A stretch of DNA of 48,132 nucleotides, taken from positions 200,001 to 248,132 of the forward strand of contig MFNE01000010.1 of assembly GCA_001783695.1 (NCBI GenBank). The letters are read 5' to 3'. A program made the translations under genes and the position numbers. Positions within the stretch are counted from its first letter, which is position 1. Every line of letters begins with the position of its first letter. This stretch comes from Candidatus Lambdaproteobacteria bacterium RIFOXYD2_FULL_50_16. GTDB taxonomy: Bacteria > SAR324 > XYD2-FULL-50-16. Under the pieces are notes generated by a model. The model was not told where the DNA came from and searched no databases. It was given only the letters and a program-made list of their open reading frames with translations. Below are positions 1 through 48,132 of this stretch, piece by piece.

Positions 1-163
1 AGTAGCACTCGCAAACCACCCGCCAAACCAGGATGCCAAGATTTACATTTTTTTTGGAGGGGCCTGTCAGCTAAGGCAAAATAAAAAAAACCGATCCTTC
101 GATTATCCCCTATTTTTTCCAAAACAGAATGATTAGAATTAAAACCAATCTACCCCCCTCAAA

Positions 164-859
164 GTGGTTTTTGGATATGATGACACTCTTGACTTATTGG
201 ACCTTTCCGATTTGGGCAGGGTTGCTGAACCCCAACCTTCAATGAACTCGACGCTCCCTTTAATTTGCTGGTACCCGCAAGGCGGGCATTATGTGAATCT
301 GGCTGGAGACTATGATTACTTGGAAATGCCCTATTACCTTTCGCAGGATTTTGAAAATACGGGCCGCCTTATCCACCCAACCCCAAAAGAAATCTTAGAC
401 GCCTACATTACCCCCCTATTTTTGGAAAAGGCCAAACTGAACGACCTGCCCGTGCCCAATTTTTATCTCACCAACGGCTATTTCGAGGCACCTGTGGTGA
501 TTGATCCGATCAACCCCTATATCATTAAAAGCCGGACCGTGTTAAAGGCGGGCAGAGAAGCATCTACCGCCCGGTCGATGACCCGCAATCACACCTATGC
601 CATGTGCTGCCAAGAGATTCCCAAAGGGGCCAAGATCGTCCACTTCCGCTCGGTGTTGGGCTGGTGTTACACCAAGCGGTTTCAAGCAGCCTCATTGGCG
701 ATTTGGGAGCGATACCACATCCCGCTGGCAAAGGTGCGGATGTTTGCGCTGCCTGACGGAACTCTATTGTTCAGCGACCTTGGCCCTCTGCCCTTCGCTG
801 ATTTAGGGGCGAATGAACGACATTACTTAGACTCAAAGGTCCAGTGGCAAAAAAAATAG
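164..859 (+). CDS. RLAN-like domain protein (N-terminal half of a split RimK-family protein)
   Basis: This 231-residue protein resembles the RLAN domain that is normally fused in front of a RimK-like ATP-grasp ligase. Seen: a GGHYVNLA segment near residue 41, a basic YTKRFQ segment near 173 followed by a helix, and a closing LPFADLG motif near 212, in the order expected for RLAN. The role of RLAN is not established; it is thought to assist substrate handling by the ligase. The ligase gene follows with a 16-base overlap in the -1 frame, and a run of eight A lies in the overlap. The GTG start has no clear ribosome binding site; the in-frame ATG at 242 is an alternative. The family call is from remembered patterns, so moderate. 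Confidence 0.6.
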   Translation: MVFGYDDTLDLLDLSDLGRVAEPQPSMNSTLPLICWYPQGGHYVNLAGDYDYLEMPYYLSQDFENTGRLIHPTPKEILDAYITPLFLEKAKLNDLPVPNFYLTNGYFEAPVVIDPINPYIIKSRTVLKAGREASTARSMTRNHTYAMCCQEIPKGAKIVHFRSVLGWCYTKRFQAASLAIWERYHIPLAKVRMFALPDGTLLFSDLGPLPFADLGANERHYLDSKVQWQKK

Positions 860-1722
860 GGATTTATGTTGAGCGCAACACCATTTCTAACGGCGATCAA
901 ATGGCCGGGATCATGCGTTTTGCCCACCACGCCCAAAGGATGGGGCATCGGTCCGACTTTTTGTTTCGGGCGGATATGTTTAAAATTCCTGAGTATGACG
1001 CCTTGTTTATCCGAGCGTTCACCGACCCGTTAAACTCGGCCTATGTGGCCGCTAGAACCGCGCAGATGTACGGAGTTCGGGTGCTGGATGACCCTGACTC
1101 GATTTTGATCTGTTGCGACAAGGTCAATATGTATCGACACCTGATGAACCAGTCTGTGCCCATCCCAGAGACCTTGTTTTTAGATGAAACCCAATTGACC
1201 TTAGCCCATGCCCAGACGGTTTTTGGACAATTGGGCAATCCAGTGGTTCTCAAAGCCCCGAATGGCTCGTTTTCTATGTATGTAGAAAAAGTGGAAAATG
1301 CCGAAGAGTTTGTGAAGGTGGGCAAAAAATATTTCCGCCGGTCAGACCGGATCGTCGCCCAAAGATTTGTCCGTTCCCAGTTCGATTGGCGGGTGGGCAT
1401 GTTGGGCGGGGAGCCTTTGTACGTTTGTCGATACTCAATCCCCAAGAAACATTGGAAAATCGCCACTTACCAACCCGACGGCAAGACGATCTACGGACCG
1501 GTCAAGGCGTTGAGTATCGACAAGGTAGAACCGAAATTACTAGAAGTGGCAAAAAAGGCAGCGGCGGCGATCGGCAACGGTTTATACGGAGTGGACCTGA
1601 AACAGGTGGGCGACGAATATATAGTGGTTGAGGTTAACGACAACCCTACCATCAACGCCGGCGAAGAGGATTCGCAGGCCCCCGAACTTTACGAACGATT
1701 AGTTCGATATTTGGTCCAGTGA
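844..1722 (+). CDS. RimK-like ATP-grasp amidoligase
   Basis: ATP-grasp ligases of this type join an amino acid or amine to a carboxylate through an acyl phosphate, using ATP and Mg2+. Seen in 292 residues: FDWRVGMLGGEPL near 180, GLYGVDLK near 247 and VVEVNDNP at 261-268, whose acidic and Asn residues are the expected metal ligands. The final third agrees closely with the ATP-grasp half of RLAN-RimK fusion proteins. The substrate cannot be read from the sequence. Translation may begin at GTG 844, with AAAGG five bases upstream, or arise by frameshift from the preceding frame. Its TGA overlaps the GTG of the GNAT gene by four bases, so the three genes form one operon. Confidence 0.82.
   Translation: MAKKIGIYVERNTISNGDQMAGIMRFAHHAQRMGHRSDFLFRADMFKIPEYDALFIRAFTDPLNSAYVAARTAQMYGVRVLDDPDSILICCDKVNMYRHLMNQSVPIPETLFLDETQLTLAHAQTVFGQLGNPVVLKAPNGSFSMYVEKVENAEEFVKVGKKYFRRSDRIVAQRFVRSQFDWRVGMLGGEPLYVCRYSIPKKHWKIATYQPDGKTIYGPVKALSIDKVEPKLLEVAKKAAAAIGNGLYGVDLKQVGDEYIVVEVNDNPTINAGEEDSQAPELYERLVRYLVQ
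849..856 (+). other. A8 run forming a possible -1 slippery site
   Basis: Eight consecutive A lie at the end of the RLAN-like frame, read there as CAA AAA AAA before TAG. This matches the A AAA AAA form of a -1 slippery heptamer. A one-base backward slip would continue into the ATP-grasp frame as QKKIGIYVE, bypassing the TAG and giving one fused polypeptide. Polymerase slippage on the run would have the same effect. No downstream stimulatory hairpin was identified by eye. Confidence 0.4.
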
Positions 1723-2735
1723 AACAAAACGGGGAAATTAGCCTTCGTTACAGCCGGCCCAATGACCTTCACCGGTTAGCCCAATTGGAGCAGGCTGCTT
1801 TTCCAGAGGACTTCTTTGCCACCCAGCTGCTCGAAGAACTCTTGACCCAAGACCGGGCGACGGTGCTAGTCGCCGAGAAACAGGGAGCGTTGGTGGGAGC
1901 GGTGTATCTGCTTTGGAAAAGGCATGGTTTAAACGCATATGGTAAGGTGTTTAGCTTGGCCGTAGCCCCTTCGGCTCAAGGCCAGGGGTTGGGGTTGGGT
2001 CTAATGAAAGCCGCTGAAGACGAAGCGAGACGGCGCACCGTGGCAAGGTTGACCCTAGAAGTGCGCCAGACCAACCAAAAGGCCCTCCAGCTTTATAAGA
2101 AACTTGGCTACCAAAGGGCGGGTAGGTTAAAAGGATTTTATCCTGACCGAACAGACGGCATAAGATTCGCTAAAAACTTGAACCTAGACGATTCGGCTTT
2201 CCCGCCTGATTGGCGAAATCCCCAAAAACAAAGCCTTTGGGCTTTATTGCCCCAATTGCAAAACCGAGGGTCCCAAAGCCCTGAAAATCCCATCCTTCCC
2301 GATTCCAGAGACCCCCTTGAATTGGGCCTGTGGGCTCAGCAGCAAGGGCTGGAGGTGCGGTTGATCAGCAATTTAGCCAAGCCGCTTGAGCCAAATTCAA
2401 CCTCCACTGAAAATCGGCATTCTACCCAGCAAACCCAAGCCTACGCGGGGGACATGGGATGGGCCGGATACGGGTTTGGTTTGGCAGACCTCCAAGTGGG
2501 TTGGAGTCGAGGTTTTTTGTTGCTACTTTATTTCAGCCATAAGGCAGGGGTCAGGGCCAGTTGGTGGGCTTTAGGTGATTTAGGCTCCTTTGTGAAACTG
2601 GTGCCTTTAGAAAGACAACAAGTAAATCTGCTTGAGTTTTCGGTTGAGCAGTTTGCGGATTGGACCAAGCCTAAGGTTAAAACCGGCAGGGCTTTGTTAT
2701 CTATAAGTACTTCTGTAGGGTTAGGGGCTCTCTAA
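1719..2735 (+). CDS. GNAT acetyltransferase fused to a degenerate C39-like domain
   Basis: Residues 8-155 form a GNAT N-acetyltransferase domain with the acetyl-CoA loop AQGQGLG at 86-92 and the late NQKALQLYKKLGY motif, as in RimI-type enzymes. Residues about 170-335 align by pattern with the C39-peptidase-like domain carried by GNAT/C39 proteins that neighbour RLAN-RimK genes. The Cys normally in a CGPA motif is absent near residue 170 (KQSLWALL), the His expected near 281 is replaced (RASWWALG), and the Asp expected near 296 is also missing. The GNAT half looks intact; the second half is probably non-catalytic. It starts at GTG within the ligase stop codon, implying translational coupling. 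Confidence 0.72.
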   Translation: MKQNGEISLRYSRPNDLHRLAQLEQAAFPEDFFATQLLEELLTQDRATVLVAEKQGALVGAVYLLWKRHGLNAYGKVFSLAVAPSAQGQGLGLGLMKAAEDEARRRTVARLTLEVRQTNQKALQLYKKLGYQRAGRLKGFYPDRTDGIRFAKNLNLDDSAFPPDWRNPQKQSLWALLPQLQNRGSQSPENPILPDSRDPLELGLWAQQQGLEVRLISNLAKPLEPNSTSTENRHSTQQTQAYAGDMGWAGYGFGLADLQVGWSRGFLLLLYFSHKAGVRASWWALGDLGSFVKLVPLERQQVNLLEFSVEQFADWTKPKVKTGRALLSISTSVGLGAL

Positions 2736-2842
2736 ACTCCTTTTACTCCGTTACAGAATAAATCGTTGTACCCAAAGCTTCGTTTGACAGGGGGGAGCTA
2801 AAAGGTTGAACTATCCCGTTTAATCCACTTTTTTTCAGCCTA

Positions 2843-4459
2843 ATGCGTTATCTATTCCATCAGCTCCATTTACCCTTAGAATATCAAGAGGCAGACCTAG
2901 CCCCCGCCCTAGCCTTAACGCTGGGCTGCAACCTCGCTAATATAAGCGAGATCAAGGTGTTAAGCCGATCGATTGACGCCCGCGCCTTTGGCCAGCCGCC
3001 ACACTTTATTTTTTCTGTAAGTTTTTACCTAGATGAAAAATATCTAAACCAAACCCATCGACCCTCTTTGGCCCTGCAAGCCGCCGCCCCAACTAAGGTC
3101 GCAGAATTCACTAAGGTTACAGATACCCAAGGTAGGCCCCGACCATTGGTGGTGGGGGCTGGTCCGGCGGGCTTAATGGCTGCTTTCGCCCTGGCAGAAG
3201 CAGGCCTCAAACCCTTACTAGTGGAACGCGGTGACGCTGTTGAGGGCAGGAAGCAAAAGGTGCGGGATTTTTGGCAAAAAGGGATCTTAGATGAAGAAAC
3301 CAACGCCCTTTTTGGTGAGGGGGGCGCAGGCCTTTTTTCAGATGGAAAACTCACCTCCCGCAGCAAAGACAGCCCTCGTCTTTTGCGCTTTTTAGAAACC
3401 TTAGTAAGCTGTGGCGCACCAAAGGATATTTTAATTGATCACACCCCCCATTTGGGTAGTGATCAACTGGCGTTAATTGTCCCTCGCTTGCGCGAAAAAA
3501 TCGTTGAACAAGGTGGAGAGGTAAGGTTTCTAAGTCGCCTTGAGCAGATTGAGGTCGAACAGGGGCAACTAAAGTCGGTCACCATTGCCGGGAAAAGGAT
3601 ACTCACCGATACTTGTATTTTGGCTACAGGACATTCTGCCCGCGATGTATATAAAATGCTGGCCTATAGTCCAGTTGCGTTAGAACCCAAATCCTTCGCG
3701 ATCGGGGTTAGATTAGAATTGCCCCAAGAGGTGATCGACCGCGCCCAATACAAAGACTGGGCAGGGCACCCCGCCCTTGGGGTAGCTAGCTTTCGCCTAA
3801 CCGCTAAAGAAGAAAAGGGGTTTCGAGCTTGTTATAGCTTTTGTATGTGCCCCGGTGGGATGGTGATTGCTTGCGCCAGTTCAAAGGGCCAACTCACCAC
3901 CAATGGCATGAGTTTATCCAAACGGGATTTAAAATGTGGCAACGCCGCCTTTATAGTCCCGGTTACCCCTGATGACATTCCCGCCAGCCATTCTGGCGAA
4001 CCACCCATCTTAGATGGATATAAGTTTCAAGAAGCAATTGAAACCAAAGCCTTTATTGCGGGGGGATCGGACTACCTTATTCCTGCCAGTCGTTTAAGCG
4101 ATTTTTTAGCAAAAAAAATCTCAGTTGATTTGCCCTTGGAACGCTCGGCCCAGCGGGCGATACCCGCAGACCTATGGCAAATTCTGCCTAAAAACATTTG
4201 CCTAACCTTGGCCCATTCCCTTCCGCAGATGTTAAAAAAATTGCCCGGCGCCAACCCTAAGGCGGTGATCCTTTACGGGCCTGAAACCCGCAGCTCTAGC
4301 CCCATCCGTGTAACCAGAGGAGAGGACGGGCAGTCTTTAACGGTGCAGGGCGTTTACCCCTGTGGCGAAGGCGCTGGCTATGCTGGCGGCATTGTCAGCG
4401 CAGGGATTGACGGGCTACGCGCCGCCCAATGGGTGATTCAAAGTTACACCCCCACTTAG
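2843..4459 (+). CDS. FAD-dependent dehydrogenase (COG2509-type)
   Basis: This 538-residue protein belongs to the uncharacterised FAD-dependent dehydrogenase family. A small alpha/beta N-terminal region (residues 1-75) precedes a Rossmann dinucleotide fold with GAGPAG at 105-110. The family signature FGEGGAGLFSDGKL is at 157-170. A late CGEGAGYAGGIVSAGIDG segment forms the FAD-closing motif, and its SAGIDG end fits the NAD(P)/FAD oxidoreductase superfamily. The length is usual for the family. The electron donor and substrate are not known for most members. It stands alone, 107 bases after the amidoligase cassette and before a long gap. It starts at ATG with no strong ribosome binding site. Confidence 0.85.
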   Translation: MRYLFHQLHLPLEYQEADLAPALALTLGCNLANISEIKVLSRSIDARAFGQPPHFIFSVSFYLDEKYLNQTHRPSLALQAAAPTKVAEFTKVTDTQGRPRPLVVGAGPAGLMAAFALAEAGLKPLLVERGDAVEGRKQKVRDFWQKGILDEETNALFGEGGAGLFSDGKLTSRSKDSPRLLRFLETLVSCGAPKDILIDHTPHLGSDQLALIVPRLREKIVEQGGEVRFLSRLEQIEVEQGQLKSVTIAGKRILTDTCILATGHSARDVYKMLAYSPVALEPKSFAIGVRLELPQEVIDRAQYKDWAGHPALGVASFRLTAKEEKGFRACYSFCMCPGGMVIACASSKGQLTTNGMSLSKRDLKCGNAAFIVPVTPDDIPASHSGEPPILDGYKFQEAIETKAFIAGGSDYLIPASRLSDFLAKKISVDLPLERSAQRAIPADLWQILPKNICLTLAHSLPQMLKKLPGANPKAVILYGPETRSSSPIRVTRGEDGQSLTVQGVYPCGEGAGYAGGIVSAGIDGLRAAQWVIQSYTPT

Positions 4460-4473
4460 AAACTTAGTGTTAC

Positions 4474-4500
4474 CCCTGCCTGCCCTTTAGCAGGGTCTTT
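4474..4500 (+). terminator. Weak intrinsic terminator after the dehydrogenase
   Basis: CCCTGC at 4474-4479 pairs with GCAGGG at 4490-4495 across a ten-base loop and is followed by TCTTT. It lies 15 bases after the dehydrogenase stop. The T-tract is short, so efficiency is doubtful. Confidence 0.4.
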
Positions 4501-4793
4501 CCCTCCTCGTTACTCCGCCCCCCTTGGTAGGTCATAGAAATCGGCCAGCCCCTTCTACCAGGATGGTTAAAGAAACTAGGTATTCGAAGCCTCAAGACCT
4601 TGAAGATTTTGTTAATCCCCTGTCTTAGTTTGTTAATGCGAGTACTTTAAATCGGGTAGAAAACTGTAAATATTGACCTATTCCCCCTTTAACAAATATT
4701 GAAATACAGCTATTGACCCAACGGTTTAAGGCGACAATTTCGCGCTTAACCGATAGGGTTTCTGGTTGAGGGAGTATTGGAGTTTAGCGCGTC

Positions 4794-4820
4794 AAAAAAC
4801 CGGGAGAACCCTGGTTTTTA
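4794..4820 (+). terminator. A-tract/T-tract hairpin inside the gap
   Basis: AAAAAACCGGG at 4794-4804 pairs with CCCTGGTTTTT at 4809-4819, with one bulged T and a four-base loop. The shape is that of an intrinsic terminator that could act in both directions. No gene upstream obviously needs it, which suggests a short transcript ending here or attenuation of the following gene. Confidence 0.5.
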
Positions 4821-4916
4821 TAATCAACTCCTATTAGAGTAAATAGTTACGCATTAGATTTGACGGCCACTCTGGGCTGGGATAGGCTTTGCTTAATCAT
4901 TGCAATCGAAGGGGAA

Positions 4917-5549
4917 ATGAGGTCGTTGCTGATTATCATCCTGATCGCCGGGTTTTCGTTTTCCGCCGTGGCGGGACAAACGCGGTTTTGTGTCCAATGC
5001 ACTGGCCAAGAATTCTACCAATGCCGCTTCGATACCCGTCTGTCTTTAGGTTCCAAACCGGCTCGGACGCTCTGCCAGGAGTATTTTAGTTTAGCAAAAA
5101 ACACCACCTGCCAGCTCTCCTCTTTTGCTTGGTTAACCTGTGGCTATAAAATACCCATAGACATCAAAGCCAATGAGATTTCAGATCAAGAAATCAAAAC
5201 CTTGCGCCGCGCTGGTTTTAAGGGTTGGAAATATACTTTGGTCCGTGCCCCTGTTTGGTTGATGGACAATAGTTATGAGCCCACCAAATGGATGATCGCC
5301 TTTTTTAGTGACCCGGTGAACCGCTCGAAGGAAGTAGCCAAAGACCTAAAGGTTAAAACCGACGAAGCCGCAGGCCGGGCTAAAGAGGTCGCCAAAAAAG
5401 CCAAGGAAGTAGCCCAAGATGCAAGGGCCAAAGCGGAAGCGGTTGCTACCGATGCGCGGGGCCAAATCAAAAATGCCTCTGACCTAGCCAAAGAAAAGAC
5501 CCATGAAGCGGTTTCTAAAGCTAAAGAACAAGCACAAGCCTTGAAATAA
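4917..5549 (+). CDS. Exported cysteine-containing protein with a repetitive helical tail
   Basis: I do not recognise a named family. The start chosen is ATG 4917, preceded by GAAGGGG, because it begins directly with a signal peptide (MRSLLIIILIAGFSFSAVAG); an upstream TTG would bury that signal. The mature protein has a Cys-rich region (CVQC, then Cys in YQCRF, LCQEY, TCQL and TCGY) that probably forms disulfides outside the cytoplasm. The last 70 residues repeat Ala-Lys-Glu rich units such as AKEVAKKAKEVAQDARAKAE with a roughly 11-residue period, as in LEA-like or apolipoprotein-like amphipathic helices. The mature 190-residue protein is probably periplasmic. Its neighbours give no functional hint. 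Confidence 0.65.
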   Translation: MRSLLIIILIAGFSFSAVAGQTRFCVQCTGQEFYQCRFDTRLSLGSKPARTLCQEYFSLAKNTTCQLSSFAWLTCGYKIPIDIKANEISDQEIKTLRRAGFKGWKYTLVRAPVWLMDNSYEPTKWMIAFFSDPVNRSKEVAKDLKVKTDEAAGRAKEVAKKAKEVAQDARAKAEAVATDARGQIKNASDLAKEKTHEAVSKAKEQAQALK

Positions 5550-5572
5550 ATGGGGGAGGGCCGTTGCAAAGG

Positions 5573-5627
5573 GTTAGCTGGTCAATAGTCAAAGACAATC
5601 AACCAGCCAAAATCCTAAGTAGCTAAC
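5573..5627. terminator. Nested inverted repeats between convergent genes
   Basis: GCTGGT at 5577-5582 pairs with ACCAGC at 5602-5607, with an inner GTC-AAA-GAC hairpin. A second, overlapping pair, GTTAGCT at 5573-5579 and AGCTAAC at 5621-5627, would give an alternative fold. The element sits between two convergent stop codons and probably ends transcription from both sides, though there is no clear T-tract. Confidence 0.35.
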
Positions 5628-6111
5628 GCGAAACCTTCGCGCTGGCGACAAACTTGAGAACCAAGCCTTCGATTTCGGGATAAGTATGTTTGGAGATATC
5701 AATCGCTCCAACCCCGAGACGTTCGGTTAGTTGGGTGATCATCTCTTGTTCAGAGGGGTCTAAATCGTCGTCAGCAATAGCTACCGCGACGATGGTAAGC
5801 AAAAAGGCTTTACGCGCCTTTTTGCCAGAAATCCGGTCAATCATTAAGGAGATGTCCTCCTTGGACATATCCTGAATCTCTTGTAGTTCCTGCTGGTTGA
5901 CATGCCCTACCGACACGATACGCTTGATCAGACGCTTTTCGTTATCGTGCAACACCTCGTCACGTTGAGCCATTTGCAGTGCGGCTTGCACCATCAACAA
6001 CACATCTTGATGGGTGACCTTGTCTTCTTGCGAAGTTTCGCTGATTTCCTTGTCCAGGTTGGCCGCAGCGCGACCCCCAAGGGCTAGGATTTTTTTCATT
6101 TCGTCGTCCAC
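5623..6111 (-). CDS. TerB-like protein
   Basis: This 162-residue all-helical protein resembles the TerB/TerB-like fold. Two acidic helix pairs are visible: AQRDEVLHDNEKRLIKRIV near residues 49-67 and AIADDDLDPSEQEMI near 112-126. Each has the hydrophobic-D-x-x-(L/I)-x-x-x-E pattern of TerB metal-binding helices. TerB proteins bind divalent metal and are linked to tellurite resistance and stress, but no TerA, TerC, TerD or TerE gene is nearby, so a resistance role is not supported. It begins at GTG 6111 with AGGAG just upstream, seven bases after the stop of the related gene at 6119-6556. Confidence 0.65.
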   Translation of the reverse strand: MDDEMKKILALGGRAAANLDKEISETSQEDKVTHQDVLLMVQAALQMAQRDEVLHDNEKRLIKRIVSVGHVNQQELQEIQDMSKEDISLMIDRISGKKARKAFLLTIVAVAIADDDLDPSEQEMITQLTERLGVGAIDISKHTYPEIEGLVLKFVASAKVSR

Positions 6112-6118
6112 CGGTCTC

Positions 6119-6556
6119 CTACATTAAGTCAATATCTGAAGGTTGCGGGGCACCTTTTCCATCGGCAGTGGGTGAAGCCTCGCCCACAATACGTTTAGCA
6201 GTTGCCACCGCTTTATCTAAGGTTAAGGCTTTGAGATTAATTGTCCCCACCCCTAGTCGATTCGCCATTTGATTAAAGTATTCCACCTCAACATCGTCCA
6301 AAGACCCGTCCGCCATGGCCACTGTCGCCAGGACCAAGAGATAGGTACGCTTCGCCTTAACCGACTCCAAGGCGCCTACCTTTTTTTCGGGATGAGGATC
6401 CATCTTTCCGTCAAACCCACCGACCTCCGCCGCGCTGAGGCCACCCGCCTCTAAAAGCGCGTTGATCAACTTGGTTTCGTTGTCTTTCAGATCGCCGTCT
6501 TGGCGGGCCATGGCTATTGCGGCCTTAAACACAACAACCAGTTCGTCTTTATTCAT
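6119..6556 (-). CDS. TerB-like protein, paralogue of the next gene
   Basis: The protein has 145 residues and the same layout as its downstream neighbour: AMARQDGDLKDNETKLINALL near residue 14 and ATVAMADGSLDDVEVEYFNQMANRLGVG near 77. The shared LGVG(A/T)I(D/N) ending of the second helix pair shows that the two genes are duplicates. The last 20 residues are a Pro/Gly-rich tail. The start is ATG 6556 with GGAGA upstream. It is cotranscribed with 5623-6111 and divergent from the transporter at 6674. The biochemical role is unknown. Confidence 0.65.
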   Translation of the reverse strand: MNKDELVVVFKAAIAMARQDGDLKDNETKLINALLEAGGLSAAEVGGFDGKMDPHPEKKVGALESVKAKRTYLLVLATVAMADGSLDDVEVEYFNQMANRLGVGTINLKALTLDKAVATAKRIVGEASPTADGKGAPQPSDIDLM

Positions 6557-6673
6557 TGGGTCTCCAATTTTTAGTTGCCTCGCTTTATGCGTACCTCAAG
6601 TGAGAAATCAAATCAAACAACAAAAGGACTGGTCCGGTTTAAATGTTCGCGCTACAAGGAATTTGGAGGTGTT

Positions 6674-7969
6674 ATGAACCAAGAAAAAAAATCCTTATGG
6701 GCTTGGGTTGCTTATGACATGGGCAATTCGGCTTTTTCCACGACGGTGATGGCCGGTTTTTTCCCGATTTTTTTTAAATCCTATTGGTCTGCTGGGGTAG
6801 AGGTAACTACCACCACTGCGCGGCTGGGTTTTGGGGTTTCTTTAGCAGCAATCTTAGTGGCCTTGTTCGCCCCGCTATTGGGTGCCTATTCCGATCGGCA
6901 GGGGGGCAAGAAGCGGTTTTTGTTTGGTTTTGCCACTTTGGGCTTTATTCTTTGCGCCTTTTTGGCGCTGATCCCCCAAGGAGGTTGGCTCTGGGCGATT
7001 GCTGCTTATAGTCTGGCGGTTTTTGGTTTTTATGGGGCCAATATCTTTTACGACTCCCTCTTAAACGCTGTGGCTGCCCCAGAAAAGCGGGACTGGGTTT
7101 CTAGCCTAGGTTATTCTTTTGGGTATTTAAGTGGGGGGCTGATTTTTGCGATAAACGTGGCCATGACCCTAAAACCAGAGGCGTTTGGGTTATCTGGGCC
7201 AGCCCAGGCGGTGCAAGCCAGTTTTTTGATGGTAGCCCTCTGGTGGGGGCTAGCCAGTCTGATTACCCTAAAATGGGTCAAGGAACCTGCCCCTTCAGGC
7301 GGTGGATTTAAGGATAGCTGGGCCGACCTCAAGTCCACTTTTAACCATCTCAAAAGCCTCAAACCGGTCTGGATGTTTCTACTGGCCTATTGGTTTTATA
7401 TCGACGCGGTGGACACCCTGGTGGTGATGTCGGTGGACTACGGAATGTCTTTGGGATTTAAGCCAGACGATTTGATTGGGGCCTTGTTAATGGTTCAATT
7501 TATTGGCTTCCCGGCGGCCCTAGTGATTGCCAAACTTGGGGAACGCTTTGGGGTGCTTAAAGCAATTTTTGGCTGTTTACTGGTTTACGCAGCGGTTTGC
7601 CTGTGGGCGGTGGGCTTACAAACAAAATGGGAGTTTTATGTGATGGCCGGTATGATTGGGCTGGTCCAAGGGGGGATTCAGGCGCTTTCACGCTCCTATT
7701 ATGCCCGCTTAATTCCACCGGGACAGGCGGGCGAATTTTTTGGGTTTTACAATATGTTAGGCAAATTTGCGACCATACTCGGACCGGCTTTGATTGCGCT
7801 GGTTGGGCTAAGCGCCCGAATCCTACTTTCGGATTTAGAACCAGCCCAGGCGGAAAATATAGCGAGTCGTATAGGTTTTGGCTCACTTCTAATTCTTTTA
7901 TTGATCGGAGGAGGGCTTTTGTATAAAGGGGGGCAACTTAGTCGTCTTCAAAAGGTTCCGCCGGGGTAA
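6674..7969 (+). CDS. MFS transporter, UMF1 (Atg22-like) family
   Basis: A 431-residue inner-membrane transporter with about 12 hydrophobic segments. The opening WVAYDMGNSAFSTTVMAGFF is the family's YD-x-(A/G)NSAF signature. GAYSDRQGGKKR near residue 75 matches the major facilitator loop 2-3 motif. Members are predicted to move amino acids or other small solutes; the substrate here cannot be read. ATG 6674 was chosen because GGAGGT lies just upstream and the family motif starts within ten residues; the frame stays open another 33 codons upstream without support. The 3' end overlaps the convergent exported gene by 32 bases. Confidence 0.85.
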   Translation: MNQEKKSLWAWVAYDMGNSAFSTTVMAGFFPIFFKSYWSAGVEVTTTTARLGFGVSLAAILVALFAPLLGAYSDRQGGKKRFLFGFATLGFILCAFLALIPQGGWLWAIAAYSLAVFGFYGANIFYDSLLNAVAAPEKRDWVSSLGYSFGYLSGGLIFAINVAMTLKPEAFGLSGPAQAVQASFLMVALWWGLASLITLKWVKEPAPSGGGFKDSWADLKSTFNHLKSLKPVWMFLLAYWFYIDAVDTLVVMSVDYGMSLGFKPDDLIGALLMVQFIGFPAALVIAKLGERFGVLKAIFGCLLVYAAVCLWAVGLQTKWEFYVMAGMIGLVQGGIQALSRSYYARLIPPGQAGEFFGFYNMLGKFATILGPALIALVGLSARILLSDLEPAQAENIASRIGFGSLLILLLIGGGLLYKGGQLSRLQKVPPG

Positions 7970-8744
7970 CCACTTCGTCTTTGCTGTTAAAATAGTAGGT
8001 CTTTGGCTCGATGGGGTAGCTAGGATTGTAGTAAAATATCCGCACCTTGCGGATAGCCCCGTTGTTTTTAGCGGCCCACTCTTCCGTAAAATACCACTCT
8101 CGGCGAAGCTTCTTTTCCCCTTCAGAAAAAAAGACTGATCGGGCGCAACCATAAAACAGGGCGGCCTTGTCGGTATAGAGGTTCTCCACCTTTTCCACCT
8201 TCCCCTGGGCGTTATAATAAGTGATCACCTTGGCGTATCCAAACTCATTGTTAGGGTAATTCCACTCCATCCGCTGCTTCACCCCTAGGTCGTAAAAAAT
8301 CACGTTAAACCCTAAGTGATTTTGCACAAAATAATTGGTTTGTTTAATTAGGGTGCCGGTCGCTTGTTCATATTTGCTATTAGTCCTCGAAATTAGCCGA
8401 CGCGAAGCGTAAGCATTCGAAAAAAACCGGTCCTCTGAAATCTTGATATCAAACAAAAAATCGGAAACTAAAGTACTGGTTCCATGTGCGTTAGCCCATT
8501 CTTCGGTGTATTTACGCTCCTCTTTCATCATCTTACCAGCCGAATCATAGTGGTTTTTCCCTTCGAAAATACCTTCTTCCGTATTACGAAAGACAATACT
8601 ACGCCCGCCAAACTCGTTGTTGTCTTGGACCGCCAATTCCTCATAAACAGCCAAGGCCGGATGTGCCCAAAAGAGTTGGAAAAGAGTCAGTAAAAGCAGC
8701 AACACCCTAGGGTTTAGCCAATGATTTTCTTCAACAGTGCGCAT
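7938..8744 (-). CDS. Exported protein of unknown function with an internal repeat
   Basis: No family is recognised. The start is set at ATG 8744 because the next 35 residues form an N-region and a hydrophobic stretch (RVLLLLLTLFQLFWAHPALA) ending in an AxA cleavage site. The frame is open 58 codons further upstream, where the sequence does not look like protein. There is no clear ribosome binding site. The mature part is rich in Tyr, Phe, Asn and Glu and repeats a unit: KYTEEWANAHG near residue 80 and YFTEEWAAKNNG near 225, each followed by a beta-like strand. Short GK(V/M)-type turns between aromatic strands suggest a repetitive beta structure. Its stop overlaps the end of the transporter. 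Confidence 0.6.
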   Translation of the reverse strand: MRTVEENHWLNPRVLLLLLTLFQLFWAHPALAVYEELAVQDNNEFGGRSIVFRNTEEGIFEGKNHYDSAGKMMKEERKYTEEWANAHGTSTLVSDFLFDIKISEDRFFSNAYASRRLISRTNSKYEQATGTLIKQTNYFVQNHLGFNVIFYDLGVKQRMEWNYPNNEFGYAKVITYYNAQGKVEKVENLYTDKAALFYGCARSVFFSEGEKKLRREWYFTEEWAAKNNGAIRKVRIFYYNPSYPIEPKTYYFNSKDEVVTPAEPFEDD

Positions 8745-9102
8745 AAGAATGGGTAAAGTGATTTCAAGTGAACCAGGGCCGTGAGGCCCCCTGCCCGTCC
8801 TAAGGTGGGCCAGGGGTTTTAAAGTAAGCAAAATCCAGTCCAAAAAGGGTGGGGAGAAAACATCTGGAGGCCATATCCGAGCAAAATGCTTGCGCCCAGG
8901 CCGGAATGGCCCTGACAATAAAAGGAGCTTAATTTATAGATTTTTTTACCCCAACTTATCTTAAGCCCGAAGAACCTAAACGATCAGAACCAGTAAAATT
9001 TCTAAAGGGACTAGACCAAGAAAGGTGGTTCGTTCAAACTTGGTTATGTAATCTTTGTATTGATGCTGAGCTTAAGACCAACCTAAACGTCTTTTTGTAT
9101 CC
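8745..9102. other. Divergent intergenic region with inverted repeats
   Basis: About 358 bases lie between the divergent exported gene and purL. GGGCC-GTGA-GGCCC at 8776-8789 is a short perfect hairpin with a GNRA-type loop on the plus strand. GGCCATATCC at 8869-8878 pairs with GGAATGGCC at 8903-8911, enclosing AGCA-AAA-TGCT. No riboswitch family could be assigned and no good sigma-70 promoter was found. From 8930 to 9102 the sequence is AT-richer and unstructured by eye. Confidence 0.4.
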
Positions 9103-12081
9103 ATGAACCTCTATCGATTAGAAGTCGGCCCCAAAGCCGAATTGGAAGACCCTATTGGCGATAAACTGGCCCGAGAGTTTCGGGCTCATGGATACCCAGT
9201 AAAAGGGGTGCGCCGAGCGGAGGTGTATTTGGTTCAGTCCTCTTTAATTAAAGACCTGGCCCAAGCAGAAGAACTAACGGCGAAGCTTTTTATTGACCCG
9301 GTTTTGCACCAAGACTTAGGCGCCCAAGCGTACGGGGACTATTTTCAGGATTGGGACTATCTAGTCGAGGTGAGTTACAAGCCCGGCGTCACAGATAATG
9401 CGGCTCACGTGGCCAAAGAAAACCTCGAACTCCTCCTTAACGAGGCGCCCCAAGTAGCCAGCGCCAAGGCTTATTTTATTGCCGGTGCGCTTAGCCTTAG
9501 CGAGGTGGAAAGGGCGGCAGACCAATTGTTGCTTAATGGCTTGATCGAAAAAAAAATTGTGATCCCCAAATCCTTGTGGTTAGAGCAAAAACCCCAACTA
9601 CTCTATTTTCCCCAAACCAATGGGGACCAAAAGGTAGAAACCGAACGGATGGATTGCAGCACTGCGCAAAAGGTCTGGGAACTTTCTGAAGCTCGTTTAC
9701 TCGCTTTATCCAAAGACGAAGCCCAAGTGCTGGCCGAATACTTTGCCCGCCCAGACGTGCGGGCAACCCGCGAAAAATTGGGAATTGGGGCCTTGGTGAC
9801 CGATGTAGAGCTTGAATGTTTAGCCCAGACTTGGTCAGAGCATTGCAAACACAAGATTTTTTCCTCGATCGTACAATACCAAGATGACCAGGGCCAAGAA
9901 TGGTTAATCAAATCCCTTTATAAAACCTATATTCAAGCCTCAACCCTCCTGATAAAAGAGCGATTAGGCAAAAACGACTGGTGCCTTTCGGTCTTTAAAG
10001 ACAATGCGGGGGTGATTAAATTTGATGAAAACTGGTCAGTGGCCTTCAAAGTCGAGACCCATAACAGCCCTTCGGCCCTTGATCCCTACGGCGGAGCCTT
10101 AACCGGGATTGTGGGGGTCAACCGCGACGCCTTTGGTACCGGCATGGGAGCCAAGCTTATCGCTAACACAGATGTTTTTTGTTTTGGACCCTTAGATTAT
10201 AACCGCCCGCTTCCTAAAAAACTCTTCCACCCCACCCGCATCTTTGAAGGGGTGCGCCTAGGGGTTGAACACGGCGGCAACCAGTCGGGGGTGCCCACGA
10301 TTAACGGGGCAATCTGTTTTGATGAGGGCTATATTGGCAAGCCTTTGGTCTTTTGCGGGACCCTCTCGATTATGCCAGCTAAACACCAGGGAGAACCTTC
10401 AGAATATAAAAAGGCACGCCCAGGGGATCATATTTTAATGTGTGGAGGCCGAATTGGCAAAGACGGTATCCACGGGGCGACCTTTAGCTCTTTGGCCTTA
10501 GAAGAGGTGAGCCCGGTTTCGGCGGTGCAGATTGGCGACCCGATCACCCAAAAACGAATGTGGGATTTTCTCTGGGTAGCCAAGGAAGAAAATCTATACA
10601 GTTGTATTACTGACAACGGTGCTGGCGGGCTTTCGAGTTCAGTGGGCGAGATGGCCCAGGATTCGGGCGGGGCTAAGTTGCACCTAGACCGAGCCCCTCT
10701 TAAATACCCAGGATTGCAGCCTTGGGAAATCTTTGTTTCCGAGGCCCAAGAGCGGATGACCTTAGCCGTCCCCCCCCAAAAAGTGGCCCGGTTTTTGGCT
10801 TTATCAAACGAGATGCGTGTCGAATCCAGCGACCTAGGCGAGTTTACAGATTCAGGCTTTTTAGAGTGTTTCTATCAAGGCGAGATCGTTGCCGCACTGG
10901 AAATGGAGTTTATGCATGGGGGCTTGCCTCCGATGCGGATCAAGGCCCAGTGGGAGACCCCGGACGAAACTGAGCCCGATTATCTTGAGGACAGCGACCT
11001 AGGCCCGATCTTAAAAAAGATCTTGGCCCGGCCTAACATCTGCTCCAAAGAGCGGGTCATCCGCCAATACGACCATGAGGTAGGGGGAGGCTCGGTTATA
11101 AAGCCTTTGGTGGGACCCAATAATGATGGCCCTGGCGACGCCGGGGTTTTGCGCCCCGTCTTGGGTTCAGAGCGGGGATTGGTGGTTTCAAACGGCATTT
11201 GTCCCAAATATTCTGCCATTGATACCTATCATATGGCTGCCTGCGCTATTGACGAAGCGATTCGCAATAGTATCGCTTCCGGGGGTAGCCTTAAACAAAT
11301 GGCGGGGCTCGATAACTTCTGCTGGCCCGATCCGGTCTTATCGGAGAAAACCCCCGATGGGCCCTATAAAATGGCCCAGTTGGTGCGGGCTTGCCAAGCG
11401 ATTTACGATTACACCTTGGCCTTTGGGGTGCCTTGTATTTCGGGCAAAGACTCGATGAAAAACGACGCCAACCTAGACGGCAAAAAAATCAGTATTTTGC
11501 CCACCCTGCTCTTCTCGGCAGTAGCGGTAATCGATCAAGTGGGGCAATCAGTTACCAGCGACTTTAAGGCGGAAGGGGACCTGATTTATCTCTTGGGGGC
11601 CACCAAACCCGAGATGGGGGCTTCTGAATATTACAGCCAATTAGGCCTTACGGGTGGGGCCGTACCCAAGGTGGACGCGGCCTTGGCCCGGATTCGCTAC
11701 GACAAAACCGCGCAAGCCGTCGCCCAAGGTTGGCTGTCTTCAATCCACGACTGTAGTGATGGGGGCTTGGCCGTAGCCTTGGCCGAGTCCGCCTTTGGGG
11801 GCGGACTGGGGGCGTTGATTAGCCTTTCGGGATTACTTGAACAGGGCCTAAGCCCGGCACAAGCCCTGTTTTCTGAATCTGCAAGCCGGTTTGTGGTCAG
11901 CCTTAACCCCGCCAACCGCCAAACCGTCCAAGCCCTCTTCGGTAGCGACGCCCAATACCTGGGCCAGGTCACCTTAGCCGACCGCCTCCTGATCCAAACC
12001 GAAGGTCTCACCCACCTCGACCAAGGCCTAAGCGACCTAAAAGCCTCCTGGCAGAGCTACCTAAAGGCGCATCTGTCCTAA
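9103..12081 (+). CDS. purL: Phosphoribosylformylglycinamidine synthase, PurS-PurS-PurL fusion
   Basis: It converts FGAR, ATP and glutamine-derived ammonia to FGAM in purine synthesis. Two PurS-like modules (residues about 1-75 and 83-155, each with a beta-rich start and a helix) precede the synthetase. The synthetase carries WSEHCKHK at 244-251, ETHNSPSA, GGNQSGVPT, DNGAGGLSSS, ISGKDSMKND and HDCSDGGLAVALAESAF. The 992-residue length matches the fused form and is longer than the roughly 740-residue small PurL. There is no C-terminal glutaminase domain, so a separate PurQ must supply ammonia; none is in this window. It starts at ATG 9103 and ends five bases before a convergent gene. Confidence 0.93.
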   Translation: MNLYRLEVGPKAELEDPIGDKLAREFRAHGYPVKGVRRAEVYLVQSSLIKDLAQAEELTAKLFIDPVLHQDLGAQAYGDYFQDWDYLVEVSYKPGVTDNAAHVAKENLELLLNEAPQVASAKAYFIAGALSLSEVERAADQLLLNGLIEKKIVIPKSLWLEQKPQLLYFPQTNGDQKVETERMDCSTAQKVWELSEARLLALSKDEAQVLAEYFARPDVRATREKLGIGALVTDVELECLAQTWSEHCKHKIFSSIVQYQDDQGQEWLIKSLYKTYIQASTLLIKERLGKNDWCLSVFKDNAGVIKFDENWSVAFKVETHNSPSALDPYGGALTGIVGVNRDAFGTGMGAKLIANTDVFCFGPLDYNRPLPKKLFHPTRIFEGVRLGVEHGGNQSGVPTINGAICFDEGYIGKPLVFCGTLSIMPAKHQGEPSEYKKARPGDHILMCGGRIGKDGIHGATFSSLALEEVSPVSAVQIGDPITQKRMWDFLWVAKEENLYSCITDNGAGGLSSSVGEMAQDSGGAKLHLDRAPLKYPGLQPWEIFVSEAQERMTLAVPPQKVARFLALSNEMRVESSDLGEFTDSGFLECFYQGEIVAALEMEFMHGGLPPMRIKAQWETPDETEPDYLEDSDLGPILKKILARPNICSKERVIRQYDHEVGGGSVIKPLVGPNNDGPGDAGVLRPVLGSERGLVVSNGICPKYSAIDTYHMAACAIDEAIRNSIASGGSLKQMAGLDNFCWPDPVLSEKTPDGPYKMAQLVRACQAIYDYTLAFGVPCISGKDSMKNDANLDGKKISILPTLLFSAVAVIDQVGQSVTSDFKAEGDLIYLLGATKPEMGASEYYSQLGLTGGAVPKVDAALARIRYDKTAQAVAQGWLSSIHDCSDGGLAVALAESAFGGGLGALISLSGLLEQGLSPAQALFSESASRFVVSLNPANRQTVQALFGSDAQYLGQVTLADRLLIQTEGLTHLDQGLSDLKASWQSYLKAHLS

Positions 12082-12086
12082 AACCC

Positions 12087-12878
12087 TTAGGGCCCCGGTT
12101 TGGCTGGCTGGCCAAGGTTGGAGTTAACCTTGGTCAGATAGCTGCTATAAATCTTGGTCACTTTGCTGATCCCATCGGCGCCACCGGCTAACAAGGCTGC
12201 GGTAAGCAGGATGTCGATTAACGTGAAATAGTTGCTAAACTCGATGGGTTTTGGACTAAAAAGTTTATGGAGACAATCAACCGGTTCGATAGCCCCGCTG
12301 GCGTCCACACAGCTTTTTTGTTGCTCATAGGTGACGCTGGGCAGGCTTTGATTTACCAACAAAGGCTGCAACCCCCGAACCCCGACCAGGGCCGCCAATA
12401 ATCCAAACAGGAGCGCCACCAAAAAGGCAATCCGCCTCGACTGCGAGCGAAAAATATTGCGATTTTCAGTCGCCAATCTAAGCTGCTGGCGCGCGAAAGC
12501 CAACTCCTTGGTTTTGGAGGCATCCGCTTCAAAGGCGGCAATCGCTTGTCGGCGATTTTGTAGATCGAGGTCCAGTTGGTCCGCATCGCCGCCGCGCAGC
12601 CCGGACAAAAACACCTCCACCGCCCGCTCGATAAAGACGGCCACAAAGGCCAACCAGCCGAGGTTGGTTCCCAATTTTGCCAAATCGATTTCCGTGCTCG
12701 GCATGGCGCGGCCAATCATTTCTTTGTAGCCAAGAAAGCAGGTAAAGGCGATCAGCCCTATAAAAACAAGATAAAAAAGGCCGTTTTTATTTTCTGCGGG
12801 CTGTACCTTTTCGATTAAGCCACCTAAGGCATCCCCATCTACCGCCGACTCGGGCGTTTGATTAGATATTTCAGACAT
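12087..12878 (-). CDS. Multi-spanning inner-membrane protein of unknown function
   Basis: This 263-residue protein is not recognised. It has four hydrophobic segments, near residues 33-50, 70-88, 147-168 and 218-236. A charged helical stretch (about 95-145, rich in Gln, Arg and Glu) between segments two and three is probably cytoplasmic and coiled. The second segment ends in FIERAVEVFLSGLRG. Between segments three and four lie two Cys residues (KSC and VDC) that could form a periplasmic disulfide. The start ATG has GGAGG upstream. It stands alone, convergent with purL. Confidence 0.6.
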   Translation of the reverse strand: MSEISNQTPESAVDGDALGGLIEKVQPAENKNGLFYLVFIGLIAFTCFLGYKEMIGRAMPSTEIDLAKLGTNLGWLAFVAVFIERAVEVFLSGLRGGDADQLDLDLQNRRQAIAAFEADASKTKELAFARQQLRLATENRNIFRSQSRRIAFLVALLFGLLAALVGVRGLQPLLVNQSLPSVTYEQQKSCVDASGAIEPVDCLHKLFSPKPIEFSNYFTLIDILLTAALLAGGADGISKVTKIYSSYLTKVNSNLGQPAKPGP

Positions 12879-12957
12879 AAAACCTCCATAAGTTAAGGGT
12901 TACCCTCTACTAACACAGGGTCCGCCCTCAAGACAAGAAATTTTTATTAGGCCCTTT

Positions 12958-13251
12958 CTACTCCTCCACCAGCCGCAAAATCGGGTTTTTGGGCGCCGGG
13001 AGGGGGGTGGAGGTGAGGCCGGTTTGGTTGAGCAGGCGCAGGGCCTCGATCTCCTGGCGTTCGGCTAAAAGTTGGGATTTTTCGTTAGAAAAGTGTTTTT
13101 TTTCAGGCAGGGATTTAAGCAAAGGTTGAGGGTCTGCTTGGGCCTGTTTTTTAGCTAGGTCACTAATTTTAACCACTTGCCAAGGCCCCAAACCTTGCGG
13201 CTTGCCCAAGAGACGCCTTAGGGCCTGTTCGGTTTGATAATCCCCCTTCAT
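12958..13251 (-). CDS. Small hypothetical protein, last gene of the mnmE operon
   Basis: A 97-residue, mostly charged protein with no recognised domain and no signal or membrane segment. Residues 50-75 are predicted helix (Glu, Arg, Gln, Leu rich), followed by a Pro-rich linker and a short hydrophobic end, ILRLVEE. The frame opens with GTG GTG ATG directly after the FlaG-like stop; ATG 13251 is shown, but GTG 13257 has better spacing from AGGGG. Its position behind FlaG-like and FlgN-like genes suggests a flagellar role, which is inference only. Confidence 0.5.
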   Translation of the reverse strand: MKGDYQTEQALRRLLGKPQGLGPWQVVKISDLAKKQAQADPQPLLKSLPEKKHFSNEKSQLLAERQEIEALRLLNQTGLTSTPLPAPKNPILRLVEE

Positions 13252-13257
13252 CACCAC

Positions 13258-13644
13258 CTACCCCTGCAAGTCCAGGACAATCCCTGGATGTTGCTTGAAC
13301 TGGTTGGCCAATTGGTTATAGTCCGGCAAGAGCAGGGTTTTAAGGCACTCGCCGGTGATCCGGTCCAGCACATCTACATAATCAATCCCATCTTTTTTAT
13401 GGCGATGGAATCGCAGTTGTCGCCAGTGGAGGTTGCGGTCTTGAATCTCTTGAATCGCTTCGTGGACGGCCTTTCTAACATGTTCTTCTTTAACGATCTG
13501 GTCGTTAATCATGTTAGCCACCCTTTCGCGAAGCGCGCGCTCCTCTTCGATCAGGCGTTTTTGCAGGTTCTTCTTTTCCTGAATCGAAAGGTGCCGATTG
13601 GGGTCAGGAGCGATAGTCCCTCTGGATAGTTCGCGAGATTTCAT
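13258..13644 (-). CDS. FlaG-like flagellar protein
   Basis: The C-terminal 45 residues of this 128-residue protein (DYVDVLDRITGECLKTL through PGIVLDLQG) fit the FlaG domain pattern, V-x-V-x-D-x-x-TGE-x-(I/L)-(R/K)-x-(I/L) then G-(L/I)-(L/V)-LD. FlaG influences filament length in polar flagellates. The first 80 residues are an unusual charged helical extension (EKKNLQKRLIEEERALRERV). Typical FlaG lacks such a long basic/acidic N-terminus. It follows the FlgN-like gene by 11 bases and is followed at once by a small gene. The family call is by motif only. Confidence 0.55.
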   Translation of the reverse strand: MKSRELSRGTIAPDPNRHLSIQEKKNLQKRLIEEERALRERVANMINDQIVKEEHVRKAVHEAIQEIQDRNLHWRQLRFHRHKKDGIDYVDVLDRITGECLKTLLLPDYNQLANQFKQHPGIVLDLQG

Positions 13645-13655
13645 CGGCCATCCGG

Positions 13656-14084
13656 TTAGAGTGCGCCGACATATCCCCTTTGCCAGCCACGCTTGATCGG
13701 AGCATTTTTAAGGCTCTGGTCTTTATACGGGCCAAGGTATCCAGTCAGCTTGCCACTTTGTTCTAGTTGCCTTTTTTGGCGCAGCAGGTCCTGTTTTTCC
13801 GCATCTAGCCCGGCAATCCCTGCCCGGTTGAGCGCCTGCAAATGCACTAAAAGAGTTTTTATTTCTTTATATAACTCTTCTTCTTGGTCTTTGGCAAGAA
13901 TTCCTATCTCGTCTTGGCGCGCCTCGATTGATAAATCGGTTCGTTCCAAAGCCTCCAAGGCCCGATACTTAGCCTTAAGGTCGAGGTCATGCCCATTGAG
14001 GGCGTAGAGTTGGGAGTAGCGGTGCAACTCTTTTAGTAAGGCCAGTTTCTTTTTGCTTAACTCGGCCAAGATCCAGTCTTTCAT
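13656..14084 (-). CDS. Coiled-coil protein, possibly a FlgN-like flagellar chaperone
   Basis: The 142 residues are nearly all helix with heptad-like Leu spacing from residue 8 to 112 and a short Gly/Tyr-rich end (LTGYLGPYKD). Length and architecture resemble FlgN, the export chaperone for hook-associated proteins, and the FlaG-like gene follows. There is no diagnostic motif, so FliT-like or unrelated coiled coil remain possible. The ATG starts one base after the mnmE TGA, indicating coupled translation. Confidence 0.45.
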   Translation of the reverse strand: MKDWILAELSKKKLALLKELHRYSQLYALNGHDLDLKAKYRALEALERTDLSIEARQDEIGILAKDQEEELYKEIKTLLVHLQALNRAGIAGLDAEKQDLLRQKRQLEQSGKLTGYLGPYKDQSLKNAPIKRGWQRGYVGAL

Positions 14085-14085
14085 C

Positions 14086-15465
14086 TCACTTCCCTATGCA
14101 AAAGTTCGAAAAAATTCGTTCTAACAAATCGTCAGGTGTGGTTTCACCCACGATCTCACCTAAATGGGTCAAACATTGACTAAGGTCTATGGCCAAGAGT
14201 TCCTCCCCCTCGCCCATCTTCAGGGCAGCCAAGGCCCCCTTAATCGCCTCCAACCCCAAGCGAGCCGCCTGTTCTTGGCGCAGGTTGGTGAGCATGGAGT
14301 CCTCGGAGAGTTCTCCTAAGTGGCCTTTGATAAACTCACCGATCTTTGCCTTGAGTTTAGCCAATCCCTCTTCTTCGAGTGCGCTGATTTCGACCTGTTC
14401 CAGGTTTTTTAGGTGAGCAGGGACTTGGGGGCTGGAGTCTGCCAAATCCATTTTATTTAACACCAACAGGCGTTTCATCTGGTGAGACTGGGCTTGGGCC
14501 TCAATCAGGGGAGGCAGAGCCAGTTCCCAGTGAGGGTCAGAGCCATCAATCACCCAGAGTAATAAATCCGCCTTTGCCACCTCGTTTAAGGTTTTTTCGA
14601 TCCCTTGGGCCTCTATTATATCCGTGGTGGGTCTTAACCCAGCCGTGTCCACTAAGCGTACGGGCACCCCTTCAATACTCAATGACTCGGCAATCGGGTC
14701 TCTAGTGGTGCCAGGAAGGTTGGTAACAATAGCCCGGGCTTCCTCTAAAAGCCCATTAAGCAAACTCGACTTACCCACATTGGGCTCCCCGGCTAAAACT
14801 AACCGGTAACCTTCACGCAAAATTTGCGCTTTTTGGGCCGTTTCGAGCAGCTTTTCCATCTTTTGTTTGACCGGGTTTAACCGGGCTAGAAGCTCGCCTT
14901 GTTTACTAAAAACCACCTCTTCTTCAGGAAAGTCCAAAGAGGCGTTAACCAGCGCCAACGCCCAGCCTACCTCCTCTTTTAAGGCTTGAATCTTTTCATA
15001 AAGCCGCCCTTTTAATTGGTTAACCACCATCTCTAAGGCCCTTTCGGTTTTAGCCGCAATCAGGTCCCCCACGGCTTCTGCTTGAGTTAGGTCGATCCGC
15101 CCATTCACAAAGGCGCGCATCGTAAACTCGCCAGGGCGGGCTAGTCTAGCCCCGGCCTCTAAGCAAAGTTCGATAATTTTTTTGGTGATCAACCCTCCGC
15201 CGTGGCTCTGGATCTCGACCACCTCTTCAGCGGTGTAACTCTTAGGGGCCTTAAACCAAGCCAAAAGGGCTTCATCTAGGGTTTTGTCTTTTACCTTGAG
15301 CCAACCATAATAGAGTTGCCAGGTTTTTAGGGGGCCTTGGTGTTTAGGGAAAAAGAACTTGGAGGCGATGGCTAAAGCGCCAGGACCACTCAAACGGACC
15401 ACCGCCACCCCCGCCTCGCCAGGAGCGGTTGCCGGGCCTACGATACAGTCGTCAAAGCGGCCCAT
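14086..15465 (-). CDS. mnmE: tRNA uridine-5-carboxymethylaminomethyl(34) synthesis GTPase MnmE
   Basis: MnmE, with MnmG, modifies wobble uridine 34 of several tRNAs. In 459 residues: an N-terminal tetrahydrofolate-binding domain opening with IVGPATAPGEAGVAVVRLSG, a helical domain, an inserted G domain with GEPNVGKSS at 226-234, GTTRD at 252-256, DTAG at 273-276 and NKMD at 337-340, and the C-terminal CIGK tail whose Cys is needed for modification. All key residues are present and length is normal. It lies between a lipoprotein gene and flagellar-type genes in one operon. In many bacteria mnmE instead neighbours yidC or mnmG. Confidence 0.96.
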   Translation of the reverse strand: MGRFDDCIVGPATAPGEAGVAVVRLSGPGALAIASKFFFPKHQGPLKTWQLYYGWLKVKDKTLDEALLAWFKAPKSYTAEEVVEIQSHGGGLITKKIIELCLEAGARLARPGEFTMRAFVNGRIDLTQAEAVGDLIAAKTERALEMVVNQLKGRLYEKIQALKEEVGWALALVNASLDFPEEEVVFSKQGELLARLNPVKQKMEKLLETAQKAQILREGYRLVLAGEPNVGKSSLLNGLLEEARAIVTNLPGTTRDPIAESLSIEGVPVRLVDTAGLRPTTDIIEAQGIEKTLNEVAKADLLLWVIDGSDPHWELALPPLIEAQAQSHQMKRLLVLNKMDLADSSPQVPAHLKNLEQVEISALEEEGLAKLKAKIGEFIKGHLGELSEDSMLTNLRQEQAARLGLEAIKGALAALKMGEGEELLAIDLSQCLTHLGEIVGETTPDDLLERIFSNFCIGK

Positions 15466-15473
15466 GTTCGGGT

Positions 15474-15896
15474 TTATTGAATGTCGCGGTTAAAGATCTT
15501 TTTGTAGTCGTCAAGAAACAATTCAGAGAGTTCAGCCTGACTATCCTGCCGCATATTTTGCACAATTAGCCGTCGCAAAACCTCATTTTTTTGCACGACG
15601 TTTTGCATAGCGTGGAAGTGTTTGTTGCGTTTATCGAAACATTTTCCAATGGTATGGGCCATATAAAGACTGTCTTCAGAGGCATACCAAGCAAAAAACA
15701 ATTCTGATTCCTTTCGGGTTTTATAAAAGGATTTAAGGAAACCAACCGCTTTGTCATGGAATTGAAAGCTTGAGTCTAGCCGCGGCTCGGCGCAGGCGAG
15801 GTTCATCTTTTTCCGAGGGATGTCTTCTTCGTTGGAAAAAGTGGTGCAGGCCACTAAATTTATAGTGATCAATAACAGGATCAGTACTTTTTTCAT
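15474..15896 (-). CDS. Small lipoprotein of unknown function
   Basis: ATG 15896 was chosen because it begins a lipoprotein signal: MKKVLILLLITINLVAC, with the LVAC lipobox placing the lipidated Cys at residue 17. The frame is open 26 codons upstream, but that would put the signal inside the protein. The mature 124 residues are charged and helical with two further Cys residues (LACAEP, GKCFD). There is no recognised domain. The stop is eight bases before mnmE, so it appears to be the first gene of that operon. Confidence 0.65.
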   Translation of the reverse strand: MKKVLILLLITINLVACTTFSNEEDIPRKKMNLACAEPRLDSSFQFHDKAVGFLKSFYKTRKESELFFAWYASEDSLYMAHTIGKCFDKRNKHFHAMQNVVQKNEVLRRLIVQNMRQDSQAELSELFLDDYKKIFNRDIQ

Positions 15897-16220
15897 GCCA
15901 ATTCGCGGATTACCAAGGGTTTGAGCAATTCCAACCGGGCGAATGCGCCTCTCTTGTATCCATAAATGCAACATCCGGTCCTAATTCAAAAGGCACTCTC
16001 AAGCCAAAGTTCCTCCCTAATGTAAAGCAGGACCTGTTCCAAAGGTAGGGTTTTTACAAAGGGCCCCTTTTTTGCTTATTAAAGGCGCAGAAAAAGGCGG
16101 CCACGAACTTTGGGCCGGTTTATGCATTGTTACCGGCATTCGAGGCCTTTAGGCTAGTTTAAACCAGCCGGGGCGTTTGTTCCATGCGACCTTAGAGACT
16201 AAGCAAGACCAAGGACAAAG
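15897..16220. other. Divergent promoter region between the lipoprotein and motA
   Basis: This 324-base gap separates two divergent transcripts. It contains a GC-rich AAAGGGCCCC block at 16058-16067 followed by a T-run, and a candidate sigma-70 promoter for motA at 16053-16082. I looked for sigma-28 (TAAA, then GCCGATAA) and sigma-54 (TGGC, then TTGC) sites typical of motility genes and saw none convincing. No open reading frame is supported. Confidence 0.4.
16053..16082 (+). promoter_or_regulatory. Candidate sigma-70 promoter for motAB
   Basis: TTTACA at 16053-16058 and TATTAA at 16077-16082 are 18 bases apart, with five and four matches to consensus. The leader to motA would be about 130 bases. 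Supported by pattern only. Confidence 0.3.
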
Positions 16221-17027
16221 ATGGATTTATCCTCAGTGTTGGGACTAGTAGGCGTGTTTGTGGTGTTCCTATTTGGGGTTATGTACGAAAACGGGGGGCT
16301 TCACCCAGAATACCTCATATTTATGTGGAACGCCCCAAGTATGATCATCGTGGCAGGGGGTGCCTTTGTCGCCACTATGGGGTCCTTTCCTATCGACATG
16401 TTTTTGCGTCTAGGCGGGGTCATCGGTTCCGTTTTCAAAGGCAAAAACGTTCCTTTGATCGAAACCTTAGTGATCATCGTAGATGTGGCTAAAGTGGCGC
16501 GGAAAAACGTTTTGGCAATCGAAGACAGCCTACCTTCGATTGAAAACGAATTTTTAAGAAACGGGCTTCGGTTGGTGGTGGACCGGGTGGACCGGGAACT
16601 TATCACTGAAATCATGGTTTCTGAGATGAAATATTCCCTCGCCCAACAAGAATCGGAAGTGGAGATGGTCAAGATCATGGCCACTTACGCCCCGGCGTTT
16701 GGGATGTTTGGGACCTTGATTGGATTGGTATTAATGTTACAGTCCCTCGATGATATTTCGACGGTAGGCCCCAAGATGTCGGTAGCTTTGATCACGACGC
16801 TTTACGGGTCTTTATTTTCCTCCGGCTTTTTTACTCCTTGGTCGATGAACCTCAAAGCAGGGATTAAATCTCGAACCGTTTTGTTCGAAATGATTCGGGA
16901 CGGAGTGTTGTTTATCGAAAAAAACGAACGGGCCGAGTTTATCGAGCAAGATTTGATGAACTACCTGTCCCCTAGCTTAAAAGCCAAATACGAAGAACTG
17001 AAGTTTAGCGCCGACAAAGGAGGCTAG
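16221..17027 (+). CDS. motA: Flagellar stator protein MotA (PomA-like)
   Basis: MotA forms, with MotB, the ion channel that powers flagellar rotation in the inner membrane. The 268-residue protein has the normal four membrane segments (near 5-21, 33-52, 152-172, 184-206). The large cytoplasmic loop between the second and third carries charged residues for rotor contact (VDRVDRELITEIM). The third segment contains the family stretch APAFGMFGTLIGLV. The opening MDLSSVLGLVGVF is closer to sodium-type PomA than to E. coli MotA. AAGGA precedes the ATG. The motB start is two bases after its stop. Length rules out the long-tailed ZorA form. Confidence 0.93.
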   Translation: MDLSSVLGLVGVFVVFLFGVMYENGGLHPEYLIFMWNAPSMIIVAGGAFVATMGSFPIDMFLRLGGVIGSVFKGKNVPLIETLVIIVDVAKVARKNVLAIEDSLPSIENEFLRNGLRLVVDRVDRELITEIMVSEMKYSLAQQESEVEMVKIMATYAPAFGMFGTLIGLVLMLQSLDDISTVGPKMSVALITTLYGSLFSSGFFTPWSMNLKAGIKSRTVLFEMIRDGVLFIEKNERAEFIEQDLMNYLSPSLKAKYEELKFSADKGG

Positions 17028-17029
17028 CC

Positions 17030-17677
17030 ATGGCTGTAGAAGAAGAATGCACTTGTCCCGAGGTAGCGGAACGGGAAGAATGGATCTACACCTATGGGGA
17101 CATGGTGACCCTGCTGTTGTGTTTTTTCATTTTGCTGTTCGCTATGTCTAAGTCGGAAGCGGAGCTATTCAAAGCTGTTTCTGCCAGCTTCGCTGGAGGC
17201 CCTCCTGCCTCACCGTTCCAATTTGCCGGGATGCCTACCTTTATGGAGTCCCTCGAATCATCGATGCAAAAAAGCTCGGTCGGGGAAAGCACCGAGATTA
17301 CGGTTGACGACCGGGGAATTACGGTCAGTTTTGCGGATACGGTGATGTTTGAACACGGCTCTGCCAACATTAGCGAGGGCGGGGCCAAGGTTTTAGAGGC
17401 TTTCAGCCGGATCGTTCACGCCATACCTAATAGCATGGTGATCGAGGGGCATACGGACGACCAACATATGACCGGCGGGGCCTACCCTTCGAACTGGGAA
17501 CTCTCTGGAGCCCGCGCGGGAGCCGTTGCGCGATTGATGGAAGAGTATGGGGTCAAACGAAACCGCATGGAAATCGCTGGATACGCAGACACCAGACCAA
17601 GGGTTGCTAACGAAACCGCCTCGCTTCGTCGCTTAAACCGCCGGATTGATGTTTTGATCAAACCCGCTGGGATGTAA
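17030..17677 (+). CDS. motB: Flagellar stator protein MotB (PomB-like), OmpA family
   Basis: MotB anchors the stator to peptidoglycan and carries the ion-binding Asp. The 215 residues hold a short cytoplasmic start, one membrane segment with Asp24 in YGDMVTLLLCFFILLFAMS, a plug/linker, and an OmpA-like domain with VIEGHTDDQ and LSGARAGAV followed by NRRIDVLI. The membrane segment, with Cys and Phe-Phe after Leu, resembles sodium-driven PomB; this is suggestive only. AAAGGAGG lies upstream of the ATG. A strong terminator follows 24 bases after the stop. Confidence 0.93.
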   Translation: MAVEEECTCPEVAEREEWIYTYGDMVTLLLCFFILLFAMSKSEAELFKAVSASFAGGPPASPFQFAGMPTFMESLESSMQKSSVGESTEITVDDRGITVSFADTVMFEHGSANISEGGAKVLEAFSRIVHAIPNSMVIEGHTDDQHMTGGAYPSNWELSGARAGAVARLMEEYGVKRNRMEIAGYADTRPRVANETASLRRLNRRIDVLIKPAGM

Positions 17678-17700
17678 GCCTGCTTACCTGAAAAACAGAG

Positions 17701-17742
17701 AAAAGGGCCCCTTTCAAATCTTGGAAGGGGCCCTTTTTTTTT
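17701..17742 (+). terminator. Strong intrinsic terminator of motAB
   Basis: AAAAGGGCCCCTT at 17701-17713 pairs perfectly with AAGGGGCCCTTTT at 17725-17737 across an 11-base loop, followed by more T to 17742. It isolates motAB from the large gene downstream. Confidence 0.9.
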
Positions 17743-17758
17743 GACTTTGGATTGCGGC

Positions 17759-17788
17759 TTGACTTAAGCCCCTTTAGGAACGCAAAAT
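17759..17788 (+). promoter_or_regulatory. Candidate promoter of the large coiled-coil gene
   Basis: TTGACT at 17759-17764 and CAAAAT at 17783-17788 are 18 bases apart, with five and four matches to consensus. It lies just after the motAB terminator and about 44 bases before the ATG, where a separate promoter is needed. Confidence 0.4.
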
Positions 17789-17831
17789 ACCCAGATTAAA
17801 CGGTGTCAACCTGCGAGGGGGGTTTTCCCGA

Positions 17832-20800
17832 ATGGCCGGTCTTAAAGATCACATCCGAGTTCAAATCTGTTGTGCCGACCTTGCGGTAGAGCGCCAAGCC
17901 TTGCTCAAAGAGCAAATCGGCGACCAGCTTACAAGGCTTAATCAAGAAGATCCTTCGGTGTTACGAGAGATGGTGTTTATCTCTAATAACGACCTGCGCC
18001 CGATTGATGCGGTCTTGACAGCAAACCCCAAAGCAGATGTCGTGTTCTCGGGTTTTAACGTCACTAGGGTGACCGAGAAGGGCAATAAAGCCTCCGAAGC
18101 GATGGTCGATGAGACCAATAGTACTGGGCTTAATATTGACCCAACCTTGCGTTTGGGTGCCTATATCCAACTCCAAAAAATGATCGCACGCGGCCAGTTT
18201 AAGATGCGCCGTATGATCTTTGTGGGGCCTCTTAACGAAAGGGTTCGCGAGTTCTTAAAACTAGGTTTTGAGGTCAAAGCCAGTTTCTTTACTGACGCCG
18301 ACCGAACAACGGCGGGCGAGCCAGTCCTGATCAAATCTCCAGCCCAACTCCCCAAAATCGGCGATTTTGCCCAGAAAGGGCAGATCGAACTTAGCGACAT
18401 TCACCAACTCACCATCGGCGATATCACCTTTGACGGGGTGGTCAACATGGAGGAGGAGGGGGGGCACTTTTACGTCAAAGACTTCACCATCGACGATTCA
18501 GTAAAGAAACTTCTCGATCTGGATGGGGAAAAAGCGGTTTTGGTGGCCGAGGCGGTCAAAGAAGAAAAGATGGCCTTTGTGCGTACCAAGAAAGTGGTGC
18601 TTTGTATGCCGCCCGAATTGGCCTCTATTGTTAAAAAGCGGCTCGAATTCGATAAGATGGAGCAGTTATTTCAATATCGGGATCCTAAAGAGGCCCTGAC
18701 TGCGATTGAAGAGTCCAAATCGGGGGGCGTGGCCGACTTTTTAGAAGAAGCTGGGTACGAAGTAGTCAACAAGGTCCTTGAGGCCAAAGACCGTGAAGCG
18801 ATGTTGGTCGCCGTAATCGGCCCTCGCAAGATGCCAACCTACCTCGAACGAGAAATGAAATCGGGCGGGGAAGATCTAAAACTTTTCAGCGACGACCAAG
18901 TAAAGGAACTCTTCGCCGCTGCCGACGATCCCGTATTAAACCGACTGATTGCCAAGGTCCAAGAGACCGATGTGGACGCCTTTTTGGCCCGTATCCCAAG
19001 CGAGGTTAGGGAACCTTTAATAATTCAATTTCTAAAAGACCCTAAAATGGCCGCCGAGGCTTGGCGCGTGATAGGCCCTAAGGCGCAAAAAGAGGTCCTG
19101 GTTGGCCAATGCACTGCTATTTTAGCGGCGGCCATGTTGACCAACACCGCTTTGTTTAAAGCTAAGTTGCCCAAGGTGGTTTTTAACCAAGACCAGTCCT
19201 ACGATTCGGCCAAACAATTTAAAAGCCTAGATGCAGCCGGAATCAAGCTGCGCATGGAGATCTTCGCCGAGGGGCTGGCTGGAAAAAGCCTGACCTATGC
19301 CGAATGGGCCACCAGCTTCGAAGAAGAAGAACGTGAATCGATCTTAAGCCAGTACATCGCCATTAAAACAGACGACTTTTTTAACAACCTTGAAGGCAGT
19401 TACAAAAAAATCATCTGGAACGTGATCGGTAAAAAAGGGCAAAAAGATATTTCCGTCAAATTAACAGGCCCTCATAAACGCGCCATTTTGACGGCTTCTA
19501 AAGAGCAGAGTTTAGGGATTATTAAGACAGACATTGCTTATCTAGCCGGGATCCTGGCTAAAGACCAGGGCCTAGCTTTTGGCGAAACCCTGTTTTTGTC
19601 CTTAAAACAGTTTAATAAGGTCGAATCCAAAACAGGCCTGTTTAAAAAACTAACCACCGACGAAAAACACAAGCCCTTTCGGGTCGAAGGGGTCACCAAG
19701 CTACTGGCCAGCGAGCGGGGCAAACCTATTTTTGAAAAGCTGACCGAACAGATCGACGCATTAAATGTGGGTTATGATTCGTTGATCACCATGCGTGAGT
19801 TTGCCCCTGCCTTAACTGCCCATGAGGCGTTAGCCGGGGCCACGGTCACTATCGTCGAGGACCTGGTGGACACCAGTCTGCTGGAGATGTTTGCCAAGGG
19901 GGAAGTGGATTTTGGCTCTTACGAGGAGCATCAAAAGCAGGTCGAAAAAAAGATTGCCGCGCTCAAAGAGCAACTGAGGTCAAAAGGGGCCGACGACCCG
20001 GTGGGCGGGTATCTCTTAGAAACCATGGTTATTATGATGAACATGGCTTCCGAAGCCCTGCAAAACAAACTCGACCAAAAAATGCTAGATGCCCTAGATG
20101 AGCGGGGCAAGGTTAAACAGGAGGTTTTAGACAACGTTGCTAAAAGACTTTCCCAACTTGAAGAAAGGGTGACCAATTACAAACTCAAGCTGCCCGAGAT
20201 GGGAAAGCGGCTTGAGGCCGACAGTGAAAAGGTAAAGTCCTACGCGGCATTGGTGGGAGAAAAATTAAACAAACTGCAATTAAGTCTGCAAAAATACCAA
20301 GACGCCGAAACTAAGCTTAATCAATATCAGCGTTTGAAGGTCAAGGTGGCCCGGGTCCAGCAGCAATTAAGCGAGCGATTTTTCGAAATCATCCGCCCCT
20401 TGATTTTGCAAAAACTACGGATTTTGCCCGCCCCCATGGCCAGGGTGATCGACTCGTTTAAACAAAGCTTTTTGTCCAACTCGATCCCTAAGCACCGGCT
20501 GATTTTTAAGTTTACTGATGACGAACTCAAAGGCATTGCCAAGCGCAACGTGGTTTTTGCTACGGAAGACAAGATACTCAAAGCCTTTATTGTCACCTGT
20601 CTGCACATCGACAAGTTAGACAATACCCTGTTTATGATCAGCGGCCTCGACGACCTGCCTGAAAAACCAGACCTCCTGTTTGTAGGTAACGACCTCCTAG
20701 AATATGACTTTTCAGAAATCATTAAGGAACAGTTCACCGTTCCCTTTGCAGACGATGCCTTTTATAAAACACTCAGCACCAACGAGTCCCAAAAAGCGGC

Positions 20801-21713
20801 GATTCGCGCTAACTTAGAGAAATATCGCGAATACCGAGACAAATACAAAAATTACCTCGAAACCGAAGGCTCCAAGCTCAAGGTGATGGCGGTTAGTCAA
20901 AAAACCCGGACAGATGCCATTGAAAAACTGCGGGCCAACCGGAAAAAGTATCAAGAAAGCCTAAAAGTTGACCAAGAACGGTTGGCTTTTTTAAAGGCTG
21001 AACAAGAAAGCCTCGGGGCCAAGTTCGAGGCGATTGACGATAAATTTAAGGCCGCTAAATCAGCCATAACCCAAGCTATTAGCTCGGGCCAATCGACCGC
21101 GACTACCATTACTCAGCAAACCCAAGCCATGTCCCAAGGGCTTTCGAAGCATTTAGAAGACATTAACAAAGACTTGGCCGGGATGATGTTTGTTAAAAAC
21201 GTCAAGGACACGGTGGAGCGGATCAGTTCAACAGCGCAAGAGCAAATCATCTCTAAAGTGGACCAGCTTTCAGTGATTCCTGGGGGTAAAGCGGCGGTCA
21301 AGCATATAGTGGTTTCTGGCGATGGAATGCTTGAGACCATGGAGATGCAAAAGGCCTTTGCCACGGCAATCAAGTCCTACTTTGGCCAACAAATCAAATT
21401 CGAAGAACTGGGCCTCGGGCGTATGGAGGCGGAGATTGTAGAGGAAGGAAAACGGCCTCACTTGGTTATCATACTGATGAACGATGAGCCCTCTGGGCTC
21501 GCCAACCTTGCGGGTTTAGCTAAACGATTACGCGCCGTTAGCCCAGAAAGTTGTGTTTTAATGTTTTCTGCCTATCAAATGGAAGAAGCGAGCGCCGAAT
21601 TAATCCACAACCTCAACACGCTGCGAAAATATGCCACCCCAATAAACACCAACCTGACTGATTATACCGTTTCCGCAAAGGTGACCAAACTTTTGGGCCA
21701 AGTGGCACCCTAA
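17832..21713 (+). CDS. 1293-residue protein with four pseudo-receiver-like modules and long coiled coils
   Basis: No family is recognised. The protein is cytoplasmic, with no signal or membrane segment. Four regions look like receiver (CheY-like) folds by their beta-helix pattern: about residues 5-150 (third strand ADVVFSGFN), 252-365 (LVAVIGPRK), 905-980 (PDLLFVGND) and 1155-1290 (PHLVIILMND). In each, the position of the phosphate-accepting Asp is Gly or Leu, so phosphorylation is unlikely. A helical middle (about 365-690) leads into long coiled coils (about 695-850 and 985-1075) around the third module. A small beta-rich piece is at 180-240. AGGGGGG precedes the ATG. It is followed three bases later by the methyltransferase. 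A scaffold or signalling hub is inferred, not shown. Confidence 0.7.
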   Translation: MAGLKDHIRVQICCADLAVERQALLKEQIGDQLTRLNQEDPSVLREMVFISNNDLRPIDAVLTANPKADVVFSGFNVTRVTEKGNKASEAMVDETNSTGLNIDPTLRLGAYIQLQKMIARGQFKMRRMIFVGPLNERVREFLKLGFEVKASFFTDADRTTAGEPVLIKSPAQLPKIGDFAQKGQIELSDIHQLTIGDITFDGVVNMEEEGGHFYVKDFTIDDSVKKLLDLDGEKAVLVAEAVKEEKMAFVRTKKVVLCMPPELASIVKKRLEFDKMEQLFQYRDPKEALTAIEESKSGGVADFLEEAGYEVVNKVLEAKDREAMLVAVIGPRKMPTYLEREMKSGGEDLKLFSDDQVKELFAAADDPVLNRLIAKVQETDVDAFLARIPSEVREPLIIQFLKDPKMAAEAWRVIGPKAQKEVLVGQCTAILAAAMLTNTALFKAKLPKVVFNQDQSYDSAKQFKSLDAAGIKLRMEIFAEGLAGKSLTYAEWATSFEEEERESILSQYIAIKTDDFFNNLEGSYKKIIWNVIGKKGQKDISVKLTGPHKRAILTASKEQSLGIIKTDIAYLAGILAKDQGLAFGETLFLSLKQFNKVESKTGLFKKLTTDEKHKPFRVEGVTKLLASERGKPIFEKLTEQIDALNVGYDSLITMREFAPALTAHEALAGATVTIVEDLVDTSLLEMFAKGEVDFGSYEEHQKQVEKKIAALKEQLRSKGADDPVGGYLLETMVIMMNMASEALQNKLDQKMLDALDERGKVKQEVLDNVAKRLSQLEERVTNYKLKLPEMGKRLEADSEKVKSYAALVGEKLNKLQLSLQKYQDAETKLNQYQRLKVKVARVQQQLSERFFEIIRPLILQKLRILPAPMARVIDSFKQSFLSNSIPKHRLIFKFTDDELKGIAKRNVVFATEDKILKAFIVTCLHIDKLDNTLFMISGLDDLPEKPDLLFVGNDLLEYDFSEIIKEQFTVPFADDAFYKTLSTNESQKAAIRANLEKYREYRDKYKNYLETEGSKLKVMAVSQKTRTDAIEKLRANRKKYQESLKVDQERLAFLKAEQESLGAKFEAIDDKFKAAKSAITQAISSGQSTATTITQQTQAMSQGLSKHLEDINKDLAGMMFVKNVKDTVERISSTAQEQIISKVDQLSVIPGGKAAVKHIVVSGDGMLETMEMQKAFATAIKSYFGQQIKFEELGLGRMEAEIVEEGKRPHLVIILMNDEPSGLANLAGLAKRLRAVSPESCVLMFSAYQMEEASAELIHNLNTLRKYATPINTNLTDYTVSAKVTKLLGQVAP

Positions 21714-21716
21714 GCG

Positions 21717-22355
21717 ATGGAACTGCTAGCGGTGGAAGCTTATTTTTCCGGGCTAGAAGGCGCTTTGCCCGACTCGTTAAAACGCGTCAAAGACTATGCT
21801 TTAGAACACCAAGTGCCCGTCGTATCAGACCAAGTGGGAGGGTTTCTAAAACTTTTGTGTGGCTTGACCAAGCCAAAACGGATTTTAGAATTAGGCTCGG
21901 GGATCTCCTATTCGACCCACTGGATGCTTTTGGGTTGGCCAAATGCCCAGATCGTCTCGGTTGACGCCAACGGGGACCGGATCGAATTGGCTAGAGGATT
22001 TTTAGAAGCCTCGGGCGCTTTGACACAAGTAGAGTTACATAGTTCCTGGATCGAACCCTTTTTAGAGACCCGTTTGGGCGAATTTGACTTGATATTCTTA
22101 GACTCGGTCAAAAAGGACTATGCAACCCTTCTATCCCAATGTTATAAAATTCTACTCCCAGAAGGCCTACTAGTGGCAGATAATATCCTTTATCAAGGCA
22201 AGGTTCTCTCTCTCTTGCCTGAACAAGAAAAGAAATATGCCGCTGGTGTCGGGTCAATAAAGGCCTTTAATCAAGCGGTAGCTGAACATCCGGCCCTAGA
22301 TGCCCATTTCCTAAGTATTGGAGATGGATTGTTAGTGGCCCGAAAACTAGCCTGA
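21717..22355 (+). CDS. SAM-dependent O-methyltransferase (COG4122 type)
   Basis: A 212-residue class I methyltransferase. The SAM-binding motif I is RILELGSGISYST near residue 61, the acidic end of the second strand is VSVDANGDRIELA near 79, and FDLIFLDSVKKDY near 122 is the family's metal-binding acidic motif. The LPEGLLVADNILYQGKV segment agrees with catechol/caffeoyl-CoA O-methyltransferase-like proteins. The substrate is unknown. It begins three bases after the 1293-residue protein's stop, so a shared transcript is likely. A link to that protein's function is possible but unproved. Confidence 0.85.
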   Translation: MELLAVEAYFSGLEGALPDSLKRVKDYALEHQVPVVSDQVGGFLKLLCGLTKPKRILELGSGISYSTHWMLLGWPNAQIVSVDANGDRIELARGFLEASGALTQVELHSSWIEPFLETRLGEFDLIFLDSVKKDYATLLSQCYKILLPEGLLVADNILYQGKVLSLLPEQEKKYAAGVGSIKAFNQAVAEHPALDAHFLSIGDGLLVARKLA

Positions 22356-22356
22356 T

Positions 22357-23229
22357 ATGTCCGTACCTGTAAATCTTCTTAAGCCGGATCAGCGTTTTTG
22401 GTACGCCAAACTTGTGCTTTCGGCTATTTTAGCCGATGGCGAGATTGATTCGGCAGAGGTCGATTTTTTAAGAGGGGTGATCGGGGTGGTCCAAGCGCCT
22501 GAGTTAAAGGCGAACTTGATGCAGTATGTGCAAGCCAAAAAACCACCTGAAGTCAATGAACCACCAAGCAAAATCCCAGATCAAGTTTTGGCCGCTATCT
22601 TTGCAGAACTGATTCTGATTTGTATTTCAGATCATGACTTTGCCGAAGAAGAAGAGGCGTTTTTGCGCAAAGTGGCCGATGTAATGCTACTAACCGAGCC
22701 CTTTTACCGCTCAATGATGGCTTGGTTAAACGAAGGGTTAAGCTGGAAAAAGGCTCAAGCCGAACTCTTGCCTGCTGAATTAGGAATCAACCCAGGCGAG
22801 GTGCCCCTTAAAGACTTTGATTCTGAACAAAAGTTTTGGTATGCCAAGCTTGTGATCATCACCTTAATGTTAGATGGTCAGGTAGATGAAATGGAACTTA
22901 GTTTTATGAAAATGGCCATTTCTTTCTGCGAAGAAGACCACCAAAAAAAGAAACTAATGGCGTTTGTTAAAAACCGCCTAAGTCCAAATTTAGAAGAACC
23001 TTATGGGTTTTCTAGGTCTCAATTGGTTGCGGTGTTTGTTTCTATACTACAGATTGTCACTGCCAATGAATCAATGACTTATAAGGAACAGACCTACCTT
23101 AAGCAGCTTTCTGATTTATGTGGGTTCGACAAGGCCTTGTTTGACCGGCTGATTAACTGGGCCACACAAGGAATGAACTGGAAGGCTAACAAAAACGGGT
23201 TAATCCAAAGAGTCCGTCGTAAAACCTAA
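22357..23229 (+). CDS. Duplicated TerB-like protein
   Basis: The 290 residues consist of two copies of one module of about 123 residues. Copy one (11-133) opens with DQRFWYAKLVLSAILADGEI and closes with MMAWLNEGLSWKKA. Copy two (157-278) opens with EQKFWYAKLVIITLMLDGQV and closes with LINWATQGMNWKA. Each begins with a TerB-like acidic helix pair (ADGEIDSAEVDFL, LDGQVDEMELSFM) and has a second acidic pair later. It is distantly like the two TerB-like proteins at 5623-6556, but larger. The ATG follows the methyltransferase TGA by one base. Function unknown. Confidence 0.65.
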   Translation: MSVPVNLLKPDQRFWYAKLVLSAILADGEIDSAEVDFLRGVIGVVQAPELKANLMQYVQAKKPPEVNEPPSKIPDQVLAAIFAELILICISDHDFAEEEEAFLRKVADVMLLTEPFYRSMMAWLNEGLSWKKAQAELLPAELGINPGEVPLKDFDSEQKFWYAKLVIITLMLDGQVDEMELSFMKMAISFCEEDHQKKKLMAFVKNRLSPNLEEPYGFSRSQLVAVFVSILQIVTANESMTYKEQTYLKQLSDLCGFDKALFDRLINWATQGMNWKANKNGLIQRVRRKT

Positions 23230-23242
23230 GACAAAGGCTTTT

Positions 23243-23377
23243 ATGGAGATAACCAAGACTTGGGCGCAGAAGCTCAAGATGGCGTTTTGGTCACTGGGCG
23301 GTTTGATCTGGCACGGAGTCTGGACCGGACTGGTAGTGGTTTTAATTATGGTAACCTTGGCTTGGTTAAGGAACTAG
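23243..23377 (+). CDS. 44-residue single-span membrane peptide
   Basis: This short frame runs from ATG 23243 to TAG 23375-23377, with AAAGG six bases before the ATG and 13 bases after the preceding stop. The product has a basic, amphipathic start (KTWAQKLKMAFW) and one hydrophobic segment (GVWTGLVVVLIMVTLAWL) ending in Arg-Asn. Charge placement suggests insertion with the N-terminus inside. The coding evidence is its ribosome binding site, spacing and composition. It is convergent with tsaC. Confidence 0.5.
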   Translation: MEITKTWAQKLKMAFWSLGGLIWHGVWTGLVVVLIMVTLAWLRN

Positions 23378-23384
23378 CAACCGC

Positions 23385-23978
23385 TTAACCTCTTAGCTTT
23401 TCCCCATCAGTAACCGGCATCGCCCCAGGGCGCAAGACCCGGACTTGGCCCCCTGACAAATCCACCAAAGTTGAAGGCTGCCCGCCAGGGCAAGGGCCAC
23501 CGTCTAAGACTAGGTCAACCTCGGCTAAACTTTGGGCAAGATTCCAAGGAGGCTGCCCATGTAGATTGGCACTGGTGCCTACCCAGGGCACACCGGTCGC
23601 TTCGATCAAATCGGCTATTTCTTTATGAGCAGTCCACCTAAAACCTAGAAGTGGGACCTTTTTATTAAGCGCAGGGGCTAGCCCTTTTGCTTGGAGCAAC
23701 ACAGTTAAAGGCCCTGGCCACCGAACCTCTAGCCAAGCACGCTCCCACGCGCTTAGAATGGCAAAGCGTTCTAACATTAAAAAGCCTGAAACCAACACTA
23801 ACAGAGGTTGGTCCTCGGGCCTTTGTTTGATCTGGTAAATCCGCTGTACTGCCCTTTCGTCGGTCGCCAAAGCGCCTAAACCATAAAAGGTCTCCGTAGG
23901 ATAGATCCAACATTGACCCGGCTTTTGGGCTTCTATTAGAAACTCCGCCCTTTGGGTTAGGCTCAAGGGTAATCGCAA
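23385..23978 (-). CDS. tsaC: L-threonylcarbamoyladenylate synthase (Sua5/YciO/YrdC)
   Basis: This enzyme makes threonylcarbamoyl-AMP from Thr, bicarbonate and ATP for t6A37 tRNA modification. In 197 residues: IYPTETFYGLGALA near 25 (family YPTET-x-YGLG), KQRPEDQPLLVLV near 51 (KxR nucleotide loop), PGPLTVLL near 88, GTSANLHGQPP near 133 and PSTLVDL near 168. The length fits the short YrdC/TsaC form without the Sua5 domain. The start is TTG 23978, supported by AAAAGGG upstream; no in-frame ATG fits. It begins three bases after the cyclase stop, so the two genes are probably cotranscribed. Confidence 0.87.
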   Translation of the reverse strand: MRLPLSLTQRAEFLIEAQKPGQCWIYPTETFYGLGALATDERAVQRIYQIKQRPEDQPLLVLVSGFLMLERFAILSAWERAWLEVRWPGPLTVLLQAKGLAPALNKKVPLLGFRWTAHKEIADLIEATGVPWVGTSANLHGQPPWNLAQSLAEVDLVLDGGPCPGGQPSTLVDLSGGQVRVLRPGAMPVTDGEKLRG

Positions 23979-23981
23979 AGA

Positions 23982-26084
23982 TTAACCCTTTTCGGTCAAT
24001 TTCCAGACGCCGTTCCAATCCTCAGCGGGAGGGTTGAGAATCAAGTGCTTGCAGCGTTCAAAATAGGTAATACTAGGCCCGTCTTTAGGGTCAATCTCCA
24101 GCGCCTTTTTAAACATTTCCGCTGCGTCCTTAAAGCGCCGATCCTTGTAAACCTGAAGGGCTTTTAGGTAGGCCTCGACAAGGTCTGCCTTTTGCCCAGG
24201 GGTCTGGTTTTTGCGGGCTAAGAGGTCGTAAACCGTGATCGGAAGGTCTTTGCCCACAACGGTTATCACGTCCAATTCGCGCACATCGATGTTATCTTTG
24301 GCTTCTTCGTAGGTGAAGTGCGAGATCATGGTGAAGTTTTTATAAAACTTGTTCGCCCCTTCTAGTCGAGCGGCCAAGTTCACCGAGTCGCCCATCATGG
24401 TATAGTCCATCCGGTTTTGGCTCCCCATGTTCCCTACTACCATGGGTCCGGTGTTGATCCCTTGGCGCACGTGCAAAAGAGGCCTGCCTTCCGCCTTTAA
24501 TTGTTCGCGCATCGCAATTAATCGCTCTTGCATGTCAATGGCCGCGTGGCAAGCCCGCGTGGCGTGATCTGGTTGTTCTAAAGGCGCGCCCCAAAAGGCG
24601 ATAATGGCATCCCCTTCAAACTTGTCCACGGTCCCATCATGTTTAGAGATCAACTCGCACATGTCGGTTAGATAATAGTTAAGCAAATGTACCAACTCTT
24701 CGGGAGTCAAAGACTCGGAGATGGTCGAAAAGCCTTGCACATCACTAAAATAAGCGGTCATGACCCGCCGCTCACCACCTAAACTTAGCCGGGAAGGGTC
24801 CTCGACCAGGGCCTCGATAACCGCTGGGCTTAGGTATTGACCAAAGGCACCGGTAATAAAACTCTTTTGTTTACGCTCCTGAATAAACAGGTGAATGTTA
24901 ATAAACACCGTTCCCATTACCGCCGCTATGAGGAGGTAAGACATGGAGAAAACTAAATTCAGGTTTACGTAAGCAAAGGAACAAAAGGCGAAGTAACCGA
25001 AAAATAATAAGGTCAACGCCGGGAAACGCAATTTCGGATCCGAAATAAAATGGAAACCGATCAAAAACACCATAAATATTAAAATCATCGCGGCCTCGGC
25101 CTCTGCGGAAGCAGATTTTAGGGGAGCGCCTTTAAGAATGGTTGAAACCTCATAAGCCATTACCTCGACCCCGTAAACCTCGCCTACTAGGGTGTTGAAA
25201 ATATCGTGGCTAACCTCGGAGGTGTCCCCAATAAATACGATTTTATCTTTAACCAAACGCGCCATATCTTCGACGTCGTCTTCCTCCTCCATGTCTAATT
25301 CATAGAGGTCCATCGCCGGAATCCCCACAAAGGGGTCTTGCGTCAAAAACCGCATTCCTGCGCCCAAGGGGCTGTAATCAATCCTAAAATCCCCAAATTG
25401 ATCCAACTGAATCACCTTGTCGCCCACCACCAATTGGCCGGCATCATTAAATTTGGGTTGGGTACCTAAAAGCCAAGCAGCAGCCAAAACCGAACAGGGC
25501 CATTCGTTTAGATTTTTCGCCGCCTCGGGGTATAGCCGCAATCGGTTGAGCATGTTGCCCATTTCCGTGTGGTTGCTATAGGCCGTGGCCGTGGCGGCTA
25601 GCAGGGTGGGGGCGGGCTGGCTAATGCCTTCGATCTTACCCCCGCGCACCTTTAACATCGAGACCAAGATGGTATTTTCTGCTTGTTTTAAGCTCTCGGC
25701 CATAATCGGGTCTTCCCCATAACTCGAAGGGAAGTCCATCAGCATGTCGATCATTACCACTTTAGCACCCATGGTAGCCAATTTTTCTGCCATTTTGCCA
25801 ACGTCTGCCCGGCGCAGGGGGAAGCTGCCGTATTCTTTAAAAAAGGGCTCGTCTAGGTTAACTATCGCAATCTTATCTTTGGCAAAGGCAGTGGTTTCGG
25901 CAGGCGCGTAGCCGTTACGAAGAATATGGCGCACCGATAGGGTTTGGTTTTCTAAGGTGGAAAACCATTCCTGCCGCTCTGCGGGTATCATCAATAAAAA
26001 TAAAATAATAGCCGCCCAAACGTCATATCTAGTAATTAAATCCTTTATGGCAAAGGACTGTTTCTTTTTTTTCTTAGCAGCCAT
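23982..26084 (-). CDS. CHASE2-domain class III adenylate cyclase with TPR tail
   Basis: Predicted to make cAMP in response to an extracytoplasmic signal. Order in 700 residues: basic N-terminus and one membrane segment (22-35), periplasmic CHASE2 domain (45-320), three membrane segments (332-348, 354-375, 380-400), cyclase domain (435-620), TPR-like helices (632-680). Metal ligands are Asp448 (FSDVQGF) and Asp492 (GDAIIAFWGAP). Substrate-selecting Lys488 and Thr562 fit ATP over GTP. Transition-state residues Asn569 and Arg573 (VNLAARLE) are present, so the enzyme looks active. A FecR-like gene lies upstream on the same strand, behind a terminator. Confidence 0.92.
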   Translation of the reverse strand: MAAKKKKKQSFAIKDLITRYDVWAAIILFLLMIPAERQEWFSTLENQTLSVRHILRNGYAPAETTAFAKDKIAIVNLDEPFFKEYGSFPLRRADVGKMAEKLATMGAKVVMIDMLMDFPSSYGEDPIMAESLKQAENTILVSMLKVRGGKIEGISQPAPTLLAATATAYSNHTEMGNMLNRLRLYPEAAKNLNEWPCSVLAAAWLLGTQPKFNDAGQLVVGDKVIQLDQFGDFRIDYSPLGAGMRFLTQDPFVGIPAMDLYELDMEEEDDVEDMARLVKDKIVFIGDTSEVSHDIFNTLVGEVYGVEVMAYEVSTILKGAPLKSASAEAEAAMILIFMVFLIGFHFISDPKLRFPALTLLFFGYFAFCSFAYVNLNLVFSMSYLLIAAVMGTVFINIHLFIQERKQKSFITGAFGQYLSPAVIEALVEDPSRLSLGGERRVMTAYFSDVQGFSTISESLTPEELVHLLNYYLTDMCELISKHDGTVDKFEGDAIIAFWGAPLEQPDHATRACHAAIDMQERLIAMREQLKAEGRPLLHVRQGINTGPMVVGNMGSQNRMDYTMMGDSVNLAARLEGANKFYKNFTMISHFTYEEAKDNIDVRELDVITVVGKDLPITVYDLLARKNQTPGQKADLVEAYLKALQVYKDRRFKDAAEMFKKALEIDPKDGPSITYFERCKHLILNPPAEDWNGVWKLTEKG

Positions 26085-26178
26085 GGGTAAGACCTTTTTA
26101 ATTTACCTAGCAGCGGAAAACCCGCGTTTTTTGTTTTGTAGCACGTTGTTTAGGTTGTCACAAGGGCAGGGCTTGGCC

Positions 26179-26212
26179 AAAAAAAAAGGCACCTAAAAGG
26201 TGCCTCTTTTTT
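26179..26212 (-). terminator. Intrinsic terminator after the FecR-like gene
   Basis: AGGCACCT at 26187-26194 pairs perfectly with AGGTGCCT at 26198-26205 around an AAA loop. A-tracts and T-tracts flank both sides; on the minus strand nine U would follow the stem. It sits 18 bases after the FecR-like stop and may limit read-through into the cyclase. Confidence 0.85.
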
Positions 26213-26229
26213 AAACCCGACCTTTTGGA

Positions 26230-27282
<1,053 letters not shown>

Positions 27283-27285
27283 CTA

Positions 27286-27302
27286 GGTCAAAAGTGGTCA
27301 AA
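27286..27302. promoter_or_regulatory. Direct repeat in the FecR/DAHP synthase divergent region
   Basis: GGTCAAA occurs at 27286-27292 and again at 27296-27302, exactly ten bases apart, and is followed by TTATAC. One helical turn of spacing suggests a site for a dimeric or tandemly bound regulator. The protein is unknown. Confidence 0.3.
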
Positions 27303-27397
27303 TTATACGGATTGGTATCTTAAAACCCTCGCTCGGGCTTGCCAGAATAGGGCTTGAGGCCTATTATTTCTCTTTTAATAACCTCAAGGAATTTTCG

Positions 27398-28738
27398 ATG
27401 AACCAAGAGCTAGGCTGGAGCAAAAAATCGTGGGTCCAAAAACAGGCCCTTCAACAACCAGAGTGGCCCGATCAAGTGGCCTATCAGAAGGTGATTGACG
27501 AGATTGATGTGCGCCCACCTTTGGTGTTTGCTGGGGAGATTCGCCGCCTAAAATCTGAACTGGCCTTGGCTCAAGAGGGAAAAGCTTTTTTGCTTCAAGG
27601 TGGAGACTGTGCTGAGGAATTTTCGCGCTGCACCGCGCCAGATATCCGTGAGACCCTTAAAGTGATCTTGCAAATGGCTTTGATCCTGACCTATGCTGGA
27701 GAAAAACCGGTAATCAAGGTTGGGCGGATTGCTGGACAGTATGCCAAGCCTCGAAGCAAGCCCACCGAGGAGATTGGCGGGGTGGAGTTGCCTAGCTACC
27801 GAGGGGATATTATCAACAGCCCAGAACCGGTTTTAGCTGCCCGTATTCCTGACGCTAATCGGCTCTTAACCGCCTATTACACCTCGGCGAGTACCTTAAA
27901 CCTGCTCCGGGCCTATACCAAGGGTGGATTTGCTTCACTAGAACGAGTCCACGCCTGGAACGCGGACTTTGTTAAAAGCTCCAGAGAAGGCGAAATCTAT
28001 GAGCAACTGGCCAAAGAGATCGACAAGGCGATGTCGTTGATTCGCAACATCGGTCTTGGCCAACACAAAGAGTTAAACGAGGTAAACTTTTATACTAGCC
28101 ACGAAGCGTTACTTCTAGGTTATGAATCGGCCTTGACCCGCCAAGATAGTTTGACTGGCGATTGGTTTGATTGTTCGGCCCACATGCTTTGGATCGGGGA
28201 CCGAACCCGCCAAGTGGACGGAGCCCATGTCGAGTTTTTGCGAGGGGTTAACAACCCCATTGGCATTAAGATTGGCCCAGGACACGACCTAAGCGAGATC
28301 AAAAAACTGATTTCACGGATCAACCCAAAAAACGAACCCGGACGGATGACCTTGATAACTCGGTTTGGTGCCAACAAAATCTTGGATCAACTGCCTACCT
28401 TGATCAAGGGGGTTGAAGAAGAAGGGTTCAAAGTGCTCTGGTCTTGCGACCCGATGCACGGGAACACCTACACTTCTGGGCGGTTTAAAACCCGCAACGT
28501 CGAGGATATTTTTGCCGAAATTGGAGGCTTTTTTGCCTGTCACCAAGCTTTGGGCACAATACCAGGCGGAATACACTTTGAGCTGACTGGTGAAGCGGTT
28601 ACTGAATGTATTGGGGGCACGGAGGGAATCGCCGCTGAACATTTAGAACAAAACTATGCCACTAGTTGTGATCCAAGGCTAAACGGGAAGCAGTCTTTAG
28701 ATCTTGCTTTTATGATCGCCGATCTCCTTAAACGCTAA
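27398..28738 (+). CDS. Class II 3-deoxy-7-phosphoheptulonate (DAHP) synthase
   Basis: It catalyses the first step of the shikimate pathway, joining phosphoenolpyruvate and erythrose 4-phosphate. The 446 residues match the class II (plant/mycobacterial) form: LLQGGDCAEEF near 66 with the metal Cys, VIKVGRIAGQYAKPRS near 105, SSREGEIYEQL-type loop near 195, GIKIGPG near 290, WSCDPMHGNTY near 347 and GGIHFELTGEAVTECIGG near 388. Class II enzymes are unlike the E. coli AroFGH class. AAGGA precedes the ATG. Its TAA abuts the panB ATG directly, so the two are coupled. Confidence 0.93.
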   Translation: MNQELGWSKKSWVQKQALQQPEWPDQVAYQKVIDEIDVRPPLVFAGEIRRLKSELALAQEGKAFLLQGGDCAEEFSRCTAPDIRETLKVILQMALILTYAGEKPVIKVGRIAGQYAKPRSKPTEEIGGVELPSYRGDIINSPEPVLAARIPDANRLLTAYYTSASTLNLLRAYTKGGFASLERVHAWNADFVKSSREGEIYEQLAKEIDKAMSLIRNIGLGQHKELNEVNFYTSHEALLLGYESALTRQDSLTGDWFDCSAHMLWIGDRTRQVDGAHVEFLRGVNNPIGIKIGPGHDLSEIKKLISRINPKNEPGRMTLITRFGANKILDQLPTLIKGVEEEGFKVLWSCDPMHGNTYTSGRFKTRNVEDIFAEIGGFFACHQALGTIPGGIHFELTGEAVTECIGGTEGIAAEHLEQNYATSCDPRLNGKQSLDLAFMIADLLKR

Positions 28739-29533
28739 ATGTATCAAGAATCAGGCAAACGCCTCACCATCGCCGATCTAGCCAAACTCAAAGGGAACAG
28801 TCCCTTGGTTGTGGCCACAGCCTACGACACCAACATGGCTCGGTTGATCGATGGTGCGGTGGACGCCATTATTGTCGGGGATTCTTTAGGAATGGTGATC
28901 GCCGGACTAGAAAACACCTTGGCCGTCACCTTAGACCAGATGGTTTATCACTGCTCTTTAGTGGCCCGGGGCGCGCGCCGGAGTTTTATCATCGGCGACC
29001 TGCCCTTTTTGAGTTATCAGTTAAGCCCTGAACAAGCACTTCTCTCCGCCGGGCGGTTGATTGTAGAAGGCGGGGTTCAAGCGGTAAAACTAGAAGGGGG
29101 GATCAGTTGTTTAGCTCAAATTGAAAAAATCGTTTCCGCCGGAATTCCTTTGATTGGGCATTTGGGCATGGAGCCTCAAAAGGTCCACCTTTATGGTGGT
29201 TTTGGGAAACAGGCCAAAGATGAGACCGGAGCCCAAAAGTTAAAAATTGAGGCCCATGCGGTTGAAGAAGCCGGGGCGTCGGCATTGGTTTTAGAAAACA
29301 TCCCTCACGATTTGGCCAAACAAATCACTGAAGACCTCTGTATTCCCACGATTGGCATTGGCGCCGGAGCCCACACAGACGGGCAGGTGCAGGTTTATCA
29401 CGACCTCTTTGGCCTAGACCCAGACTTCACACCTCGCCATGCCGTGCAATACCGCGAACTGGGCAAAGAAATCAGAGAAGCAGTCCGCGAATACGCAGAC
29501 CAAGTCCGCGCCCGCAAATTTGAAAGCCGCTAG
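28739..29533 (+). CDS. panB: 3-methyl-2-oxobutanoate hydroxymethyltransferase
   Basis: PanB adds a hydroxymethyl group from methylenetetrahydrofolate to ketoisovalerate in pantothenate synthesis. In 264 residues: TAYDTNMARLID near 42, VGDSLGMVIAGLENTL near 47 with the metal Asp, KLEGG near 112, GHLGMEPQKV near 140 and IGIGAGAHTDGQVQVYHD near 201. The usual panC and panD partners are not adjacent. It starts immediately after the DAHP synthase stop and is followed three bases later by a dehydrogenase gene. Confidence 0.95.
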   Translation: MYQESGKRLTIADLAKLKGNSPLVVATAYDTNMARLIDGAVDAIIVGDSLGMVIAGLENTLAVTLDQMVYHCSLVARGARRSFIIGDLPFLSYQLSPEQALLSAGRLIVEGGVQAVKLEGGISCLAQIEKIVSAGIPLIGHLGMEPQKVHLYGGFGKQAKDETGAQKLKIEAHAVEEAGASALVLENIPHDLAKQITEDLCIPTIGIGAGAHTDGQVQVYHDLFGLDPDFTPRHAVQYRELGKEIREAVREYADQVRARKFESR

Positions 29534-29536
29534 TTC

Positions 29537-30277
29537 ATGGCGGTCCCCTTAAAAACCATCTTGATTACCGGTGCGGCCCAAGGGATTGGCCGGGCGACTG
29601 CTTTGCTTTGCGCCGCCAAAGGGCATCCGGTGCTAATTAACTACTTAAACAGCCAAACCGCCGCCAATCAACTAGCCCAACAGATCAACCAAAAGGGGGG
29701 CCAAGCGATCACTTTCAAAGCTGATGTAGCGGACGAAAGCTCGGTGGAAGCGATGTTTGCTGAATCCGAAAAAACCTTGGGCCCCTTGGGCGGGCTGGTT
29801 AACAACGCCGGGATATTGGGCCCCCAAACCACGATTGACGGGCTGGATCAGGCCCGTTTGGAGCGGGTGTTTGCGGTTAATGTAATCGGCAGTTTTCTTT
29901 GCGCCAAGGTGGCGGCGAGATATCTGGGATCAGGCGGGGCCATCGTTAATCTATCCTCGGCGGCCTCTCGGCTGGGCTCTCCTGGCGAATACATCGACTA
30001 TGCGGCCAGCAAAGGAGCTATCGATTCCATGACCTTGGGACTGGCCAAAGAATTGGCCCCCAGAGGGATCAGGGTCAACGCGGTCAGGCCAGGGATTATT
30101 GATACCGGCCTCCACGCCAAAGGCGGCGAGCCAGGGCGGGCAAGCCGCTTGGGGGCCTTAATGCCCCTGGGCCGAGCGGGGACCGATATAGAGGTGGCCC
30201 AGAGTATCTATTGGTTACTGTCGAGCGAAGCCTCTTACGTGACCGGGGCACTGCTCGACGTGGCCGGAGGCCGCTAG
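29537..30277 (+). CDS. Short-chain dehydrogenase/reductase (SDR)
   Basis: A 246-residue classical SDR. The cofactor loop is TGAAQGIGRA near 12. NNAGILG near 90, Ser in VNLSSAASRLG near 140, and the catalytic Tyr and Lys in YAASKGAI near 154 are all present. VRPGIIDTGLHA and the final GALLDVAGGR resemble the FabG/glucose dehydrogenase branch. The Asn in the first strand end (INYLNSQ) is compatible with NADP(H), but the cofactor is not certain. Substrate unknown. It is the last gene of the DAHP synthase-panB operon and overlaps the convergent aminotransferase by four bases. Confidence 0.88.
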   Translation: MAVPLKTILITGAAQGIGRATALLCAAKGHPVLINYLNSQTAANQLAQQINQKGGQAITFKADVADESSVEAMFAESEKTLGPLGGLVNNAGILGPQTTIDGLDQARLERVFAVNVIGSFLCAKVAARYLGSGGAIVNLSSAASRLGSPGEYIDYAASKGAIDSMTLGLAKELAPRGIRVNAVRPGIIDTGLHAKGGEPGRASRLGALMPLGRAGTDIEVAQSIYWLLSSEASYVTGALLDVAGGR

Positions 30278-31572
30278 GCTTTTAGGTCCAAGACCCCTTG
30301 GCGAATCAGGCTAAAAAGCTCGGCAATATCCTGGGTTTCAATACAGCTAAAGGCCACGCGCAGATCTGAAGAACCGATCGAAATAGCCCCCACCCCATAT
30401 TTATCCAAAAGATGCAGCCGTAAGGTTTCCGCGTCCACCCCCTCTAATTTAAGGCACATAAAATAACCCGAATTAAAGGGGTAGTATTTAAGAACCTTCA
30501 CCATTTCGGGTTGGTCCAGAACCCGCTTGACCTCTAGGGCCCTAGTTTTCATGATCTCAAACTTCTCTTGCCATTGGCGGGAGAGGTCTGGGTCTTTAAG
30601 CATCTTTTCAGTAACCGTCTGACTTGCATGGCAGCAATTGGAAATCCCTGCCCGAATCGCCCCTTTTACCTTTTGTTCCAACCCCGCAAACAAAGGCTCC
30701 CCGGCGACGTGACCAAAGGTTAAAAAGCCCGTGCGAAAACCCCAAGCGTAATATTCCTTAGTCGCCCCATCGAGCTTAACCGCCAAAATGTTCGGATGGG
30801 CATCGGCCAATTGGGCAAAAAGGGACTCTTTAGTGCTGTTTTCGTAAAACAGACCAAAATAGGAGTCGTCACTTAAACTTAAGATCTTGGTACCCAAGGC
30901 CGCCTCTGCTTTTAATATCTCAACGATAGATTGGGCTTCTTCAACGGTGGGGGTATAGCCAGTAGGGTTGTTTGGGAAGTTGAGCAGGGCGATTACCTTG
31001 CCCGAGCGCCGACCTTCCTCACGCACGGCGACTTGAAAACCATCGAGGTTAAATCCACCCTGGGCATCAAACATAGCAAAGGTTTCGATCCGAGCTTCTA
31101 GCACAGTTTCGAAGGTCAATTTATAGTTCCCCCAAATCTTATCTGGAGCAATCACCCGGTCGTCTGGGTTTAAAAACAATTGGCCAACCAAACTAAGTCC
31201 ATGGGTGATCGCACTGGTGACAATGGGCAGGCTGTAGGCTTTACCTTTTAGTCCTGGATTGTCTTGCACCATCTTTTTCCTCCAAGCCTCTCTAAGGCCT
31301 GGACGCCCGGCAGGCGGGGCGTAGGGGAAAATCTCGGCTGGGCTGAGTTCGGCAAAATAACGCCCAGCCGCCTGCAAATACATCGGACCGCCCGCTTCAG
31401 TAGCGGTGCCAATGGTTGCATTAAATTTGTGCGCCCGGTCCTTGGCTTCGGCAGATTGCGACAAAATCCCTTTGGGGAAAAACAAACGCTGCGCCGTATT
31501 AGACAGCAAAGCAAAGGCAGCAGGGGCAGCTTTGTTAATAGCTTCGTTGCTTTGGATGGCCAAGGGATTCAT
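30274..31572 (-). CDS. Class I/II PLP-dependent aminotransferase
   Basis: A 432-residue fold-type I enzyme. LNFPNNPTGYTPT near 205 is the Asn-Pro-x-Gly region, SLSDDSYFGLFY near 242 holds the PLP-ring Asp, and DGATKEYYAWGFRTGFL near 268 holds the Schiff-base Lys and the following Arg. The N-terminal ATIGTATEAGGPM segment is typical of a branch annotated only as aminotransferase class I/II. The substrate cannot be assigned; aromatic or aspartate-type acids are possible. It is a single-gene transcript divergent from parA and convergent with the SDR. Confidence 0.87.
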   Translation of the reverse strand: MNPLAIQSNEAINKAAPAAFALLSNTAQRLFFPKGILSQSAEAKDRAHKFNATIGTATEAGGPMYLQAAGRYFAELSPAEIFPYAPPAGRPGLREAWRKKMVQDNPGLKGKAYSLPIVTSAITHGLSLVGQLFLNPDDRVIAPDKIWGNYKLTFETVLEARIETFAMFDAQGGFNLDGFQVAVREEGRRSGKVIALLNFPNNPTGYTPTVEEAQSIVEILKAEAALGTKILSLSDDSYFGLFYENSTKESLFAQLADAHPNILAVKLDGATKEYYAWGFRTGFLTFGHVAGEPLFAGLEQKVKGAIRAGISNCCHASQTVTEKMLKDPDLSRQWQEKFEIMKTRALEVKRVLDQPEMVKVLKYYPFNSGYFMCLKLEGVDAETLRLHLLDKYGVGAISIGSSDLRVAFSCIETQDIAELFSLIRQGVLDLKA

Positions 31573-31752
31573 CTAGGGCTCTTTTCTAAGGGAAAATATG
31601 GTAGCTTCGGTGCAAACGGAGGGTATTCTCAACACAAGCCTTGGGGTTGTCAATGGTTTCTATCCTTCTTTATCAAGCTTCCTTCCCTATCTCCGCTAAC
31701 CCCGCGCCAAAAGGTCTTTAGCGCCAGCCAGACCTACTTATGGTTTCTTCCT

Positions 31753-31781
31753 TTGACGAAACGGCTAGGCCCCGTTAGAAT
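31753..31781 (+). promoter_or_regulatory. Sigma-70 promoter of parA-nusB
   Basis: TTGACG at 31753-31758 and TAGAAT at 31776-31781 each match consensus at five of six positions with an ideal 17-base spacer. Transcription would start near 31788, about 20 bases before the parA ATG. This is the clearest promoter in the window. Confidence 0.7.
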
Positions 31782-31808
31782 CTTGCTTCGAACACTCAAA
31801 TAGGTTTC

Positions 31809-32582
31809 ATGAGCAAGGTTATTTCCTTTGTATCCCAAAAGGGTGGCGTTGGTAAAACCACCAGCGCCGTCAACCTCGCCACGGCTTTCGCCTTTGGTGG
31901 GTACAAGGTATTGTTACTGGACCTAGATCCTCAGTCTTCCATCCGTTATAGTTTTGGGATCAAGTCGGTTATTGATCAAGGTTCGCGCGAGATCTTCACC
32001 AGTCCCAACATGGCCCTGCAAAAAATGGTGCGCCGCACAGAGCAGGAAAACATGCATTTTATTTTCGCCAATATTGCCACGTTGCGTGACGAGCACCGAG
32101 TTAATGAGGTCGCCCAAGATGAGAATTTCTTGGCCAAACGCTTGGCGGAAGCTCGCTTCACCTACGACTTTATCATTCTAGACGCCCCTGCTGCAACCGG
32201 TCCCTTGACCTTAAACGCAGTCTGCGCTGCCGACTTGAATATCTTGCCCCTCCAATGTGAAAGTTTGGCCGTAAAAAGTCTTAAGCGGTTTTTGGTCGGG
32301 TTTAATGAATTGCAGGCCTCTAGGCCCGAAAAAAAACTAAAAATAGCCGGCATATTGCTGACCATGTATGACCGGCGGATGGAGATTCATCGCCGAATTG
32401 CTCAGCAGGTTACCCAAGCATTGGGCAAGTCGATCTTTAATACGGTTATTCCAAAGTGTGAACGAATTACCGAAGCTAGTGCCTTAGGCCGCTCGGTGGT
32501 GACCTATGATCTGGCCTCCGAAGGCGCTTCGGCCTACGTGCGGTTGACCGATGAACTGATTGACAAGTTTGGGCTGCGCTAA
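31809..32582 (+). CDS. parA: ParA/Soj-family ATPase
   Basis: A 257-residue Walker-type ATPase. The deviant Walker A motif is SQKGGVGKTTSAVNLA at 9-24, Walker A' is LLLDLDPQSS near 36-45 and Walker B is FIILDAPAATG near 121. Length and sequence fit chromosomal Soj/ParA rather than MinD, since no C-terminal amphipathic helix is seen. There is no parB and no parS-like palindrome beside it, so it may be an orphan ParA that positions another cargo. It overlaps nusB by one base (TAATG), an unusual pairing. Confidence 0.88.
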   Translation: MSKVISFVSQKGGVGKTTSAVNLATAFAFGGYKVLLLDLDPQSSIRYSFGIKSVIDQGSREIFTSPNMALQKMVRRTEQENMHFIFANIATLRDEHRVNEVAQDENFLAKRLAEARFTYDFIILDAPAATGPLTLNAVCAADLNILPLQCESLAVKSLKRFLVGFNELQASRPEKKLKIAGILLTMYDRRMEIHRRIAQQVTQALGKSIFNTVIPKCERITEASALGRSVVTYDLASEGASAYVRLTDELIDKFGLR

Positions 32583-33004
32583 TGTCTTATAACGAGCGCC
32601 GTGAGGCACGGGTGCTGGCTTACTCCTGCCAATATATGCGTCAAAAAATGTCTTTGACCGCTCCGGCTGAGGCCTTACTCTTAGCTCAAGCTCCACTCAA
32701 ACCCAAAAACCGGGTTTTTGCTGGAAAACTCTTGGCGGCGATTGCTCAAAACCAAGAGCAAATCGACGGATTGATCCGCAAGCACAGCAAAAATTGGCGA
32801 CTTGACCGCATGGCCCTGACCTTAACGGCGCTACTGCGGACTGCGATTGCAGAGATGATTATAGACCCACAAATAGATCGGGCCGTGGTTTTAGACGAGG
32901 CTATTGAGATTTGCAAGGCTTACGTCGGTGCCGAATCGAGTAGTTTAGCCAACGGAATCTTGCACGCGGTCACCCAAGAATTGGCCATAAAACCGGCCAA
33001 TTGA
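32582..33004 (+). CDS. nusB: Transcription antitermination factor NusB
   Basis: NusB with NusE binds boxA RNA and supports antitermination of rRNA operons. The 140 residues are all helical: RREARVLAYSCQYM near 5 (family RRxARxxALQxLY), WRLDRMALTLTALLRTAIAEM near 77 and VVLDEAIEICKAYVGAESSSLANGIL near 104. Every NusB landmark is present. It is translated by coupling from the parA stop codon. The next gene is 103 bases away. Confidence 0.9.
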   Translation: MSYNERREARVLAYSCQYMRQKMSLTAPAEALLLAQAPLKPKNRVFAGKLLAAIAQNQEQIDGLIRKHSKNWRLDRMALTLTALLRTAIAEMIIDPQIDRAVVLDEAIEICKAYVGAESSSLANGILHAVTQELAIKPAN

Positions 33005-33107
33005 TTGATTTGCGGGATCTTGGTTTTGGCTTGGTCCCTCCCTTGCATTAACCACTAGAAAAACCCTCGGACCATCCCAAAAACAAAAAACCGAAAAAAA
33101 GGGACTG

Positions 33108-33983
33108 ATGATCCGCAAAAGCCTACTAACATTGCTGTTTTGTTTGATTTCCCTAAGCCCTTTATGGGCCGAGACCATTTACCTAAAGAATGGGCAGACC
33201 ATTATTGGTAAGGTATTAAAATACAAAGCAGACAGCATCACTGTTCACGCCATTGGTGACCACCAAGAGCGCGAGATTAATAAAGACGACATTTACCTAA
33301 TTAACTTCGACGTCAACTCGGAGCAAAGGTACACTGACTTTAAAAAGCAGATGGCCGCCAACGTGGTTTATCTGAAAAACGGAGAGGTGATCATTGGGAG
33401 AATCACCAGCTATAACCCCGATTTTATCACCATCGAGTCCCTCAAAGGCACCGGCATTTTGCAAATGCCCACCGCCGAGGTTAACATGATCACCACGCAA
33501 GACACGGTGGTGGACATGAACCAAAGGACCGGTATTGGGTATGTACAGCATAAATCGACCCTAAACGACTCGACCGGCAACATCACCTATACGACCGATC
33601 AGTTTAGCTATAAATCCTTCTTAGATGAGGCTAGCTTTATTGATACCTTGGTCGCCTTCGGCAGTCGCAAAAACGCCGGGGTCAAATTACAGGTGTTATC
33701 CCTCGATCTTCGCTACGGAATGGTCTTTGACCACTTCAAAAACACCCTTTTATACTACGGTGGGCAGGTTGGCTTTTTACAGGTGACCGACGACGTGAAC
33801 CAGGTTAGTGGTTCAGGGATCGGTTTTGGCGGTTTTATAGGGGCAGAGATGTTTTTTACCCAACTGCCTAACTTTGGCTTTGCCACCGAACTGGGCATTG
33901 GTTACAAACGAGCGGGCGACTATACTGCACTGGACTTTTCTGCCTCTAGTTTCCCCAGTTTTTCGATGCACTACTACTTCTAG
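33108..33983 (+). CDS. Exported protein: two Sm-like repeats and an outer-membrane barrel
   Basis: The signal peptide is MIRKSLLTLLFCLISLSPLWA, cleaved near residue 21. Two copies of a roughly 45-residue beta module follow: ETIYLKNGQTIIGKV (22-68) and NVVYLKNGEVIIGRI (85-130), both with the LKNG-x-x-IIG pattern of small Sm/LSM-like barrels. Residues about 175-291 alternate polar and hydrophobic residues in strands with Gly-rich turns and end in FPSFSMHYYF; a terminal Phe is the usual outer-membrane insertion signal. No named family is recognised. It has its own ATG 103 bases after nusB and may or may not share its promoter. Confidence 0.65.
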   Translation: MIRKSLLTLLFCLISLSPLWAETIYLKNGQTIIGKVLKYKADSITVHAIGDHQEREINKDDIYLINFDVNSEQRYTDFKKQMAANVVYLKNGEVIIGRITSYNPDFITIESLKGTGILQMPTAEVNMITTQDTVVDMNQRTGIGYVQHKSTLNDSTGNITYTTDQFSYKSFLDEASFIDTLVAFGSRKNAGVKLQVLSLDLRYGMVFDHFKNTLLYYGGQVGFLQVTDDVNQVSGSGIGFGGFIGAEMFFTQLPNFGFATELGIGYKRAGDYTALDFSASSFPSFSMHYYF

Positions 33984-34062
33984 GCCGAGGCGCTTGACGG
34001 CCCGGCTTCAGGCGATTAGGTTTAGCTGACCGGTAACTAAGCCGGGGCTTGACCTAATCGAG

Positions 34063-37000
34063 ATGATCCCCAGACTTGGCCGGCGGATTCCGCCTACCCC
34101 CCAAACCGTTGTTTTTTTAAAGGCTTTAGAAACCGCTGGTTTCAAAGGCGAAATGGAGACCAATTGGGGTGAGCGTCTGGTTGCAGGTACAGACAACAGT
34201 ATCTACCAACTTTTCCCGCAAGCAATCCTTTACCCTACCGACTATAAAGACCTAAAACTAGTCACCAAGCTTTTGGGCGACCCCCGCTTTTTCGAGATCT
34301 CGATTACCGCCAAAGGTGGGGGAACGGGCACCAATGGCCAAAGCCTCACCGCCGGAATTACCTTAGATTTGGGCCGGCATATGACTCGGATTTTAGAGAT
34401 CAACCTTACCGAGGGCTTTGTCCGGGTCGAGCCCGGTTTGGTCCTAGACCAGCTTAATAAAGCCTTAGCCCCTCTAGGATTTTTCTTCGCTCCTACCCTT
34501 TCTACCAGCAGCCGGGCCACTTTAGGGGGAATGATTAGTACCGACGCCTGCGGTAAAGGCAGCCGCATCTATGGCAAAACCAGCGACCATATTTTAGAGT
34601 TAGACTGCCTTTTGGCCGGTGGAGGGCGTTTTTTAACTGCCATCGATAACGACGAGGGTTGGGAGTCTAAACGCCTTGGGGACCAGGGGCACCTTTACAA
34701 ATTGATTGATCAAATTTTAGCTCGCTCGCATGAGTCAATCACGAGACTGCCCCAGCTCGACCGGTTTGTCAGTGGCTACAATCTCACCAAGTTACATGAT
34801 TGCCATGAAAATCATAAAAGCCTAAACTACCTAATCGCCGGTTCCGAAGGCACGTTGGTGGTGGTGGCCGAGGCGAAGTTAAAGATACTACCTTTAGTCA
34901 AAAATAAGGGTTTGCTGGCGATTTGTTATAATGATTTTGATCAAGCCCTGGCCGACGCAGAAGCCTTGGTCGCCAGGGGTCCAGCGGCGATTGAAACCAT
35001 TGACGGGAAGATTTTGGGCCTAGCCCGCCTAGACGAGATCATCCACAAGGTAGGCCATATGATTGGCGGACCAGAGGTGAAAGGGCTTAATTTAGTCGAA
35101 TTTATTGGCGAAACCAAAGAACAACTAGAAGCCCAAATGGCCCCCTTGCAGGCCTTACTTGAGCAACGCGGTAGCAATTATTATAGGGCGCAAAATACCA
35201 AAGAGATAGCCGACCTTTGGGAACTGCGGAAAAAGGGCGTAGGCTTGCTGGGTAACGCTTCGGGTAAAAGAAGGCCCATCGCTTTTGTCGAAGACACGGT
35301 GGTTCCCCCCCAACATTTGGCCGCTTACATAAAAGAGTTCCGCGCCCTGCTTGAGTCGCACGGTCTTGAGTACGGGATGTTTGGTCATGTGGATGTCGGA
35401 TGCTTGCACGTTCGCCCAGCCCTTGACCTGCGCGACCCAAAAGATGAGTCGCTGATGTTAACCATCACCACCCAAGTAGCAGACCTAGTGCAAAAATATG
35501 GCGGCGTGATTTGGGGGGAGCATGGCAAAGGGTTTCGCAGCGAGTTAACGGAAAAATACTTTGGTCCTCAACTTTACAACGAATTGCGACGGATCAAAGG
35601 TGCCTTCGACCCACGCAATCAACTCAACCCAGGCAAAATCGCGACCGCTTGGGGCACGGACCTAGAGCTAGTCAAGGTGGACGGACCCAAGCGCGGGCAT
35701 TGGGACCGGCAAATTGCCCCGAATTACCAAGTTGAATTTGAAAAAGTGATCACCTGTAACGGCAACGGAGCCTGTTACACCCCAGAACCGGCAACCATCA
35801 TGTGCCCCAGTGCCAAGGCTTGGGCTGATCGTCGGCATTCTCCCAAAGGCCGGGCGGCGCTAATGCGAGAATGGCTGCGCCGGTTAAGTCTTAAAAAATA
35901 CGACCTCAACGGACCCCGCCCCCGTATTAGCCAGCCCCTGTGGCTCTTACTAAACGGGCTCGCCAAGCGTTTGGGGGTTTACGATTTCTCGCATGAAGTA
36001 GCCCATAGTCTAGCAGGATGTTTGGCTTGCAAAGCCTGCGCGACCGCTTGCCCCATTAAAGTTGATATCCCCCAACTCAAGCCCCGCTTTCTTGAGGCCT
36101 ATCACCGCCGATATCCACGTCCAATAAGTGACTACCTAGCGGCTAACCTAGAAGAAGTGACTGCCTTTCAGGCCCAGTTCCCCGCCCTTTCTAGGCAGAT
36201 TGGGGGGTCAAAATGGTTTAAATGGCTACTCCTGCGCCAAGCGGGGATCGTGGATCCGCCAAAGGTGAGCCGCCACCCGGTACCCTTGCGGGTCAAGTGG
36301 GGGGCGCTCTCGGTCCTTAACCCCCAAGAACCCCCCTCAGGACTTGATCCCAAGCGGGATGTGCTTTTGGTGCAAGACAGTTTTACTAGTTTTTTTGAAG
36401 CCCAGTTGGTGTCCACCTTGGCCCGGTTGTTTAAAGACTTGGGTTATCAGCTTTGGTTATTGCCCTTTTTCCCTAATGGCAAAGCTTTACAGGTTAAAGG
36501 TTTTTTAGCGCAATTTAAAACCCAAGCGCAAGCTAACCATTGGGTGTTAAATCGCGCCGCTGGTTTAGGCCTGCCGATGATTGGCCTAGAACCGGCTACC
36601 ACCTTGACCTACCGCGACGAATACCCAAAAATCCTAGGGCTCAAAGAGACTGGCTATCAAGTGCAGTTGGTCCAAGAATTTTTGGTTACCTCCCATGTGG
36701 ATTGGGCCGCCCGGTTACCCTCGCTAGGTAAAGCACCCAGCCAATACCGCCTCTTAGGTCACTGCACCGAAAAAAGCCTCGCCCCCCAGGCCGAAGCCCA
36801 ATGGGAAACGCTGTTTAGTCTGTTTGGTTTGGAAATAAAAGCCTTGGGGGTGGGTTGCTGTGGGATGAGTGGAATGTTCGGACACGAGCGCGCCCATTAT
36901 GATGAATCTCGCCGAGTTTACGAACTCAGCTGGCAAGCCCAACTGGCCGCTCAACGCCCAGAAAACGAGGTGTTACTAGCCACGGGTTATTCCTGCCGTT

Positions 37001-37086
37001 CCCAGGTGCGCCGCTTTGAGGGGAGGCAACTTGCCCACCCGATCGAGGCCCTGGCCGCCCGATTGGGGAATAGTTGTGAAGAATAA
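34063..37086 (+). CDS. ydiJ: YdiJ-like FAD/iron-sulfur D-2-hydroxyacid dehydrogenase
   Basis: The 1007-residue protein matches E. coli YdiJ (about 1018), which oxidises D-2-hydroxyglutarate-type acids. The FAD domain has TDNSIYQL near 43, AKGGGTGTNGQSL near 85 and TLGGMISTDACGKGS near 155. A C-GNG-x-C then MCPS group near 566-582 and C-x2-C-x2-C-x3-CP from Cys653 are iron-sulfur motifs. The heterodisulfide-reductase-like CCG motif (GVGCCGMSGMFGHE) is near 930. All segments are in the usual order and intact. It leads an operon with the lipoprotein gene (11-base overlap) and hisC. Confidence 0.93.
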   Translation: MIPRLGRRIPPTPQTVVFLKALETAGFKGEMETNWGERLVAGTDNSIYQLFPQAILYPTDYKDLKLVTKLLGDPRFFEISITAKGGGTGTNGQSLTAGITLDLGRHMTRILEINLTEGFVRVEPGLVLDQLNKALAPLGFFFAPTLSTSSRATLGGMISTDACGKGSRIYGKTSDHILELDCLLAGGGRFLTAIDNDEGWESKRLGDQGHLYKLIDQILARSHESITRLPQLDRFVSGYNLTKLHDCHENHKSLNYLIAGSEGTLVVVAEAKLKILPLVKNKGLLAICYNDFDQALADAEALVARGPAAIETIDGKILGLARLDEIIHKVGHMIGGPEVKGLNLVEFIGETKEQLEAQMAPLQALLEQRGSNYYRAQNTKEIADLWELRKKGVGLLGNASGKRRPIAFVEDTVVPPQHLAAYIKEFRALLESHGLEYGMFGHVDVGCLHVRPALDLRDPKDESLMLTITTQVADLVQKYGGVIWGEHGKGFRSELTEKYFGPQLYNELRRIKGAFDPRNQLNPGKIATAWGTDLELVKVDGPKRGHWDRQIAPNYQVEFEKVITCNGNGACYTPEPATIMCPSAKAWADRRHSPKGRAALMREWLRRLSLKKYDLNGPRPRISQPLWLLLNGLAKRLGVYDFSHEVAHSLAGCLACKACATACPIKVDIPQLKPRFLEAYHRRYPRPISDYLAANLEEVTAFQAQFPALSRQIGGSKWFKWLLLRQAGIVDPPKVSRHPVPLRVKWGALSVLNPQEPPSGLDPKRDVLLVQDSFTSFFEAQLVSTLARLFKDLGYQLWLLPFFPNGKALQVKGFLAQFKTQAQANHWVLNRAAGLGLPMIGLEPATTLTYRDEYPKILGLKETGYQVQLVQEFLVTSHVDWAARLPSLGKAPSQYRLLGHCTEKSLAPQAEAQWETLFSLFGLEIKALGVGCCGMSGMFGHERAHYDESRRVYELSWQAQLAAQRPENEVLLATGYSCRSQVRRFEGRQLAHPIEALAARLGNSCEE

Positions 37087-38020
37087 AATTTTGGGGCTGG
37101 CGCTCCTCCTCTTAGGGGCCTGTAGCACCAGCAGGCCTCCAGACCCTTTGATTGGCCAAACCACCTATTTAGGCGAGGTCCAAAGTGAGACCCGACTTTT
37201 TGCAGAAATCGACCAAGCCCAGATTATTTTAATCGGCGAAACCCACGACAATCCAGTACATCACCAGTTTCAAAGGCAAGTACTCAAACGGTTAGGCCCC
37301 AAAAAACCCGTATTAACTATCGAGCTTTTTGCCCAAGAGCAAACCAGCATGCTGATGTTATATGCTACAGGGAAAGGAGATTGGTCCAACGATCTGCGCA
37401 AGGGGCTTAACTGGGAGTCGCAAGATAACGAGTTGTGGCAAGCTTATTTAGGCCTGATCGAAGAAGCGCGGTTGCTAAAACTGGAATTAGCCGGGATCGA
37501 CTTAGACCGAGCGCTGATTCGGCGATTAACCAAACTCGGGCGGCAAAACCTCACCCCCCTGGAACAAGCCCAACTCCCCCCGGTCACTTCCTCGTCAGAC
37601 GCCTATAAACAGTTGATGTACGCTAATTTTACAGCAGATCATTGCGGATGGTCGGACCCAGAGTTGTTAGAAAAGCTCTATCAAGTCTGGCAGATCCGCA
37701 ATGAAGTAATGGCCGAAAATCTGGCCCGTTTGCACCGGGCTCACCCAGAGCGACCCATCGTGGTGGCTTTGGGGGCTGGGCATATTCAGTACGGACAGGC
37801 GGTTTTAGCTAGACTAAAATCCAAGCTGCCAGGAGTAAAGATGTTTGCTTTGGCCATGCAGGAGGTGGACAGGGAGGCACGACCCTTGGCAGAGTATTAT
37901 GAGCCCAAGGTGGATTTTGGCCCTCCCTTTGAGTGGCTCCAATTTACCCATAGAACCCGCTGGGAAGACCCCTGCGAAACCTTCAAGTCCTCCTTGAGCA
38001 AACACAAACAAACGCCATGA
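37076..38020 (+). CDS. ChaN-family lipoprotein
   Basis: GTG 37076 is chosen because it begins the lipoprotein signal KNKILGLALLLLGAC, with the LGAC lipobox placing the Cys at residue 16; GGGGA lies upstream. The frame is open 20 codons further back inside ydiJ. The mature protein has the ChaN/DUF399 landmarks IILIGETHDNPVHHQFQ near 50 and VVALGAGHIQYGQ near 230, with His residues expected to bind haem or metal. E. coli-type ChaN proteins bind haem at the membrane; haem binding here is by analogy. The TGA overlaps the hisC ATG (ATGA). Confidence 0.82.
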   Translation: MKNKILGLALLLLGACSTSRPPDPLIGQTTYLGEVQSETRLFAEIDQAQIILIGETHDNPVHHQFQRQVLKRLGPKKPVLTIELFAQEQTSMLMLYATGKGDWSNDLRKGLNWESQDNELWQAYLGLIEEARLLKLELAGIDLDRALIRRLTKLGRQNLTPLEQAQLPPVTSSSDAYKQLMYANFTADHCGWSDPELLEKLYQVWQIRNEVMAENLARLHRAHPERPIVVALGAGHIQYGQAVLARLKSKLPGVKMFALAMQEVDREARPLAEYYEPKVDFGPPFEWLQFTHRTRWEDPCETFKSSLSKHKQTP

Positions 38021-39102
38021 GCCTGCCTCAAAACCTCTTTAGCGCCATGTCCAAGACCATGGCCCCTTACTCGCCGATTGAGCCACCCGACCAAATCGCC
38101 AAAAGGCTGGGGATTTCAGAAGATCAAATCGTCAAGCTCGACGCCAACGAAAACCCTTATGGCACCCTGCCAGAGGCCCAAGCAGCAGTGGCCAAGGCCC
38201 AATATGGCCATATCTACCCGGACCCGGCCCAGGCCCAGTTAAAGGAGGCGATAGCCCGCTACGCCGGGGTAGAGCCCGCCCAAGTAATCGCCGGGGCCGG
38301 GGCAGACGAGTTGATTGATCTGGTTTGTCGGTTGGTTTTAGAGCCAGGGGATCAGGTGTTGGGGTTTAGCCCTAGCTTTGGTTATTATGGTCATGTGGTC
38401 GCCCTGAATCGCGGGGTGATGATCAATCAGGCCAGGGAGTTGGATTTTTCGATTGATCTGAAAAAAGCAAAAGCGATTGACCTTAAAGGGGTCAAGCTGG
38501 TGCTGCTCTGCTCGCCCAATAACCCCACGGGCAATCTAGTCGAAGAAGCGGTTTTAGATTATTTTTTGAGCCAAGATCTGATTGTTATGCTTGATGAGGC
38601 CTACCAGGAATTTAGTCAGCATAATTTTGTTCACAAACTGGCAGGGCATAAAAATCTGGTGATTTTGCGGACCTTTTCAAAGTGTTTCGCTCTGGCCGGG
38701 TACCGGGTTGGTTATGGCCTAATGGGCGAGGAGTTGGCCCAAGGACTAATGCGAATCAAGCCCCCCTATTCGGTTTCTGTCCCGGCAGAGGTAGCCTTAA
38801 AGGCCTGCCTGGCCGAGCCTGAACATTTTAAAAACCAAGTGGCCAAACTCAAAACCGAGCGAGCGCGTGCGCTTCAGGAGTTAGCAAAATTTCCAGGGCT
38901 CACCCCTTACCCGAGCCAGTCTAATTTTGTGTTGGTCAAGGTCGCCCAAAACGCGGCCAAACTCAAGGCCGACCTAGAGGCGCGAGGAATCTTGGTCCGC
39001 TACTTCAACACACCTGAGCTAAACGGCTACATCCGCATCTCCATGGGCCGCCCCGAGCAAATGGACCGGCTATATCAGACGCTCCACCTACTCCTAGCTT
39101 AA
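38017..39102 (+). CDS. hisC: Histidinol-phosphate aminotransferase
   Basis: HisC transfers an amino group from Glu to imidazole acetol phosphate in histidine synthesis. The 361 residues have LDANENPYG near 42, the IYPDP-x-AQAQLKEAIA substrate loop near 66, GAGADELIDL near 93, CSPNNPTGN near 167, MLDEAYQEF near 190, and the Schiff-base Lys in RTFSKCFALAGYRVGYG near 219. These are HisC rather than general class I features. No other his gene is nearby. It is the last gene of the ydiJ-like operon, and the terminator starts within its stop codon. Confidence 0.92.
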   Translation: MSLPQNLFSAMSKTMAPYSPIEPPDQIAKRLGISEDQIVKLDANENPYGTLPEAQAAVAKAQYGHIYPDPAQAQLKEAIARYAGVEPAQVIAGAGADELIDLVCRLVLEPGDQVLGFSPSFGYYGHVVALNRGVMINQARELDFSIDLKKAKAIDLKGVKLVLLCSPNNPTGNLVEEAVLDYFLSQDLIVMLDEAYQEFSQHNFVHKLAGHKNLVILRTFSKCFALAGYRVGYGLMGEELAQGLMRIKPPYSVSVPAEVALKACLAEPEHFKNQVAKLKTERARALQELAKFPGLTPYPSQSNFVLVKVAQNAAKLKADLEARGILVRYFNTPELNGYIRISMGRPEQMDRLYQTLHLLLA

Positions 39103-39132
39103 GCCCGACCCTTTTAAGGGCGGGCTTTTTTT
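39101..39132 (+). terminator. Intrinsic terminator of the ydiJ-hisC operon
   Basis: AAGCCCGACCC at 39101-39111 pairs with GGGCGGGCTT at 39118-39127, with one mismatch and a loop of TTTTAA, and a T-run follows to 39132. The stem overlaps the last base pair of the hisC stop. Confidence 0.85.
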
Positions 39133-39150
39133 GTGGGTTTATATTTTAGT

Positions 39151-39170
39151 ATTTACTTAATTAAGTGAAT
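39151..39170. promoter_or_regulatory. Palindromic operator upstream of the ArsR-type gene
   Basis: ATTTACTTAATTAAGTGAAT reads as its own reverse complement at 18 of 20 positions. It lies between the proposed -35 and -10 boxes of the ArsR-type gene, the usual place for a winged-helix autorepressor to block polymerase. Confidence 0.65.
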
Positions 39171-39180
39171 GCTAAATAAT
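39153..39180 (+). promoter_or_regulatory. Candidate promoter giving a leaderless arsR-type mRNA
   Basis: TTTACT at 39153-39158 and AATAAT at 39175-39180 are 16 bases apart, with four and five matches to consensus. The predicted start of transcription, about seven bases on, is at or next to ATG 39187. That ATG lacks a ribosome binding site, which fits a leaderless message. Confidence 0.45.
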
Positions 39181-39186
39181 AAACCC

Positions 39187-39516
39187 ATGAACGGATTCCA
39201 CGCCCTGTCCGATGAAAATCGGAGAAAGATTTTAGAATTATTGGCCCAAGAAGGGCGGCTTTCTGCCTCCGCCATTGGGCAACATTTTCAAATCAGTCCC
39301 CCTGCCATCTCCCAGCATCTCAAGGTGCTACGAGAGGCCCATTTGGTGCTGGTCGAGCCGGTCGCGCAGAAGCGGTTTTATTCGCTCGATCTAAGCGGCC
39401 TAAGCGAGATCGAACGCTGGGCGCTGGCTATGAAACACCAGTGGAACCAACGCTTAGACCGATTAGAAAGTTATATTAATCAACTCAATTCTCAGGAAAA
39501 CCATGACCCCGCCTGA
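39187..39516 (+). CDS. ArsR-family winged-helix repressor
   Basis: A 109-residue DNA-binding protein. HALSDENRRKILELLAQ opens the fold, and the recognition helix is in FQISPPAISQHLKVLREAHLV near residue 38, followed by the wing (VEPVAQKRFYSLD). No metal-binding Cys pair is present, so it belongs with the SRPBCC-associated ArsR proteins rather than metal sensors. ATG 39187 (second Met of the frame) is preferred because the domain starts at once and the earlier ATG 39169 lies in the operator. It overlaps the SRPBCC gene by 14 bases and probably represses the whole operon. Confidence 0.85.
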   Translation: MNGFHALSDENRRKILELLAQEGRLSASAIGQHFQISPPAISQHLKVLREAHLVLVEPVAQKRFYSLDLSGLSEIERWALAMKHQWNQRLDRLESYINQLNSQENHDPA

Positions 39517-40432
39517 AAACATACTGACCGTCACCCGCGTCTTGCAGGCCCCCAGAGACCAAGTCTTTGCTATATGGAGCGACCCGGCCCATTTAGACAT
39601 TTGGTGGGGCCCCCGAGGTTTTCGCACCACCACTAAAGAATACCAATTCAAAGAGGGTGGGGTCTGGCTTTTTAACATGCTTGGCCCTGACGGCACCGAT
39701 TGGCCAAACCGCATCCGGTATCAGACCATCGAGGCCCCAAGCCGTATTTGTTACCGCCACGATTCCGGCCAAGACCAAGGCGGTTTTGATTCGGTTATCA
39801 CCTTTGAAGACCTAGGCCCCCAGACTCGGTTGCAAATCAAGGTGATTTGCCAAACCGCACAGCAGGCAGCCGAATTCAGGGCTCTCGGCGCCGAAAACAG
39901 CGGCCACCAAACCTTACAGCGCTTAGAAGAGTTTATTTTATCGATAGAGGGTTTTAAAATCACCCGCCGATTTAAGTTGCCCCGATCCCGGCTTTTTGAG
40001 CTTTGGACTCAAATCGAACATCTAAAAAACTGGTCTGGCCCCAAGGGGTGTACGGTCCGCTATCCTAAGGCAGAACTTAGACCTGGCGGCATTGTGCATT
40101 ACGCCATGCAGACCCTGGAGATGGGGGAGATGTGGGGTATGATGAAATACCGGGAGATTTTGCCCCCAGAGCGATTGGTTTATGAACAGTGGTTTTCCAA
40201 CGAAGCGGGCGAGGTCGAGAATCACCCCCTGGCCCCAGACTGGCCCAAGGCCATGTTGACCACCATTTTATTTGAGGAAGTGGGTCCCCAAGAAACGGAA
40301 CTGACCTTGCTGTGGAACCCTTTAGACGCTTCGCTGGCCGAATGCGCCGTTTTTGAGGCGAACAAGCCTAGTATGTCCCAAGGTTGGGGCGGTTCGTTTG
40401 AGGTCTTAGAAGAATACCTCAAAACCCTTTAA
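39503..40432 (+). CDS. Tandem SRPBCC (AHSA1-like) domain protein
   Basis: The 309 residues hold two START-like AHSA1 domains. The first (5-150) has the family opening VTRVLQAPRDQVFAIWSDP followed by WWGPRGF and PDGTDW. The second (153-308) opens with ITRRFKLPRSRLFELWTQ and has WSGPKGC. Such domains form a deep hydrophobic pocket for small ligands; the ligand is unknown. Single-domain forms are commonly encoded next to ArsR repressors. A fused pair is less usual. It overlaps the arsR-type gene and lies 15 bases before a third, single-domain copy. Confidence 0.83.
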   Translation: MTPPENILTVTRVLQAPRDQVFAIWSDPAHLDIWWGPRGFRTTTKEYQFKEGGVWLFNMLGPDGTDWPNRIRYQTIEAPSRICYRHDSGQDQGGFDSVITFEDLGPQTRLQIKVICQTAQQAAEFRALGAENSGHQTLQRLEEFILSIEGFKITRRFKLPRSRLFELWTQIEHLKNWSGPKGCTVRYPKAELRPGGIVHYAMQTLEMGEMWGMMKYREILPPERLVYEQWFSNEAGEVENHPLAPDWPKAMLTTILFEEVGPQETELTLLWNPLDASLAECAVFEANKPSMSQGWGGSFEVLEEYLKTL

Positions 40433-40447
40433 TCCTAGCGCAAAACC

Positions 40448-40939
40448 ATGCAACCTAAAATCGCTACCGAGATCATTAATAATCAAGTGATCTACCGACG
40501 TTTTATTGAAGCGCCAGTGGAGTTGGTTTTTGCTGCTTGGTCAGAGCCAGAACGGCTCGCCAAATGGTGGGGACCAGACGGATTCACTTTGAGCACCCAA
40601 GCCCAAGAGTTTGCCAAGGGCGGCTTCTGGATTTTTATCATGCACGGCCCTGATGGGCATGATTACAAAAACAAAATCCAGTACCTAGAAATCGACCGGC
40701 CCCGTTTGATCAGTTACCGACATTTAGGTGACGGCGAAGAGGAGCCGAACGTGCAATTTTTATCGCGGATAACCTTTGCCCCAGTAAAAGGTGGAACCGA
40801 CCTAACCATGACCCAAGAATTCCCCTCTAAAGCCGAATTGGAGCGTGTCGAGCAAAAATATGGGGCCATCAAAGGGGGCCAGCAGCATGTCGAAAACTTG
40901 GCTACCTACTTAAAAACAGCGGTTCAAGCCGGTTTGTAG
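40448..40939 (+). CDS. SRPBCC (AHSA1-like) domain protein
   Basis: One AHSA1-type domain of 163 residues: YRRFIEAPVELVFAAWSEP near 16, LAKWWGPDGF near 36, IMHGPDGHDYKNKIQYLEI near 65 and an amphipathic final helix. It is most like the first domain of the preceding protein, so duplication in place is likely. It is the last gene of the arsR-type operon. Its final 16 bases overlap the convergent ubiE stop region. Confidence 0.82.
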   Translation: MQPKIATEIINNQVIYRRFIEAPVELVFAAWSEPERLAKWWGPDGFTLSTQAQEFAKGGFWIFIMHGPDGHDYKNKIQYLEIDRPRLISYRHLGDGEEEPNVQFLSRITFAPVKGGTDLTMTQEFPSKAELERVEQKYGAIKGGQQHVENLATYLKTAVQAGL

Positions 40940-41640
40940 GCCTTGTGGATGACGGTGGAGCCTAGGTGGTAGTTGGTGAAGGAGACGTTGGTAAAGCCCC
41001 GGTCTTTAAGGAGACCCGAGAGTTTTTCTTGGGCCGGGTATTCGAGGCTGGAGGCCGGGAAATAGTCGAACATGTCCTGGCCAGGGTAGAGTAGGCGACC
41101 AACCTTGGGGACTACATGGAAGAAATAGAGCCGGAAGATGTCTTTGGCAATGGGCAGGGTGACCTTGCCCATATCTAAACACATAAACCGCCCCCCCGGC
41201 TTGAGCACCCGCAAAACCTCATCTAGTCCATCTTCGAGCCTAACCAAATTACGCAGTCCAAACCCAACAGTGACCGCGTCCATCGAGCCGGTACGGATCG
41301 GCAGGTTCATAGCGTCACCTTGAACAAAACGGCGATTGCTCAAGGGATCTCTGCTTCGCCCGGCCTGCAACATCCCGATGGAAAAATCGAGTCCCCATAC
41401 CCGACCACTGGGTCCAACGGCCTTTTCTAAACGCTCGGTGATATCTCCGGTCCCACAGCAAATATCCAAAGCTTGATCCCCAGCCTGAAGACCAGCAGCC
41501 CCAACCAATTGGTTTTTCCAATAGCGGTGAAACCCTTGGGTAATCAGGTCGTTAAAGAGGTCGTATTTCTGGGCGATTTCAGAGAATTTCGACTGCACAT
41601 AGTCGTACTTCTCTTCACCTTTAGGGACTTGAAAGGCCAT
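40924..41640 (-). CDS. ubiE: Demethylmenaquinone/ubiquinone C-methyltransferase
   Basis: UbiE/MenG performs the C-methylation of quinone precursors with SAM. The 238 residues show FSEIAQKYDLFNDLITQGFHRYW near 19 (family YD-x-x-N), the SAM motif ALDICCGTGDIT near 57, GLDFSIGML near 83, VGFGLRNL near 124 (family FG-x-RN) and LYYFHVVPKVG-type segment near 168. Ubiquinone or menaquinone specificity cannot be told from sequence. It is the last gene of the gpmI operon, with its ATG inside the preceding TAA (TAATG). Confidence 0.92.
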   Translation of the reverse strand: MAFQVPKGEEKYDYVQSKFSEIAQKYDLFNDLITQGFHRYWKNQLVGAAGLQAGDQALDICCGTGDITERLEKAVGPSGRVWGLDFSIGMLQAGRSRDPLSNRRFVQGDAMNLPIRTGSMDAVTVGFGLRNLVRLEDGLDEVLRVLKPGGRFMCLDMGKVTLPIAKDIFRLYFFHVVPKVGRLLYPGQDMFDYFPASSLEYPAQEKLSGLLKDRGFTNVSFTNYHLGSTVIHKAYKPA

Positions 41641-42239
41641 TAGGGAATCTGGTTGTTAATGTTAACCCCAGGCGTCACCGGTGTAGTTGGGACTGGAGCC
41701 GCGCCTGCTTGTGGGTTTCCTGCTTGATCCACCGCTTGGGGCGGCGGGGCGTTAGGTTGGTCAGTTTGCACCTCAATCTTGGTCAGCCCCTTTTCGATTA
41801 GTTTTAAATCAAATTCGAAATAGCGGCCATAAAGGTTTTTTTCCTTACCAAAGCGTAGCCCATAAACGTTAGACTTGAGGTCTTCGCGCCATAAGGAAAG
41901 CTCGACCCGGCCTTGCCAAGACTCGGTCATATGCTTTTTTAAGGTCACCTCCAGCAAATCACCCACCTCAAACTTAGGGTCTTTAGTCGGCGGCATCTTG
42001 CAGACCGGGGCATAGCGGGACAAATCGCCCCAACACATCCAGGTCGCTTTGATAATGGCGCTCAAGCGGTTGCCACCGCCGTGGGTGACGATGTAGTGGT
42101 CTGGCTGGAATCCGGTGGCTGCCTCCCACTGCTTGCCTAAGATATGGTCGTACACCTCTAAAAGGTAGGCCCGGTATTCGGCCTTAGCCGGTATCGCCCA
42201 AACCAAGAGGACCCACAATAGGAGGCTTGCGCGTTTCAT
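41640..42239 (-). CDS. Exported protein of unknown function
   Basis: The 199-residue protein begins with a signal peptide (MKRASLLLWVLLVWAIPAKA, AKA cleavage). The mature domain (about 21-150) mixes beta strands with two Cys residues (MCWGD, PVCKM) that may pair. The final 45 residues are a flexible Pro/Ala/Gln-rich tail ending in NINNQIP. No family is recognised. It is tightly packed between rluB (four-base overlap) and ubiE (one-base overlap) in the gpmI operon. Confidence 0.7.
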   Translation of the reverse strand: MKRASLLLWVLLVWAIPAKAEYRAYLLEVYDHILGKQWEAATGFQPDHYIVTHGGGNRLSAIIKATWMCWGDLSRYAPVCKMPPTKDPKFEVGDLLEVTLKKHMTESWQGRVELSLWREDLKSNVYGLRFGKEKNLYGRYFEFDLKLIEKGLTKIEVQTDQPNAPPPQAVDQAGNPQAGAAPVPTTPVTPGVNINNQIP

Positions 42240-42961
42240 AACTCGCCCAATTCCAAAAGGTCGTGTAAATCCCCTTCACTTAACCGCCGGCATTGGCCGG
42301 GCCGCATGTCTAAAAGCTCGACCGATCCGATGCGGTAACGTTTGATTTTAAGCACCGGAAACCCAACCTCGCGAAACATCAACTTGATCTGGTTTTTGAT
42401 CCCTTCTTGTAATTCCACCACCAGCCAGCTTTTGTCGCCCTTGTGGTGCAGCAGCCGCAGTTTACAAGGCATCCGGGTTTTGCCTTCGACCACCGGGCCG
42501 GGCTCCATTTTTTTTAAGAGTCCTGGCGGGATGTTGCCCTTGACCTTGACCAAATATTCTTTCCAAATATGGGCCGCCGGGTGCATCAAACGGTTGGCAA
42601 AGTCGCCGTCGTTGGTCACCAGAATCAGCCCTTCAGCGTCCCAATCAAGCCGCCCAACCGGGAACAACCGCTCTTTTATTTTTGGGAAATAATCAACAAT
42701 CGTGGGGCGCCCTTGGGGGTCACTTAAGGTCGTCATGCAGGACTTAGGTTTGTAAATCGCGTAAACCTTTCTAGCCGCTCGGCTCTTGGTTAAGCGTTTC
42801 CCCTCCACCTCGATGTGATCCCGTTCGGGGTCCACCTTGGTGCCCAATTCGGTGACTAAATACCCATTGACCGTCACCATCCCATTGGTGATTAAGTCTT
42901 CCGCGTGACGACGGCTGGCCAACCCGGCCTGGGCGATCACCTTTTGTAACCGTTCGCTCAA
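42236..42961 (-). CDS. rluB: 23S rRNA pseudouridine synthase, RluB/RsuA family
   Basis: The 241 residues begin with an S4 RNA-binding domain (RLQKVIAQAGLASRRHAEDLI). The catalytic domain has the active-site Asp in FPVGRLDWDAEGLILVTNDG near 103 and continues with LMHPAAHIWKEYLVKVKG. The later LQEGIKNQIKLMFREVGF replaces the common EGRNRQ(V/I)RRM with EGIKNQIKLM, a small departure. RluB modifies U2605 in E. coli 23S rRNA; the target here is by family. It overlaps rnc by four bases. Confidence 0.87.
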   Translation of the reverse strand: MSERLQKVIAQAGLASRRHAEDLITNGMVTVNGYLVTELGTKVDPERDHIEVEGKRLTKSRAARKVYAIYKPKSCMTTLSDPQGRPTIVDYFPKIKERLFPVGRLDWDAEGLILVTNDGDFANRLMHPAAHIWKEYLVKVKGNIPPGLLKKMEPGPVVEGKTRMPCKLRLLHHKGDKSWLVVELQEGIKNQIKLMFREVGFPVLKIKRYRIGSVELLDMRPGQCRRLSEGDLHDLLELGEL

Positions 42962-43650
42962 ACCAGTTCTCCTTTGAGTTGTGCCAAGGCTTTTTTGGCT
43001 GCTTTGCCTTCAGCCTTTTTAATGCGATTTCCTGTACCACTGGCCATTTCTTGGCCGTTTACAAACAGGGTTACGACAAATTCTTTTTCATGATCTGGAC
43101 CCCGCTCTTCGGTGATCTTATATTCGATTGTTCCGAGTTTATTTTTCTGCACCCATTCTTGTAGATCCGTTTTGCTGTCGGCGTTTTCGTAAAACTCTTC
43201 GGCCAACTCCATTTCTGGACCAAACAGATTTGAAATCAACTGTTTAACCGCTCCTTGCCCCTCTTGGGTATAGCTGTCTAAATAAACCGCTGCAATCACC
43301 GCTTCTAAGGCATCGGCTAAAATACTTACCTTCTCCCGTCCGCCGGTCTGTTCCTCGCCTCGGCCTAAATTAAGCGCGTCGCCCAACTCAATCCTCCGGG
43401 CCACCCGAGCCAGTCCGCCTTCAGAAACCAAGGCCGAGCGAAACTTAGACATCATCCCTTCGGATAACTCTGGGCTAACCTTATAAATCATCTCGCTAAT
43501 AGACATTTGCAAAACCGCATCCCCTAAAAATTCAAGGCGTTCGTTGTCACTGGCCTTGTTTTCTCGCCCCCAAGACTTATGGGTAAGAGCCTGGTCCAAC
43601 AAAACTAGGTCTTTAAACTTATAACCCAAAGCGGTTTGCAATTTGCTCAA
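42958..43650 (-). CDS. rnc: Ribonuclease III
   Basis: RNase III cuts double-stranded RNA, including rRNA precursors. The 230 residues contain the signature NERLEFLGDAVLQMSISEMI near 37-56 with the catalytic Glu and Asp, LADALEAVIAAVYLDS near 108 with the second acidic pair, and a C-terminal dsRNA-binding domain (DLQEWVQKNKLGTIEY to KKAEGKAAKKALAQL). All catalytic acids are present. It sits four bases after the lpxD stop and overlaps rluB. Confidence 0.95.
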   Translation of the reverse strand: MSKLQTALGYKFKDLVLLDQALTHKSWGRENKASDNERLEFLGDAVLQMSISEMIYKVSPELSEGMMSKFRSALVSEGGLARVARRIELGDALNLGRGEEQTGGREKVSILADALEAVIAAVYLDSYTQEGQGAVKQLISNLFGPEMELAEEFYENADSKTDLQEWVQKNKLGTIEYKITEERGPDHEKEFVVTLFVNGQEMASGTGNRIKKAEGKAAKKALAQLKGELV

Positions 43651-43654
43651 AAGA

Positions 43655-44689
43655 TCACTCCGCTAATTTTTCTTTGAGTTCAGCAAGTTGCCTTTCTAAT
43701 TCTGCAATTCGCTTGGACATTTCTGGGGTCTTGTAAAAGGTCACCGAAGCCTTCTGCCACTCCGCCTGCGGGCGAGCGGGATACCCAAAATAAAGCCCTG
43801 GTTCTTTAATGTCCGAAACCACCACCGCCCGGCCCCCAATCTGGGTTCGGTCCACAATTTTTACATGGTCCATACAACCCGTCTGCCCGGCAAAATAGAC
43901 GTTTTGCCCGGTCTGTACTGAACCGGCTATTCCAGCTTGGGACAATACTAGGTTGTTTGGCCCCAACTGGCAATTGTGGGCGATGTGAACCAGGTTGTCC
44001 AACTTGGTGCCCTTGCCTAATATGGTGGACTTAATACTGCCCCGGTCAATCGCACAAAGAGCCCCAATCTCGACATCGTCTTCAATGATCACATTGCCCA
44101 CTTGGGGGATCTTAAAATGCCGGTCGCCATCGCGCTCATAACCAAAGCCTTCCGAACCTACCACGGTGCCCGAATTAATCACCACCCGGTCGCCCACCAC
44201 CGTTTCTCGAGCCAAGGTGACGTTGGCGTATATCAAGCAGTCCTCGCCAATCGCGACCCCCTCACCAACATGGCAGCCAGGGTAAACGGCGGTCCTCGCC
44301 CCAATCTTGGCCCCTTCTAAAACATGCGCCCCTGTATAAACACTAGCACTCGGATGTACCTGAGCGGTGGGGGCTACATAGGCCCCTGGCTGAACGCCGG
44401 GCACCTCGGGCTTTGGGGGAAAGGCAAGTACCATCAGCCGGGCAAAGGCAAAGCGCGGATTTTCCACCCGCAAGAGGTTGATCCCTTCAGCCTCAACCTC
44501 CGGTCCTACAATCACCGCGCTCGCCAGACAGCTGGCCAATTGGTCTTGATATTTGCGGTGGGCCAAAAAGGTAATATCCCCTTTTTTAGCTTCGGTTATC
44601 CCCGAAAGACCAGTAATCAAGACTTCAGGGTCACCGATAAGCTCGGCGGTTAAATGTTGAGCGATTTCTTTTAAGCTTAGCTTGACCAT
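43655..44689 (-). CDS. lpxD: UDP-3-O-acylglucosamine N-acyltransferase
   Basis: LpxD adds the N-linked hydroxyacyl chain during lipid A synthesis. The 344 residues have the uridine-binding N-domain (residues 1-100, with GDITFLAHRKY), then hexapeptide repeats forming a left-handed beta-helix (about 105-310), including the catalytic His in LVHIAHNCQLG near 240. A C-terminal helix completes the trimer (KRIAELERQLAELKEKL). The usual neighbours (bamA, fabZ, lpxA) are absent; here it is between gpmI and rnc. It implies a lipid A outer membrane. Confidence 0.94.
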   Translation of the reverse strand: MVKLSLKEIAQHLTAELIGDPEVLITGLSGITEAKKGDITFLAHRKYQDQLASCLASAVIVGPEVEAEGINLLRVENPRFAFARLMVLAFPPKPEVPGVQPGAYVAPTAQVHPSASVYTGAHVLEGAKIGARTAVYPGCHVGEGVAIGEDCLIYANVTLARETVVGDRVVINSGTVVGSEGFGYERDGDRHFKIPQVGNVIIEDDVEIGALCAIDRGSIKSTILGKGTKLDNLVHIAHNCQLGPNNLVLSQAGIAGSVQTGQNVYFAGQTGCMDHVKIVDRTQIGGRAVVVSDIKEPGLYFGYPARPQAEWQKASVTFYKTPEMSKRIAELERQLAELKEKLAE

Positions 44690-44691
44690 AT

Positions 44692-46332
44692 TTAATCCAA
44701 GATAAACAGGCTAGGGGCAAGGTCTGCGGGCGGTTCAAGGCCCAGCATAAGGAAATTGGTCGCGGCTACCATGGCCAGGTTGTTGGCTTGCTCTGGCCGG
44801 TTTTCTTTTAACTGATAACTTCCATCATACTTCGGATCGAAAATAATCACGGGCACCGGGTTAATGCTGTGTTTAGTGCTGCGCTCAAGCTGACCGGTTT
44901 TTTTGCCCACGACCAACATTTCGTCCGCGTTTCCGTGGTCTGCGGTGACCAACGCCAGACCTCCGGCTTTTACAACGGCATTAAGCACCTTGCCTAAAGC
45001 CAAATCCACCGTTTCAGCGGCTATTTTTGCCGCCTCAAAATCGCCAGTATGGCCGACCATGTCGGTGTTGGCGAAGTTGATCAACCCGAAGCCATAGGTT
45101 CCACTTTCGATTAACTCAATGGCCTTTTGAGCAATCTCGGGGGCCTTCATTTTGGGCTGGTCTGCAAAACTGTTGATCTTGTCCGACTCAATCAAGAGGT
45201 AGTCCTCCATCGAATCATCCAAAGGGTTACGGTAACCGCCATTAAAAAAGAAGGTCACATGAGCATATTTTTGGGTCTCGGCCAGACGGAACTGTTTAAT
45301 TCCTAGCTCTAAGAGTCGTTTGCCAAATGGATTTGGGACGGACGGACTGGTCACCAATTTGTTTTTGGGTAGGCCCGTGTCTTCATCATAGGTCATCATC
45401 CCGGCGTAATAGATATCGGGGAATCGCTCTCGATCAAAGGCATCGAAATTTTCCATATCAAAAGCTTGGCTAATCTCAATGGCCCGGTCACCCCTAAAAT
45501 TGAGGTTGATCACTGCGTCACCATCGTCAATGGTCACCGGATTTCCATCTATGCCCCGCAGGTTAAACGGGGGCAAGTCTTGATCAATAACCCCAGGAAT
45601 TTCACCACGAAAAAATTCAATGGCCTCTAATAAACTACCAAAGAGGTGTTCTGACTGTCCTAAAACGTGGCAGTCCCAGCCCCGTTTTACCTTGGCCCAG
45701 TTGTGGTCGCGGTCCATGGTAATCACCTCGCGACCTCCGGCAGAGGCAAAGCGGTAGTCATAATCAGAATGTCGCCTTCGCACCTCTTTAAAAACCGTTT
45801 CCACTTGGGAGACATACTGCTCGGCACTTTGCACCCCTACATCCCGCCCATCTAGGAGTGCGTGGACATACAAGCGTTTCACCCCTGCCCCCGCAGCCGC
45901 CCGAATTACGGCAATAAAATGATCTACGTGACTATGAACGGTCCCGTCCGATAACAGCCCCAGCAAGTGGAGTGCGCCCCGTTTGCCCTGCTCTAGGGCT
46001 TCGATAAATACGGGATACTTAAAAAAGGAACCGTCTGCTATCGCTTTAGAGATCAAGGTCGCGCCTTGGTCCAGCAACATCCCTGACCCTAAGGTCAAGT
46101 GCCCAACCTCGCTGCCGCCCAAATCATCCTTGCCCGGCAGACCGACATGGTGTCCATGGGTCATCAGGGTCGTATTTGCATATTCGATACGCAGGCGGTC
46201 CATCACCGGGGTATGGGCTTGGGCGATGGCGTCGGTCTCATCCCCCTTGCCAAGGCCGTATCCGTCGAGGATAATATTGATCAGAGGGCGTTTACCCTCA
46301 AAGTGGGCAAGTAGTTCTGTTTTTCGGGACAT
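44692..46332 (-). CDS. gpmI: 2,3-bisphosphoglycerate-independent phosphoglycerate mutase
   Basis: GpmI interconverts 3- and 2-phosphoglycerate in glycolysis using two Mn2+ ions. The 546 residues have IILDGYGLG near 21 (metal Asp), the phosphoserine loop GGSEVGHLTLGSG near 72 (family GNSEVGH, here GGSEVGH), HALLDGRDVGVQSA near 157, NFRGDRAIEI near 274, NTDMVGHTGDF near 429 and LVTADHGNADEM near 475. It is slightly longer than the usual 510. It is the first gene of a six-gene operon running to ubiE. Confidence 0.94.
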   Translation of the reverse strand: MSRKTELLAHFEGKRPLINIILDGYGLGKGDETDAIAQAHTPVMDRLRIEYANTTLMTHGHHVGLPGKDDLGGSEVGHLTLGSGMLLDQGATLISKAIADGSFFKYPVFIEALEQGKRGALHLLGLLSDGTVHSHVDHFIAVIRAAAGAGVKRLYVHALLDGRDVGVQSAEQYVSQVETVFKEVRRRHSDYDYRFASAGGREVITMDRDHNWAKVKRGWDCHVLGQSEHLFGSLLEAIEFFRGEIPGVIDQDLPPFNLRGIDGNPVTIDDGDAVINLNFRGDRAIEISQAFDMENFDAFDRERFPDIYYAGMMTYDEDTGLPKNKLVTSPSVPNPFGKRLLELGIKQFRLAETQKYAHVTFFFNGGYRNPLDDSMEDYLLIESDKINSFADQPKMKAPEIAQKAIELIESGTYGFGLINFANTDMVGHTGDFEAAKIAAETVDLALGKVLNAVVKAGGLALVTADHGNADEMLVVGKKTGQLERSTKHSINPVPVIIFDPKYDGSYQLKENRPEQANNLAMVAATNFLMLGLEPPADLAPSLFILD

Positions 46333-46425
46333 GGCGGACCCATTCGGGGGTTGTTTGGTGGCCTGATTCTTTCATAGGTATCAATAACTGACAAGCCTCA
46401 AGGCAGTAATATCGACGGAATCAAG

Positions 46426-46764
46426 GTGGAGATAAAAAGCCAATCCCCCAAAGCAGGTGGATTTTTGCTAGGTCCCTTAGGCGACCTGAACGATGCGCAG
46501 TCATTGGCGCTACTGGGTTTTTATAAAAATCTGCGCTCCCAAGGGCTGCGTTTTTTAGCCCTAGACTTGAGCCAAACTGGGCAAGTCAATGGCGCGGGAC
46601 TAGGGGCGCTAAAACACCTAGAGATTGAAATGGCCCGCCTTCAGGGAAGACTGATTTTGATTGGGGCTGGCGCGCGCGTTAAACGGCTTTTAGAGATCAC
46701 GGGGATTAGCCCCGACTGGGCCGAAAATCCACAAATGGCCCAAAACCTGATGGAGACCCCATGA
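46426..46764 (+). CDS. STAS-domain protein lacking the phosphorylated Ser
   Basis: The 112 residues have the STAS (anti-sigma factor antagonist) layout: a beta start, ALDLSQTG near 46, VNGAGLGALKHLEIEMARLQG near 54 and LILIGAGARVKRLLEITG near 77. In regulated antagonists the loop reads DSSGLG and a Ser is phosphorylated. Here it is NGAGLG, so neither Ser is present and switching by an RsbW-type kinase is unlikely. Start is GTG 46426 with a weak ribosome binding site. It overlaps the next small gene by four bases (ATGA). Confidence 0.72.
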   Translation: MEIKSQSPKAGGFLLGPLGDLNDAQSLALLGFYKNLRSQGLRFLALDLSQTGQVNGAGLGALKHLEIEMARLQGRLILIGAGARVKRLLEITGISPDWAENPQMAQNLMETP

Positions 46765-47012
46765 GTGGCGAGATTCACAACGTGCAGATCTCACTCACCC
46801 AAATCCCCAGGGTGCAGAAACTTAACGAAACTCAAATGAACAGCCTTGCCAACCAAGGCCATTTAGCCGCCTCCCTCAACGAAGCCCGCCGCGACCGTGA
46901 AAAAGAGCAGGTAAGAGACCTCGACCAATCCGAAGAAACCGAAGCCGAAGACCCCAAAAAACGCCACGAAAAAAAAGCCAGAGATGGCAGACATATTGAT
47001 ATTTCAGTCTGA
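46761..47012 (+). CDS. Small charged protein coupled to the STAS gene
   Basis: An 83-residue protein with no recognised domain. The first 30 residues are polar with Gln and Asn. Residues 38-73 are highly charged (Arg/Glu/Asp/Lys, for example EARRDREKEQVRDLDQ). The protein ends in GRHIDISV. A short charged protein closing in a His-x-Asp-Ile-x-Val type end is reminiscent of small proteins found in flagellar or chemotaxis clusters, but I cannot name a family. Its ATG lies in the STAS stop codon, so the two are coupled and perhaps partners. Confidence 0.55.
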   Translation: MSGEIHNVQISLTQIPRVQKLNETQMNSLANQGHLAASLNEARRDREKEQVRDLDQSEETEAEDPKKRHEKKARDGRHIDISV

Positions 47013-47152
47013 CGCGGTTTTTTCCTAATTTTGCCAGAGTATTTCGTAAATTGAATTACATAAATTATCAAAAGTTGACAAATCAAGAAAAAGTGAGGCA
47101 GGATCCAATAGAAGAAGTCGCGATTTTTTAGCTACCCAAGGGAAAGGTACCA

Positions 47153-47344
47153 ATGGATTCGAGAAACCAAAGGCAAACTGTTGTTGAGCAGGTCAAGCTC
47201 GCCTCCAAGCGGATTCAGGCCCTTAGTGCAGTGGAAGCCAGCACGCCTGAGCTTAGCAACAAAAAACCTGCTAATTTTAGCCAGCGCGTTAAGCGCGCCA
47301 GCATCCTGATCCAGCGTTTGGCTCCTTTCTCTGAGCCTGTTTAA
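47153..47344 (+). CDS. 63-residue protein with a duplicated helix
   Basis: This small gene has GGGAAAGG upstream of its ATG. The product repeats one helical unit: VEQVKLASKRIQALSAVEAS (residues 11-30) and FSQRVKRASILIQRLAPFSE (42-61), joined by a Pro/Asn/Lys linker. Both units are basic and amphipathic. It has no signal or recognised family. It lies in a relatively AT-rich interval and is followed by the AT-richer unknown gene. Confidence 0.5.
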   Translation: MDSRNQRQTVVEQVKLASKRIQALSAVEASTPELSNKKPANFSQRVKRASILIQRLAPFSEPV

Positions 47345-47409
47345 TCCCCTCTTTTTTATTTGACCAACTGCCGCCTCGCCCTTTGGGGGGCTTATCTTGC
47401 ATCGTCATT

Positions 47410-47970
47410 ATGACCAGAGAAGAGGTCTCCCAGGTACTTGATACCCTTATCAAAGACTGGGCCAATAGTCGTGTACCAGCCGCTTTCAGGCGACACATTT
47501 CTATCAATCAAGAGAATATTGACAAATTAAAAGATTTGTTACCCAAAGTTGCTGATGAAATTGAAGAAGATTTGATTACCAATGATGGTATTGATATGCA
47601 TAAGCGTGCAGCAGTTTTTTTAAAAGCTCTGCATGATAATGAGGTCCTAGATTTTTCTAAAGGCACTCAAGTTGATACCCCAAAATGGCGGGAGCATTGC
47701 CGCCGAGACCTAGCTTGTATTGTTTTTTTCGCTTTGTTAGACATCGACATTAAAGACCTTCAAGACGACGAACTTGGATCACTCAAGTCCCTATTAAAAA
47801 GACACCTAGGCAGCACGGATGAAAATTCTAAAAAAGCTGACTACTTCTACTATTCTATGCTAGCCCACCTCTTCGAGAGCCGCGCGACTTTAGCATGTGA
47901 ATTAGCAAAAAATAAAACGGCGCTAGAAAAGGCCTTAGCAGATCTGGATAGGCTTAAAAATGCCAATTAA
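47410..47970 (+). CDS. Unknown AT-richer gene, helical protein
   Basis: No family is recognised in these 186 residues. The protein is helical and acidic, with charged stretches LPKVADEIEEDLI near 44 and IDIKDLQDDELGSLKSLLKR near 112, and a final helix that looks coiled (KNKTALEKALADLDRLK). ATG 47410 is chosen; the frame is open nine codons upstream to a TTG. Neither has a clear ribosome binding site. Codon choice is AT-richer than nearby genes (GAT, GAA, AAA, TTA, GCT preferred), especially from 47520 to 47650, which may mean recent transfer. A terminator follows 60 bases after the stop. Confidence 0.55.
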   Translation: MTREEVSQVLDTLIKDWANSRVPAAFRRHISINQENIDKLKDLLPKVADEIEEDLITNDGIDMHKRAAVFLKALHDNEVLDFSKGTQVDTPKWREHCRRDLACIVFFALLDIDIKDLQDDELGSLKSLLKRHLGSTDENSKKADYFYYSMLAHLFESRATLACELAKNKTALEKALADLDRLKNAN

Positions 47971-48030
47971 CCTGCCCGCCCCCCTCCGGCAGCTTCGCAA
48001 CAATCAAATCCCAAACTTTTAGGCAAAAAA

Positions 48031-48054
48031 AAGCCCCAAACCGGGGCTTCTTTA
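48031..48054 (+). terminator. Intrinsic terminator
   Basis: AAGCCCC at 48031-48037 pairs perfectly with GGGGCTT at 48043-48049 across AAACC, with an A-tract before and CTTTAT after. It ends the transcript of the AT-richer gene. Confidence 0.75.
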
Positions 48055-48100
48055 TATAAAGCAGAAGGGTAAAACCGCCCTGCCGTGAATTAGGAGGTGT

Positions 48101-48132
48101 ATGAACCTGATTGCTCAGGTGGGAGAAATATA
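48101..48132 (+). CDS. Start of a further gene, cut by the window edge
   Basis: AGGAGG at 48092-48097 precedes ATG 48101, and the frame stays open to the end of the window, giving MNLIAQVGEI. This is too little to identify. The ribosome binding site is the best match in the window, so a real start is likely. Confidence 0.55.
   Translation, partial: MNLIAQVGEI

Follow-up and report, generated by a model that had tools for sequence, protein, structure and literature searches.

We tentatively favour reading the 1293-residue protein encoded at 17832..21713 (+) of the window, that is, of the whole 48,132-nt stretch of DNA analysed here, as a cytoplasmic, SAR324-specific scaffold of two-component signalling, with degenerate receiver-like domains and, in the bacterial family that we call f4, a CheY-like regulator as its partner. 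The original prediction, a non-phosphorylated scaffold or hub of receiver-like domains perhaps tied to motility, was thus partly right. A non-enzymatic scaffold is still the best reading, and a plausible one with a better partner; the receiver part holds only as a flavodoxin-like fold of the C-terminal domain, one of the predicted segments was misplaced, and the tie to motility is not supported. A CheY-like regulator that lacks an output domain has to work by binding other proteins, many of which are unknown, and the scaffold family would be one half of such a pair, conserved in a phylum that is widespread and uncultured.

Conservation and distribution of the gene

The open reading frame was confirmed as real. 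Compared with its 63% identical orthologue in genome G002, dN is 0.31 and dS is 2.04, with changes mostly at third codon positions. These values mark it as a conserved protein and, as far as sequence comparison goes, it is under purifying selection. No membrane segment is predicted (the highest 19-residue Kyte-Doolittle mean is 1.48), in agreement with the cytoplasmic location first proposed. The protein was also said to belong to no described family, and in fact neither Pfam nor NCBIfam has a family that covers it; Rfam gave no match anywhere in the window. Searching solved structures by sequence returned only coiled-coil and chance-level matches. Two other leads were dropped: models of defence systems matched only coiled-coil stretches, weakly, and hits in a viral fold library were generic, among them GDSL lipases and SMC-like proteins.

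The genome of the window (G000) is 3.14 Mb in 54 contigs. In the collections searched its nearest named relative is Candidatus Lambdaproteobacteria bacterium RIFOXYD2_FULL_56_26, and further relatives carry the name SAR324 cluster bacteria. Protein and profile searches found the scaffold gene in 11 of 52 SAR324 genomes (three in family f1, one in f2, seven in f4 and none in f3), many of the genomes compared being incomplete and metagenome-assembled, which bears on the absences. The gene is apparently single-copy in its carriers; the copy of G032, at the end of a contig, comprises just a C-terminal fragment (57 aa). Across SAR324 the protein is conserved at full length, with 28-33% identity over about 1290 residues. 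The 331 genomes searched outside SAR324 gave four weak partial matches, mostly to coiled-coil stretches, and among all genomes searched the family appears, by sequence, to be restricted to this candidate phylum. In the gene tree f1 stands apart from f4. Given this split by bacterial family, the gene looks vertically inherited and repeatedly lost, a view in which the incompleteness of many genomes has to be kept in mind. The copy of G005 has one in-frame TAG (L023:8143-8145), which reflects either a nonsense mutation or a fault in the assembly.

Domain anatomy and the receiver question

AlphaFold2, run with four sequences and shallow alignments, modelled residues 722-1293 with moderate confidence (mean pLDDT 71.7) and residues 1-721 poorly (mean 54.4, mostly below 70). 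The predicted parts are listed in Table 1 together with the neighbouring genes.

Table 1. Predicted parts of the scaffold protein and neighbouring features (window coordinates unless a locus is named)
Feature	Position	Strand	Basis or remark
motA	16221-17027	+	neighbour, outside scaffold unit
motB	17030-17677	+	neighbour, outside scaffold unit
Strong intrinsic terminator between motB and scaffold gene	17698..17740	+	20-pair stem, T run
N-terminal alpha/beta domain (aa 10-153), b1a1b2a2b3a3b4a4b5	17859..18290	+	model, low confidence
Beta-rich segment (aa 187-220)	18390..18491	+	model
Split alpha/beta domain, first half (aa 255-293)	18594..18710	+	model, homologue L030
Helical insert (aa 308-641), ~330 residues	18753..19754	+	model
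Split alpha/beta domain, second half (aa 650-674)	19779..19853	+	model, homologue L030
Coiled coil 1 (aa 759-862)	20106..20417	+	model
Third alpha/beta domain (aa 907-969), four strands	20550..20738	+	model
Coiled coil 2 (aa 975-1127)	20754..21212	+	model
C-terminal (beta/alpha)5 domain (aa 1158-1291)	21303..21704	+	model, moderate confidence
O-methyltransferase (OMT)	21717-22355	+	starts 3 bp after scaffold gene's stop
TerB-domain protein	22357-23229	+	after OMT
About 340-aa gene	L025:5252-6268, L026:683-1708, L077:636-1703	-	upstream of f4 regulator

The C-terminal domain shows the (beta/alpha)5 order in full, with moderate confidence. The N-terminal domain follows the same order with low confidence (pLDDT about 42-64, falling to about 30 in the 80-110 loop), and for the split and the third domain no more than four strands apiece are predicted. 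Of the four segments originally proposed as receiver-like, VVFSGFN (strand 70-74), LLFVGND (948-951) and VIILMND (1211-1215) do fall on predicted strands; LVAVIGPRK (about 325-333) lies within a predicted helix, 318-343, of the helical middle. On the model, the second alpha/beta domain is more likely formed by residues 255-293 joined to 650-674, the latter with predicted strands 650-653 and 671-674. In homologue L030 (964 aa), which is without the helical block, the two elements join directly, so that they probably make up one alpha/beta domain interrupted by the helical insert. The start of this insert bears a likeness to MgtE_N (PF03448) in the form of weak matches in three homologues (about aa 311-396); the best MgtE_N score, 23.7 bits, falls below the gathering score of 25.9. 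In the window protein the match lies at 253-322, overlapping predicted strands, and could count against the idea of a split domain.

The long coiled coils of the original prediction were recovered as predicted helices 759-862, 975-1085 and 1089-1127, the last two forming coiled coil 2. Two such coils would also suit a structural or architectural protein (a polar organiser, an SMC-like protein or a cytoskeletal tether) whose flavodoxin-like folds are unrelated to receivers. Weak matches of SMC models to the coiled coil point the same way, as does the generic nature of the fold matches within the flavodoxin-like class. However, those SMC-model matches are confined to coiled coil (aa 979-1118) and score far below the model cut-offs, the Pfam search recognised no ATPase head domain, and in f4 a conserved single-domain response regulator is encoded upstream. 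We consider a purely structural role somewhat unlikely, and less probable than the signalling scaffold.

CheY belongs to the flavodoxin-like fold class. Searched by structure, the C-terminal domain gave flavodoxin-like matches (probability 1.00, E about 1e-3). B12-binding, flavodoxin and LarB domains scored best, and CheY was absent from the top 50 of 1084 matches. The low-confidence model of residues 1-721 gave no significant fold match. Response_reg (PF00072) has 109 hits in the window's whole genome and none in the scaffold gene; nor was it among the families listed for the window protein, the full-length homologues or eight C-terminal domains. Sequence homology to receivers was also rejected: when profiles were aligned with those of ten receivers, two taken from f4 genomes and eight from the genome of the window, scores stayed at about the level of controls with shuffled columns, those of the split and C-terminal pieces being marginal. 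When the four domains were compared with one another, only the N-terminal and split domains scored above all 25 shuffles, weakly. Thus, 'receiver' is supported for the C-terminal domain only as a modelled flavodoxin-like fold, not as homology, and we infer a descent of the alpha/beta domains from receivers as something that may have happened.

The residues of the putative active site vary within the family. All four segments were said to lack the acceptor Asp, and in the window protein this is true of the positions G74, G952 and N1217; for the C-terminal domain of the family it is not. At the C-terminal beta3 end, seven of eight other members, including the orthologue L022, have Asp and the eighth (L027, from G028) has Gln, while L026 ends before this position. 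In this domain the missing acceptor is therefore a property of the window copy, and a putative phosphate-accepting position has been lost within one family, with Asp in most members, Asn here and Gln in G028. In most members, beta1 of the C-terminal domain is followed by an Asp pair, beta3 has an Asp at its end, beta4 is often followed by a Thr or Ser, and no Lys follows beta5, so that the full receiver set (acidic pair, acceptor Asp, Thr/Ser, Lys) is incomplete in this domain. D1164, the second Asp in the loop after beta1, is shared by 10/10 members; the window copy has G-D where most f4 members have DD. In the N-terminal domain D16, after beta1, is invariant and the beta3 end is without Asp.

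A putative CheY-like partner in f4 and the proposed working

Directly upstream of the scaffold gene, in five of six testable f4 genomes, lies a complete CheY-like regulator (G028, G034, G018, G014 and G047; same strand, gaps of about 35 to 720 bases). The five cases represent one shared ancestral arrangement; the locus of G040 is cut at a contig end. The regulator keeps all its phosphorylation residues (D-D-D-S-K), and its orthologues are 48-57% identical to the G028 copy, the best matches outside f4 reaching 39% or less. The flanking genes examined, before the regulator and after the scaffold, vary among most of these f4 genomes. It is thus the pair itself that appears to be kept, as a conserved unit in f4. 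An about 340-aa gene precedes the regulator in three f4 genomes (Table 1); a Pfam match is absent from it, as tested in L025.

The best reading is that the scaffold is the target or partner of this single-domain response regulator. We propose that the degenerate receiver-like (flavodoxin-fold) domains would serve as protein-docking modules along an elongated molecule, to which the coiled coils would give length and dimerisation, the scaffold probably being a dimer. In f4 the regulator encoded directly upstream would bring the phosphoryl signal and, once phosphorylated, dock on the helical insert or on a receiver-like domain, changing what the scaffold gathers. Both dimerisation and docking are what we infer, and f1 scaffolds, which have no adjacent orthologue of the f4 regulator, may work in the same way. 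Several observations speak against a signalling scaffold: the absence of Response_reg matches and the near-shuffled receiver profile comparisons given above, the C-terminal fold matches with no CheY in the top 50, the poor first-half model, the single ancestry of the five f4 arrangements, the contig of G032, where the regulator is followed by 4.5 kb with no scaffold match, and G041, which has the regulator and no scaffold gene. A bolder version, in which a single chain with several diverged receiver-like modules, among them one that a large helical insert splits, is the dedicated downstream target of a single-domain regulator, and in which non-phosphorylated relatives of receivers read the phosphoryl signal, would define a new class of signalling scaffold; we regard it as unlikely.

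In design, the closest analogues are the pseudo-receiver and coiled-coil proteins FrzS and AglZ of Myxococcus xanthus, FrzS being a motility-control protein with polar localisation (PMC1974792, PMC12632262). The shared traits are a receiver-like domain without a working phosphorylation site, here a likeness of fold, a long coiled coil and, in the scaffold, no predicted transmembrane segment. In FrzS there is a single receiver domain, at the N-terminus, with a known crystal structure, whereas the scaffold is predicted to have about four alpha/beta domains alternating with coiled coils, plus a helical insert; none of its domains scores as a receiver, and in f4 its gene shows linkage to that of a complete response regulator. 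The scaffold is best read as analogous in design to the FrzS/AglZ kind. Pseudo-receivers have been identified computationally as receivers (review: PMC12632262). Unlike them, the scaffold's domains go unrecognised by PF00072, and none of the smaller Pfam receiver families named in that review is among its matches. The likeness lies in the acidic beta1 loop and the lack of the Lys after beta5 in the C-terminal domain, which in most members keeps the beta3-end Asp that the window copy has lost.

The motAB and f1 neighbourhood

The gene's position suggested another role, a motility hub working with MotAB at the flagellar motor or stator. motAB lies upstream of the scaffold gene in G000 and G002, and MgtE_N, weakly matched in the helical insert, is a domain that also occurs in flagella-associated proteins. 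However, a strong terminator separates motB from the scaffold gene, and seven f1 genomes, close relatives, have the order motA-motB-OMT-TerB without it, so that the linkage to motAB is positional; a functional link was rejected on these grounds. Nor do homologues always follow motAB: in G005 the scaffold gene is followed by OMT and TerB with motB about 21 kb away, and in no f4 or f2 locus retrieved was motAB found beside the gene. FliG is present in 50 of the 52 SAR324 genomes, the scaffold gene in 11, and flagellar motility is generally encoded in SAR324 genomes (PMC9031357), so flagella do not explain the patchy distribution of the scaffold. We hold the motility hub to be highly improbable. 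What lies upstream in f1 is of a signalling or motility kind in each case (motAB in G000, a hybrid histidine kinase in G002, an MCP in G005), which speaks for the signalling scaffold. The promoter of its own once ascribed to the gene fits the terminator that parts it from motB; the sigma-70-like match at 17759-17788 does not exceed chance expectation, with 3 sites observed in the region against 6.9 expected in shuffles.

Downstream, OMT and TerB adjoin the scaffold gene in all three f1 genomes that carry it. This adjacency, and the cofactor-binding domains among the C-terminal fold matches, would agree with alpha/beta domains that bind a small ligand or are enzymatic and have the O-methyltransferase as a pathway partner. 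Yet OMT and TerB also adjoin each other in f1 genomes without the scaffold gene, neither was found close to the gene in the f4 loci retrieved, and no enzyme family matched over its cut-off. We judge this role very unlikely and retain the signalling scaffold.

A few observations concern the surroundings themselves. The TerB-domain protein has many matches genome-wide (11 in G000); in several relatives it occupies an open frame of about 580 aa, and its G005 version contains DUF2225 as well. Near the scaffold gene, 23982-26084 (-) encodes a 700-aa protein with a CHASE2 sensor and an adenylate/guanylate cyclase domain. The window's genome has two strong FliG_C matches (G000:C26:99851-100171 and G000:C39:22911-23231), and several relatives also have two or more. 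Besides ordinary FliG, many SAR324 genomes have a frame of about 600-660 aa with a diverged FliG_C match, for example G000:C17:30164-30397 (612-aa frame, L043) and G018:C209:11525-11842 (657-aa frame, L044), in both of which a hydrophobic, probably membrane-spanning stretch precedes the match.
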